From a virus: 42,281 nucleotides of DNA. Both the position numbers and the translations under genes were made by a program. Below are positions 1 to 42,281 of the stretch, one piece after another (positions within the stretch are counted from its first letter, which is position 1; each line of letters opens with the position of its first letter). The stretch spans positions 1-42,281 of IMG/VR virus record IMGVR_UViG_3300046652_000050, one strand, 5' to 3'. The notes below the pieces were generated by a model. It had not been told where the DNA came from, did not search any database, and saw nothing but the letters and a program-made list of their open reading frames with translations.

Positions 1-275
1 AAGGGAATAGGAGCGGGCGAGAGATTACTAGGGAAGCTGCGAGAGTTAGGGATAAGAACACTTGTCAAAATTGTGCCAAGAAGTGGATAGAAGGGCAGAA
101 GAAGCTTGACGTTCATCATCTAGCCGGATTGTGTGGAAAGAGGGCGCACAAGTATGACAAGCGAGTAGAGGTTAATATTTTGATAACGCTATGCCATAAG
201 TGCCATATGAATGCCAAGTGGTGCTGCAAGAATCCTATACCCTTGCAAAAAGCGGTGGGAAGCCTTATAATTTAA
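1..275 (+). CDS. HNH endonuclease, C-terminal 91 residues (gene continues across the window ends)
   Basis: The frame is open from the first base and stops with TAA at 273-275. A CQNC zinc pair is followed by DVHH (the first His of the HNH core) and then LCHKCH, the second zinc pair with the final His. This is the standard beta-beta-alpha metal nuclease of the HNH family, which nicks or cuts DNA. No start codon lies in this part. Joining the last 13 bases of the window (ATG at 42269) to base 1 keeps the frame and gives a complete 95-residue protein, usual for a free-standing phage HNH protein. It could act in packaging, recombination or as a selfish element; the sequence does not say which. 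Confidence 0.85.
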   Translation, partial: GNRSGREITREAARVRDKNTCQNCAKKWIEGQKKLDVHHLAGLCGKRAHKYDKRVEVNILITLCHKCHMNAKWCCKNPIPLQKAVGSLII

Positions 276-288
276 CTATCAAAATGCT

Positions 289-444
289 GTGGCGAAGACT
301 GAAAAACTTATGGGAAATGTCGTCATTCCGCCCCAAGGAAAACATGAACTTAACCGGCGGCAATTCAAGCATAGTAAAAGACTTCCCTACGATGAAAAAA
401 AAGCTGGCAACGATAATCCAGCCAGAAAGGTCGAGTGGTTTTGA
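289..444 (+). CDS. Small hypothetical protein before groES-like gene
   Basis: A 51-codon frame with GTG start (or 44 codons from the ATG at 310) fills the gap between the HNH gene and the groES-like gene. The product is short, charged and rich in Lys, Arg and Asn, with no recognised domain or membrane segment. A second frame is also open over this gap (284-475), so the choice rests only on the more natural look of this translation. No Shine-Dalgarno site is visible. It may be non-coding. Confidence 0.35.
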   Translation: MAKTEKLMGNVVIPPQGKHELNRRQFKHSKRLPYDEKKAGNDNPARKVEWF

Positions 445-455
445 AAAAATGCCAG

Positions 456-764
456 ATGATAATCCCAGTAAATAACCATCTACTGATAACGCCCCTCGAG
501 CATAAAACTTTTTTGCCCACAGAAAAAAGTTCTTATGATGAAATAGGCATCATCGAGGAGGTAGGATTTACGACGGCAATCCCCGTTAAAAAGGGGGACA
601 AGGTGTATTTTGATAGTTGGTTGGCCGCCAAACTCCCAAAAGGAAGCGGCGATGAATACTTTTGGCTAGTGAAATGGGATGATGTTCGGGCAATAGAATA
701 TGCTAACGAGATACCAGAACTCAGTGTGCCGGAGGGGGATACTCCACCGGTTCAAACCACTTGA
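456..764 (+). CDS. GroES-like co-chaperonin
   Basis: 102 residues, close to the family length. The start MIIPVNNHLLITPLE matches the usual opening strand of Cpn10 (RPLxDRVLVKPLE). It is followed by a polar loop (residues about 16-28) where the GroEL-binding mobile loop sits, then GIIEEVG, the VKKGDKVYF strand typical of GroES, and a closing WLVKWDDVRAIE like the LxxDDIxAI end of the family. The co-chaperonin caps the chaperonin ring and encloses the substrate. I chose ATG 456 over GTG 435 because it fits the family N-terminus. A GroEL-like gene lies 340 bases downstream, so the two probably form a working pair. Phage co-chaperonins such as T4 gp31 are known; a phage with its own pair is much less common. 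Confidence 0.85.
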   Translation: MIIPVNNHLLITPLEHKTFLPTEKSSYDEIGIIEEVGFTTAIPVKKGDKVYFDSWLAAKLPKGSGDEYFWLVKWDDVRAIEYANEIPELSVPEGDTPPVQTT

Positions 765-927
765 GAACAACATCCACGGCTCATTGGAACGGTGCGAGCG
801 GTGCGGCTTGCAGATGATGTTCAGGACGGGGATGCCGAATTATTTATACTTGTCGTATCATATAAGGGACGTGCTGAAGATGAGCGATCCGCTTTTCAAA
901 AAAGAATATCCAAATATCAATGAGTAA
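700..927 (+). CDS. Small protein with a CxxC pair
   Basis: Up to 75 residues, overlapping the end of the groES-like gene by 65 bases if ATG 700 is used; GTG 724 is an alternative that shortens the overlap. It contains CERCG preceded by Arg/Cys and His residues, suggestive of a zinc ribbon, and an amphipathic C-terminal half. It overlaps the next gene by 8 bases. Its position between the two chaperonin genes points to co-expression, but no function can be assigned. Confidence 0.6.
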   Translation: MLTRYQNSVCRRGILHRFKPLENNIHGSLERCERCGLQMMFRTGMPNYLYLSYHIRDVLKMSDPLFKKEYPNINE

Positions 928-1117
928 CCCCTATCGTGAAATTATAGAAAAGATATTGGATGAAGTGGATGTTGATATAAAAAATGCCATGATGAAATGG
1001 GATGAAAAAGAGTCTTTTCCAGCGTGGTGTATGCTTGTTGATCCCGCGAATGCGATATTACAATGGCAAGCGTTAAGAGATAGAAAATTCTTAAATAAAA
1101 ATAATGATAAAAGATAA
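920..1117 (+). CDS. Hypothetical protein between groES-like and groEL-like genes
   Basis: 65 residues, acidic and helical in character, with no recognised motif. It overlaps the gene before by 8 bases and the groEL-like gene after by 14 bases, the tight packing of a co-translated operon. There is no clear Shine-Dalgarno site. It is most likely real given the packing. Its role is unknown; a substrate adaptor for the chaperonin is only a guess from position. Confidence 0.65.
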   Translation: MSNPYREIIEKILDEVDVDIKNAMMKWDEKESFPAWCMLVDPANAILQWQALRDRKFLNKNNDKR

Positions 1118-2630
1118 TTTATTTACCGGCGATGAGGCGAGGAAGCGTTTGATGAAAGGCGTGCAAAAAGCCGCCGAAGCGGTGGCGGTTACGCTCGGTA
1201 CGGGCGGCGCAAACAGCGTCATCGAGTGCATGGAAAGCCCAAACCATTTTATTTCTAACGACGGCGCGACCATCTTATCGAGAATCCACTTTGAAGACCC
1301 GCTTGAAGAAATGGGGCGGCGCATATTATACGAGGCGGTGGGCAGGGCTAACAAATCGAGTGGCGATGGAAGTTCCACTGCTACGGTACTGACCGCCGCA
1401 ATCCTCGAAGAAGGTATGAAGCATATAGGCGAAGTCGCCCCCATGGAGATAAAGCGTTCCCTTGAAGCCTGTTTGCCCCTCATAGAGAAATCAATCAACG
1501 AACAGAAGCGCGAGATTACCTGCGAAACTGTGGGCGATGTTGCGAGTATATCAGCCGAAGACGAAAGCATCGGCGCGATGATACAGGAGATTTACCAGAA
1601 AATCGGCAAGGACGGGATTATTAATTGGGAAGCCAGCAAGACCCCCAAAGACAGTTATGAAATCGGCACGGGGATAAAAATGGAAGGCGCAAAGTGCGCT
1701 TCTCCCTATATGCACGACCTCACGGAATCTGGTTTTCTCAACAAAGCTACGCTTGAAAATCCGTTCGTCCTGCTTGCGAAGCGGAAGATAACTTCGACCA
1801 CGGAACTCGATAACCTGTTCAAAGCCCTGTGGGAGAAGGAAATCAAGGAAATCGTTGTATTTTGTGATGAGATGGAAGCCCCCGTCATAAATGCTTTGAT
1901 CCAAGCGCGTTCAAAAATAGGCTTCCGCGCGGTGGTGGTGAAGATGCCTATTATTTTCAACGACGAGTGGTGGGAAGATTTGAGCATGGCGACCGGCGGC
2001 AGGCTCATCAGCCATTCGTCAGGGGTGATGATGCGGGACGTGCAGATAAGCGACCTTGGCAAGTGTGGGCATATCATAATTGACCGTGAGGACACGTTTA
2101 TTGACGGAATCTGCGATATCTCAAAGCACATTCTCGCCCTCAAGGTTGACGGCACAGACGAGGCATTGAACCGTGCGGCGAGGTTGAACACGCAGACGGC
2201 GAGGTATTTCGTGGGGGCGCAGAGCGAGAGCGCGTTGAAATATAAAATTCTCAAGGTGGAAGACGCTATCAATGCGGCGGGATGCGCTTTGGAGCATGGA
2301 GTGGTGGCTGGGGGAGGGGTTGCACTATGGGATGTATCCGGTAATTTTCAAGACCATAAAACGATTGGTGAGGAAATTCTTGATAGCGCGTTAGAACGAC
2401 CCATACAGCAAATTACGAAAAACGCAGGAATCGAAATGGATTCAATAGAAATCGGTGAAGGGAGGGGCTATGATTCTAAGTCTGGTAAAGTGGTTGATAT
2501 GTTCGAGGCGAAAATTATCGACCCTGCGGATGTCGTCCTCGCTGCCGCGAAGAACGCTATTGGTGTAGCGGCTTCCATCCTTACCTGTTCAACGGTCGTA
2601 ACCTTGCCCCGCGAGGAAAACCCGCAATGA
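1104..2630 (+). CDS. GroEL-like chaperonin (Cpn60), divergent
   Basis: 508 residues, about 40 shorter than bacterial GroEL, without the Gly-Gly-Met tail. The ATPase parts are kept: LGTGG (about residue 31, for LGPKG), SNDG (51-54), GDGSSTAT (87-94, with the catalytic Asp), VEDA (385-388, matching the second catalytic Asp) and GVVAGGGVAL (399-408). It should form an ATP-driven folding ring. The apical domain has drifted: the usual PGFGDRR stretch reads PIIFNDEWW (282-290), and the LAGGVAVI segment before the second catalytic Asp reads LNTQTARYF. The start ATG lies within the end of the gene before, and the stop overlaps the next start (ATGA). With the groES-like gene it probably forms a phage-specific pair for folding virion proteins. 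Confidence 0.93.
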   Translation: MIKDNLFTGDEARKRLMKGVQKAAEAVAVTLGTGGANSVIECMESPNHFISNDGATILSRIHFEDPLEEMGRRILYEAVGRANKSSGDGSSTATVLTAAILEEGMKHIGEVAPMEIKRSLEACLPLIEKSINEQKREITCETVGDVASISAEDESIGAMIQEIYQKIGKDGIINWEASKTPKDSYEIGTGIKMEGAKCASPYMHDLTESGFLNKATLENPFVLLAKRKITSTTELDNLFKALWEKEIKEIVVFCDEMEAPVINALIQARSKIGFRAVVVKMPIIFNDEWWEDLSMATGGRLISHSSGVMMRDVQISDLGKCGHIIIDREDTFIDGICDISKHILALKVDGTDEALNRAARLNTQTARYFVGAQSESALKYKILKVEDAINAAGCALEHGVVAGGGVALWDVSGNFQDHKTIGEEILDSALERPIQQITKNAGIEMDSIEIGEGRGYDSKSGKVVDMFEAKIIDPADVVLAAAKNAIGVAASILTCSTVVTLPREENPQ

Positions 2631-2800
2631 CACTATTCACCCGCTGTCAAAATTGTAACCGTTGGAAGTTCAAATGGCTGGTGAAACGCCAGACGATTTA
2701 TATTCCCCAATTGAAACAGGAAGTAACGGGCAAGATGCGGATATGCGGCAGTTGTACGAAAAAAGTCGAAAAAGCGGTAATCAAAACCAATGGAAGATAA
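2627..2800 (+). CDS. Two-CxxC zinc-ribbon micro-protein
   Basis: 57 residues starting at an ATGA overlap with the groEL-like stop. It has CQNC near residue 7 and CGSC near residue 42, spaced like a zinc ribbon, with many Lys and Arg residues between and after. Small basic zinc ribbons often bind nucleic acid or protein partners. It overlaps the next gene by 11 bases. No specific role can be given. Confidence 0.65.
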   Translation: MTLFTRCQNCNRWKFKWLVKRQTIYIPQLKQEVTGKMRICGSCTKKVEKAVIKTNGR

Positions 2801-2957
2801 AATAGAATTTGACCCTTCAAAGAACCCCGACATGATTTCCATTTGGAAAGATTGGGACGGGAATTATTGCGGCAGGATGCAGAAAAACGGCAAGTTGTTG
2901 GACGAGCGACAAGTGAAGCCAGAGGACGTACTAGTGAAATTATTAACACATGAGTAA
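2790..2957 (+). CDS. Hypothetical 55-residue protein
   Basis: Starts inside the end of the zinc-ribbon gene and ends overlapping the next membrane micro-protein. The product is acidic, rich in Asp, Lys and Trp, with no Cys pair or membrane segment. The chain of 4- to 14-base overlaps through this block supports translation. Function unknown. Confidence 0.55.
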   Translation: MEDKIEFDPSKNPDMISIWKDWDGNYCGRMQKNGKLLDERQVKPEDVLVKLLTHE

Positions 2958-3084
2958 GGGAGAATGGGCCATCCAAAGCATCAAAATAATAATCGGCATG
3001 GCAGCTGGCAGCGCAGTAATTCTGCTGCTGTACAAAATCCTGCTCCAACTCCAGTTGCTGACCCGGTTTCTTTCAGCTCGGTAG
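2950..3084 (+). CDS. Single-pass membrane micro-protein
   Basis: 44 residues with a central hydrophobic run (about residues 10-36, including IIIGMAAGSAVILLLYKILL) flanked by Lys at the N side and Arg at the C side. It starts in an 8-base overlap with the gene before (ATGAGTAA). A second frame from ATG 2964 covers the same bases but encodes a low-complexity Asn/Ser/Pro stretch, so I favour this reading and place the next gene's start after it. One of several tiny membrane proteins in this genome. Confidence 0.55.
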   Translation: MSKGEWAIQSIKIIIGMAAGSAVILLLYKILLQLQLLTRFLSAR

Positions 3085-3092
3085 AGATAGGG

Positions 3093-4034
3093 ATGAACCC
3101 GCCGCCGGATGAGATATATAAATACCGGGTGAACCGGCAGCAGACGCTCGCCCAGAACGTGATGGAAGGCATGGGGGCGATGTATATACCCGACAAGGAA
3201 GGGACGTATATCGAAGGCAGGGGGACGTTCGTGAATTACCGCGGGCTGAAAGACGAGGCGCGGGGGATAGATATGCCCAAGCCCCTGTTCCCCCAAAGGA
3301 ACGTAACCCCGCCCCAAGCGGTAGAGGCGATCAGCTATCTTAAAAGGGATTTACGCTCGATTTTCAAGTTCCTGTCTGCAAAAGCAGTAAGGCGTTATCT
3401 CGCTCTCGCGGGGATATCAGGCAAAAAACACCAAGCGGAACTAGCGACCCTCGCTTGCCAGCTATTCAACGAAACTGCGGATGCTTACTTAACGTATTGG
3501 TACATGAAAGACGGCTATTATTGCGATGTGGTGAGGGAGTTGCGGAAACCGATAGAGATAATCCTGCAAGGCCTCGGCGTACCGGCGGAAAGCACGTTCA
3601 AAACCAGCGAAGCGTTCGGAAATATGCTAGAATACGATTGGGGTTATCGTTGGCCGGTGCAGGATGCGTTTGGGGAACTTGACAAGGGCGCATTATTTGA
3701 GGATTTTCCCAAGGAAGCCGAGCGGGTCATTTCAATCATAGAAAAGCGGTGGCCAGATGCTCCCGACATGGCTGACAAGTTCCGCGCCCCCTTAAAGATA
3801 ATAAAGCTCATGTGGCTCATACCCCGCTACAGGAAGTTAATCAGGGCGGCGGTATGGGAAATGGATTTCGAGAAATGCAAAATAGACGAAGGGGAGGAAT
3901 ACCACACCTTGCTTTATGGGACGTACAACGTGAAGGGGAGGAGTTTGGAGGAAAGGGTGAAGATTTACGAGGGATTGCACGGGACGGATTTGAATAAACA
4001 ACCACCGAGAGTGGTGGTAAGGCAAAGACAATAA
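3093..4034 (+). CDS. Hypothetical protein upstream of terminase
   Basis: 313 residues from ATG 3093 (356 if ATG 2964 is used; the extra 43 residues are low complexity and overlap the membrane micro-protein in another frame). It is soluble, mixed helix, with many aromatic and basic residues (for example YLTYWYMKDGYY) and no family I recognise. The stop overlaps the TerS start by one base (TAATG). Position directly before the terminase genes suggests a DNA-packaging or early head role, but this is inference only. Confidence 0.75.
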   Translation: MNPPPDEIYKYRVNRQQTLAQNVMEGMGAMYIPDKEGTYIEGRGTFVNYRGLKDEARGIDMPKPLFPQRNVTPPQAVEAISYLKRDLRSIFKFLSAKAVRRYLALAGISGKKHQAELATLACQLFNETADAYLTYWYMKDGYYCDVVRELRKPIEIILQGLGVPAESTFKTSEAFGNMLEYDWGYRWPVQDAFGELDKGALFEDFPKEAERVISIIEKRWPDAPDMADKFRAPLKIIKLMWLIPRYRKLIRAAVWEMDFEKCKIDEGEEYHTLLYGTYNVKGRSLEERVKIYEGLHGTDLNKQPPRVVVRQRQ

Positions 4035-4423
4035 TGGCGACTATTAAGCAGAAAAAGGCGGCAAAGGTGCTGGTGGGAAATGGTGGGAACGTAACCCAAG
4101 CTATGTTGGAAGTAGGTTATAGCCCGAATACGGCAAATACGCCCCAGAAATTGACGGAGAGTGAGGGGTTTCAAGAGGTATGGCATGAGCTTATTCCAAG
4201 ACGCTTGGTGGTTGAAACACATAAAAAGATCATTAAGAAGGTTGATAAAGATGGCCAACCCCATGGTGATGCGGTAAAGGGGGTAGACATGGCGTACAAG
4301 GTCGACGGTGCTTATGCGCCGGAACGTCATATAAATGTTAATATGGGTATAGAGAAACGTCCTGATGTCATCGAACTTACCAATAAAATCCTTGCCGCAC
4401 ATCGAGAACGGCGAATGGGTTGA
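4034..4423 (+). CDS. terS: Terminase small subunit
   Basis: 129 residues. The N-terminal 45 residues (KQKKAAKVLVGNGGN, then TQAMLEVGYS and a second helix) have the helix-turn-helix pattern of small terminase subunits, which bind the packaging start site and hand DNA to the large subunit. The rest is charged and helical and would form the oligomerisation part. It directly precedes and overlaps the large subunit by 59 bases, the usual order. Confidence 0.82.
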   Translation: MATIKQKKAAKVLVGNGGNVTQAMLEVGYSPNTANTPQKLTESEGFQEVWHELIPRRLVVETHKKIIKKVDKDGQPHGDAVKGVDMAYKVDGAYAPERHINVNMGIEKRPDVIELTNKILAAHRERRMG

Positions 4424-6086
4424 AATTGATGGGAAGCGGTATACCAAAGAGGAAGTGGAAGCATCTTATGAGAATGCTCCAACCCTATGGGTTCTAAAGC
4501 ACGGATTGAAGAATGAAGTAGGATTCCCCATTGAGTTTGAAAAGCGCAGTTTCTTATGGGATATTTACAATGACCTTTCCCCGTTCCAAGCGATATTGAA
4601 GCCGCCACAGGTAGGCATGACGGTATGCAACGCCCTTAAAAGTTTCTATGTCGCAAAGAAGTTAAAGCGGCAAATCATATATACGCTTCCCACGATGGGC
4701 GATGTGCAAGATATGGTCGGTGGCTCGTTCAACCGTATCATCGCCCAGAACCCCTTGCTGATGGATTGGGTGAAAGACCATGACACGGTTGAGCAGAAGC
4801 AGGTGGGCGATTCGATGATATTCTATCGTGGCACGTTCACGGCGAAGCAAGCGATGATGATTCCAAGCGGTCTGAACATCCATGACGAAGTTGACGCGAG
4901 CGATCCCGACATCATCACGCAGTATGAGAACAGGTTGCAAGCCCAAGAGGATGGCGGCTGGAGATGGTACTTTTCCCATCCATCCCTCAAAGGACACGGG
5001 GTGGATGTCTATTGGGAGCAGTCCGATAAAAAAGAATGGTTTATCAAATGTAAAAATGGACATACCTTTACACTCGCGTGGCCAGAAAATGTCGATAGTA
5101 TGCGCGGCGAATATGTCTGCAAAGAATGCCAAGCGGTTATATCGGATAGCGAAAGAATTAACGGCGAATGGCGAAGTACTGCATTGGGGGATTTCTCAGG
5201 CTATCACATCAGCCAGCTCATGCTCTACAACAAGAGCGCGAAAGACATTATCAAAGCGTCGCAAGACCCGCTGAAGGATAAGCAATACTTTTATAACTAT
5301 GTTCTGGGCTTACCTTACATCGGGAGCGACGATAGGATTGATCCTAGCGTTGTCCTGAAGAACTGCGTTGACATCACAAACGCGCAGGAAGGGAGGGTCA
5401 TCATCGGAGCTGACACAGGGCACGGGATACATTATGTGCTGATGGACAAGGAAGGGGTTTTCTTTTACGACCATGAAACCGAAATCACCGCGAGCAAAGA
5501 CCCCTACGATAAAATACGTTCATTATTGCGTCGGTTTGACCGTTCCGTTGCTGTCTTTGACCAAGGAGGCGACCTTATTGGGGTACGAAAGCTTCAGGCC
5601 GAGTATCCCGGGAGGGTGTTTCTCTGCTTTTACCAGAAAGACCGCAAAACGGTTGAACTCGTTGAATGGGGCAAGGACGAAGAATACGGCAAAGTGAAAG
5701 TGGATAGGAACAGGATGATGACGCTCGTCGTCGAGCAACTAAGGGACATCGGGCGCATAAGGTTGAACGGCGTGAAAGAGGATTGGGCAGAGTTCGCCTC
5801 GCACTTTGGCAATATGTACCGCGAGAAGATGGAAGTGAAATCAACGCCGGGCAAGGACGACAAGACGCTCTACAGCAACGAGTACGTTTGGAAGCGCAAC
5901 GCGGCTGACCACTACTGTCATGCGCTGCTTTACGCCATCGTAGGCCTCCAAAAGTATGGCGGCGACCTTGCGAAGATCATCGGCAACAGCCCGCTCGAAG
6001 GGTTCCGCAAAGCTCAAATCATAAGTGACGCAGGCGTGCAGTTGCAATGGGGCAGCCAAGCTGAATTCAACAAATACAACCCATGA
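4365..6086 (+). CDS. terL: Terminase large subunit, GpA-like
   Basis: 573 residues. The ATPase domain has KPPQVGMT (79-86), a deviant Walker A with the Lys at the front as in lambda gpA, and a Walker B ending HDE (Asp174, Glu175). A CxxxH...CxxC zinc site follows (Cys229, His233, Cys252, Cys255), as in GpA-family terminases. The nuclease domain shows acidic positions in IIGADTG (Asp350), AVFDQGGD (Asp399) and AADHYCHA near residue 525. It powers DNA translocation into the prohead and cuts the concatemer. ATG 4365 gives a 59-base overlap with terS; a shorter start is possible but no Shine-Dalgarno site decides. Confidence 0.93.
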   Translation: MSSNLPIKSLPHIENGEWVEIDGKRYTKEEVEASYENAPTLWVLKHGLKNEVGFPIEFEKRSFLWDIYNDLSPFQAILKPPQVGMTVCNALKSFYVAKKLKRQIIYTLPTMGDVQDMVGGSFNRIIAQNPLLMDWVKDHDTVEQKQVGDSMIFYRGTFTAKQAMMIPSGLNIHDEVDASDPDIITQYENRLQAQEDGGWRWYFSHPSLKGHGVDVYWEQSDKKEWFIKCKNGHTFTLAWPENVDSMRGEYVCKECQAVISDSERINGEWRSTALGDFSGYHISQLMLYNKSAKDIIKASQDPLKDKQYFYNYVLGLPYIGSDDRIDPSVVLKNCVDITNAQEGRVIIGADTGHGIHYVLMDKEGVFFYDHETEITASKDPYDKIRSLLRRFDRSVAVFDQGGDLIGVRKLQAEYPGRVFLCFYQKDRKTVELVEWGKDEEYGKVKVDRNRMMTLVVEQLRDIGRIRLNGVKEDWAEFASHFGNMYREKMEVKSTPGKDDKTLYSNEYVWKRNAADHYCHALLYAIVGLQKYGGDLAKIIGNSPLEGFRKAQIISDAGVQLQWGSQAEFNKYNP

Positions 6087-6328
6087 ACCGCGACGAATGG
6101 CGCGTCTACAACAGGGACAAGCAAAGGATATACCGCAGGAAGAAGAATCCGGCAGTACAGCCCATTGAGTTGTTGGCGTACACGCGCATTGAGCGGGTGT
6201 TCCATAAGGCGGGACACTGCCCTTTTTGCCAGATGCTGCTCGATAGCGAGTACCACAAGCTCCATCCCCTCCAAGGATGCTTAAAAGCTATACACGCCGA
6301 AAAGCGTATAGAGCCGGAGGAGTGCTAG
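6083..6328 (+). CDS. Hypothetical basic protein with CPFC motif
   Basis: 81 residues starting at an ATGA overlap with terL. The N-terminal third is strongly basic (RDKQRIYRRKKN), and a CPFC pair near residue 47 with a second Cys and His residues further on suggests a small zinc site. It sits between terL and the structured RNA. Role unknown. Confidence 0.65.
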   Translation: MNRDEWRVYNRDKQRIYRRKKNPAVQPIELLAYTRIERVFHKAGHCPFCQMLLDSEYHKLHPLQGCLKAIHAEKRIEPEEC

Positions 6329-6360
6329 GATATGAAAGGTATCTGAATTGTTTTACTGGC

Positions 6361-6486
6361 GAGCAGGTTGCTCGGCTGGGATAGTACGGTGAAAGTCCGT
6401 ATTTGCACATCCCTTCAGCCCCGCACGACACTGATAAATCTTTCGCTTAAAGGCGATTGGTCGTAATGGCGGGGCTGAATATGCGG
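6361..6486 (+). ncRNA. Structured RNA candidate between terL and portal genes
   Basis: The 180-base gap 6329-6508 holds nested inverted repeats: GAGCA/TGCTC (6361-6365/6369-6373); GGCTG/CAGCC (6374-6378/6416-6420) enclosing GGAT/ATCC and a 7-bp hairpin (6383-6389/6397-6403); and CAGCCCCGC/GCGGGGCTG (6416-6424/6469-6477) enclosing ACGAC/GTCGT (6425-6429/6460-6464). CAGCC can pair either upstream or downstream, so two alternative folds exist. It may be a leader element for the portal operon, a stand-alone RNA or a packaging-related RNA. The fragments GGTGAAAGTCC and GCCCCGCA..ACTG recall the cobalamin riboswitch core, but the B12 box is not seen. Confidence 0.5.
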
Positions 6487-6508
6487 AGAATTACTAACCC
6501 TTTTAATC

Positions 6509-6766
6509 ATGGCAAACAAATCAAAAAGTCAGGCGTTGGCTGAAAAGTTGCATCCCGATTATGCCCGTAACGTGAAGTTGCGGAAAACCCATTTGAACGA
6601 AGACCAATTACGGGAGCATTGGGGAAGTGGAAAGCATTTGAAACATGGCGGCGAGAAATATCTCGTAGAAAAGAATAGCGGCGGCAGTTACTCCTTAAGG
6701 CACAAACAGTCGGAAAAAAGCCGCACCTTAGAGAAGCACGAAGCAAATCCTTATTTTTATAAATAA
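6509..6766 (+). CDS. Small basic protein with N-terminal KSxAL motif
   Basis: 85 residues, rich in Lys, His and Arg. Its N-terminus has KSKSQALAEKL, shared in outline with the small proteins at 8760, 9538 and 10198. It lies two bases before the portal gene. No known domain. The shared N-terminal tag on basic, head-module proteins recalls the capsid-targeting sequence of T4 internal proteins, so packaging inside the head is a hypothesis. No Shine-Dalgarno site; the start follows an AT-rich leader. Confidence 0.75.
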   Translation: MANKSKSQALAEKLHPDYARNVKLRKTHLNEDQLREHWGSGKHLKHGGEKYLVEKNSGGSYSLRHKQSEKSRTLEKHEANPYFYK

Positions 6767-6768
6767 GT

Positions 6769-8763
6769 ATGGCAGATTCATTCACCGCCAACATAATAGG
6801 CGTTACTGACCTTGTTGAGAGCGAGACGAACAAGCAGCGCGGGCAGGGCAATTTTACCCCTGAAGGGCAGACTGGCGACCGGATAGACGTGCTTGATTTG
6901 CCGATGTCAGACGCGAAGCTATTGAAGCTCCGCGACGAATGGGAAACTCAGTACGCCCCTTACGAGGGCAAGGTAGCCAAACCGATTAGAGACCGCAACC
7001 TGCGGTCTTATTTGGGGCGTAACAGCGACAACACCGTGCCAACCGCTGATGACGTGGTGGCGGCTAACCTCCAGTTCGAGAGTGAGGAAACGTTCCTTCC
7101 GGCTGCAACCGCGCAAGACCCCTCACCTTTCGTATTTGCGGACGACACGCCGGAAGGCAACAAGATTTCAGGCGACGTGCAGACGATGCTCCAGTTCCAC
7201 GCGCAACAGCTCTTGATCCGAAGGAAGATAGCCGTGATGGTGCGGCAATGGTCAATCAACCATCTTGGCGTATTGAAAGCAGGATGGGAAGAAAAGATAA
7301 GCGACGTGAGCATCGAAAACAGGAAGGTACAGGACTTCGTGTTCGACCCCAACGGCTATGTGGACGTGTACGGGGACTTCAGCTCGTGGATGGGCGAGCG
7401 CATTTACGTTACCGCCGAGAAGCTCGTGGAGCTGTTCCCCAAAGCGTCAGCGGACATCATCGTAACCGTGGACGGCAAGATGGGCACGGAAGTCTGCTAC
7501 ACCGAATGGTGGACGGACGATTACACGTTCAGCACGTTCAAGAAGATTGTCCTCGACAAGTCAAAGAACCAGTATTTCAACCACGAGAAGCAGGAAGACC
7601 AGCAGCCAGACCCCTTGACGGGGCAAGTCCAGCCTGTGAAGCGCAACCACTTTGCCTATCCCAAGAAGCCTTATATCTTCCTTTCCGTGTTTTCATTGGG
7701 CGAGCGGCCGCACGACATCACGGGGCTTATCGAGCAGAACATCCCCAACCAAAACAGGATAAACCGGCGGGAGGAGCAGTTGGACGGAGCGTTAGGACAG
7801 GCGGTGAACGGCACGGGGTACTCGGAAAACAACTTCAACCAAGAGACGGCGAAACAAGCTTCGAACGCCTTGAAAGACCAGCGCAAGGGACAGGTGCTTA
7901 TCCCAGCGGGTGGCCCGATAGCGGAAGCGATCGTGAGGCTTCCAGCCCCTGAAGTGAAGGAAGGGTTTTTCAAAGACCTTGATACCACGAAAGCTGACCT
8001 GCGCTCCGCATGGGGGACGCAAGGCATCGCATCGCAGGAAGCCAAGCCGGACGAAACGGCTCGTGGCATGGTGCTGAACCAAGGGCGGGACACCTCACGC
8101 ATAGGCGGCGGCATCGGCGACGTGATTGAGCAGTCCGTGGCTAAGTCGTTATTCGACTGGCTCGTGCAGCTTTATTGCGTGTTTTACGATGAGAAGCATT
8201 TTGGCGCGGTGATGGGTTCTGGCAAGGCTACGGAGTACGTCCAGCTCTCGGCGCAGAGCATAGACCGCCAGCTTATCGTCGGCGTGTCTGAGAATAGCAT
8301 GAAGCCCCGCGACCAGATTAGCGAGATGAACCAAGCGCAGACTGCGTTCCAAGCGGGAGCGATAGGCCCTAAGACTTACCTCGAAGCGATCAACTTCAAG
8401 GACGCTGACGAAGCGGCTGGCGACGGGGCGTTGTACAAGATGAGCATGGAAACGGATGGCGGTAGGAGCTATATCCAAATGAACTTCCCGGAACTCTGGC
8501 AGCAGTTACAAGGCATTCTCCAACAGCAACAGCAGGAGCAGCAGCAAGCCCAGCAGCAGGAATTGCAGCAACAGGCGGCGGCGGGTGGGCAGCAATTGCA
8601 GCAAAAGCAACAAGCTGGCGAGCAGCAATTGGCACAGGGCGCACAGCAGCACCAACAGAAGATAAGCCAAGCTGCGGAAGTCCACGGGCAGAAGGTCGCC
8701 CAAATGAAGGATATCGCAAGCGCAAAGCTCGCAAGCCAGACCAAGGGTGCAACTACAAAATGA
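6769..8763 (+). CDS. Portal protein
   Basis: 664 residues, in the usual size range, placed between terminase and scaffold. The middle has the portal-like run YPKKPYIFLSVF, then an N-x-x-N-x-x-R-R-E-E helix (IPNQNRINRREEQLDG) and many small helices toward the C-terminus. The protein forms the dodecameric ring at the head vertex through which DNA enters and leaves. The last 90 residues are a Gln/Ala-rich low-complexity tail, probably a coiled barrel or flexible crown. Assignment rests on order, size and pattern, not on a hallmark motif. Confidence 0.85.
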   Translation: MADSFTANIIGVTDLVESETNKQRGQGNFTPEGQTGDRIDVLDLPMSDAKLLKLRDEWETQYAPYEGKVAKPIRDRNLRSYLGRNSDNTVPTADDVVAANLQFESEETFLPAATAQDPSPFVFADDTPEGNKISGDVQTMLQFHAQQLLIRRKIAVMVRQWSINHLGVLKAGWEEKISDVSIENRKVQDFVFDPNGYVDVYGDFSSWMGERIYVTAEKLVELFPKASADIIVTVDGKMGTEVCYTEWWTDDYTFSTFKKIVLDKSKNQYFNHEKQEDQQPDPLTGQVQPVKRNHFAYPKKPYIFLSVFSLGERPHDITGLIEQNIPNQNRINRREEQLDGALGQAVNGTGYSENNFNQETAKQASNALKDQRKGQVLIPAGGPIAEAIVRLPAPEVKEGFFKDLDTTKADLRSAWGTQGIASQEAKPDETARGMVLNQGRDTSRIGGGIGDVIEQSVAKSLFDWLVQLYCVFYDEKHFGAVMGSGKATEYVQLSAQSIDRQLIVGVSENSMKPRDQISEMNQAQTAFQAGAIGPKTYLEAINFKDADEAAGDGALYKMSMETDGGRSYIQMNFPELWQQLQGILQQQQQEQQQAQQQELQQQAAAGGQQLQQKQQAGEQQLAQGAQQHQQKISQAAEVHGQKVAQMKDIASAKLASQTKGATTK

Positions 8764-9008
8764 ACGCAAAATCCGAAGCCCTAAAAAATAGGATGTCCCC
8801 AGTTGAACGTGGCACGAGAAAACTTGACAAGTTCTTTAAGGGAATGGGCGGTAAAAGTGAACTGACTCTGTTACAAGAACGGCGAAAAGCGGAAAGCATA
8901 AAGTCAGATACTGGCTATTTTTCCAAGGCTGAAACTGCAAAGCGAGAAGCCGAACATAAGGCGTACAAAGAGAAGGTGAGACTTTCAAGGATAGAGCAGC
9001 CGAAATAA
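8760..9008 (+). CDS. Small basic protein with KSxAL motif
   Basis: 82 residues starting at an ATGA overlap with the portal stop. The N-terminus reads AKSEALKNRM, close to the tags at 6509, 9538 and 10198; the rest is Lys/Glu-rich and predicted helical. Function unknown; a candidate internal head protein together with its relatives. Confidence 0.72.
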   Translation: MNAKSEALKNRMSPVERGTRKLDKFFKGMGGKSELTLLQERRKAESIKSDTGYFSKAETAKREAEHKAYKEKVRLSRIEQPK

Positions 9009-9028
9009 TACACGCTAAAAAGCAAAGG

Positions 9029-9042
9029 TTAATAAATTAACG
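9029..9042 (+). promoter_or_regulatory. Leader motif TTAATAAATTAACG upstream of gene 9055
   Basis: AT-rich block starting 26 bases before the start codon, similar to the blocks before the capsid and decoration genes. It follows AATAATACACGCTAAAAAGC (9005-9024), which has a near copy just after the stop at 17395. It could be a phage late promoter element or a translation signal in place of Shine-Dalgarno. Confidence 0.4.
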
Positions 9043-9054
9043 CAAAATATAAAT

Positions 9055-9414
9055 ATGGCTGAACACTCAAAAAAAGAACGTGAACGCTATAATGAGCATC
9101 GCAAAAGGACAAGCGAAGCATTGGGTTTGGACAAGAATAAGTACAATGCTTTGCGGAGGGTTGGACAGAGCTTAAATCGCGCAGATACGAATTATGCAAA
9201 TGGCAGGGAAAATTATCCGCACGGGAAGGAGTATGGCGAAAAAGAATATAAGCACGATGTCAATTCTTCATTCGCAAAAACGAAGGCATTACGGAAAAAA
9301 ATGAAGGATTTGCATTTCTACCATCAAAGCGACCCGCGCGGCGCATCGCTTTATGTCGGAAAGAAAAGGTTGAAGCAAGATAATTACAATAGCGAGGGAC
9401 ACGTGGTTTATTAA
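9055..9414 (+). CDS. Small basic head-module protein
   Basis: 119 residues, rich in Lys, Arg, His, Tyr and Asn; very polar, no hydrophobic core of note, no membrane segment. It carries TSEALGLDKNK near residue 20, loosely like the KSxAL tag of its neighbours. It lies in the run of small genes between portal and scaffold. Probably DNA-associated or internal to the head; this is inference. Confidence 0.7.
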   Translation: MAEHSKKERERYNEHRKRTSEALGLDKNKYNALRRVGQSLNRADTNYANGRENYPHGKEYGEKEYKHDVNSSFAKTKALRKKMKDLHFYHQSDPRGASLYVGKKRLKQDNYNSEGHVVY

Positions 9415-9421
9415 CACTAAC

Positions 9422-9535
9422 ATGGCACAAGCAGGAAAAAACGGCAACAGGAACGGCGAAGCAAAGCCCGTAGCGGCGACCCCGCCGGAGCAAAGGACGC
9501 AGGAGCAAAAAGTATCCTACGGGCAGGAAACATAA
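9422..9535 (+). CDS. 37-residue disordered peptide
   Basis: Short open frame from ATG 9422, seven bases after the previous stop and two bases before the next start. The product is rich in Gly, Asn, Gln, Glu and Pro and looks fully disordered. The exact fit between two genes supports coding, but the short length makes this uncertain. Confidence 0.45.
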   Translation: MAQAGKNGNRNGEAKPVAATPPEQRTQEQKVSYGQET

Positions 9536-9537
9536 CC

Positions 9538-9738
9538 ATGGCAAAAGACACAAAATCGAAAGCGTTAGAAGGGAAGAAAACATATAACGTAACTCGTTAT
9601 TATAGTCCTGATAGTAATAAGAAAAGTAGAATTATGAAAAAGGGGCTTTCTTTAGAGGATGCACAAAAAAATGCCAATGAACATGGGGCAGAACATTCAA
9701 AAGGAAAGTATTTTCATGGCTATAACGAGGAACGATAA
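9538..9738 (+). CDS. Small basic protein with KSxAL motif
   Basis: 66 residues. The N-terminus has TKSKALEGKK, the clearest version of the shared tag. The remainder (LEDAQKNANEHG and a Lys/His-rich end) looks like a small globular or helical unit. It sits with its relatives between portal and scaffold. Function unknown. Confidence 0.72.
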   Translation: MAKDTKSKALEGKKTYNVTRYYSPDSNKKSRIMKKGLSLEDAQKNANEHGAEHSKGKYFHGYNEER

Positions 9739-9744
9739 AATAAC

Positions 9745-10170
9745 ATGACCAAACTAGAAAAACTGCTCATCGGTGCGGGCATAGTCATCTTGTGCATTGC
9801 TTCATTCATCGGCGGGCAGGTGTTGAACGTGAAAGCACCAACATTCGGCAACGCTTACGGCTTGTACACGCCGACGTACAACGACACCTATTTCGCTTCA
9901 ACGAGCGCATCCACGAGCGTCGGTACGTTGATTGACGCTTTCCCCGGACTGCTCCACACTATCTCGATTGAAACCCCGCTTACGGGTTCGATTATCGCCA
10001 TCTATGATACGAATTCAAGCACCGTACAAGTCGGTACAACTACATTGATAGCGAAGTTCACGATTACTACGTCTTCCCCATTCAGCGTAATTCTCGATAC
10101 GTCCTTTGCGAACGGCTTGGTAGTCGACCAGACTGCGGCGACCTCAACCATGACGTTCAGCTGGAAATAA
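9745..10170 (+). CDS. Protein with N-terminal signal anchor and beta-rich domain
   Basis: 141 residues. Residues 6-27 (LLIGAGIVILCIASFIGGQ) form a membrane segment or signal peptide. The rest is Thr/Ser-rich and beta-prone, like small head-decoration or fibre domains, with LTGSIIAIYDTN and FSVILDTSFANGLVV strands. A signal-bearing protein in the middle of the head genes is unusual. It could be a membrane protein displayed during infection or a virion protein with a hydrophobic anchor. Confidence 0.72.
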   Translation: MTKLEKLLIGAGIVILCIASFIGGQVLNVKAPTFGNAYGLYTPTYNDTYFASTSASTSVGTLIDAFPGLLHTISIETPLTGSIIAIYDTNSSTVQVGTTTLIAKFTITTSSPFSVILDTSFANGLVVDQTAATSTMTFSWK

Positions 10171-10197
10171 TGCGAAAGGTCGTGAAGTACTACTAAA

Positions 10198-10329
10198 ATG
10201 GACAAAACTTGTAAATCAAAAGCCCTCCGCGCGAAATTGGAGGATAAGAAGAAAAAGCATGGAACGAAAAAAGGTAAAGAAGAAGTTGACGAAAAAGAAA
10301 CCAAAGACGGTGAGAAGGAAGAAGAGTAA
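10198..10329 (+). CDS. 43-residue charged peptide with KSxAL motif
   Basis: Starts at ATG 10198 and encodes CKSKALRAKLEDKKKK followed by alternating Lys and Glu. The tag matches the N-termini at 6509, 8760 and 9538. The tail would be a highly charged helix. Seen directly; the role of the tag is hypothetical. Confidence 0.6.
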   Translation: MDKTCKSKALRAKLEDKKKKHGTKKGKEEVDEKETKDGEKEEE

Positions 10330-10360
10330 CGAGGTCGAAAAACTATTAACCACACCAAAC

Positions 10361-10555
10361 ATGATTGTAAAAGCATTGATTACTTATACTGACGGTTCAG
10401 AAGCATTGTTTACGGGCAAATCAGCAACCCCTGAGGTTCCGGCAGTTCCGGCACAGCCAGCCGAAGCATTGGATTTGAGCACCATCCCGCTGTTGTCGCC
10501 AGCGGAACAGGGATTAGAAGGTGGCAGCACCGCAAGCCCTGACGCGGTTATCTAG
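10361..10555 (+). CDS. Small hypothetical protein
   Basis: 64 residues from ATG 10361: a short beta-like start (MIVKALITYTDGSEALF) then a Pro/Ala-rich linker and an acidic end. An upstream extension in the same frame (to 10259) overlaps the gene before and is a Lys-rich shadow, so I place the start here. It may be a head-fibre or minor capsid-associated protein; no family recognised. Confidence 0.6.
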   Translation: MIVKALITYTDGSEALFTGKSATPEVPAVPAQPAEALDLSTIPLLSPAEQGLEGGSTASPDAVI

Positions 10556-10650
10556 TAGCGTTCCATGAGTTGTAAGGCATCTCACCAAAAGCCTGTACTT
10601 AAAAAACCGCTTGCGAAAGCGTAATAACATCCTGTAAAGGATTACACAAT

Positions 10651-11385
10651 ATGAGCGAAGTCGAAGATTTCCTGAAAGATACCAAGCAGTCTGATGAGAG
10701 CGTTTTGGACAGGGACATCGCAACCGAAGCCACGCCTGAAAAGGTTGAGGACAAGGTGGATGATGAGCAGTCCAAGAACCGCGCGTACCGCCGCATGGAG
10801 TCAAAATACCAGCGCGAGCGCGAAGCGGGGATAGCGATGGCTGAACGCATCAAAGTTTTGTCCGAAGTCGGCAAGTTCCGCGAGGATGTGGGCGATGATT
10901 CCCTAAAGGAAGTCGAAGCCATCTTCGGTACGGACACGGCAGAGAAGCTCGCGGCTACCAACATCTTGAAAAAGGCGTTGAGCGGCATGGGCGAGAAGGC
11001 GAAACAAGCGGCGTTAGAAGCATTGGATTCACGGCAGACCGGCGAAACAAAAGCGCAGAGGGAAGCCGAGGACGAGATAGACGCAGGTATTGAGGAAGCG
11101 GAGGATGAAACGGGATTGGACTTGTCCGAAGGCAGCGCAGACCGTCAGGGATTTTTAACCCTTGTCGAGCGTCTTGCAAAGAAGGACAGGGACGGCAACA
11201 TTGTTGAATATCCTGATTTCGCCACCGCAGCCGAAGTGTACCAACAACGCAAGGAACGCCCATCGTCATCGAGGGCACGGGAACTCGCTTCTCGCTCAAT
11301 GACACGTTCTGGCGAATCCCAACCGTCCAAGCTCGAACAGACCGCGCAGGAACGGTATCTCCAAGAGAACGGCTTGATATTCTAA
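10651..11385 (+). CDS. Scaffold-like protein
   Basis: 244 residues, acidic, rich in Glu, Asp, Lys and Arg, with long helices and no hydrophobic core, directly before the major capsid gene. These are the marks of phage scaffold proteins, which nucleate the prohead and leave before DNA fills it. There is no protease motif. The 95-base leader (10556-10650) has a small hairpin CGCTTGCGAAAGCG. Assigned by position and composition. Confidence 0.72.
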   Translation: MSEVEDFLKDTKQSDESVLDRDIATEATPEKVEDKVDDEQSKNRAYRRMESKYQREREAGIAMAERIKVLSEVGKFREDVGDDSLKEVEAIFGTDTAEKLAATNILKKALSGMGEKAKQAALEALDSRQTGETKAQREAEDEIDAGIEEAEDETGLDLSEGSADRQGFLTLVERLAKKDRDGNIVEYPDFATAAEVYQQRKERPSSSRARELASRSMTRSGESQPSKLEQTAQERYLQENGLIF

Positions 11386-11391
11386 ATCGGT

Positions 11392-11406
11392 AAATAAACT
11401 AAACAC
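11392..11406 (+). promoter_or_regulatory. Leader motif AAATAAACTAAACAC before capsid gene
   Basis: Begins 23 bases before the capsid ATG. Near-identical blocks stand 23-25 bases before the next two genes. No Shine-Dalgarno site is present, so this may be the late promoter minus-10-type element or the ribosome signal. Confidence 0.5.
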
Positions 11407-11414
11407 TTTACGAA

Positions 11415-12458
11415 ATGTCTCAACCAACACCGGGCGTAAACGTGACGAACACGACGAACCAGTATCTGGCTCCTCGCTGGGTCGACATCGTTTTGCGCGA
11501 CAATTATTTCTTCGGTAAAGTGATGCAGAAGACCAAAAAGTGGGAGGGCAGCCAAATGCTTTTCCCCTTAAAGTACCAGAAGGGCGTACAGACAGTAGCC
11601 TTCAATGGGTATGACCTTCTCCCCATCACGCAGCAGCCCGTATCGGTCAATATGACGTTCTACCCGACATTCACGGCGACGAACGTTTCCTTGGCTGGCA
11701 CGGACTTGTCAATCAACAACACTTCCATGCAGACGCTCAAACTGATGAGCGTGATGATGGAATCGCGCGCGCAGGACGCGGCTGACGACATCGGCAACTT
11801 CCTGCAGGGCGACGGCACGAGCTTTGGCTCGAAAGCACCGTCAGGCCTCGCAAACACTGTCGACAACGGCACGACTGCCGCGACCTACGGCGGTTTGACC
11901 CGCGCTACCTATTCGGGTTTGAATTCCACGCTTACGGCTTCCACGAACAATGCTATTTCGCTCGTGCAGGTTCGGACGCTGTGGAATAACATCGCGGATG
12001 GCGGCGTTATCCCGAACTTCATCCTTACGGACTACACCACATGGGCGTATTTCGAGCAACTCCAGACCCCGTTCCAGAAGAACAACATGGACTTCAACGC
12101 CAGCGACCGGCAGGTTTCACAGGTATCCGGCTATTCGGATATGCGGTGGGACGGCATGATTGTTTCCCGCGATAAGAAAGTTACCACGGGTAACTTCTAT
12201 ATGTTGAACCTCGATGTCTTTAATTGGTATTCTTTGAAGTGGTGGAAGGGCGAGCGCGTGTCCCCGAAAGCGAAGGACATCAACGGCAATGTGTACGATG
12301 ACAAAATGTACGCGCCGGGCGATGCGTTCACATGGACGGGCATGGTTGAGGCTTACAACCAAGGTACGGTCAACGGCTTCATGATTCTCGGTGGACAGCT
12401 TATCTGCGTAGCTCCATTTCGTCAGGGAGTCCTTACTGGCATTTCAGCCGCTGCATAG
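11415..12458 (+). CDS. Major capsid protein
   Basis: 347 residues, in the right place (after scaffold) and size for an HK97-fold capsid protein. Features include an N-arm, a long helix with many small residues (LMSVMMESRAQDAADDIGNFLQG, the spine-helix region), Asn/Thr-rich loops, and a C-terminal half with paired beta strands (DMRWDGMIVSRDK, FYMLNLDVFNWYS). It would form the icosahedral shell. There is no separate protease gene near, so the scaffold probably leaves intact. Neighbouring genes carry the same leader motif, suggesting matched high expression. Confidence 0.85.
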   Translation: MSQPTPGVNVTNTTNQYLAPRWVDIVLRDNYFFGKVMQKTKKWEGSQMLFPLKYQKGVQTVAFNGYDLLPITQQPVSVNMTFYPTFTATNVSLAGTDLSINNTSMQTLKLMSVMMESRAQDAADDIGNFLQGDGTSFGSKAPSGLANTVDNGTTAATYGGLTRATYSGLNSTLTASTNNAISLVQVRTLWNNIADGGVIPNFILTDYTTWAYFEQLQTPFQKNNMDFNASDRQVSQVSGYSDMRWDGMIVSRDKKVTTGNFYMLNLDVFNWYSLKWWKGERVSPKAKDINGNVYDDKMYAPGDAFTWTGMVEAYNQGTVNGFMILGGQLICVAPFRQGVLTGISAAA

Positions 12459-12469
12459 TCGTTGCAGTG

Positions 12470-12484
12470 AAATAAACTAATCAC
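12470..12484 (+). promoter_or_regulatory. Leader motif AAATAAACTAATCAC
   Basis: Starts 25 bases before the ATG of gene 12495, and is identical over 15 bases to the block at 12944. See the capsid leader for interpretation. Confidence 0.5.
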
Positions 12485-12494
12485 TCACACTATC

Positions 12495-12938
12495 ATGGCT
12501 GTACAAATGGAAAATTATATCGGCGGTCTTTTGGAAGATGGCTTCCGAACGAAACTGCCGCTGGTGCAGGGGCATCGGCTTCCAGCAACGGTAACCACGG
12601 GCGGGACACTCACCGCAGCGCAGGTTGCCACGGGTTATATCGTTTCCGTGCATGGCGCAGTGGCGGCGATGACGCTTACGCTTCCGACCGGCACGCTTCT
12701 CGGAGCCGCGCTCGGCGCGGAACAGGGAACAACGTTCGAATTGTATGTAGACAACACGCTTGCGACGGGAGGCATCATCACGATGGCGGTCGCATCGAAC
12801 GGAGTTCTTACGGACGCGGCGAACACGACCGCAGCGAGTTTCGGGCAGTTGACGGTGGCTACGGGCGCGACGGGACTTGGGCGTTTCACGCTCATGTTCT
12901 CCAGCTCGACGGCGTACGCTTTCACCCGAACTGCTTAA
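12495..12938 (+). CDS. Head decoration-like protein
   Basis: 147 residues, Ala/Thr/Gly-rich, almost all beta, little charge. It starts with a short helix (MENYIGGLLEDGF) and continues as strands typical of capsid decoration or head-fibre proteins. The position directly after the capsid gene, with the same leader motif, fits a protein made in similar amounts. No specific family recognised. Confidence 0.65.
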   Translation: MAVQMENYIGGLLEDGFRTKLPLVQGHRLPATVTTGGTLTAAQVATGYIVSVHGAVAAMTLTLPTGTLLGAALGAEQGTTFELYVDNTLATGGIITMAVASNGVLTDAANTTAASFGQLTVATGATGLGRFTLMFSSSTAYAFTRTA

Positions 12939-12943
12939 AGGTC

Positions 12944-12958
12944 AAATAAACTAATCAC
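12944..12958 (+). promoter_or_regulatory. Leader motif AAATAAACTAATCAC (second exact copy)
   Basis: Starts 23 bases before the ATG of gene 12967. Same 15 bases as at 12470. Confidence 0.5.
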
Positions 12959-12966
12959 ATAAAAAA

Positions 12967-13731
12967 ATGTCTCAAATTACAGGACGGGCAAATAACGGGC
13001 CATTGGCTATCGTTGCGGGAACGAACTTCCAGCAGACGACCGACGCGAATCTCGCGACCCTCGTAGGTACTCGGTGGGACTTGGCGGACGGCCGCGAGGT
13101 CATCCTCGTCAGCACCACTTCAGCAACGAACGTCACGGCTGGTTATCTCATGCAGGATGCGGTTGTCGTCGCGGGTAACTCGAACCTCACGGTTACGGCT
13201 TACACGACTGGCGCGAACCTCTTGCCGACGGTAACGGTAACGAACGGCGCAACTGCGGTAACTGCGAACCAGTATCAAGGCGGATTCGTCGTATGCAACG
13301 ATGCTTCGGGCGCGGCAATCGGCCGGACACTCCGTATCGCTTCGCATCCGGCGGCTGCGAATGCGGTTGCGTTGGTTATCACGCTGGAGGATGCTTCAGA
13401 TGAAGCCATCACGACGAGCACGAAAGTCACTATGGTTCCGCAGCATGGCGCGGGTGTCATCGTGCAGCCGACTTCACCGACGAACGTCTGTGCGGGTCTC
13501 GGTTTGTACAATATCGCGGCATCGAGCTATGGCTTCCTTCTTGCGAAGGGCTTGGGTTCGGCGTTGAGCGACGCGACTGTGGCTACGGTTGGTATGGCTA
13601 TCGGTCCTTCAACGACCACGGCTGGCACGGTTACGAAAGCCCTCACTACCACGTCTGGCGGTATGATTATCGGCCAAGCTGGGTATACGGCGGTTTCGGC
13701 AAAGGCGTATCAGGTTTTCCTGAATCTCTAG
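12967..13731 (+). CDS. Second decoration-like head protein
   Basis: 254 residues, Thr/Ala/Val-rich and beta-prone, beginning NNGPLAIVAGTNFQ and continuing with DUF2190-like alternation of strands and small turns. Such proteins cap capsid joints in many phages. It ends just before a strong hairpin, marking the end of the capsid block. Family call is tentative. Confidence 0.65.
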   Translation: MSQITGRANNGPLAIVAGTNFQQTTDANLATLVGTRWDLADGREVILVSTTSATNVTAGYLMQDAVVVAGNSNLTVTAYTTGANLLPTVTVTNGATAVTANQYQGGFVVCNDASGAAIGRTLRIASHPAAANAVALVITLEDASDEAITTSTKVTMVPQHGAGVIVQPTSPTNVCAGLGLYNIAASSYGFLLAKGLGSALSDATVATVGMAIGPSTTTAGTVTKALTTTSGGMIIGQAGYTAVSAKAYQVFLNL

Positions 13732-13740
13732 TTTTTCGTC

Positions 13741-13768
13741 GGGGGACGGCTCATCGAACCCGTCCCCC
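13741..13768 (+). terminator. Strong hairpin after the capsid block
   Basis: Perfect 9-bp arms GGGGGACGG/CCGTCCCCC with a 10-base loop, starting 10 bases after the stop codon. There is no long T-run behind it, so it may be a weak terminator or an RNA-stability end for the abundant capsid transcripts. Confidence 0.55.
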
Positions 13769-13774
13769 TTGGGC

Positions 13775-13788
13775 AAATAAATTAACCC
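13775..13788 (+). promoter_or_regulatory. Leader motif AAATAAATTAACCC
   Basis: Variant of the capsid leader block, directly after the hairpin and 45 bases before ATG 13820. Its placement behind a terminator-like hairpin fits a promoter better than a ribosome site. Confidence 0.4.
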
Positions 13789-13819
13789 TGTGAAGGGAAT
13801 ATAAAATCTTGTAAAAGAT

Positions 13820-14341
13820 ATGGAACAGAAAAAAGACGTTATGGAGCGCGTCAAGATGCTCCCAGAGAATTTCGACGGTGTGGTCAGGTTTACGAATTGG
13901 AGCGATGAGGATTTCACGGGTCGGTGGAACAGCAAGGACTACTTGTTCAAGGCGAACACTACATCCCCGATTTCGACCATCATGCCGGAATTCACCCCGC
14001 TTGAATTGCTGAACGTGTGCAAGAAGTTCGCAAAGGACTTGGCGGTGCGTGAATGGGGCAAGACCCAGTGGATGAAAGATGCTTTGAAGCGCGAGCGGAA
14101 CGTGGATGGCTCGCCCCGTGGCTATGGCATGAGCGGCGCGGCGACCTACTCGGACGACCAGCTCGCCCCGATGATCCAAAAAGGATTGTACGTTTACACT
14201 ACTGCTTCCGCTAAAATCACAGATGCGCCTAAACAGGACATCCAAGAGAAACTCCACCGCGATGACGATGGCAAAGTGGTAACGAAAGCGGTGAAACATA
14301 ATGCGTCCATGAAGGAATTGGCTAACTCATTCGATGCCTAA
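13820..14341 (+). CDS. Hypothetical head-module protein
   Basis: 173 residues. The first half has a beta-like region (VVRFTNWSDEDFTGRW, YLFKANTT); the second half is helical and basic. The location between decoration and tail genes suggests a head-completion or connector role. The stop overlaps the next start by one base (TAATG). No family recognised. Confidence 0.7.
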   Translation: MEQKKDVMERVKMLPENFDGVVRFTNWSDEDFTGRWNSKDYLFKANTTSPISTIMPEFTPLELLNVCKKFAKDLAVREWGKTQWMKDALKRERNVDGSPRGYGMSGAATYSDDQLAPMIQKGLYVYTTASAKITDAPKQDIQEKLHRDDDGKVVTKAVKHNASMKELANSFDA

Positions 14342-15054
14342 TGCTCAAGTTACTTTCCAAGGCAGAAATTGCGACTTCCAAGGCAAAGGACAGGGCGTTG
14401 GAGGTGCGCGAAGGCATGAAACTCTCCGGCAGGGTTGATTCCCTAAGAGAACTGGCCGCCGGCGAGCAAGAGAAGCTCGAAAAGTACCGTACGGCTACCC
14501 TGTCCGCTATGCAAGCTGAAGTCGCGGAGATTGAAAAGAAAAAAGAAGCGGCGCAAGCGAATCTTGAGGCCGTCGAGGAGCAACTCAAGTCCACTCTTTC
14601 TAAGACTGAGCAAAAAGCCCTTGACGACCTCAGGAAATCGCTTGAAAAGAGGGAAAAGGATTTGAAGGAATCAGCCTTCCAAGCCGACCTGCGGTGGATA
14701 GAGGTGGAATCGACGCTCAAAGACGCTGAAAACTCCTTAGAAGCGCAGAAAACGAAGGAGGAACAGGCATCCAAAGCTCAAATCGAGGCGGAGAACCTCG
14801 AAACGACGGCAAAAAGGACGCTTGAACGGGCAAACAACAGGGAGGCAAGGGCTGTCCAGTTTGAAAAATCAAAAATAGAGGAACTTTCCCTGCGCGAGGG
14901 AAATATAGTATCAAAAGAACAGTCGGTCAAAGTGCATGAGGAACTTAATTTACAAACTATGAAGTCATTGGAGCGCGAGAAGTTACAGGTCGCGGACATG
15001 CGCCAAACTTTAGAGAGGGCGATGCAGAGAATTCGGCAAAATAGGTTGGCATAA
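14341..15054 (+). CDS. Long coiled-coil protein
   Basis: 237 residues, almost entirely Lys/Glu/Ala/Leu heptads from about residue 35 to 230, with no globular domain or membrane segment. It would form a rod, perhaps part of the head-tail junction, an internal core or a whisker. It is translationally coupled to the gene before. Coiled coils carry little family signal, so I give no name. Confidence 0.72.
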   Translation: MLKLLSKAEIATSKAKDRALEVREGMKLSGRVDSLRELAAGEQEKLEKYRTATLSAMQAEVAEIEKKKEAAQANLEAVEEQLKSTLSKTEQKALDDLRKSLEKREKDLKESAFQADLRWIEVESTLKDAENSLEAQKTKEEQASKAQIEAENLETTAKRTLERANNREARAVQFEKSKIEELSLREGNIVSKEQSVKVHEELNLQTMKSLEREKLQVADMRQTLERAMQRIRQNRLA

Positions 15055-15059
15055 CAAAA

Positions 15060-16913
15060 ATGTACAATATCGACCCAACCCAGGGAGACCTAATCATAAG
15101 TGGATTCCAAAACGGGATTGGCGACGATCCGTACAGCGGCCTCACGGATTTGCGGAATGTGAACATCATCTCTACGCCCGGCGAAGCATCGGTCAACTTT
15201 GCGACATCGAAAGTGTCCCCTTCGCAACTTACAGGCGCAATCGTTTCTGCGAGTTCTTCTGTCATCACCTTCACGGGCGGTGCGGGGCTGTCTACCCAAA
15301 TGGGTATCCTCGTTTCAGGAAGCACGTTGGCTGGCGTTACGAGTGGGCAACTGTATCTTGCGAAGGTATCGGGGGCTACGATGACGCTTTGGACGAACTA
15401 CGCACTCACGAACCAAGTTGTCATCAGCGGCACGGGGACGGGCACATTTACATCATTGACCGTGGGCGACAACGGCTCGTTCACTGGGATAAAACATTAT
15501 ACGCGGGACAGTCTGGGATATTATTGGGGCATAGATTCCAAAGGCTACGTCTGGAGTAACAGGTTTCTTGACGCAAACGGGAATTGGACGCCTTCCGGCA
15601 ACCTGCCCAATACTTATTCTGCGGGCAACGGTTTGGTTTTTTATCAAGGGACTTCTACGAACGGCTACTTATTTGCTTTCAGCAACGGCTCGATTGACGT
15701 ATGCGAGATGGTCAGCCCATATACATGGAAATACCAGTGGGACTGGATGAATGGCGGTTATCTAAACTCTGGGAATTGGGGAGCAACGCCGTCATCTTTC
15801 ACGTTGAAAGCTACCAACAGCGAATACTCTCATCAGGCGATAGTCCCCCCTGACGGACACGTTTACTTTTGCGACTGGAACTGGATAGGGCAATTTTTCC
15901 AGACCAGCCCCTCAACTCCGTTTGATCCTGCAACATTCGCGACTTACACGCCAAGCCAAACCCAATTACTTCCCTACAACGACCGGGCACAATGCCTGTC
16001 CTTTCTCGGCACGAATCTCATGGTAGGGGGTATACTGAACGCCATCTACCCGTGGGACAGGGTGAGCACGCAGTTCAATTTCCCCATATTGCTTGGCGAG
16101 AACACGGTCTGGAAAATGGTAACGGTGAACACGAATACCTTTTGCTTCGTGGGGAATAGGGGCAGGATTTATGTTTCCAATGGCACGAACGCAAACCTAT
16201 GGAAGAAAGTGCCTGATTACGTTTCCGGCACGGTTGAGCCTTACTTCCAATTCTACGATGCTTGTTACCAGAAGAACCAGCTTTATTTCAGCTTTTCGCA
16301 ACATGCCAATCCATCATTCGCCTCGCTTGCAACCGTAGGTGGCGTGTGGGCGGTAGACCTTGATACGAAAGCCCTGCGGATGGTGAATAAGCTCTCTTAC
16401 GGGACGTATGCGGGATACGCAACCGCACTGATAGCCATAACTCCACTGGGAACAGGTAATCCACCCGCAAGCGGTGCTGGACTTTATATCGGATGGTATG
16501 ACGGCGTTTCAACGTACGGTATTGATTCTACGGTTTCAACTGTCTACACGAATGGTGAAGCGACCGTAACCTCCGACCTTATCCCCATCGGTACGCTCCT
16601 CCAGCCTTCCACGCCGCAACAGGTGGAGTTCAAGCTCTCCACGCCCTTGCTCACGGGTGAGAAAGTGGAATTACAGACGGCGGCTTACTTGGGTGGGCCA
16701 TTCACGAGCCAACTCATCACAAGTGGCGACGGTGCATTGATTTCGGGCAACAGCCAAAGCATGAACGTCCAACAGCAGCAGTGGCTTCTCGTAAAAGCAA
16801 TCCTTACGGGTGTTACGGGTGCGAACGTGTCCTACAACCGCCTCATGCAAATCAGGGTAAAGGGCGCAACGGTAAGCGACAAGGTGGCTTCCGCGCCTTA
16901 CGGACTACAATGA
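15060..16913 (+). CDS. Tail hub / nozzle-like beta-rich protein
   Basis: 617 residues, low in charge, rich in Gly, Ser, Thr, Tyr, Trp and Asn. Repeated blade-like units (YYWGIDSKGYVWSN, GLVFYQGTST, NTFCFVGNRGRIYV, LYIGWYDG) suggest a beta-propeller, as in tail-nozzle proteins of podoviruses (T7 gp12 and P22 gp10 types). It would form the tip of the short tail tube and carry fibres. The stop overlaps the next start (ATGA). Fold inferred from pattern only. Confidence 0.65.
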   Translation: MYNIDPTQGDLIISGFQNGIGDDPYSGLTDLRNVNIISTPGEASVNFATSKVSPSQLTGAIVSASSSVITFTGGAGLSTQMGILVSGSTLAGVTSGQLYLAKVSGATMTLWTNYALTNQVVISGTGTGTFTSLTVGDNGSFTGIKHYTRDSLGYYWGIDSKGYVWSNRFLDANGNWTPSGNLPNTYSAGNGLVFYQGTSTNGYLFAFSNGSIDVCEMVSPYTWKYQWDWMNGGYLNSGNWGATPSSFTLKATNSEYSHQAIVPPDGHVYFCDWNWIGQFFQTSPSTPFDPATFATYTPSQTQLLPYNDRAQCLSFLGTNLMVGGILNAIYPWDRVSTQFNFPILLGENTVWKMVTVNTNTFCFVGNRGRIYVSNGTNANLWKKVPDYVSGTVEPYFQFYDACYQKNQLYFSFSQHANPSFASLATVGGVWAVDLDTKALRMVNKLSYGTYAGYATALIAITPLGTGNPPASGAGLYIGWYDGVSTYGIDSTVSTVYTNGEATVTSDLIPIGTLLQPSTPQQVEFKLSTPLLTGEKVELQTAAYLGGPFTSQLITSGDGALISGNSQSMNVQQQQWLLVKAILTGVTGANVSYNRLMQIRVKGATVSDKVASAPYGLQ

Positions 16914-17395
16914 CCGAGGACGACGTAAAAGCGATTGTGGACGCTTACATGAAGGAATCGCAATATAATGTTGCGAAGATTCCTTACCATACCCACAATG
17001 GGACAGATTCACCGTCCATACAGTCATCCGCTTCCGCAACTTCCTCGGTCGCCACGGGACAAGGAAGCGAAACCCTTGCAGTCGCGACACATACCGTTGT
17101 CGTCGCGCACGGGATTGGGCACATCCCTTCCATTTTTTATTGGTCTGGCTTTACTGCGAACGGCTCGACCACCATTGCCGACAACGGTTCGTATGACGGG
17201 ACTACGATGAATTTCAACTCGCTTTATGGCACCACACCGAATTGGGGGACTGGATACATAGCGAGTTTCACGCCGGACGGGGCTAATTTTAAGAACGCCA
17301 CCGTTACCTTCGACGCTACAAATATAACGATTGTTTGGACGAAAGTGGGCATGGGAGCAAGCGGCAGTTGGCATTACGTCTGGATAGCGCAATAA
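16910..17395 (+). CDS. Small tail protein with HTHNGTDSP motif
   Basis: 161 residues from ATG 16910 at a 4-base overlap. The helix MTEDDVKAIVDAYMKE leads into PYHTHNGTDSP and then a beta-rich domain. The HxHxG-T/D-S pattern followed by strands is frequent in phage tail or head-fibre attachment proteins; the His pair may hold a metal. Upstream extension to 16781 overlaps the hub gene and is not used. Confidence 0.68.
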   Translation: MTEDDVKAIVDAYMKESQYNVAKIPYHTHNGTDSPSIQSSASATSSVATGQGSETLAVATHTVVVAHGIGHIPSIFYWSGFTANGSTTIADNGSYDGTTMNFNSLYGTTPNWGTGYIASFTPDGANFKNATVTFDATNITIVWTKVGMGASGSWHYVWIAQ

Positions 17396-17441
17396 TACAC
17401 TATAAAAAGCACGGTAAAACAAAACAACATAACATAAAAGC

Positions 17442-18578
17442 ATGAAGTCCTACCAAGGCTCACCCACCTCGCTCGTTGACACCTTCCTCACGCTCTCGCA
17501 GAACTCGTCCGCGCAAAACAAGACGCTCGCAGGAATTTTGGTGAACGAGCAGCATAAATACCTTTTGCTCCGTTACTTCGACAACGAACAGAGCTTCACG
17601 ATGACGACCGTGGGGCCGCAGACCTTGTCCCTTGTTACCGGCTCGACCCCGCTTTTGAACACGGGTGCTACGGCCGGCGTGATGAATTCGACATGGGGCT
17701 ACCCTTCGTGCAACCAGCTTGTAGTCTTCGCTGATGGGGAGCAGCGCACCGTAAACTTCACGCAGAACACGGGTGCGATAACGTGGCAATCGGGACTGAC
17801 GACTGCACAGACCACGGCGACGCTCTCGCTCGTTGGCGTGCAGTCTTATAAACTTCCCGCGAACATTTCAAAACTAAAAACGACGACCATCACCATCGGG
17901 CAACTGGTCTACACCGCCGCGCCCGTGCAGACGATACAGGAATGGGTGAAGCTGAACGCTTTGCCTTACACGGCTTCTTACCCCGCATACTTTTTCCTTT
18001 ACAACAACGAACTGAAGTTCTGGCCTATCCCAGCGGTAACGGGAGAACTGATTACCCTCTATGCGCAGGTGAACGTGCCAGACATGACCTACGCCGACAA
18101 TACGGGCGGGACTATACTTTCCGCTTCGATCAACTCGAACGCCATCACCGGCACGGCGACCACGTTCAGTTCTGGCAGTTCAATCCCCTTGAACCAAGAC
18201 CTCACCTACGCCAACCTCCAGTTCACGGCCACCCCGCCGAAAGGCGACGGCGTGGCAATACCCGTGCAAAGCATCCAATCGGACACCGCGCTTACGCTGG
18301 CGAAGCCGATAGTCAATTCGTTCGCCACGGGCGGGACGATGCTCCTCGGTCAGTATCCCCTACTCAACCCCAACTTCCACGATGCTATCGTATACGGCGC
18401 GTTGCGGATTTACTTCGCTTCCGTCGTGAAAGACCCCGACCGATACCAGCTCTACAACGGGCTGTTTACTGAACGTCAGGAAGCGATGAAATTCTATCTT
18501 GCCACGAAGCAGGTAAATGTAGACCTTTCGGAAAGTCCTACGCAACGCAATCCAAATTTATTCATCTACTCAACATAA
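17442..18578 (+). CDS. Head-tail adaptor / tail-tube protein
   Basis: 378 residues. It contains YFFLYNNELKFWPIPAV, the strand pattern shared by podovirus adaptor or tail-tubular proteins (T7 gp11-like), a helical C-terminal region (HDAIVYGALRIYFASV, RYQLYNGLFTERQEAM) and an inserted beta domain around residues 215-290. It would sit between portal and nozzle. The 46-base leader contains TAATACACTATAAAAAGC, nearly the same as the block after 9008. Confidence 0.7.
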   Translation: MKSYQGSPTSLVDTFLTLSQNSSAQNKTLAGILVNEQHKYLLLRYFDNEQSFTMTTVGPQTLSLVTGSTPLLNTGATAGVMNSTWGYPSCNQLVVFADGEQRTVNFTQNTGAITWQSGLTTAQTTATLSLVGVQSYKLPANISKLKTTTITIGQLVYTAAPVQTIQEWVKLNALPYTASYPAYFFLYNNELKFWPIPAVTGELITLYAQVNVPDMTYADNTGGTILSASINSNAITGTATTFSSGSSIPLNQDLTYANLQFTATPPKGDGVAIPVQSIQSDTALTLAKPIVNSFATGGTMLLGQYPLLNPNFHDAIVYGALRIYFASVVKDPDRYQLYNGLFTERQEAMKFYLATKQVNVDLSESPTQRNPNLFIYST

Positions 18579-18582
18579 ACCA

Positions 18583-20328
18583 ATGGCAACGATAAATAAT
18601 AGCGTTCAACCGGGATTGGTTTCGACAAACCCATTCCTTTCAGGTGCGCCAAAAACGGGTGGGACGACGACCGTTGCATCGAACTATGCCAACTTCAACC
18701 CCACCCCGCAGATAGGCAGTACGGGACTTCCGGGTGGCTTGGCTACGACCACGGGCACGACAAGCACCACACCTTCTTTCAATATGAATAGCGGGAATAG
18801 CGGTTATGTGCCAACGCCACAATCAAATACAGTAAGTCAGCCAACGCAACCAGTCACGCAACAATCAGGCACGGGAACTGCGGTAAACCCAAACCAAGGT
18901 ATGCTCGACCAATTGGCGCAGGCGAAACAGACCTTGCTCGGTATGCAGAGCAAATTAAATACACCAGCCACAACCCCGCCACCGCCTGTGGCAACACCGC
19001 CGCCCGCACAAACGCCGCCTCCTGCATCTTTGGGTTCGGGCGGCCCCAAGGCTGGCCCCGATCAGGAGTATGGGCCAACCGGCTTGATTCAACCTAAACA
19101 GGGTTATTCATCGTCCAATCCCGCAACCTATCAAGGGCTGATAAACCAAGAGGCGAATACCGCTTCCGCCCCCACCACGCAATACATGAACGCACAGGGC
19201 AATTCAGGAACAGCGCAATCAGGTCTTTTGAATATGGGAGCGACTTCTACTCCTGAATACAAAGCGGCGCAAGCGCAATATAATTCCGCAAACGAGAACC
19301 TTTTAAAACTCCGCGACCAGTACGCTACGCAATCGGGGAATATAGCGATGACCCCCGGCGACTTGTCTTTGGCAAACGGCGAACAGGGTGCTTTGTATAA
19401 CCGCTTCAGTGGGCAGGAATCAGCCCTTACGGGTGAGATGACAGCGGCGCAGGCAGCGGCGCAGGTTGCTACGGGACAGCAATCAGCGCAGCAGCAAGGG
19501 TTGACAAGCGCAGGTTCAACGGCGAACGCTTCTGCGGGAGCGGCCACCAGCCAGCAAAGCACTCAACAGCAAGGGTTGGGCACGGCGATAGGCGCAACGG
19601 CTCCAGTGCAAGTGCCCTACAACAACCAATTTGTAAGTCCGCAGACTGGACAATCTGTCGGCGGTTCAACGGGCGGTTTTAACCTACAATCGGCAGCGCA
19701 AAGTTACGCCCAGAAAGTACAGAATAACGAAATGAGCTATAACGATGCTGTTACTGCAATGGGCGGCTATGGGGTTGCCGGACAGCAAGCGTTGAATACG
19801 GCATTACCTTCAGGGTTTAATGTGAACCAATCGAATTCTACGTCGGGTAGCCAGTCAGCACAGACGCAACAGCAACAGCAATACCAGTCTGCTTCGCAAC
19901 AGGCGCAGAATCTCGGTATGCAACTCCAACAGGTCATTACCCAAGCCGGGATAAATCCTAATGACTTGAATTCTCTTAACTCGTTCGTGCAAAAAGTGGC
20001 ATCGAACACCAGCGATCCGAATTACCAGACATTCCACAATCTCGTGAATGACATGGCTAACCGATATGCGCAAATTCTGACCCCGGCAGGCGGAAGTGTT
20101 ACCGACAAGACGAGGGATATTGCAACATCATTGCTTGATTCCACCCAGTCAGGGTCATCAATCCTCCAAGTCATGCACAATCTCGACGCGCAAGCGCAGG
20201 CAGTTATTTCGGGAACTACTACCGCCTATGGAACCAAGAATAATTCCAATACTGACTTGAATTCTTATTCAAATGGAACCAATAACACTAACACAACCTC
20301 CGGGTCAACCCCCGCAGGCTGGTTCTAG
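18583..20328 (+). CDS. Low-complexity internal/ejection-type protein
   Basis: 581 residues, very rich in Gln, Asn, Ser, Thr, Gly and Ala, with a Pro stretch near residue 125-150 and two Ala/Gln-rich helical segments (about 225-310 and 425-500). The N-terminus PGLVSTNPFLSG resembles short docking tags. Lying before a transglycosylase-bearing protein, it fits the ejected inner-core proteins of podoviruses, which build a channel across the envelope. It overlaps the next gene by 56 bases. Confidence 0.6.
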   Translation: MATINNSVQPGLVSTNPFLSGAPKTGGTTTVASNYANFNPTPQIGSTGLPGGLATTTGTTSTTPSFNMNSGNSGYVPTPQSNTVSQPTQPVTQQSGTGTAVNPNQGMLDQLAQAKQTLLGMQSKLNTPATTPPPPVATPPPAQTPPPASLGSGGPKAGPDQEYGPTGLIQPKQGYSSSNPATYQGLINQEANTASAPTTQYMNAQGNSGTAQSGLLNMGATSTPEYKAAQAQYNSANENLLKLRDQYATQSGNIAMTPGDLSLANGEQGALYNRFSGQESALTGEMTAAQAAAQVATGQQSAQQQGLTSAGSTANASAGAATSQQSTQQQGLGTAIGATAPVQVPYNNQFVSPQTGQSVGGSTGGFNLQSAAQSYAQKVQNNEMSYNDAVTAMGGYGVAGQQALNTALPSGFNVNQSNSTSGSQSAQTQQQQQYQSASQQAQNLGMQLQQVITQAGINPNDLNSLNSFVQKVASNTSDPNYQTFHNLVNDMANRYAQILTPAGGSVTDKTRDIATSLLDSTQSGSSILQVMHNLDAQAQAVISGTTTAYGTKNNSNTDLNSYSNGTNNTNTTSGSTPAGWF

Positions 20329-22063
20329 CCCGCAATATACAGCGACCGACGGTACGCAACTTAATCCGACTGCGGTGGCTTTGGCTAAAGCAATTCGCAC
20401 CGTTGAAAGCAACGGAAATTATAAAGCCGTTGGAGATGCTGGGCAATCACACGGGGCGTACCAATTCAATAAAAACAACTTTGGTAGTTGGGCGAAACAA
20501 TACGGGCTTGACCCGGCTGATATGTCGGCCATGAACCAAGACAAGGTGGCGTATCACCGTATCAACGATATGCTCAAGCAGGGCAATGCCCCTTCCGAGG
20601 TAGCGGCACGTTGGAACGGTGCTACTTATTCTAACGGAAAATACAGTGCCATTGCCCCCGCTTACGTTGAAAAAGTGAAAAACGCATACCAGCAACATTC
20701 TCAATTAGCACCCGGAGTTCCTTCCTTACAGATTTCCAAGTCAGACCCGAATCAACCACAAGCGCAATCACAAGACCAAGGCTTAGGGCAACAACTTTCG
20801 GGACGTGGCAACGATATTTCTACTGCAATCAACGACACCATGTCGGGAAAGATAAATCCCATTTCAGGGCTTATCCAAGGCGCGGGAGCGATTGCGGGTG
20901 GCGCAGGCGACATTGTAAACAAGGGATTGGAACTAATCCCCGGATTCAAGGGGATTGAGGGACTTATCGGTCAAGGAGTTGGCTGGTTAGCACAAACACC
21001 AGTGGGGCAAACCGTAGGGAAGGCAGTTAAGGATTTCTCTACCGCCCACCCCGAACTTTCAAAGGACATCGGGGCGGGATTCAATATCGCAACCGCACTC
21101 CCCATTTTCGAGGGATTGGGAGCGTTGAAGAACGTAGCAATGGACGGCGCAAGCGTAGCGTTGAAAAACATAGCCGAAAAAGGGGCGATTAAGGATTTAA
21201 CCGAAGTTGCTTCACGAACGGTCGGCGGTCGTGGCGTTGTCGCGGCAGTCCCCGATGCGGTTGAAACAATGGTGAAAGAAAGGGCTTTGCCGGAGATTGT
21301 CGGCAAGCGGTATGTTACCGATTCAGCGACAGCAAAAATAAGTTCCGCAATTTCAGCCATAGATAAAAACGAACTGCAACCCATTTTGGAAAAGGTGAGC
21401 GGCAACCAGAACTTCGGACAGAATCTGGGTACGCTTAAAAAACTTTCCATCCAAGAGGCGGAAAATGATGCAGCCCTCAAAGAGGCTGGTATGGTTCCCA
21501 AAGCGTTGAAACAGATTGACGCTCGGTTTGAAGGATGGGCGCACTCCTACGGCGACACGGTGGACTTGGCAACCGAGAATAGGTTAAAGATTGGCAGCGG
21601 GAAATTCAGCGATTGGGGAACGCCCGAAGGTTCAGCGGACAAGGCGATTTACCATGCGTTTCAGCACAACATTGAGGATGTGGCGCAAAAGAACGGTTTG
21701 GGCGATGTCGCGGAAATAAACTCGCGGATGGCAAAGCTCATTAAGACACAAGACCTATTCAAATATATAAATGGGAAAGCGGTGAAAAATACCGGATTAG
21801 TGCATCAAATCATCTCTGGCGCGGCGACTGCGGGAGGAGAGGTTGCGGGAAATGCGGTCGGTGTTCCCTTCGCTGGCGCGATAGTCGGAAATAAGACAAG
21901 CGGATTGGTTGAACGTGCGTTAAGCGGATTAAGCCCCCGTGCATTAAGGGCGAATATCCTCGAACGGACTACGCAAGGTGCGGCGCGGCAAGGATTGCCG
22001 GGACTGGTTAAAAGAACGGCAAAGATGGCGGCGGGTTCAATCGCTAATCAATTAAATCGCTAA
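20273..22063 (+). CDS. Internal virion protein with lytic transglycosylase domain
   Basis: 596 residues. Residues about 34-140 look like a goose-lysozyme/SLT fold: IRTVESNGNY with the catalytic Glu45, then GDAGQSHGAYQF and a YVEKVKNAY end. The rest alternates Gly/Ala-rich hydrophobic segments (GAIAGGAGDIVNKGLELIPG, VAGNAVGVPFAGAIVG) and charged helices, suited to crossing membranes. As with T7 gp16, it would be ejected and open the peptidoglycan for the DNA. The start overlaps the gene before by 56 bases, typical of tight late operons. Confidence 0.75.
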   Translation: MEPITLTQPPGQPPQAGSSPQYTATDGTQLNPTAVALAKAIRTVESNGNYKAVGDAGQSHGAYQFNKNNFGSWAKQYGLDPADMSAMNQDKVAYHRINDMLKQGNAPSEVAARWNGATYSNGKYSAIAPAYVEKVKNAYQQHSQLAPGVPSLQISKSDPNQPQAQSQDQGLGQQLSGRGNDISTAINDTMSGKINPISGLIQGAGAIAGGAGDIVNKGLELIPGFKGIEGLIGQGVGWLAQTPVGQTVGKAVKDFSTAHPELSKDIGAGFNIATALPIFEGLGALKNVAMDGASVALKNIAEKGAIKDLTEVASRTVGGRGVVAAVPDAVETMVKERALPEIVGKRYVTDSATAKISSAISAIDKNELQPILEKVSGNQNFGQNLGTLKKLSIQEAENDAALKEAGMVPKALKQIDARFEGWAHSYGDTVDLATENRLKIGSGKFSDWGTPEGSADKAIYHAFQHNIEDVAQKNGLGDVAEINSRMAKLIKTQDLFKYINGKAVKNTGLVHQIISGAATAGGEVAGNAVGVPFAGAIVGNKTSGLVERALSGLSPRALRANILERTTQGAARQGLPGLVKRTAKMAAGSIANQLNR

Positions 22064-22274
22064 GCAATCCACTCGGTGTTTTTACATTTTCCGATACCGG
22101 CAAATCTTTATTCATGTGCCATAACCAAATAATGAATAGAACCAGACCAATCGCAAGCGACGTGATGCTAGACCCATAAATCATCAATGTAAAACCAAGG
22201 CATAGAAGTAGGATTCCAGTTACAGGAGAGAACATAAGGATTAAGAACGCCGTTATTACAAAGAGTGTTTCCAT
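22044..22274 (-). CDS. Two-pass membrane protein on the minus strand
   Basis: 76 residues with two or three hydrophobic segments (LFVITAFLILMF, ILLLCLGFTLMIYG, LAIGLVLFIIWLW) and a polar C-terminal tail. It converges with the transglycosylase gene, overlapping by 20 bases. Upstream on its strand lie an A-rich start context and, about 410 bases away, a promoter-like sequence matching the one at 36735. It could be a holin-like or superinfection-exclusion protein. Lone minus-strand genes within a late operon are often such host-altering genes. Confidence 0.6.
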   Translation of the reverse strand: METLFVITAFLILMFSPVTGILLLCLGFTLMIYGSSITSLAIGLVLFIIWLWHMNKDLPVSENVKTPSGLLSDLID

Positions 22275-22592
22275 GTTGTTTTATTTTAATTCATAGACCT
22301 TTAACCGATTTCCTTGATTTTCCTTAACCTTTTTAGAGGAGGCGTAGTGGGGTTAAAAGCCAGTTGAATCTGGATTTTAATTATAGCGGCGTTCTCGGTT
22401 TTTCATTTCCGCGCCGGTTCACCATAAGCTCTCCGCAAGGTCATTTTGCCTACATTGGGTACGCCCGCGCCGCCTTATGGGGACGGCACTGTTATTGCGC
22501 TTGATTTTCCTTTTCGTCGTCGGGTAGGAGGTTACCAAGTCCAGTCATTCAACGGCAAGCAGAGGGGGCTGTACTGGTTCGCCGCACCCTTT
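22275..22592. other. Non-coding stretch
   Basis: No convincing gene on either strand. It contains a partial dyad CCAGTTGAATCTGG at about 22360 and short GC-rich repeats (GCCG...CGGC around 22473). If the minus promoter at 22686-22714 is active, this would be the long leader of the membrane gene. Confidence 0.4.
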
Positions 22593-22647
22593 CCTCCACT
22601 GTGATAAAACAGTAGCCCCACACGTGGAGGCGGTGGGGCTACTGTTT
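22593..22647. ncRNA. 15-bp hairpin with pseudoknot potential; possible bidirectional terminator
   Basis: Arms AAACAGTAGCCCCAC (22607-22621) and GTGGGGCTACTGTTT (22633-22647) are perfect over 15 bp with an 11-base loop. The loop holds GTGGAGG (22624-22630), complementary to CCTCCAC just outside the stem (22593-22599), so an H-type pseudoknot could form in RNA of either strand. On the minus strand the stem is followed by TTTT, so it could also stop transcription from the minus promoter. Confidence 0.55.
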
Positions 22648-22685
22648 ACCATCCACCTCCATGGATGACGACTGACTGTAAATAA

Positions 22686-22714
22686 AGCATATACCCATTC
22701 CCTTAAAAGCGCAA
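22686..22714 (-). promoter_or_regulatory. Minus-strand promoter candidate TTGCGC-17-TATGCT
   Basis: On the minus strand, TTGCGC (22709-22714) and TATGCT (22686-22691) are 17 bases apart. The stretch AAAAGCGCAAGTG (plus strand) and the minus-10 box are shared with the promoter of the regulator gene at 36735-36762. It would drive the hairpin region and the membrane gene at 22044. Confidence 0.5.
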
Positions 22715-22784
22715 GTGTCTAACCTGTGCATCCCACAATACACGCCAAAACGCCCCTCCTCCCCTCTTGTAATAGCATTAAGGC

Positions 22785-23060
22785 ATGGAGTATTCCGCCC
22801 AAAACAGGGACGACAATTTCGTTATTCCGCGCTTGGCAGTTTTGAACAGCGATCCCATCCAAGGCATCAATATCGTCCCCATTCAGATAAACGCAAGCAA
22901 TAAAATCCTTTGTACCACGCGCGATAGCATCTCTTTTACCATGCTCCCCGTCTCCCCTCGTAACGCAAATTATCTTGGCGTGTGGTTATTCAAAGGTCTT
23001 GATGGCAAAACATATCCCGCCGTGGCAAATGCGAACGGGGAATTACTTGTAACAAATTAA
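22785..23060 (+). CDS. Small virion-type protein
   Basis: 91 residues, beta-prone, with GINIVPIQINASNKILCTT and a closing LFKGLDGKTYPAVANANGE. It precedes a similar small structural protein by one base. Probably a minor tail or capsid-attached protein; family not recognised. The first 12 residues are less certain. Confidence 0.62.
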   Translation: MEYSAQNRDDNFVIPRLAVLNSDPIQGINIVPIQINASNKILCTTRDSISFTMLPVSPRNANYLGVWLFKGLDGKTYPAVANANGELLVTN

Positions 23061-23061
23061 G

Positions 23062-23487
23062 ATGGCAAACAATATCCAAGCTCCCCGTGATGAAAATAGC
23101 GTACCCACCGCCCTTTTCGCACAGCAAGGTGCGGTAGGATTCGTCGCGCCGGGGCGAATAGACCAAACGACTGGCAGGATTCTCGTGGACTTCGCTGCCG
23201 GGGTGGGCACGACAGGCACGGAAGTCCCCGTTGGCGCGATTGATGGCGCGAACGTAACCTTCACGACAACCAACCCGCCGGGCTTCATTACGGTCGGCGG
23301 CGTATCCTATTTCCCCAATGAGGAATTTACCTTTACGGGTTCTGGCCCTTATACCCTCACGCTCTCCCAAGCCCCGTTCCCTAACCAGACACTACATTCC
23401 ATCTATTTCACTATGGCAGCAGCACCGCCTTCGTCCGGCGGGTTTGATACGGGCGGGTTCGACACGGCGGGGTTCGACACTGGTTAA
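23062..23487 (+). CDS. Small structural protein with GGFDT repeats
   Basis: 141 residues. A beta-rich body (VTFTTTNPPGFITVGGVSYF, YTLTLSQAP) ends in three tandem GFDT units separated by G/A. The body resembles a fibre or tail-knob module with Gly-rich loops. It sits directly before the signal-bearing fibre genes and is likely part of the same tail apparatus. Function inferred by context. Confidence 0.65.
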   Translation: MANNIQAPRDENSVPTALFAQQGAVGFVAPGRIDQTTGRILVDFAAGVGTTGTEVPVGAIDGANVTFTTTNPPGFITVGGVSYFPNEEFTFTGSGPYTLTLSQAPFPNQTLHSIYFTMAAAPPSSGGFDTGGFDTAGFDTG

Positions 23488-23494
23488 CAAAAAC

Positions 23495-25591
23495 ATGAAG
23501 AAACTAATAGCAATATTAATAGCAGCAGCAGCAATCATCGGATTACATCTTTCGACGGCTCACGCCGCTTGTAACCCCGTCAGTCCCAATTTCCCCAATT
23601 CTCTCGATACGTTTCAAAGCAACGATTGTGTGCCGTCAGCTACGTTCAACGCTATGGAATCGAAAATAGGGATAAACGGCTCGAATGTAACGAGCTCGCT
23701 CGATTACCTTGCGAACCATGCTGCCACTATAAACAATATTACAACCTCTAGTTTTAATCTTGCAGGTGCGGGTGGACTTACGGTGGCAAGTTCGGGCAAT
23801 ACTATCACTTTCACGCAAGGCGCGGCAAGTTTCGGTTCGACAACCAGCACGGCTTCAACTTACATCTTCAATTTCAATACCAAATATCAGTTCCCTTCCC
23901 CAACCCAGTTGGCGGCCGGCGCGTGGTGCGGCATCAGCTATCCCGATTACGACGCTGGGCAGTGCCATAATGATATTTACTCTTGGATGGCTTCAAGTTC
24001 GGAAATTGACTACGGGAGCTACCGTTACAACTACAGCGTCCCCATCATCAATAACACCGCCGGTAAGTACATTTATGACAAAGGGGTTGGCGGCGGCGGG
24101 ACGGTGTTCAGTTTTACACCCAATTACTTTACGTTCACGGCAATCAACACCTCCACGAAAGTCATCACTTACGCGACCACGACCGCATTACTCCCGTTTA
24201 CAGGTGAGACGCTTACTTATGTCCCTAACAATGGCGCATCGGCCGGGCTAGTGAAAGGTACGCTTTACTATGTCGGAAATCTCAACACCAGCACGAAGCA
24301 ATTTGTCCTTTACAAGAATGCGTTGCTCACGACCACTAGCTCTCCTAATGGCTCAGAGGCAGGCGTCCTTGCAACCCCCGCATGGACATATGACATCGGG
24401 CAGAACCCATCTTACGGATGGGGCGCGGACGGCATTACTTTGAATGGTCCGGGCAACGGCTCATCAACGGGTTGGTACTATGGCGGCTCGCAAGGCGCAC
24501 GGAGTTCCATGCTCGCTCATGGCATGGTGCAGAGCTTCTACTACAACATCTACGTCGGCGACAACACCTACTTCTGGACAATGAACCAGGTGTACAGCCA
24601 TAACAACGCGCCAAATCCCGACGGAGGCTTGCTATGGAATGACGCGATTGGAAACACGGGCGAGCAGATGAACATGATTCAAAGCGTCTTTGCCGACGCT
24701 TACCCAATAACTTCTTCCACCGCACTTAGCCACGCAGTCCATCTCCAGACATCCGGTTTTGTAGATTGGGAGTGCATCGGCACGAGCTTCGACGACGTTG
24801 GGCTTTATCTTGACTGGTACGATGGCGAGGGCAACACGTTTAACGGGACTAACTGCCACTGGGAGAATCCCGGAGCTTTAGGGGCTTCGGGCGGCGGCTG
24901 GACTGCTTATGTCCCTATTTCCACGAACAGCGGCAACCCGAATAATTCAGTTAGCATCAGCTTAACGAACTCTAGCTTCCTGAACGACGGCAACAATGGC
25001 AGTGGAAGTTCATTCACGAACATGATGCAGATTGGTCCGGGCGTAAAAGTTTCGCTGAACGGCGTGACGGCACAGGCAAACACTTACACGGGTGCTTCGA
25101 CCGTTACCGATTTCGCCACCATTGCGGCAGGTTCGAGTTTCACCAGCACCGGGTTCCAAAATCTCGGCGACACTCCCGGTGTGACATATATGTATAATAC
25201 ACGCTCGGCGAATGGTGGGTATATCAGCAACGTGCCGTCGTTTATCGACAGCACGGAACAGGTAACGGGGAACTTCACGGCGTACAACTCGCTCTACTTC
25301 CCGCCTACTGTTTCAACCGTGAGTTCCACACTTCCGAGCTATGCCCCCATGGTGCAGGTGTGCAACGCGACCTCAAGCATAGCCATCACGCTTCCCACGG
25401 TAGTGAATAATACCGGCGAAACATTCATCTTCAAGAACAGGGGCACGGCAACCTGCGTCATCACGCCCGCAGGTTCAGACTTGCTCTGGCTTTCCACTTC
25501 AAACGCCAGCGGGACGACTTACACGCTGAACGCAGGTTCAAGTACCGCAATCGTAAACGATGCAACCTATTGGGATCAGCTTTGGAAATAA
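23495..25591 (+). CDS. Secreted-type tail fibre / spike with signal peptide
   Basis: 698 residues from ATG 23495; the longer frame to 23318 overlaps the gene before and would bury the signal. Residues 1-24 are a classic Sec signal (MKKLIAILIAAAAIIGL, cleavage after AHA). The middle is rich in Gly, Asn, Ser, Thr and aromatics, with stretches like a right-handed beta-helix. The end (SSIAITLPTVVNNTGETFIF, then GSSTAIVNDATYWDQLWK) is a common fibre-tip module. It probably binds the host surface. A Sec signal on a tail fibre is unusual, because fibres normally assemble in the cytoplasm. Confidence 0.75.
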   Translation: MKKLIAILIAAAAIIGLHLSTAHAACNPVSPNFPNSLDTFQSNDCVPSATFNAMESKIGINGSNVTSSLDYLANHAATINNITTSSFNLAGAGGLTVASSGNTITFTQGAASFGSTTSTASTYIFNFNTKYQFPSPTQLAAGAWCGISYPDYDAGQCHNDIYSWMASSSEIDYGSYRYNYSVPIINNTAGKYIYDKGVGGGGTVFSFTPNYFTFTAINTSTKVITYATTTALLPFTGETLTYVPNNGASAGLVKGTLYYVGNLNTSTKQFVLYKNALLTTTSSPNGSEAGVLATPAWTYDIGQNPSYGWGADGITLNGPGNGSSTGWYYGGSQGARSSMLAHGMVQSFYYNIYVGDNTYFWTMNQVYSHNNAPNPDGGLLWNDAIGNTGEQMNMIQSVFADAYPITSSTALSHAVHLQTSGFVDWECIGTSFDDVGLYLDWYDGEGNTFNGTNCHWENPGALGASGGGWTAYVPISTNSGNPNNSVSISLTNSSFLNDGNNGSGSSFTNMMQIGPGVKVSLNGVTAQANTYTGASTVTDFATIAAGSSFTSTGFQNLGDTPGVTYMYNTRSANGGYISNVPSFIDSTEQVTGNFTAYNSLYFPPTVSTVSSTLPSYAPMVQVCNATSSIAITLPTVVNNTGETFIFKNRGTATCVITPAGSDLLWLSTSNASGTTYTLNAGSSTAIVNDATYWDQLWK

Positions 25592-25680
25592 TGAAAAAAA
25601 CAATCATCGCGCTCGCAGTCACCCTTTCCCTTTTTGCAGGGACGGCGACTGCATATGCGGTGATAAATTGTTATAATTAA
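25591..25680 (+). pseudogene. 29-residue signal-peptide stub
   Basis: Starts one base into the previous stop (TAATG). It encodes a perfect signal peptide (MKKTIIALAVTLSLFAG, then TATAYA) followed by only six more residues and TAA, immediately before a homing endonuclease. This looks like the beginning of a fibre gene cut off by the insertion, with the next fibre gene now using another start; a genuine exported micro-peptide is also possible. Confidence 0.55.
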
Positions 25681-25683
25681 AAT

Positions 25684-26205
25684 ATGCCATTCAAAGGTCA
25701 TCGCCATTCGGAAGAAACAAAACGAAAGTTATCCTCAAATTGGAATTTGGCTGGTAGGATTTTTCGCGCAAATAAAACTTCATTCACAAAAGGCGACCAA
25801 CGTCTGATTGGAAATAAAAACGCTGAAGGAATGAAGCCCAATCAAACCTCATTTAAGAAGGGTGAACATCGTTCCCTTAAAATAGAGTTTAAAAAAGGGG
25901 AAATGAGTGAAAAAATGAAGAATAATAAAAATTCTCACACGGGGGAGAAACATCATAAATGGAAAGGAGGGTTCTCCTTTGGGTATATAAGAAAACATCT
26001 TCCTCGTCCCATCCCAGAACAATGTGAAATTTGTGGAGTATTTGGAAAAGATATGAAGAAGGGTCTTTGCTATGACCATAATCACGAAACGAATAAGTTT
26101 CGGGGATGGATTTGTGGACGATGTAATATAGCACTAGGAATGGTTAAGGATAATACTGAAACGCTTTTAGCGATGGTTAAATATCTAAAAAAGAATGAAA
26201 CGTAA
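25684..26205 (+). CDS. Homing endonuclease: NUMOD3 repeats plus endonuclease VII-type domain
   Basis: 173 residues. The N-terminal half has NUMOD3-like DNA-binding repeats (GHRHSEETKRKLS and Gly-Lys-rich units). The C-terminal half has CEIC (114-117), YDHNHETNKFRG with Asp131/His132/His134 and WICGRCNIALG (Cys144, Cys147), the pattern of the endonuclease VII family. It would cut DNA at a specific site and spread by repair. It is more AT-rich than the genes around it, a sign of separate origin. It overlaps the next fibre gene by 11 bases. Confidence 0.85.
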   Translation: MPFKGHRHSEETKRKLSSNWNLAGRIFRANKTSFTKGDQRLIGNKNAEGMKPNQTSFKKGEHRSLKIEFKKGEMSEKMKNNKNSHTGEKHHKWKGGFSFGYIRKHLPRPIPEQCEICGVFGKDMKKGLCYDHNHETNKFRGWICGRCNIALGMVKDNTETLLAMVKYLKKNET

Positions 26206-29122
26206 TCCAATACTCATATTTCTAGCTTCCGCAACGCTTCTCTTAGGGGTGATGGGCTTTACTAAAAACGCCTCGGCTGTGGTCGATTTATATCAGGGGG
26301 GTACGGGAATTTCATCGTCCACGAAGGGTGATTTATTGGTCGGCACTTCGAGCTTGTGGCAATTCGGCATCCTCCATGTCGGCACGGACGGCAACTGCCT
26401 CACCGCTTCTTCCAGCGCGGCGACCGGCTTGGCGTGGAGTTCCAACTGCGGCACGGGCGGCGGTGGCTCAAGCACCCTCATCTTCGCCGGTTCGTACATC
26501 GGCGTCGCCGCGTCCGGCACGAACGGCTATATCATCACGAATAACGGCGTCACTTCTTTCAACGGTTCGTCTGGCGTGGTAACCTACGCACCCAGCACCA
26601 CCATCCCTACGGTGTACGTCGTGAACAACGCAGGAAACTGGGCGGGCACTTGGCAGGGGATAAACAGCTCCACGTTCTACCTCGCCAGCAACCCTTTGGG
26701 CTTTATCACTTCAAGCACCCCAAGCACCACAATCCCAACCATCTTTGTTTCAACCGCCAACGGGCTGTCCGGGGCTTTGACTTTCGCCACCTCTGGGCTT
26801 CTCACCGTAGCTACTTCGGCGGGAAAGATAACCTATGGCTTCGCTTCTTCCACTTTGAACCTTGGTTCTATTTCCGGCTTCGCTTCCACGGACTACATCA
26901 CCTCAAGCACAGCAATCAACACGCCGTCAACCACCATTCCCACGAGCAACAGCCAGATTTTGAACGGGCGGGGATATATCACGAACGCTTCCGTTACTGC
27001 ATTAAGTCCGATAGTCTGGTCGAGCACTTCCACCATCTCATGTCCGACGTGTTCCGCAGGACTAGCTTCGTACAACGTAGCGTCTGCAAACGCCTATATC
27101 ACCATCTCGACGACGACAACCAACGCGACGCTTACCTTTGTAACCTCATCATTCGGATCAAACGCTTTCAACTCCACGGCGTTCATCACCACTTCGACTT
27201 ATAACGCCTCGATGACTATAGCGACGGCAGCTCCTTTGGGCGGCGGTGGTTCACTCACAAATAACGGGACGCTCTCACTCACCTGCACAGGTTGTTTGAC
27301 GGCGAACCAATCAATAACCCTCTCTGGCGCAGTTACGGGCAGTGGCGCGACCTCCATAGCGACTACCTTTACTACCTCGACGCTTTACGGATTGTTTTCC
27401 GGTGGTGCACCGATAACTTTCAACACCTCTACTGGCGCAATCGGATGGACGAATTCAAATGGGTATATTACAACGTCCAGCGTTTCCATCAATGGCACGG
27501 CGGGGAATATATTTACTGGGCTCGCTACGTCATCCGGCATCACTGCTGGCTCGTGCACGAACTGCAACCTCACCTACAACGCGAACGGTGTTTTGACCAT
27601 CGCGGGGAACGGCTCGGCAGGCGGTTCGGGTTCGGTTTCCACCTCATCCGCTATTTCAGCAAACAATTATCCGTTCTGGGCGAACACCACAGGTGGATTG
27701 TCCGGCACTTCAACACTAACGGTATCTGGCTTGAATCTGTTTTCGGGTGGAGCATTTAACGCATCGGGCACAATAACCCAGAACGGGGTAGCGGTGCTCA
27801 CCACATCTACGGTTTCGATTAACGGCGTTTCGGGAAATGTGTTCACGGGACTTGCTACTTCTACCGGTATTACTTCCTACAACGTAACTTCGGCTAATTC
27901 CTACATCACCATCTCGACCACCACAACATCGGCGGCTTTGACTTTCGTAACCTCATCATTCGGATCAAACGCTTTCAACTCGACACTATTCTTAACTACC
28001 TCCACGGGACTGACGACCGCCAACTTCGGCTCGGCGAACATCAGCCAGTGGACGAACGACAGCCATTTCATCTCAAGCTCCACGGGCAATACCCTCTATG
28101 CCCAGCTTGCGAATAACCTTACCGACCTCAATTCCACATCCAGCGCGTGGACGAACCTCGGCGGCGGGGCGTTGGGCAAGCTTGCAGTTCCAGCGTCCGG
28201 CATCGTAACCTCAAACGGCTCTGCACTCTCGAACATCACTAATTCTTCTGCAAACTGGGACAAGGCGTACTCCTCGTCGTCGCTCATCACGTCAGCGCTC
28301 GGCACGAACGCTTTCAACAGCACGGCGTTCCTTACATCTGCGCTCGCTTCCACGTCGCTGTGGGGCACGGCGAATATAGTTGTCGTTTCATCATCGGGCA
28401 ACGTGGCAAGCATCACCTCAAGCACGTTGCTCACCACGCTTGGGGCAATTACGACCTCTTCCATTTCGATCAACGGCGTAGCGGGAAATGTCTTTACGGG
28501 ACTGGCCACTTCCACAGGCATCTCATCGTTCAGCGTAACTTCCACGAACAGCTATATCACGGTTTCTAATCTGGCGACCTCATCCGCGCTCACGTTCGTT
28601 ACTTCCTCCTTCGGGAGCAATGCCTTCAATAGCACGGCGTTCCTCTCGGCGGCGGTTACATCCATCAACGGCGACACCACGGCGGCGCAAAAGATAACCG
28701 TGAGCGGGCTTTTGACATCGAGCACTGCGGCTGGCGTTACAACCATCGGATGCTCGACGTGTGGCACGGGCACAGTGACAACCGACACGGCTATTTCAGT
28801 TAACAGCATCCCGCACTGGGATACGGTAGGCGGTGCGTTATCAGGGACTTCATCAATTTCTCAAGTGGGAACGACTGGCGTGAACGTAACAGGGACGTTC
28901 AATGTAACCGCGACCTCGACGCTCATCGGATCGCTCATCGTGGGCACGAGCACGCAGTCCAACACTTCGACGGTTTTCATCGCCGGAAATCAAGCGAGCA
29001 CCACGCTCGACCTGTCGGGGAAGTTCACCTGCTACATCGCCCAAACGCCGAACGGAACGAAAGTATGGTGGTGGTGGAGCAATGAAATGGCGATAGCGAC
29101 TTCCGCCACGACTTGCCCGTAA
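26195..29122 (+). CDS. Large repetitive tail fibre with signal peptide
   Basis: 975 residues. Residues 1-28 are a Sec-type signal (hydrophobic ILIFLASATLLLGVMGF, cleavage near ASA). The body is extremely rich in Ser, Thr, Gly, Asn and Ala with GGTGISSST near the start, as in long phage fibres. Three related modules of about 40 residues (near 290, 560 and 778) share YITIS...LTFVTSSFGSNAFNS, and SINGxxGN(I/V)FTGLATS recurs three times. The last 40 residues (YIAQTPNGTKVWWWWSNE) look like a distinct tip. It is likely a trimeric host-contact fibre. Confidence 0.78.
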   Translation: MKRNPILIFLASATLLLGVMGFTKNASAVVDLYQGGTGISSSTKGDLLVGTSSLWQFGILHVGTDGNCLTASSSAATGLAWSSNCGTGGGGSSTLIFAGSYIGVAASGTNGYIITNNGVTSFNGSSGVVTYAPSTTIPTVYVVNNAGNWAGTWQGINSSTFYLASNPLGFITSSTPSTTIPTIFVSTANGLSGALTFATSGLLTVATSAGKITYGFASSTLNLGSISGFASTDYITSSTAINTPSTTIPTSNSQILNGRGYITNASVTALSPIVWSSTSTISCPTCSAGLASYNVASANAYITISTTTTNATLTFVTSSFGSNAFNSTAFITTSTYNASMTIATAAPLGGGGSLTNNGTLSLTCTGCLTANQSITLSGAVTGSGATSIATTFTTSTLYGLFSGGAPITFNTSTGAIGWTNSNGYITTSSVSINGTAGNIFTGLATSSGITAGSCTNCNLTYNANGVLTIAGNGSAGGSGSVSTSSAISANNYPFWANTTGGLSGTSTLTVSGLNLFSGGAFNASGTITQNGVAVLTTSTVSINGVSGNVFTGLATSTGITSYNVTSANSYITISTTTTSAALTFVTSSFGSNAFNSTLFLTTSTGLTTANFGSANISQWTNDSHFISSSTGNTLYAQLANNLTDLNSTSSAWTNLGGGALGKLAVPASGIVTSNGSALSNITNSSANWDKAYSSSSLITSALGTNAFNSTAFLTSALASTSLWGTANIVVVSSSGNVASITSSTLLTTLGAITTSSISINGVAGNVFTGLATSTGISSFSVTSTNSYITVSNLATSSALTFVTSSFGSNAFNSTAFLSAAVTSINGDTTAAQKITVSGLLTSSTAAGVTTIGCSTCGTGTVTTDTAISVNSIPHWDTVGGALSGTSSISQVGTTGVNVTGTFNVTATSTLIGSLIVGTSTQSNTSTVFIAGNQASTTLDLSGKFTCYIAQTPNGTKVWWWWSNEMAIATSATTCP
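27067..27185 (+). repeat. Fibre module repeat, copy 1
   Basis: About 115 bases coding for the YITIS...FGSNAFNS module; close DNA similarity to 27876-27990 including an identical GTAACCTCATCATTCGGATC. Looser copy at 28529-28645. Such repeats allow fibre length change by recombination. Confidence 0.6.
27876..27990 (+). repeat. Fibre module repeat, copy 2
   Basis: Second copy of the module starting at 27067, with the same GTAACCTCATCATTCGGATC block inside. Confidence 0.6.
28529..28645 (+). repeat. Fibre module repeat, copy 3 (diverged)
   Basis: Third, more diverged copy at DNA level; protein still reads SYITVS...LTFVTSSFGSNAFNS. Confidence 0.5.
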
Positions 29123-29124
29123 CC

Positions 29125-30264
29125 ATGAAAAAGTACCTCACCATTGGAATAGCGGTTTTGGGCTTATTCCTTTTCGCCCCGCAGACCCATGCTTCGTGGT
29201 CGTACTACCGCTCATTTACGGCGACATCCTCCGCCACTGCCATCCCAGCTTCGCAGTCCAACTTCCCTGCCGTGATTGATGTGACGCTCACATCCCTTAA
29301 AAGCACCGGAAACGGGGGAAACGTGCAGAGCTCAAACGGTTACGACATCGTTCCGTTCTCCGACTCCGCCTGCACTTCCCAACTCCCCTTCGAGCGAGAA
29401 AATTATGTTTCTTCCACGGGGGAGCTGGAGATGTGGGTGAAGCAGTCCACGATGAATACCTCGACGGTGGATTATCTCTGCTACGGCAACGCGGCGCAGA
29501 CGACGGATTTGTCGTCGAGCACCGCCCCGTGGGATGGGAACTACAAAGGTGTGTACCACCTTAATGCCCCGACTGGGACGCTTAGCGCGAATGACTCAAC
29601 AAGCAACGGGATGAATGGAACAATTCATGGAGGCATGGCAGCTTCTGCGGGTAAAATTGATGGAGGAACCCTTTGTGATACCGATTCTAAATATATAGAT
29701 TTAGGAACTTCCTTTTTTAATTCCACCCATGCGCAAGTTACCTTTTCAGGCTGGGTGAATATTACAAGTTGGGGAACAGTCAACGCGATATTGGGCGGTA
29801 ATGGAAACTCTGAATCCATGTATAACTATGTCAGCCTTAATTGGGAAGTTCATACATCGGGAACGAGCGGAACAGCTGCAAAGACCACTCCTTCAACGGG
29901 GGCTTGGCATTATCTTGTTAGCACTTATGACGGAAGCAACGCCACCATATATGTAGATGGTGTCGCGGGGACTCCAGTCACCGCCACTGGTAACACCATT
30001 GCGACTGGGCTAGGTTTATTTATAAGTGGTTCTGGTGGAATCTATGGTACCAATGGGTATGCGGATGAGTTTCGTGTATCAGATTTGGGACGTTCCGCCG
30101 ACTGGATCAAGACCGAGTACAACAACCAAAACAGCCCTTCGACGTTTTGGAGCGTGGGGAGCGAGCAGAGCGGAGGCGGTGGGGGTGGCGGCACCACGAA
30201 CCCCGTCCTGCAAGCAATCGGCGCATATATCAAAATGATTGGCGCATATTTCAAAATGCTATGA
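29125..30264 (+). CDS. Signal-bearing DUF2341 / LamG-type adhesin
   Basis: 379 residues from ATG 29125. A signal peptide (YLTIGIAVLGLFLFAP, cleavage after HAS) leads into SWSYYRSF...FPAVIDVTL and YDIVPFSDSAC, typical of DUF2341. A concanavalin-like LamG domain follows (about 145-340: GVYHLN, FSGWVNITSWG, WHYLVSTYDGSNATIYVDG, ADEFRVSDLGRS). A Gly linker of eight residues and an amphipathic tail close it. LamG domains bind sugars or proteins. In a phage this is probably a host-surface binding protein. The stop overlaps the next start (ATGA). Confidence 0.8.
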   Translation: MKKYLTIGIAVLGLFLFAPQTHASWSYYRSFTATSSATAIPASQSNFPAVIDVTLTSLKSTGNGGNVQSSNGYDIVPFSDSACTSQLPFERENYVSSTGELEMWVKQSTMNTSTVDYLCYGNAAQTTDLSSSTAPWDGNYKGVYHLNAPTGTLSANDSTSNGMNGTIHGGMAASAGKIDGGTLCDTDSKYIDLGTSFFNSTHAQVTFSGWVNITSWGTVNAILGGNGNSESMYNYVSLNWEVHTSGTSGTAAKTTPSTGAWHYLVSTYDGSNATIYVDGVAGTPVTATGNTIATGLGLFISGSGGIYGTNGYADEFRVSDLGRSADWIKTEYNNQNSPSTFWSVGSEQSGGGGGGGTTNPVLQAIGAYIKMIGAYFKML

Positions 30265-30554
30265 AAAAGCTCGTAGACACCAATTCCGTGGAGTTCGTCC
30301 AAGCGAAGTTAATGATTGACGACCAGATTACCCTTGCCGTCATCGCCTCGAAGCTCGACGACCTGAAAACGGAAGTCCGCGAGATTAAGGCGAACATAAT
30401 TTTGCGCTCGGACGACCATGAGACCCGTATCCGCAACCTTGAAAATACCGCCACGGCAACGGGGGCGAAATCAAAGGCGTTCATGACAAACCGCGAGATT
30501 GTACTAGCCCTTGCGGGGCTTGCCATTGCGCTGCTTGCTATTTATTACAGGTAA
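30261..30554 (+). CDS. Coiled-coil protein with C-terminal membrane segment
   Basis: 97 residues: charged helical N-terminal part (DDQITLAVIASKLDDLKTEV) and a C-terminal hydrophobic segment (EIVLALAGLAIALLAIYYR). This layout is that of XhlA-type lysis-associated proteins. It lies directly before the predicted lysin, so a lysis role is likely. Confidence 0.65.
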   Translation: MKKLVDTNSVEFVQAKLMIDDQITLAVIASKLDDLKTEVREIKANIILRSDDHETRIRNLENTATATGAKSKAFMTNREIVLALAGLAIALLAIYYR

Positions 30555-30565
30555 TAAGGTATAAT
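30535..30565 (+). promoter_or_regulatory. Weak promoter candidate before the lysin gene
   Basis: TTGCTA (30535-30540) and a perfect TATAAT (30560-30565) with a long 19-base spacer, just upstream of the start at 30577. The minus-10 is ideal but the spacing is not. Confidence 0.35.
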
Positions 30566-30576
30566 TATTAAACAAA

Positions 30577-31515
30577 ATGAACCCGCAGGCATCCCATAAG
30601 TGCCTTATCATCCAAGACAGCGAAACCGACTATGTTTTCGGTTCCGCTTCAGGCTTGGAATTCAAGGCGGTGTTGCAGAACCCCGATTGGAGCGGTCACA
30701 TAGACTTTTTCGAGCGGCAAAAGTTTGGCTGGGAATCAGATGCCTGCGTACTTTTTTCCGCGCAGGAATCGTTCGACGCGCAGATAAACAACCTCATCGA
30801 GCAGGGCGCTTTCCCGCAATCTGCGATAGACGCTTTTTATTCGCTCGGATTCATGCAGGCCTCGACGATTGACAACGGACAGCCGCGCTTCCATTCGTCG
30901 GCGCGATTCCTGCACGTCCAAGCGGGGACGCGGCATAACGGAACGCCGTTGCAAAGTCCGTGGGACATCATGCGCAAACAAGGAGTGCTCCCGTGGACTG
31001 ACTTGCCGTTCGACGAAACGACAAGCGAGACGGAGTATTTCTCGGCGATCCCGCTGGCGTTGCTCGACAAGGCGAAAAAGATTTTGCCGTTCATCAGCGT
31101 CCAGTACCAGTGGATAGCGAAAGGCGGCACTGGCACGCCCATCACGAAAATGAAGAACGCGCTCACGCAAGCGCCGCTGTGCATCGGCGTGAACACCTGC
31201 GATAACTGGAATCAAGTCCAACCGACGGCGTGCAGTTCAATCGCTCCGGAACATTCAGTGATGGTATATCTCGAAGACACGCTTACCCACTGTCTTGATC
31301 ATTATTTACCGTTTGAAAAACAGCTTCCACTGACTTATTCGATTCCTTATGTGTTTCAAGGTATAATCAATGTAGTCCCACAATCTCCCCCTCCACCTCC
31401 TCCTCCGCCACCGCAAGTGTCAAATCCTCCGACGCTGGAGCAAAAGCAGGCGGTGTCCAGTTGGTTGGACATTATAAGTCAATGGTTGAAAAATCTCTTA
31501 AGTAACCTTCATTAA
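30577..31515 (+). CDS. Papain-like (C1-type) cysteine peptidase, probable lysin
   Basis: 312 residues. SDACVLFSAQESFDAQI (Cys57) matches the CWAFSA active-site helix of papain-family enzymes. PEHSVMVYL (His226) supplies the catalytic His, and a following Asp-His-Tyr strand is in the place of the Asn/Asp site. A Pro run of nine (271-279) links to a C-terminal amphipathic helix (WLDIISQWLKNLLSNL). Placed between a membrane coiled-coil protein and a holin-like gene, it is likely an endolysin that cuts peptide bonds in the cell wall. The family assignment is by motif only. Confidence 0.62.
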   Translation: MNPQASHKCLIIQDSETDYVFGSASGLEFKAVLQNPDWSGHIDFFERQKFGWESDACVLFSAQESFDAQINNLIEQGAFPQSAIDAFYSLGFMQASTIDNGQPRFHSSARFLHVQAGTRHNGTPLQSPWDIMRKQGVLPWTDLPFDETTSETEYFSAIPLALLDKAKKILPFISVQYQWIAKGGTGTPITKMKNALTQAPLCIGVNTCDNWNQVQPTACSSIAPEHSVMVYLEDTLTHCLDHYLPFEKQLPLTYSIPYVFQGIINVVPQSPPPPPPPPPQVSNPPTLEQKQAVSSWLDIISQWLKNLLSNLH

Positions 31516-31519
31516 ACCA

Positions 31520-32128
31520 ATGCCGAAGGGCATCTATCCCAGTAACAAGGGTCATAAAATAAGCGAGGACACACGCCAGAAAATGTCCATCGCCCAACTT
31601 GGCAATAAGAGTAATTTAGGCCGTCATCTTTCGGAAAAACACAAGCAACACATCAAGGAAGCCAATATAAGAATTGGTCGTAAATTTCCAAATTGGCTAG
31701 GCAAACATCACTCGGACGAAACCAAGCGCAAAATGTCTTTGCGGGTTTTTACGCCGCAACATAGGCAACAGTTGAGCATTGCAGGTGTCGGACGAGTGTG
31801 TTCAGAGGCCACAAAATTGAAACTTCGCAAAGCAGCTTTAAAACACGGTCTTACGCCGTTACACAAACTCATACGGCAATCAGCAGAATATGCAAAGTGG
31901 CGAAAGGGGGTTTTTGAGCATGATGATTACCGTTGCTTCGATTGTGGCGCGAGAAGCGAAGCTGGTGAGCGCGTCGTTCTTAACGCCGACCATATTTATC
32001 CATTTGCTTTGTATCCTCGATTGAGATTTATGCCGGAGAACGGGCGTACTCTTTGCGTTCCCTGCCATCGGGCAACCAACACTTACGGCAATCATTGTAA
32101 AGGTCGCTCAATCTATACAAAAAAATAA
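31520..32128 (+). CDS. NUMOD3-HNH homing endonuclease
   Basis: 202 residues. Four NUMOD3-like units (GHKISEDTRQKMS; GRHLSEKHKQHIKEA; GKHHSDETKRKMS; CSEATKLKLRKA) bind DNA. The C-terminal HNH has CFDC (139-142), NADHIYP (Asp157, His158) and LCVPCH (179-183). It sits between the lysin and holin-like genes, a common spot for selfish insertions. Not needed for phage growth, it spreads by cutting DNA at the empty site. Confidence 0.88.
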   Translation: MPKGIYPSNKGHKISEDTRQKMSIAQLGNKSNLGRHLSEKHKQHIKEANIRIGRKFPNWLGKHHSDETKRKMSLRVFTPQHRQQLSIAGVGRVCSEATKLKLRKAALKHGLTPLHKLIRQSAEYAKWRKGVFEHDDYRCFDCGARSEAGERVVLNADHIYPFALYPRLRFMPENGRTLCVPCHRATNTYGNHCKGRSIYTKK

Positions 32129-32140
32129 TTAAATCTATAC

Positions 32141-32386
32141 ATGGACACATCAAATTCTACGCCGTGGTACGTTTCCTCATCGGGAAATGGACTCTCGGCG
32201 ACAGTATTCGGTTTTAGCGTGATGGGCATAGCACAGGCGGCTTCGATGCTCCTTACGATGGTAGGGCATCCCGTGGACAGCAATCTCGTTGAGCAAATAA
32301 TTACGGGCGTGGTCGCAGTCGTAGGCGCAGTTTTAACGGTAGTCGGTCTCGTTCGCAAGGCGGCGAATAAAGTTACCCCAGCCTAG
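32141..32386 (+). CDS. Holin-like two-pass membrane protein
   Basis: 81 residues with two hydrophobic helices (about 23-42 and 50-69, the latter IITGVVAVVGAVLTVVGLV) and a short basic tail, the size and layout of small holins. It follows the lysin with a homing gene between. Holins open the membrane to release the lysin. Assignment by topology and context. Confidence 0.68.
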   Translation: MDTSNSTPWYVSSSGNGLSATVFGFSVMGIAQAASMLLTMVGHPVDSNLVEQIITGVVAVVGAVLTVVGLVRKAANKVTPA

Positions 32387-32393
32387 AAGGCAG

Positions 32394-32458
32394 GCGCGGC
32401 GGGATTCTTTTTACGGAGCAGTTCCAATCTCCGATAAATTTTTCAGGTCCCGCCTCGC
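32394..32458 (+). terminator. GC-rich stem-loop after the lysis region
   Basis: GCG-C-GGCGGGA (32394-32404) pairs with TCCCGCC-T-CGC (32448-32458), 10 bp plus one mismatch. Inside is a second stem CGGAG/CTCCG (32414-32418/32429-32433). There is no T-run behind the outer stem, so it may be an RNA end or leader element rather than a classic terminator. Confidence 0.5.
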
Positions 32459-32483
32459 GTACCTTTCAAATTTAATACTAGAT

Positions 32484-32488
32484 GGAGG
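32484..32488 (+). promoter_or_regulatory. Shine-Dalgarno site GGAGG that sets the next start
   Basis: GGAGG lies five bases before ATG 32494. The upstream in-frame ATG 32482 overlaps the site itself and has no ribosome site, so 32494 is the better start. This and the next three genes are the only run here with canonical sites. Confidence 0.7.
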
Positions 32489-32493
32489 TTAGA

Positions 32494-32850
32494 ATGCGCT
32501 GGCACGGAGTTTCAATCGACTGCGTAAATTGCAACATCCCGTGCCTGTTCGTTGGCGCGGCGTTCAGTGCGGATTTAGAGTTTGCGTTCAACTTCAAGTG
32601 TTCAAAATGCGGCGAGAATTTTAACTGGCGCGTTTACGCTTCAGCCCTCGCGCATAAGGCACTCATTGACGACATGGCATTCGAGAAAATGAAGCGTATC
32701 GAGCGCAAGATGAAAGGTCTCATTGACCCGCCACTTGCAGAACCCGCAATCCCTGCGACCCTTGCTTTGACGGAAGATGACAAGGCATGGGAACGCGCTA
32801 TGCACATTTCGCCCAATGACGACGACCGTCCCGAAGGAGAATCAAAATGA
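32494..32850 (+). CDS. Zinc-ribbon protein
   Basis: 118 residues. Two Cys pairs (CVNC near residue 10 and CSKCGENF near 38) form a probable zinc ribbon. The second half is helical and acidic with a Pro-rich linker. It overlaps the next gene by 4 bases (ATGA). Likely a small regulator or adaptor. Function unknown. Confidence 0.7.
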   Translation: MRWHGVSIDCVNCNIPCLFVGAAFSADLEFAFNFKCSKCGENFNWRVYASALAHKALIDDMAFEKMKRIERKMKGLIDPPLAEPAIPATLALTEDDKAWERAMHISPNDDDRPEGESK

Positions 32851-33188
32851 TAAAAACGCTGCTCGCTCTATTCGCCCTCGCGGGTACGCTATCCGCGCAG
32901 GGAACGTGCACGTTAGGCGTGGCATACTGGCATGATGCCGCTGTGTACGCGAAAACGGACGGGCTTCCCGATGACATAGACACGCTCATCGTGCCCGTGA
33001 AAACCATCGGGTGCATTGTGCAAACGGAAAAGACGGTACTCGTCATTTTCCATTTCGTGCAAGGCGTCCCTGCGGGCTACTTGGCAATTCCCAAACAGTG
33101 GGTCTTGAAAGTGGTCGACCTTGAACCGAAACCGGAGGTGAAAGATGTCGTGGAAAGCCCGAAGGTTCGACCTGATAGCGGAAAATAA
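32847..33188 (+). CDS. Small secreted protein
   Basis: 113 residues with a Sec-type signal (LLALFALAGTLSAQG) and a short mature part holding two Cys residues and beta strands (VLVIFHFVQGVPAGYLAI). A GGAG site lies eight bases before ATG. It would act in the periplasm or outside, perhaps in lysis or exclusion of other phages. No family recognised. Confidence 0.68.
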   Translation: MIKTLLALFALAGTLSAQGTCTLGVAYWHDAAVYAKTDGLPDDIDTLIVPVKTIGCIVQTEKTVLVIFHFVQGVPAGYLAIPKQWVLKVVDLEPKPEVKDVVESPKVRPDSGK

Positions 33189-33441
33189 CCGCAAGCCGTA
33201 CCGCGAGGCGACCTCGCAACACCACAGAAAACCAAGAAGCCTTGGCGGGGGCAACGAAGAACGGAACATTTCCGAGCTTCCGCGCTCCCGCCATGCGGCT
33301 TGGCATATCATCGCGTTCAACTGGTGTCCCGAACGGATAGCGGAAGAAATTAATCGTCGCTATTTGGATCCGGATTTCGCTTTTGTCGCCGTACCAATCG
33401 AAATGCTGATTGATGTCCAAAAGCTGATTGGAGGTTCATGA
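33145..33441 (+). CDS. HNH-like small protein
   Basis: 98 residues. The core QHHRKPRSLGG...RNISELPRSRHAAWHIIAFN has the spaced His, Asn and His residues seen in a family of small phage HNH-like proteins, without zinc Cys pairs. A GGAGG site stands six bases before ATG. It overlaps the gene before by 44 bases. Whether it is an active nuclease is not clear. Confidence 0.65.
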   Translation: MSWKARRFDLIAENNRKPYREATSQHHRKPRSLGGGNEERNISELPRSRHAAWHIIAFNWCPERIAEEINRRYLDPDFAFVAVPIEMLIDVQKLIGGS

Positions 33442-33650
33442 TGCAACTCCACGAACTCCGCCCCAAGATGCAAATCTGGCACAACCAAACGCCCTACGAG
33501 CTAATCGCAAACGTCTGGTACAGCCACATTTCAGCCAAGTGGCTTGTCGAACGGCTCTTCGTTTCGCATGACAGGATAGAAATCCTCATCCTGCAATCCG
33601 ACAATTTCCATTTGGCGCACTTCCACAGCCACCCGCCAAATTCCCCGTAG
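33441..33650 (+). CDS. Small hypothetical protein
   Basis: 69 residues. Two adjacent ATGs (33438 and 33441); the second is six bases from GGAGG and is chosen. The product is beta-rich with many His, Trp and Asn residues (LHELRPKMQIWHNQTPYELI) and ends in a His/Pro tail. No family recognised. It is the last gene before a good terminator. Confidence 0.62.
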   Translation: MQLHELRPKMQIWHNQTPYELIANVWYSHISAKWLVERLFVSHDRIEILILQSDNFHLAHFHSHPPNSP

Positions 33651-33681
33651 CTACCTCCCGCCTTTCTCCTGCCCCATGCTC

Positions 33682-33711
33682 GTACGCCAGCTCCCAAGGC
33701 GTACTTTTTTT
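33682..33711 (+). terminator. Intrinsic terminator
   Basis: Perfect 7-bp arms GTACGCC/GGCGTAC (33682-33688/33698-33704) with a 9-base loop, followed directly by seven T residues. It closes the late transcript 32 bases after the last stop codon. The clearest rho-independent terminator in the window. Confidence 0.88.
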
Positions 33712-33871
33712 ATGTAAAAAGTGGCAACGGCGCACTTTCAACCCTTTGGCGGGCTATAGCGCAGTATTTCAAAGAGATAGACAAGCCATAAAAATATCCG
33801 ACCAGCAATGCTCCGCAAGCGGTAAAGAACAAAATCCACGGCAAACCTATCCCTCCGTTTTCATTTTCCAT
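33710..33871 (-). CDS. Minus-strand single-pass membrane protein
   Basis: 53 residues from the ATG at 33871 (67 from 33913). A hydrophobic segment (LPWILFFTACGALLVGYFYG) follows an acidic start, and a basic tail comes after it. AAGGG precedes the start closely. It converges on the terminator. Other tiny membrane genes in this genome make it plausible, but no firm proof. Confidence 0.42.
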   Translation of the reverse strand: MENENGGIGLPWILFFTACGALLVGYFYGLSISLKYCAIARQRVESAPLPLFT

Positions 33872-33929
33872 TCCCTTAATTTTCCCATTTTTCGCCCGTT
33901 TTATCAATGCCACTTATCCCCAACTTTCC

Positions 33930-33958
33930 TTGAACCCCGCCGCCGTCCGTTGTAAAAT
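33930..33958 (+). promoter_or_regulatory. Promoter candidate TTGAAC-17-TAAAAT
   Basis: TTGAAC (33930-33935) and TAAAAT (33953-33958) with the ideal 17-base spacer, downstream of the terminator and before a 190-base structured leader. It would start the operon 34151-34939. Confidence 0.58.
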
Positions 33959-34017
33959 TATGAAGCGGAGGGAGCGACAAGCATCAACCTGCGGCCACCG
34001 GAGTAATCCCAAGCCAC

Positions 34018-34136
34018 GGCGAGACGGGTGGTTCCCTGGCGAGACGGTTAACAGTTTCGCCTTTCCGCCATCCCTAAATTCTCTTGCCGTTGCAAGTGGC
34101 AATCCTACGGGAAAGCGTCCAATTTAGGGGCGGCGG
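34018..34136 (+). ncRNA. Structured leader with 20-bp tandem units and long stem
   Basis: GGCGAGACGG occurs at 34018 and again at 34038, exactly 20 bases apart. A stem of 16 positions (34065-34080 with 34121-34136, one mismatch and one wobble, including CCCTAAATT/AATTTAGGG) encloses a smaller stem TTGCC/GGCAA (34084-34088/34098-34102). It lies between the promoter at 33930 and gene 34151, so it would be the 5' leader RNA or a small RNA of its own. No known family recognised. Confidence 0.5.
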
Positions 34137-34150
34137 GGAAAACAATAAGC

Positions 34151-34369
34151 ATGGAAAACGAACGCTCAAAATACTGGGAAAGGATGTGCGAAATTTTGGA
34201 AAAGAATTTCCCTAAAGGCGAGTGCAAGGAACGGGGAGCCGCGCTCGTCTTTTTGGCGGAAATCGAGTATCTCTTGAATAACGATAAAACGCCCCAGATT
34301 GGCGAAAATTCGCCGGATAAGGAAAACGGTGCTTTGGGGTCGGAAAACCCGCCTTGGGGACAAATTTGA
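34151..34369 (+). CDS. Small acidic hypothetical protein
   Basis: 72 residues: a helical N-terminal half (YWERMCEILEKNFPKGECKE, then LVFLAEIEYLLN) and a disordered Asn/Glu/Pro-rich tail. First gene of a short plus-strand operon behind the structured leader. No family recognised. Confidence 0.62.
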   Translation: MENERSKYWERMCEILEKNFPKGECKERGAALVFLAEIEYLLNNDKTPQIGENSPDKENGALGSENPPWGQI

Positions 34370-34382
34370 GCCAAAAACCACC

Positions 34383-34640
34383 ATGCCACGCAAGAAAGCA
34401 AAGCCAATTTACCTCCTATCCCCCAAACTCCCGTTCAAGACGTTCAAGAAGCTCTATGACGCTTCGGGTGATTCCGGCCCTGCTCCCATGCACGGCGCAA
34501 AAATGCTTTACGAAATGATGAAAACGAAAAAGGTGTTTATCTGGTTTGAGAAGGGCGACAAAGACCTTAGGATAAGCTTGAAACTGCCGGACAAGCGGAT
34601 GGTCTACTTCATCAGCCCGAAATATCCGATAAAGAAATGA
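34383..34640 (+). CDS. Small basic hypothetical protein
   Basis: 85 residues from ATG 34383; the frame extends upstream to 34299 but that part overlaps the gene before. Lys-rich with a beta hairpin-like middle (KKVFIWFEKGDKDLRISLKL) and a matching end. It overlaps the next gene by 4 bases (ATGA). Could bind nucleic acid; not shown. Confidence 0.65.
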   Translation: MPRKKAKPIYLLSPKLPFKTFKKLYDASGDSGPAPMHGAKMLYEMMKTKKVFIWFEKGDKDLRISLKLPDKRMVYFISPKYPIKK

Positions 34641-34939
34641 AAGTTGGCGACCTTGACCTCGAAACCCACGCCCGACTGTATGAGATAATCTCCCTGCTCG
34701 ATTCTCTCCCCTGCTTTTCAAAGTTCCATTGTGCTGTTTTTGGTTGCGGTGCGAGGCACAGCACATGGGGACACTACGCCGACAAGCCAAAACTTCCCGT
34801 GGGTAGGCCTCGCAAGGTTGCCCGCCAGCACAACCCTTATGACTTTTGTAAAAAGTGTCGGATGTTCGGACATATAAAATCGGAGTGCGTAGCGGCGGTG
34901 GATAAAGAAAACGCCCCTTCAAGCTCACAAGTGGGCTAG
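34637..34939 (+). CDS. Protein with CCHC zinc knuckle
   Basis: 100 residues. An N-terminal helical part is followed by a Cys-rich segment (CAVFGCGARH), an AT-hook-like KLPVGRPRK, and CKKCRMFGHIKSEC, which matches the zinc-knuckle spacing CX2CX4HX4C exactly. Zinc knuckles bind single-stranded nucleic acid and are typical of retroviral Gag and eukaryotic RNA-binding proteins; they are rare in phages. The product is probably an RNA- or ssDNA-binding protein. Confidence 0.72.
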   Translation: MKVGDLDLETHARLYEIISLLDSLPCFSKFHCAVFGCGARHSTWGHYADKPKLPVGRPRKVARQHNPYDFCKKCRMFGHIKSECVAAVDKENAPSSSQVG

Positions 34940-34945
34940 GGCGTT
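34910..34945 (+). terminator. Hairpin at the end of the zinc-knuckle gene
   Basis: AACGCCC/GGGCGTT (34910-34916/34939-34945) with a short inner stem AGC/GCT, spanning the stop codon. No T-run; a modest terminator between convergent operons. Confidence 0.45.
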
Positions 34946-35036
34946 CTGCCGTGTATAATGCGGCATACTTGTAGAACGATTGTGTCAAGCTTCCGTTACT
35001 TTTGCCGACGTTTATAGAAATCCTTATAAGGCAACT

Positions 35037-35129
35037 TTAATAAAATAGTTTTTCAATAATCATTCCGGCGACTAAACAGACTATTCCCACAGCAACAAAA
35101 GCTAATTGTAATTTTAATTCGTTTTTCAT
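35037..35129 (-). CDS. 30-residue membrane micro-protein
   Basis: A polar Lys/Glu start, a hydrophobic segment (LAFVAVGIVCLVAGMII) and a Lys-containing end. Last gene of the minus operon, five bases from the one before. Similar tiny membrane proteins stand at 2950, 38804 and 41223. Confidence 0.55.
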   Translation of the reverse strand: MKNELKLQLAFVAVGIVCLVAGMIIEKLFY

Positions 35130-35133
35130 TTTT

Positions 35134-35358
35134 TCATAATATCTCCGCCGCCGTTAATTTTTTAGGCGACGATTTTATTTTGCCGTTATTTATGATACCA
35201 CCCGTAATAGCTTTGAAGTCCTGCGGCAGTGGATACGTTATCAAAACTTCCTGCCGTTCAATATCAAAAACAACTTTCGCTTTCGGATGTTCCTTTTCAG
35301 CCGAATTCATCATACCAACGACAAATTCCAATTCTTGTTTTGTGATTCTATTATTCAT
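35134..35358 (-). CDS. Small hypothetical early protein
   Basis: 74 residues: N-terminal helix (ITKQELEFVVGMMNSAEKEH), beta strands (AKVVFDIERQEVLITYPLP) and a Lys-rich tail. Its leader and first codons belong to a 73-base block duplicated before gene 35719. No family recognised. Confidence 0.68.
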   Translation of the reverse strand: MNNRITKQELEFVVGMMNSAEKEHPKAKVVFDIERQEVLITYPLPQDFKAITGGIINNGKIKSSPKKLTAAEIL

Positions 35359-35423
35359 TTTTTCTTTCTTATTCTTTTCTTAGCCCCTTATAAGAACCCG
35401 ACCTTTTAAACTTTTAATTCAAT
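35351..35423 (-). repeat. Duplicated leader block, copy 1
   Basis: 73 bases matching 35957-36028 at all but a few positions. On the minus strand it covers the end of one gene (…IEL-), GGTTCTTATAAG, a purine-rich tract and the ATGAATAAT start of the next. Probably a gene-end plus gene-start cassette copied with the gene, or a conserved early-gene control element. Confidence 0.78.
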
Positions 35424-35551
35424 TCTATTTCTTTTATATTACATCTAGTACAATATCTAAATCTTCCCCAGCTCATACTCGTAAACCATGCGTAGTATTG
35501 CCACGGATAATCGAATTGATGACCTTTAAAATAGCAGATAAATTTTTTCAT
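35414..35551 (-). CDS. 45-residue aromatic zinc-type micro-protein
   Basis: Starts with MKKFICYFKGHQFDYPW and ends with CTRCNIKEIELN. Rich in Tyr, Trp and Phe, it resembles the small phage proteins with CxxxxGH and CxxC zinc pairs. It lies in the minus operon just before the first duplicated block. Function unknown. Confidence 0.6.
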   Translation of the reverse strand: MKKFICYFKGHQFDYPWQYYAWFTSMSWGRFRYCTRCNIKEIELN

Positions 35552-35558
35552 GGCGAAT

Positions 35559-35678
35559 TTAGTTTCCTTTTCTTAATACTTTTATTTTATCGCCAGCCAA
35601 GTAAATGAAGTCATCGGGCTGGATGCTATGCTTCTTTGCCCACGCCGGCCATTTTTTAATTACGATAGTTCCTTTCAT
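35559..35678 (-). CDS. 39-residue hypothetical protein
   Basis: Basic, with Trp and Ile (GTIVIKKWPAWAKKHSIQPD) and a beta-like IYLAGDKIKVL end, like a minimal SH3-type or AbrB-like strand pair. Seven bases from the next gene. Function unknown. Confidence 0.55.
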   Translation of the reverse strand: MKGTIVIKKWPAWAKKHSIQPDDFIYLAGDKIKVLRKGN

Positions 35679-35718
35679 TTTTTTGTCAGAGCACTAGGGA
35701 TAGTTTTCGGCGGCGATT

Positions 35719-35964
35719 TTATACCAATTCAGGATACTTTTTCATAAGTCCTTTTGCTTGGGCGATCAAGCCATCAAGTTCTTCGGTTTCGGTGCAATCG
35801 GTATATCCAGCTTCTTTGAACACGCGGCGAACGCCATCCTCTCCCTCTTTATCATTCAAACAAGCTATCATCCCGTACATCGTCATAGCATCATCAAATT
35901 CGCCACATTCTTGGTGTAATATAGCAAACTGTTTTTCTAATTGATTTTGTTTCATATTATTCAT
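35719..35964 (-). CDS. Small acidic early protein
   Basis: 81 residues, helical and acidic, with four Cys residues (HQECGEFDDAMTMYGMIACL and a C-terminal TDCTETEELDG). Its start is in the second copy of the duplicated leader block. No family recognised; acidic early phage proteins often inhibit host functions, which is only a possibility here. Confidence 0.65.
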   Translation of the reverse strand: MNNMKQNQLEKQFAILHQECGEFDDAMTMYGMIACLNDKEGEDGVRRVFKEAGYTDCTETEELDGLIAQAKGLMKKYPELV

Positions 35965-36028
35965 TTTTTCTTTCTTATTCTTTTCTTAACCCTTATAAGA
36001 ACCCGACCTTTCAAACTTTTAATTCAAT
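35957..36028 (-). repeat. Duplicated leader block, copy 2
   Basis: 72 bases nearly identical to 35351-35423; differences are a GCCCC/ACCC change and one T/C. On the minus strand it runs from the end of the methyltransferase gene to the start of gene 35719. Confidence 0.78.
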
Positions 36029-36541
36029 ATCACTTTTAACTTCATTTCCCCATACATCCCATCCTTCCGTTTTTTCGCGGGCAAAAAGTTCTATTTTATT
36101 TTCAGTTGGATACCACTGTTTTATAAGTTCCCTAACAACGGCAGGTTTCTTTGAATGTATGGTGCGTCGATATTTTATAACAGAACCTATGCGGATTTTT
36201 GCATCTGGTGGCGAATAACTGCCTCGAACACCTACTAATAAAAGCTCGTGTTGTCCTCTGAACCAATAACCCATTCCCATAATTTCTTTATCCCAAATAG
36301 CGTGAGTTTTATATTCAAAATCCCAAGTAGCCATTAAATCCAACGCCTCTTTTAATTTTGGCGCAGTCGCCCACATATACATAACCGCATTTTTCGCAAA
36401 TTCAAAATCCCAATCGTAACGGAGATTTTTTATTTCCTGCAACGACAAAGTAGGATATTGGTTTTCAATTTTCCTACTGTCTGATTTGCTGAAATCGTAT
36501 TGCCACGGCGGGTCGCAATAAATTATTTGGTATATTTTCAT
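36011..36541 (-). CDS. MT-A70-type DNA adenine methyltransferase
   Basis: 176 residues. DPPW (10-13) is the catalytic motif of N6-adenine methyltransferases, followed by the MT-A70 layout: YPTLSLQEIKNL, AVMYMWATAPKL, a KTHAIWDKE strand, GYWFRGQHELLLVGVRG and a C-terminal IELFARE. It would methylate adenine in phage DNA, probably to escape host restriction. It lies one base from the regulator gene in the minus operon, so it is expressed early with it. Confidence 0.9.
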   Translation of the reverse strand: MKIYQIIYCDPPWQYDFSKSDSRKIENQYPTLSLQEIKNLRYDWDFEFAKNAVMYMWATAPKLKEALDLMATWDFEYKTHAIWDKEIMGMGYWFRGQHELLLVGVRGSYSPPDAKIRIGSVIKYRRTIHSKKPAVVRELIKQWYPTENKIELFAREKTEGWDVWGNEVKSDIELKV

Positions 36542-36542
36542 A

Positions 36543-36728
36543 TTATTCTCCTCTTCTTAATTTTCCCATTTCTATTTCATTCAATGCCGCCCGAATTAGA
36601 ACATGAACCGCCTCGCCCATACTTACCTTATTTTCTTTTGCAAGTTTTTCAACCACATTATATTCATCCTCTGTAAGCCGAGTTCCTACTGCTTTTATTT
36701 TTGGCAAGCGATTAAATTCTAGTTTCAT
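36543..36728 (-). CDS. Ribbon-helix-helix-type regulator
   Basis: 61 residues from ATG 36728; the longer frame to 36788 crosses the promoter and is not used. KAVGTRLTEDEYNVVEKLAKENKVSMGEAVHVLIRAALNEIE in outline shows a short strand then two helices, the Arc/CopG fold that binds DNA as a dimer. The first gene of the minus operon, it begins about seven bases from its minus-10 box, so the mRNA is nearly leaderless. The adjacent inverted repeat is its likely operator. Confidence 0.75.
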   Translation of the reverse strand: MKLEFNRLPKIKAVGTRLTEDEYNVVEKLAKENKVSMGEAVHVLIRAALNEIEMGKLRRGE

Positions 36729-36734
36729 ATAAGA

Positions 36735-36803
36735 AGCATACCAGATTGGAATAAAAGCGCAAGTGGACAACTTTCTTGACTTCTCCAATCCACTTGCTAT
36801 ACT
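36735..36803. promoter_or_regulatory. Divergent promoters with inverted-repeat operator
   Basis: Minus promoter: TTGCGC (plus 36757-36762) and TATGCT (plus 36735-36740), spacer 16. Plus promoter: TTGACT (36776-36781) and TATACT (36798-36803), spacer 16. A perfect 9-bp inverted repeat GCAAGTGGA/TCCACTTGC (36759-36767/36789-36797) overlaps the minus -35 and abuts the plus -10, so one bound regulator could block both. Confidence 0.7.
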
Positions 36804-36827
36804 GTAAGAGAACTAAAATCTCTTGCT

Positions 36828-36899
36828 ATAAGGGGCGGGAGGTCATAATTAGTTAGCCGTATAGCCCGCCCGCCCCTTATCGGACGGGCTTTCGGTTTT
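36828..36899 (+). promoter_or_regulatory. Attenuator-like leader with mutually exclusive hairpins
   Basis: Hairpin A: ATAAGGGGCGGG/CCCGCCCCTTAT (36828-36839/36869-36880), 12 bp. Hairpin B: 36863-36871/36882-36890 (AGCCCG.../...CGGGCT), followed by TTCGGTTTT, a terminator form. A and B share bases, so only one can form. The leader belongs to the plus promoter at 36776 and precedes gene 36905. Confidence 0.65.
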
Positions 36900-36904
36900 A
36901 ATAA

Positions 36905-37234
36905 ATGGCATCTCACCCGACCAGAACTAAAGAACAGGAAAAAGTAGAAGCGACGCAAGCGTTAAAAGCGATATTTTTAGTTTTTGGCAATAAGTGTGGA
37001 AAATGCGGTTTTGATAATCCGCTTGCCTTACAGATAGACCATATCAATGGCGGCGGGGGCAAAGAAAAGCGCAATGGCAATAGGTGGTACTATAAAAAAA
37101 TACTCGCCGAAATAACTTCCGGCAATCCGAGGAGATACCAACTCCTTTGCGCCAATTGCAACTGGATCAAGAAGAAATCAAGCGATAAGGAAAACGGAGG
37201 TCGAAAATCTGCCCTAGTAAAGAAACTTAACTAG
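36905..37234 (+). CDS. Small HNH endonuclease
   Basis: 109 residues. CGKC, then LQIDHINGGG (the HN part of the nuclease core) and LLCANCNWIKK (second zinc pair and closing residues) give a compact HNH nuclease with Lys-rich ends. First gene behind the attenuator-like leader, so its expression is probably controlled. It may be a homing enzyme or take part in early DNA processing. Confidence 0.82.
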   Translation: MASHPTRTKEQEKVEATQALKAIFLVFGNKCGKCGFDNPLALQIDHINGGGGKEKRNGNRWYYKKILAEITSGNPRRYQLLCANCNWIKKKSSDKENGGRKSALVKKLN

Positions 37235-37280
37235 GGGTAGTAAAGTAGTTTGACTAGCTGGTAGTAAAGAAACTTTACCC
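37215..37280. repeat. Three iteron-like direct repeats
   Basis: TAGTAAAG starts 19-base units at 37215, 37238 and 37262, 23 and 24 bases apart. Each is a partial dyad (TAGTAAAG...CTTAACTA), and the third contains a perfect palindrome GTAAAG-AAA-CTTTAC. They overlap the end of the HNH gene and end 12 bases before gene 37292. They are either operators for that gene or iterons of a replication origin. Confidence 0.65.
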
Positions 37281-37291
37281 TAATCATAAGA

Positions 37292-37627
37292 ATGGAATCA
37301 GAAAAATTAAATAAGAACGGAATCTTAAAAAGATATTTAAGAAATTCACCGATAAAATGGAAGATGGGCTTTGCCATGATACCCACCGCCGTGCTGATGG
37401 ATGAACGCCTTACAAGGTCTTCGCTTGTTGTTTTCTGGGCTTTGACAGTCCACCTTTTTCGCGGCAAAGAGTATTGCTTCCCATCACTAACCACATTACA
37501 AAAAGAGGCGCACTCATCGCGCCCGACAATAATAAAAGCAATTAAATCTTTAGAAGAATACGGCTACTTACAAGTCGAGCGCACTGAAAGGAAAAATAAT
37601 AAATACTATCTAAAAGTAAAAGTTTAG
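37292..37627 (+). CDS. Winged-helix DNA-binding protein, possible replication initiator or regulator
   Basis: 111 residues. AMIPTAVLMDERLTRSSLVVFWAL and FPSLTTLQKEAHSSRPTIIKAIKSLEEYGYL form the HTH_36-type winged helix found at the N-terminus of phage replication initiators and DnaD-like proteins. It is short, with no separate C-terminal domain. The three repeats just upstream are its likely binding sites. It could start replication by recruiting host proteins or be a repressor. Confidence 0.75.
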   Translation: MESEKLNKNGILKRYLRNSPIKWKMGFAMIPTAVLMDERLTRSSLVVFWALTVHLFRGKEYCFPSLTTLQKEAHSSRPTIIKAIKSLEEYGYLQVERTERKNNKYYLKVKV

Positions 37628-37684
37628 TCGCTAGAAAAAGTCAAATCGCCTGAGTGCAACAGCTTATCCTCCTGCTTTACCTTC

Positions 37685-38182
37685 TTAATACATCCTATTT
37701 CCCTTTCGAGAATTACAACTTCGGCAAATAATTTGTAGATTATCTATCACATTGCTTCCTCCTTTACTTATAGGAATAATATGGTCTACGCTTGGACGGA
37801 TTTTGTCATTAAAGTTTTTATCGCAAAATTTACAAACTTTTGTATTCTCGATAAGTTTGTTCAGTTCTTGCATGGAGCAATTACCTTTTAATTTAGCTTC
37901 GAGAAGCCATGCTCTTTTACGGTACCCACATATTATGTCAATAAGTTTACCCTTCGCCGTTTTTCGGTATTTTGATTTATATACTTTAAACGCTTCGGAA
38001 TGACTTAAATAATAGCGGTTCGTCTTTTTTCTTATGTAATCAATGTGTTCATGTCGCCATCGCTTTAAATCAAGAAGACAACATTTCTTGCAAGCGTTTC
38101 TCATTCCGCTCGCCATGCCTTTCATCTTATCGTAATCGGCGATTGGCTTTGAAACTGAACACTTTGAACATATCTTTTCCAT
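37685..38182 (-). CDS. HNH endonuclease with extra zinc domain
   Basis: 165 residues. The N-terminus has CSKC and CKKC pairs (residues about 5-35), a zinc unit often found before phage HNH domains. A basic linker follows, then [19 protein letters not shown] and [11 protein letters not shown], a complete HNH core. It is AT-rich and transcribed against its neighbours, so an independent mobile gene is likely. Confidence 0.88.
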
Positions 38183-38202
38183 AAGAAAATTATAGCATGA
38201 AA

Positions 38203-38318
38203 CGAATAATTGAGAATCGAGCCGAGTACGTGAGTCCCTTTGTACGCAAATAGCTTTTATCTCACCTTATAGGAAGAAGTCAGCGCTGATTGTACTCGGT
38301 TCGATTTTCAATAATTCG
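38203..38318. repeat. Long inverted repeat / RNA stem
   Basis: Arms of 27 bases (38203-38229 and 38292-38318) match with one mismatch and two wobbles as RNA of the plus strand. The 62-base centre has GTGAG/CTCAC (38230-38234/38261-38265) and the palindrome TCAGCGCTGA (38280-38289). It lies upstream of the minus HNH gene. It could be a small RNA, a target or guide-like RNA tied to the HNH gene, or a DNA cruciform. Confidence 0.62.
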
Positions 38319-38329
38319 CTTGAAGTCCA

Positions 38330-38479
38330 GTGGCGGCTTTCGATGAAGAATCCGCGCTTGCACTCAAGAAATTGGAAAAGGACGGCGGGGGTGGAAATGG
38401 GCGAATATATTACAACACATCGGGATGGGCGGTGTGCGTTCAAGCCTATTGCATATATTTAGTATATAGACTATCATAA
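38330..38479 (+). CDS. Possible 49-residue protein (GTG start)
   Basis: Frame from GTG 38330 to TAA 38479. The first 25 residues (FDEESALALKKLEKDGGGG) look like a real amphipathic helix and Gly linker; the end is hydrophobic with Tyr and Cys. It overlaps a promoter candidate. It may be a gene remnant. Confidence 0.28.
   Translation: MAAFDEESALALKKLEKDGGGGNGRIYYNTSGWAVCVQAYCIYLVYRLS
38449..38477 (+). promoter_or_regulatory. Promoter candidate TTGCAT-17-TATCAT
   Basis: TTGCAT (38449-38454) and TATCAT (38472-38477) with a 17-base spacer, seven bases before ATG 38484. It would start the plus operon that runs to 42254, with an almost leaderless first gene. Confidence 0.55.
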
Positions 38480-38483
38480 GAAT

Positions 38484-38693
38484 ATGCCAAAAAAGCAATA
38501 TATCGGGTTAAAGGATTTGTGCAAAAAATGCGCGGCGGTAGTAAGCAAGCGGCGGGCTGGATATGCAAACTCTAGGAACGCCGAGCTTAAAAAGCTAATT
38601 GCTATAGGCAGGAAGGCGAAACGCCAAAAAGGTCGTGATTTGCCCCCTCCCGTCATAGAATGGAGCGACGCGGAGATGGTAAAGAAGAAATAA
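38484..38693 (+). CDS. Small basic protein with CKKC motif
   Basis: 69 residues, Lys/Arg-rich, with LCKKCAAVVSKRR near residue 12 and a helical body. Only one Cys pair is present, so any zinc site would need a partner. First gene of the right-hand plus operon. It could bind nucleic acid; not assigned. Confidence 0.6.
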   Translation: MPKKQYIGLKDLCKKCAAVVSKRRAGYANSRNAELKKLIAIGRKAKRQKGRDLPPPVIEWSDAEMVKKK

Positions 38694-38697
38694 ACTA

Positions 38698-38820
38698 ATG
38701 AATTGCGAACATACAATAACAGAATGGGTCTTATACGCCGGAGATTGGCATCTTGTTTGCAGGGAGTGCAGGGAAACACAAAGGACGGAAACTGAAGAAG
38801 AACATGGCAAAAATAATTGA
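38698..38820 (+). CDS. 40-residue zinc-type micro-protein
   Basis: Starts MNCEHTITEW and has WHLVCREC; the pattern CxxH...CxxC gives a complete four-ligand zinc site as in many small phage proteins. An acidic tail follows. The start lies in AAATAAACTAATG, the leader motif seen before the capsid genes. It overlaps the next gene by 17 bases. Confidence 0.6.
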   Translation: MNCEHTITEWVLYAGDWHLVCRECRETQRTETEEEHGKNN

Positions 38821-38881
38821 AGCGTCTGTCGGCATTGTATTGATAGCGTTGTTTATAGCGATGTTCTTATTACTCAAATGA
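38804..38881 (+). CDS. 25-residue membrane micro-protein
   Basis: A single hydrophobic helix (ASVGIVLIALFIAMFLLL) with short polar ends. The stop overlaps the next start (ATGA), so it is tied into the operon by coupling. Could be a small toxin-like or membrane-anchoring peptide. Confidence 0.5.
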   Translation: MAKIIEASVGIVLIALFIAMFLLLK

Positions 38882-39135
38882 ACCTACAAGATTGCCGGTC
38901 AAGTATAAGTATTTTGAAAGACCATTCAGCGCGGGTAGCCGAGATGGTGCAGGACGCGGCGGAAGCGAAACATCAAAACTACGACGAGGATGTGCGGAAC
39001 GAGATCAAGGGCGACCTCCTGCTCATAGCGCAAAGGATGGCGACGGCGGAAAGCTATTGGGCGAAGTTGGAGCGGCCGACCCCATCAAGTAAGTTGTTCA
39101 AGTTTCCGAGCGCGGAGCGGGTCGCGGTCAAATAA
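38878..39135 (+). CDS. Hypothetical helical protein
   Basis: 85 residues, two long helices (SSISILKDHSARVAEMVQDA and DEDVRNEIKGDLLLIAQRMA) and a basic tail. Resembles small phage proteins that form helical bundles. Coupled to the micro-protein before. Function unknown. Confidence 0.65.
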   Translation: MNLQDCRSSISILKDHSARVAEMVQDAAEAKHQNYDEDVRNEIKGDLLLIAQRMATAESYWAKLERPTPSSKLFKFPSAERVAVK

Positions 39136-39148
39136 ACGTAAGGCGTGC

Positions 39149-39291
39149 AAATAGGGGTTCGGGGTGTAGGACGCACGTCTTCGCCCCTCCCTATTTCAAA
39201 GAAATAAACTAACAAAGGCGGCAGGGTGATGACAAATAAACAAAACATCCCCTAGAGCTACGGCTTTCATAATACCGCCCTCGAAGCTCTA
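39149..39291 (+). ncRNA. Two stem-loops in the leader of gene 39300
   Basis: Stem 1: AAATAGGG/CCCTATTT (39149-39156/39189-39196) with inner GGGG/CCCC. Stem 2: TAGAGCT/AGCTCTA (39253-39259/39285-39291) with inner CGG/CCG, ending nine bases before ATG 39300. Between them is AAATAAACTAAC, a copy of the capsid leader motif. Stem 1 may end the upstream transcript; stem 2 may control translation. Confidence 0.5.
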
Positions 39292-39299
39292 AAACTAAA

Positions 39300-39521
39300 A
39301 TGAAAAAATCAACCTTCAGTGAATTGCTGGACAGCAAAATTGCGTCCAGCCCGTTACAGAAGATACCGTGCTTGGGTTGCGGTTTGCCTACGAAGCGCAA
39401 GGACATCATGCCGGAATTTGGAGTTTGCGAAACCTGTTACGCGGAGTACGCTTCCGACATGGAGGCGAAATATGGCGAGGCAAGGTCGGAATCGGAAGAG
39501 TACATATACGCCCATGATTAA
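39300..39521 (+). CDS. Zinc-binding protein (two Cys pairs)
   Basis: 73 residues. CLGCG near residue 24 and CETC near 43, with a Lys/Arg stretch between, form a zinc ribbon; the tail is acidic. It overlaps the next gene by 8 bases. One of a series of such small proteins here. Function unknown. Confidence 0.68.
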   Translation: MKKSTFSELLDSKIASSPLQKIPCLGCGLPTKRKDIMPEFGVCETCYAEYASDMEAKYGEARSESEEYIYAHD

Positions 39522-39723
39522 AACCGAAACAAAAGAATACATCGGCTATTGCGAGCGTTGCGGCCACGGGATCAAGACCGGCAGCGAGGCAATGAGGGAT
39601 TGGCATGGGAACATACGGCGGTGCATGTACTGTGCGGGGAAGCCGGAGAACAAGTGTGGGAAACCGCATAATAACGGCGAGGAATCGTGTGTCGAGTGCG
39701 AAGCTATAAAAGCGGGCATCTAA
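39514..39723 (+). CDS. Zinc-binding protein (three Cys pairs)
   Basis: 69 residues from ATG 39514. CERCG, CMYC and CVEC, plus single Cys and His residues (DWHGN, CGKPH), could hold one or two zinc ions. The upstream extension overlaps the gene before and is a shadow. Likely nucleic-acid or protein adaptor. Function unknown. Confidence 0.68.
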   Translation: MIKTETKEYIGYCERCGHGIKTGSEAMRDWHGNIRRCMYCAGKPENKCGKPHNNGEESCVECEAIKAGI

Positions 39724-39726
39724 ACC

Positions 39727-40074
39727 ATGAATGAAAAAAAACCTAAAAAAGAAAAAGCGAGAACCGTTGAAATCGTCCGTTCTTACGCATATAAGCTCGG
39801 AAGACCGGACTACAGTAGTGCGGACTTCCGTTGCGAGGTACGGAAAACCTGCCTTGAAAGCGAAATGGCGATAGCGTCCGCCCAGCTGGACAAGTTCTGC
39901 TTTGACGAGGTGATGCTTGCAAGGGCGCAGTTCCTCGGCGCGGCGGCGCAGGTGGGCAAGAAGCCGGAGGTGATGACGAAGGACGAGGTGAGAAGCGCAG
40001 GGATGGATGGCATAGGAGATGAAAGCGGCGTGGTCGAACCGCCGAGTGAAGTAATAAATTATGAAAAACTATGA
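39727..40074 (+). CDS. Hypothetical protein next to SSB-like gene
   Basis: 115 residues. A basic start (KKPKKEKARTVEIVRSYAYKL), a helical middle (ESEMAIASAQLDKFCFDEVM) and an acidic end. It overlaps the SSB-like gene by 4 bases (ATGA), suggesting a shared role in DNA metabolism. No family recognised. Confidence 0.65.
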   Translation: MNEKKPKKEKARTVEIVRSYAYKLGRPDYSSADFRCEVRKTCLESEMAIASAQLDKFCFDEVMLARAQFLGAAAQVGKKPEVMTKDEVRSAGMDGIGDESGVVEPPSEVINYEKL

Positions 40075-40595
40075 ACAATTTAGCAAAACAATTATTGGAT
40101 AGCGCGGTCGAGAAGGGTGGCGTACGCGAGCGTGATGAGTTCTTTTCGGTAACTGACAAGAAGGTGGTTGATGCGGGGGATGGCGACATGGCTACGATTG
40201 AGAAGCCGAATGGGTTGCATTTCGTAACCATTTTGGAACAGAAAATCGGCAAGGGAAAGTCTTTCAAGGGGAACGAGCAGAACGAATTGCAAATGGTGGT
40301 GCAAGACCGGCACAACGGAAAGGTGTCCAAGAAAAATTGGAATGTCGCCGTGAAGAATGAGGACGATGGGAAATTGCATTACATCGTCGAGGCGTTGGGG
40401 AAGATGGAAGTCGGGGAGGAATTTTGCGTCGAGGCGTTTAAGATGCAGAACGGAAAGTACGGCAAGAGCATCTCAAAAGTGGCTTCCCAGAGGGTCGAAA
40501 AAGCCCCGTTAGTTGAACAGGACGGCGACAGTTTCAAACCATTGCCGCCATTGAGCGATGAGCCGGAAATTGATCCATCGAGCATACCGTTCTAA
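40071..40595 (+). CDS. SSB-like single-stranded DNA-binding protein
   Basis: 174 residues. A beta-rich middle (HFVTILEQKIGKGKSF, ELQMVVQDRHNGKVSKK, HYIVEALGKMEVGEEFCVEA) fits an OB-fold. The last ten residues, PEIDPSSIPF, copy the acidic, IPF-ending tail of bacterial SSB, which docks host replication and repair enzymes. This is the best replication-related gene in the window and would recruit host proteins. The fold is inferred; the tail is seen directly. Confidence 0.65.
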   Translation: MNNLAKQLLDSAVEKGGVRERDEFFSVTDKKVVDAGDGDMATIEKPNGLHFVTILEQKIGKGKSFKGNEQNELQMVVQDRHNGKVSKKNWNVAVKNEDDGKLHYIVEALGKMEVGEEFCVEAFKMQNGKYGKSISKVASQRVEKAPLVEQDGDSFKPLPPLSDEPEIDPSSIPF

Positions 40596-40596
40596 C

Positions 40597-40986
40597 ATGG
40601 AAAACAAGGTCAACGAATATATTTTCAAGCTGTCTGGCGGCGCGAGCATCCCTGCGCCGCTTGAGATGGACAAGTCTTATGAAGTTACCGTCCATGCCGA
40701 CGTTACGAGCCAAAGCGACGAGAGCAATGACGACGGGACGGTTGACCGCATTTTCAAGGCGAAGTTCATCCGTGCGGAGATAGTGTCGGACAACGGGACG
40801 GTTACGCGGACGCGCGACGCGCGGAAGCGCAGCCAACAGCTCCGCGCGGTGCATCGGAACGAATGGCACGAGCAGGGGCGCAATCTGACCGAGGAGGAGT
40901 ATTATGACATCGAGCAATCTTATATCATCCAGAAGCGTATCGAGTTGGGGCGCGATGAGTTCCGGCGGCGGTTGGAAAAAGAATAA
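40597..40986 (+). CDS. Hypothetical protein after SSB-like gene
   Basis: 129 residues from ATG 40597 (the extension to 40558 overlaps the SSB-like end). Beta-rich first half (YIFKLSGGASIPAPLEM, YEVTVHADVT, FKAKFIRAEIV) and a very basic, helical second half (TRTRDARKRSQQLRAVHRNEW). It could be a DNA-binding partner of the SSB-like protein. No family recognised. Confidence 0.68.
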   Translation: MENKVNEYIFKLSGGASIPAPLEMDKSYEVTVHADVTSQSDESNDDGTVDRIFKAKFIRAEIVSDNGTVTRTRDARKRSQQLRAVHRNEWHEQGRNLTEEEYYDIEQSYIIQKRIELGRDEFRRRLEKE

Positions 40987-40990
40987 AAGT

Positions 40991-41218
40991 ATGGCATACC
41001 AATTCGATAAAGAGAAACACGATGCTTTCATGGCCATGATGGATGCGAAGTATGGCGGTTGGCTTCCCCATCCTGAAACGTGCGTCTGCAAATCCTCCCT
41101 TCCAGCAGTAAAAAGGGAGCTGGCGAAGCAGCCGCAAAAGCTGGACTTTGCGCCGCAGGAGTTCCAAACGCCGGAGGAGGAGGTAAAAAGCCTATTCAAG
41201 AGTATCAACGAAATCTAA
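40991..41218 (+). CDS. Small hypothetical protein
   Basis: 75 residues. FDKEKHDAFMAMMDAKYG, a CVC pair near residue 32 and an acidic helical end. Not recognised. The position in the SSB/NinG operon suggests DNA metabolism. Confidence 0.6.
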   Translation: MAYQFDKEKHDAFMAMMDAKYGGWLPHPETCVCKSSLPAVKRELAKQPQKLDFAPQEFQTPEEEVKSLFKSINEI

Positions 41219-41222
41219 CCCC

Positions 41223-41315
41223 ATGAACCGCAACCAGTACCTCCTCTTCCTCCCCGTCTTCATCGCCGCCGCGCTGTTCATTGTCGGCTCAATAATCTTT
41301 ATTAAATTCCTATGA
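41223..41315 (+). CDS. 30-residue membrane micro-protein
   Basis: A polar start (MNRNQY), one hydrophobic segment (LLFLPVFIAAALFIVGSIIF) and a Lys near the end. Coupled to the next gene by ATGA. Fourth of the very short membrane proteins listed. Confidence 0.55.
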   Translation: MNRNQYLLFLPVFIAAALFIVGSIIFIKFL

Positions 41316-41833
41316 ACCAAGAACCAAAACATCCCATCACCGGCGAGGAGTGCCGTCCCTATGACTATACGGGTCATTGTCGGCACATGGACATTTCAAT
41401 TTGCCCCCATTGCGGCAAGCCGGTGCACGATTGCTTCGCGCCGGTCGAGCCGGCGGCGAAGGAAGCATTGACGCATGACCAGTTCGATAAAAATGAATTA
41501 CGGGATAACGTGACATTTATTCCGGCGGCGAAGGAAACTTGGTATCTTGATTTGGACGTTCTCATCTCGCGATTCCATTTGACGCTTGGGCAAGATTCCA
41601 CGCTCAAAAAGTTCATCTCTTCCCTCCTCGCCTCTCAGCGGCAGGAAGCGTATGAGGAAATGGATAACAAGTGGCAAATGAAATTCGCCTATAAACTGAA
41701 CGAACTCATTAAATTACTTGAACCAGTTGCGCCCGCTTACTCAATCCGTCTTACTAATATAACCGCAGATATGTATGACTGTTTTTCCGCCTACCAGTCG
41801 AAGCTCAAATCCATGACTCATGAAAAGGAGTAA
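41312..41833 (+). CDS. Hypothetical protein with N-terminal Cys/His cluster
   Basis: 173 residues. The first 45 residues hold GHCRHMDISICPHCGKPVHDC, a likely zinc site. The rest is helical (SSLLASQRQEAYEEMDNKWQ). It overlaps the NinG-like gene by 14 bases. No family recognised. Confidence 0.68.
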   Translation: MNQEPKHPITGEECRPYDYTGHCRHMDISICPHCGKPVHDCFAPVEPAAKEALTHDQFDKNELRDNVTFIPAAKETWYLDLDVLISRFHLTLGQDSTLKKFISSLLASQRQEAYEEMDNKWQMKFAYKLNELIKLLEPVAPAYSIRLTNITADMYDCFSAYQSKLKSMTHEKE

Positions 41834-42254
41834 TATAAAACGTATCAGCAGCGATCCCCGCAAAAAAGCGATAGCCGCGCTCGACAGGGTTTTGAGCAAG
41901 ATGGTGCGCGAGCGGGACAAGGACGAGGGCTGCATTACTTGTGGCAAAGACGGCGTGATGGATTGCGGCCACTTTATCCGGCGCGAGTGCATGAGCACAA
42001 GGTTCAATCCGATGAATGTTAACGCGCAATGCCGGCAGTGCAACCATTTCTTGTCCGGCAACCTCTACGAGTACGCCTTGCGCTTGGACGCGAAGTACTA
42101 CGGCGGCACGGCTTGGTTACTCCGCGCGGAAAGCAAGAGCATGCGGACGTGGACCGTGGACGAGCTGAACTTCCTTACGGATGCCGCGCGGAAAGGGAGC
42201 AGGGTGTACAACCAAGCGTATGAGGGACTTGCCCCACTGCAAAAAGCAGCGTAA
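41820..42254 (+). CDS. NinG/Rap-like recombination endonuclease
   Basis: 144 residues. CITCGK (38-43), DCGHFIRRE (48-56), TRFNPMNVNAQCRQCNHFLSG in outline (60-80, with Cys71 and Cys74) and GNLYEYALRLD match the NinG (lambda Rap) family. These enzymes cut branched recombination intermediates. It lies at the end of the SSB-like operon, fitting a role in recombination-dependent DNA handling before packaging. Confidence 0.86.
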   Translation: MKRSNIKRISSDPRKKAIAALDRVLSKMVRERDKDEGCITCGKDGVMDCGHFIRRECMSTRFNPMNVNAQCRQCNHFLSGNLYEYALRLDAKYYGGTAWLLRAESKSMRTWTVDELNFLTDAARKGSRVYNQAYEGLAPLQKAA

Positions 42255-42268
42255 AATTACCTTATAAC

Positions 42269-42281
42269 ATGAAGGGTCGCC
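42269..42281 (+). CDS. Start of HNH endonuclease gene (continues at base 1)
   Basis: ATG 42269 opens a frame of four full codons and one base. Adding bases 1-2 completes a CAA codon and continues without a stop into the HNH gene at 1-275, giving 95 residues. It begins 14 bases after the NinG-like stop, normal spacing for this genome. Confidence 0.7.

Follow-up and report, generated by a model that had tools for sequence, protein, structure and literature searches.

Organization of the chaperonin locus

The window, that is, the whole stretch of 42,281 bases analysed here (virus record IMGVR_UViG_3300046652_000050), carries its chaperonin genes in a single cluster of overlapping reading frames on the plus strand. 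The cluster opens with p63 (284–475), a small protein with the motif RRLKNLW...KKLATII encoded 5' of a GroES/Cpn10-like co-chaperonin gene (456–764; 102 aa, starting at ATG 456). This gene is followed by one for a 75-aa protein, hereafter CHCC (700–927), by the second interposed gene, g65 (920–1117), by a GroEL/Cpn60-like chaperonin gene (1104–2630; 508 aa) and, directly 3' of the latter, by the gene for ZnR (2627–2800), a small protein with four cysteines arranged as CxxC...CxxC. An earlier sequence-only reading had recognized the overlapping cluster, but the extent that it gave, 456–2630, is too short, since p63 and ZnR, which it did not mention, also belong to the cassette, p63 as its outer member. 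The next gene after ZnR, g55 (2790–2957), is a neighbour outside the cassette.

Further along the same strand lie the genes for the terminase small subunit (4034–4423; PHROG terminase small subunit, E = 1e-4), the terminase large subunit (4365–6086; PHROG terminase large subunit, E = 3e-77) and the major capsid protein (11415–12458; PHROG 9953 major head protein, E = 2e-33). Between g55 and the terminase, a 356-aa gene with no assigned function (2964–4034) is kept in close relatives only, and HNH endonuclease genes together with a gene for a NinG/Rap-like endonuclease were noted at 31520–32125, 36905–37231 and 41820–42251. No tRNA genes were found in the window. Searches of bacterial and archaeal genomes with the terminase and GroEL as queries gave no matches.

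Identification of the GroEL and GroES homologues

As judged from its sequence, the product of 1104–2630 is certainly a GroEL with the nucleotide-site residues intact. It matches Pfam PF00118 with 117.9 bits (cut-off 34.3; E = 6e-34; residues 24–499) and PHROG 5725, 'chaperonin groEL', with E = 1e-91, which upholds the earlier call of a Cpn60-like gene. Among solved structures, its best matches are group I GroELs; identity is ~30% to the GroELs of phages and bacteria and 61% to its closest relative. Among 15 members of the clade described below, D53, D88, D387, G403 and G405 are invariant and G404 is nearly so, and all six positions are invariant when the comparison is made with other phage GroELs. 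We take these residues to be the counterparts of E. coli D52, D87, D398 and G414–416. Alignment with solved GroELs shows the protein to be ~11 residues shorter in the apical-intermediate stretch that follows DREDTFIDG.

The GroES homologue is more divergent at the profile level. The window protein scores 20.8 bits against Pfam Cpn10, just under the cut-off of 21.1, whereas the proteins encoded in the same gene position in four relatives (L028, L069, L073 and L078) score 23–32 bits and exceed it; overall, 8 of 15 clade members match Cpn10 at E < 0.1. A profile search of the PDB with the GroES sequence gave no significant match, and no window-type GroES was found by tblastn in annotated phages. 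An AlphaFold2 model was built from 43 aligned relatives (pLDDT 79.6) and compared with known structures using Foldseek. The top 28 matches were all Cpn10/GroES, gp31 or chaperonin subunits of CrClpP-S2c, the last being two matches that lie within CrClpP-S2c entries. All of ranks 1–28 had a probability of 1.00 and a query TM-score of about 0.5–0.6, with E < 0.001 at rank 1 only. Given that relatives in the same position exceed the Pfam cut-off and that the fold of the model matches Cpn10/GroES, we accept the identity of this gene; that 456–764 encodes a GroES-like protein with a predicted beta-barrel fold is well supported, and the earlier Cpn10-like call stands. In the clade, the candidate mobile loop is short and of low model confidence, with TFLP, TYLP, SFIA or QILV aligned where E. 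coli has IVL. The roof segment is lacking in both sequence and model.

A fixed gene set in a clade of uncultured phages

Relatives were gathered through the terminase (23 loci), GroEL (50 loci) and the capsid protein (58 loci), the terminase large subunit serving to find relatives independently of GroEL. The counts given below are of loci, some near-duplicates included, and are limited to GroEL-bearing loci with enough flanking sequence. One locus (L080) was left out of the counts and taken as lying outside the clade because its GroEL is only 27% identical to that of the window and none of the companion genes is present. The remaining loci come from uncultured tailed phages with genomes of about 40 kb and form a clade in which GroEL is 34–61% identical to that of the window. 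The genes for GroES, CHCC, GroEL and ZnR occur together in every locus with room for them, save one without ZnR. Distance rules alone missed CHCC in L024, L061 and L062 and GroES in L158, where the genes are nevertheless present. Most relatives also keep the order of the window, from GroES to terminase to capsid.

The records chosen by their capsid protein gave the same picture. All five of those of at least 35 kb carry GroEL, GroES, CHCC and ZnR, while the 8 of 20 searched in which GroEL was missing are all fragments of 10–23 kb that do not necessarily reach the chaperonin region. The terminase of the clade is at best about 26% identical to those of annotated phages, among which it has no near relative. 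Since no cultured relative stands close to it in terminase sequence, the clade offers a clean target for isolation.

Some relatives carry inserts in their terminase and capsid genes. The terminase large subunit frames of L024 (7953–10616), L027 (7977–10478) and L029 (699–3992) are enlarged by in-frame inserts at differing sites, with intein-like ends such as CVDEETEVLTENG...VVSVTGQ and CFVAGTKVLTVSGE...ILVSNC; the L029 terminase appears to hold two of them. In G001, G005, G013, G017 and G028, the capsid gene shows an intron-like split with inserts of ~560–760 bases at varying positions.

CHCC and ZnR are putative zinc-type proteins

The sequence-only reading had described a gene with a CxxC pair between GroES and GroEL. 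This gene is real, but it starts at ATG 700 rather than near 760, and its motif is Cys-His-Cys-Cys and not CxxC alone. The start is indicated by the N-terminal RYQNSxC....LH that relatives share, and it produces a 65-nt overlap with the 3' end of GroES. Across 45 sequences, Cys10, Cys32 and Cys35 are invariant and His16 is more than 90% conserved; in L009, His16 is replaced by Cys, which would be the exchange expected of a metal ligand. CHCC thus has four conserved residues of the metal-ligand type, forming a putative zinc site, followed by a conserved helical C-terminal part, and its structure was modelled with a pLDDT of 90.5. ZnR also has four residues of this type: its two CxxC pairs (Cys7, Cys10, Cys40 and Cys43) are invariant in 38 sequences, and it is likewise a putative zinc binder.

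Searches with CHCC gave no significant match to a described family. The window protein had no significant match in Pfam, the fold search gave none at E < 0.001, the PDB profile search with its sequence gave none that was significant, and tblastn gave none in annotated phages. The best of its weak matches was to PHROG 2670, of unknown function (seen in 7 of 16 members, with E = 8e-5 at best), and together the weak matches point to zinc ribbons and phage families of unknown function.

The earlier reading had also proposed that both interposed genes may be dedicated cofactors of the chaperonin. For CHCC, recurrence is complete: in all of the roughly 50 related viral loci that have space for it, with GroEL identities as low as 34%, the gene adjoins GroEL, always on the side facing GroES, which excludes that it never co-occurs with chaperonins. 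By contrast, g65 is a real frame whose sole relative, in L027, is positioned 3' of GroEL; it does not recur between GroES and GroEL, and we rejected it as a dedicated cofactor. The proposal therefore survives for CHCC, for which a cofactor role is suggested by its company, and is unsupported for g65.

ZnR shows a comparable constancy, adjoining GroEL in 63 of the 64 loci that have room for it. With an iterated HMM, p63 was located directly 5' of GroES in 26 of the 48 loci long enough to hold it, among them three in which the cassette is relocated (L047, L060 and L075); limited sensitivity may account for its non-detection elsewhere. It has no match in Pfam or PHROG.

The cassette holds together at other genomic positions

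In three phages, G006 (L047), G012 (L060) and G023 (L075), the cassette sits on the opposite strand and a long way from the genes for the terminase and the capsid protein. The block of G006 reads p63-GroES-CHCC-GroEL-ZnR, the genes after ZnR are on the other strand, and g55 is still located near the terminase. All five cassette genes are retained in G012. In G023, GroEL is cut by the contig end and ZnR is found near the opposite contig end. Provided that these contigs are not chimeric assemblies, the cassette stays together when it is elsewhere in the genome. An intact block elsewhere, with g55 remaining at the G006 terminase, shows where the cassette ends, and g55 was rejected as a member; it was not detected in divergent loci.

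These arrangements bear on the idea that the head-gene region simply descends unchanged in one lineage, the small genes being neighbours by history. The GroES-terminase-capsid order retained by most relatives is what such inheritance would produce, but the idea is strained by three phages with an inverted, displaced and intact block, one of which left g55 behind. Moreover, g65 and other small genes come and go in the very slot in which CHCC is constant. We regard pure inheritance of gene order as improbable.

We also compared the divergence of the cassette members. Distances were calculated in 28 non-redundant loci, and partial correlations with the terminase distance held fixed were assessed by permutation. 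The raw correlation was 0.75 for GroEL-GroES and 0.75 for GroEL-CHCC (n = 28); beyond the terminase, it was 0.70 for GroEL-GroES, 0.68 for GroEL-CHCC and 0.49 for GroEL-ZnR (each with a permutation p of 0.001). The divergence of CHCC thus follows that of GroEL as closely as the divergence of GroES does. Since physical linkage can add to covariation, we consider this result as supporting rather than decisive. Likewise, neighbouring genes are co-inherited, so that linkage and covariation alone do not show a physical partnership.

The same data speak to whether the phage GroES might pair with the GroEL of the host, the phage GroEL being separate or degenerate. T4, whose phage lid works on the host chaperonin, provides a precedent (PMC6318259). 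This is nonetheless very improbable for the present clade: both genes are found close together in every relative, the nucleotide-site residues of GroEL are intact, and the distances of GroEL and GroES covary beyond the terminase.

Proposed role of the cassette

We slightly favour a reading in which the cassette is a self-contained phage chaperonin unit for virion assembly, accompanied by two dedicated zinc-type accessory proteins. The GroEL/GroES pair is well supported; the fixed company of CHCC and ZnR suggests their accessory role. In the proposed mechanism, the phage GroEL would assemble into a ring and form an ATP-driven folding chamber. The phage GroES would cap this chamber through a mobile loop that is short and hydrophobic at its tip, and the lid that it forms would lack the roof hairpin, as that of T4 gp31 does. 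The chaperonin would serve to fold phage-encoded proteins, most probably those of the head, for instance the major capsid protein. The latter, proposed as a client by analogy, shows 49–83% identity among 26 of the 28 records that carry the chaperonin, which makes it a plausible shared client. CHCC and ZnR would act with the chaperonin, their most probable roles being those of adaptors or assembly factors.

CHCC and ZnR could instead be zinc proteins of the nucleic-acid-binding or transcription type that share the operon, for example as its regulators, and have no action on the working chaperonin. We consider this a serious possibility, if one short of probable. Phages commonly carry small zinc-ribbon proteins, whose role is mostly unknown, and the weak matches of CHCC described above are of this kind. 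Near the terminase of record G006 (L171:233–391), moreover, a 53-aa protein with the pattern C...LHKW...CxxC is weakly CHCC-like and has no adjoining chaperonin; since phage proteins of this pattern also exist without chaperonins, CHCC may do a general job. Other phage GroEL/GroES pairs are devoid of CHCC and ZnR, indicating that the pair works without them there. Against this, CHCC and ZnR persist when the terminase is distant or the block is elsewhere, while the equally small g55 does not follow, and the distances of CHCC match those of GroEL as closely as those of GroES do.

Within the accessory reading, CHCC and ZnR might go further and constitute a new class of cofactor that binds the phage GroEL or GroES and is required for assembly, for head-protein specificity or for the choice between phage and host partners. 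This would make it the first known chaperonin with dedicated third and fourth components. This stronger version is tentative, and we think it rather unlikely. If CHCC or ZnR do bind the machine, chaperonins would gain partners beyond the lid.

Comparison with known phage chaperonins

The sequence-only reading considered a full pair uncommon in a phage of about 42 kb, which is only partly right. Bracher et al. 2020 (PMC7185714), who cite Marine et al. 2017, note the joint presence of GroEL and GroES homologues in some phages, and annotated phages of 39, 60 and 72.5 kb carry pairs as well. Cpn10 and Cpn60 genes stand side by side, as in the window, in Cellulophaga phi38:1 (Callevirus; 72.5 kb), the Flavobacterium elemo phages (60 kb) and Caudoviricetes MW202566 (39 kb). 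Their GroELs are only 28–31% identical to that of the window, and CHCC and ZnR are absent from all of them by profile search. The elemo phages have the reversed order, GroEL before GroES (L006, 4971–6784), and phi38:1 has one unrelated small gene between its pair, which we rejected as a relative of CHCC because its sequence has no cysteines.

The TM7 phage DolZOral124_53_65 (38.8 kb) encodes a Cpn60, and its capsid protein is related to that of the window (25% identity); its GroEL is very distant, and CHCC and ZnR were not found in it. In the TM7 (Saccharibacteria) phage MG269973.1 (L081, 14894–17498), a Cpn60 gene is preceded by a small, possibly GroES-like frame, and the capsid protein is a distant relative of that of the window. 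GroELs of environmental phages have been described from soil and marine viruses, with expression in soil as transcript and peptide (PMC8390657); the main text of that article mentions neither a GroES nor a co-chaperonin, and no companion genes were noted in it.

The GroES of the window shares its predicted fold with T4 gp31 (1g31 was among the matches), and both are without a roof segment, although the two are 13% identical over the match and the mobile loop of the window protein is shorter. Folding of the T4 capsid protein requires gp31, which is devoid of roof loops, an absence believed to help in this folding (PMC6318259). However, gp31 works with the host GroEL, whereas the window encodes a phage GroEL beside its GroES. 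Phages EL and OBP likewise encode GroEL-like ring subunits, which reportedly function with no known co-chaperonin (PMC5934643, PMC7185714); unlike them, the clade of the window always encodes one.

A phage GroEL/GroES pair is therefore already known, while conserved zinc-type companions are, as far as our searches reach, undescribed. These findings bear on the question of why some phages carry a whole GroEL/GroES system although the host has one. The fixed set, with two tiny proteins absent from the annotated phage pairs examined, provides concrete candidates, amenable to expression, for the features that set a viral chaperonin apart.
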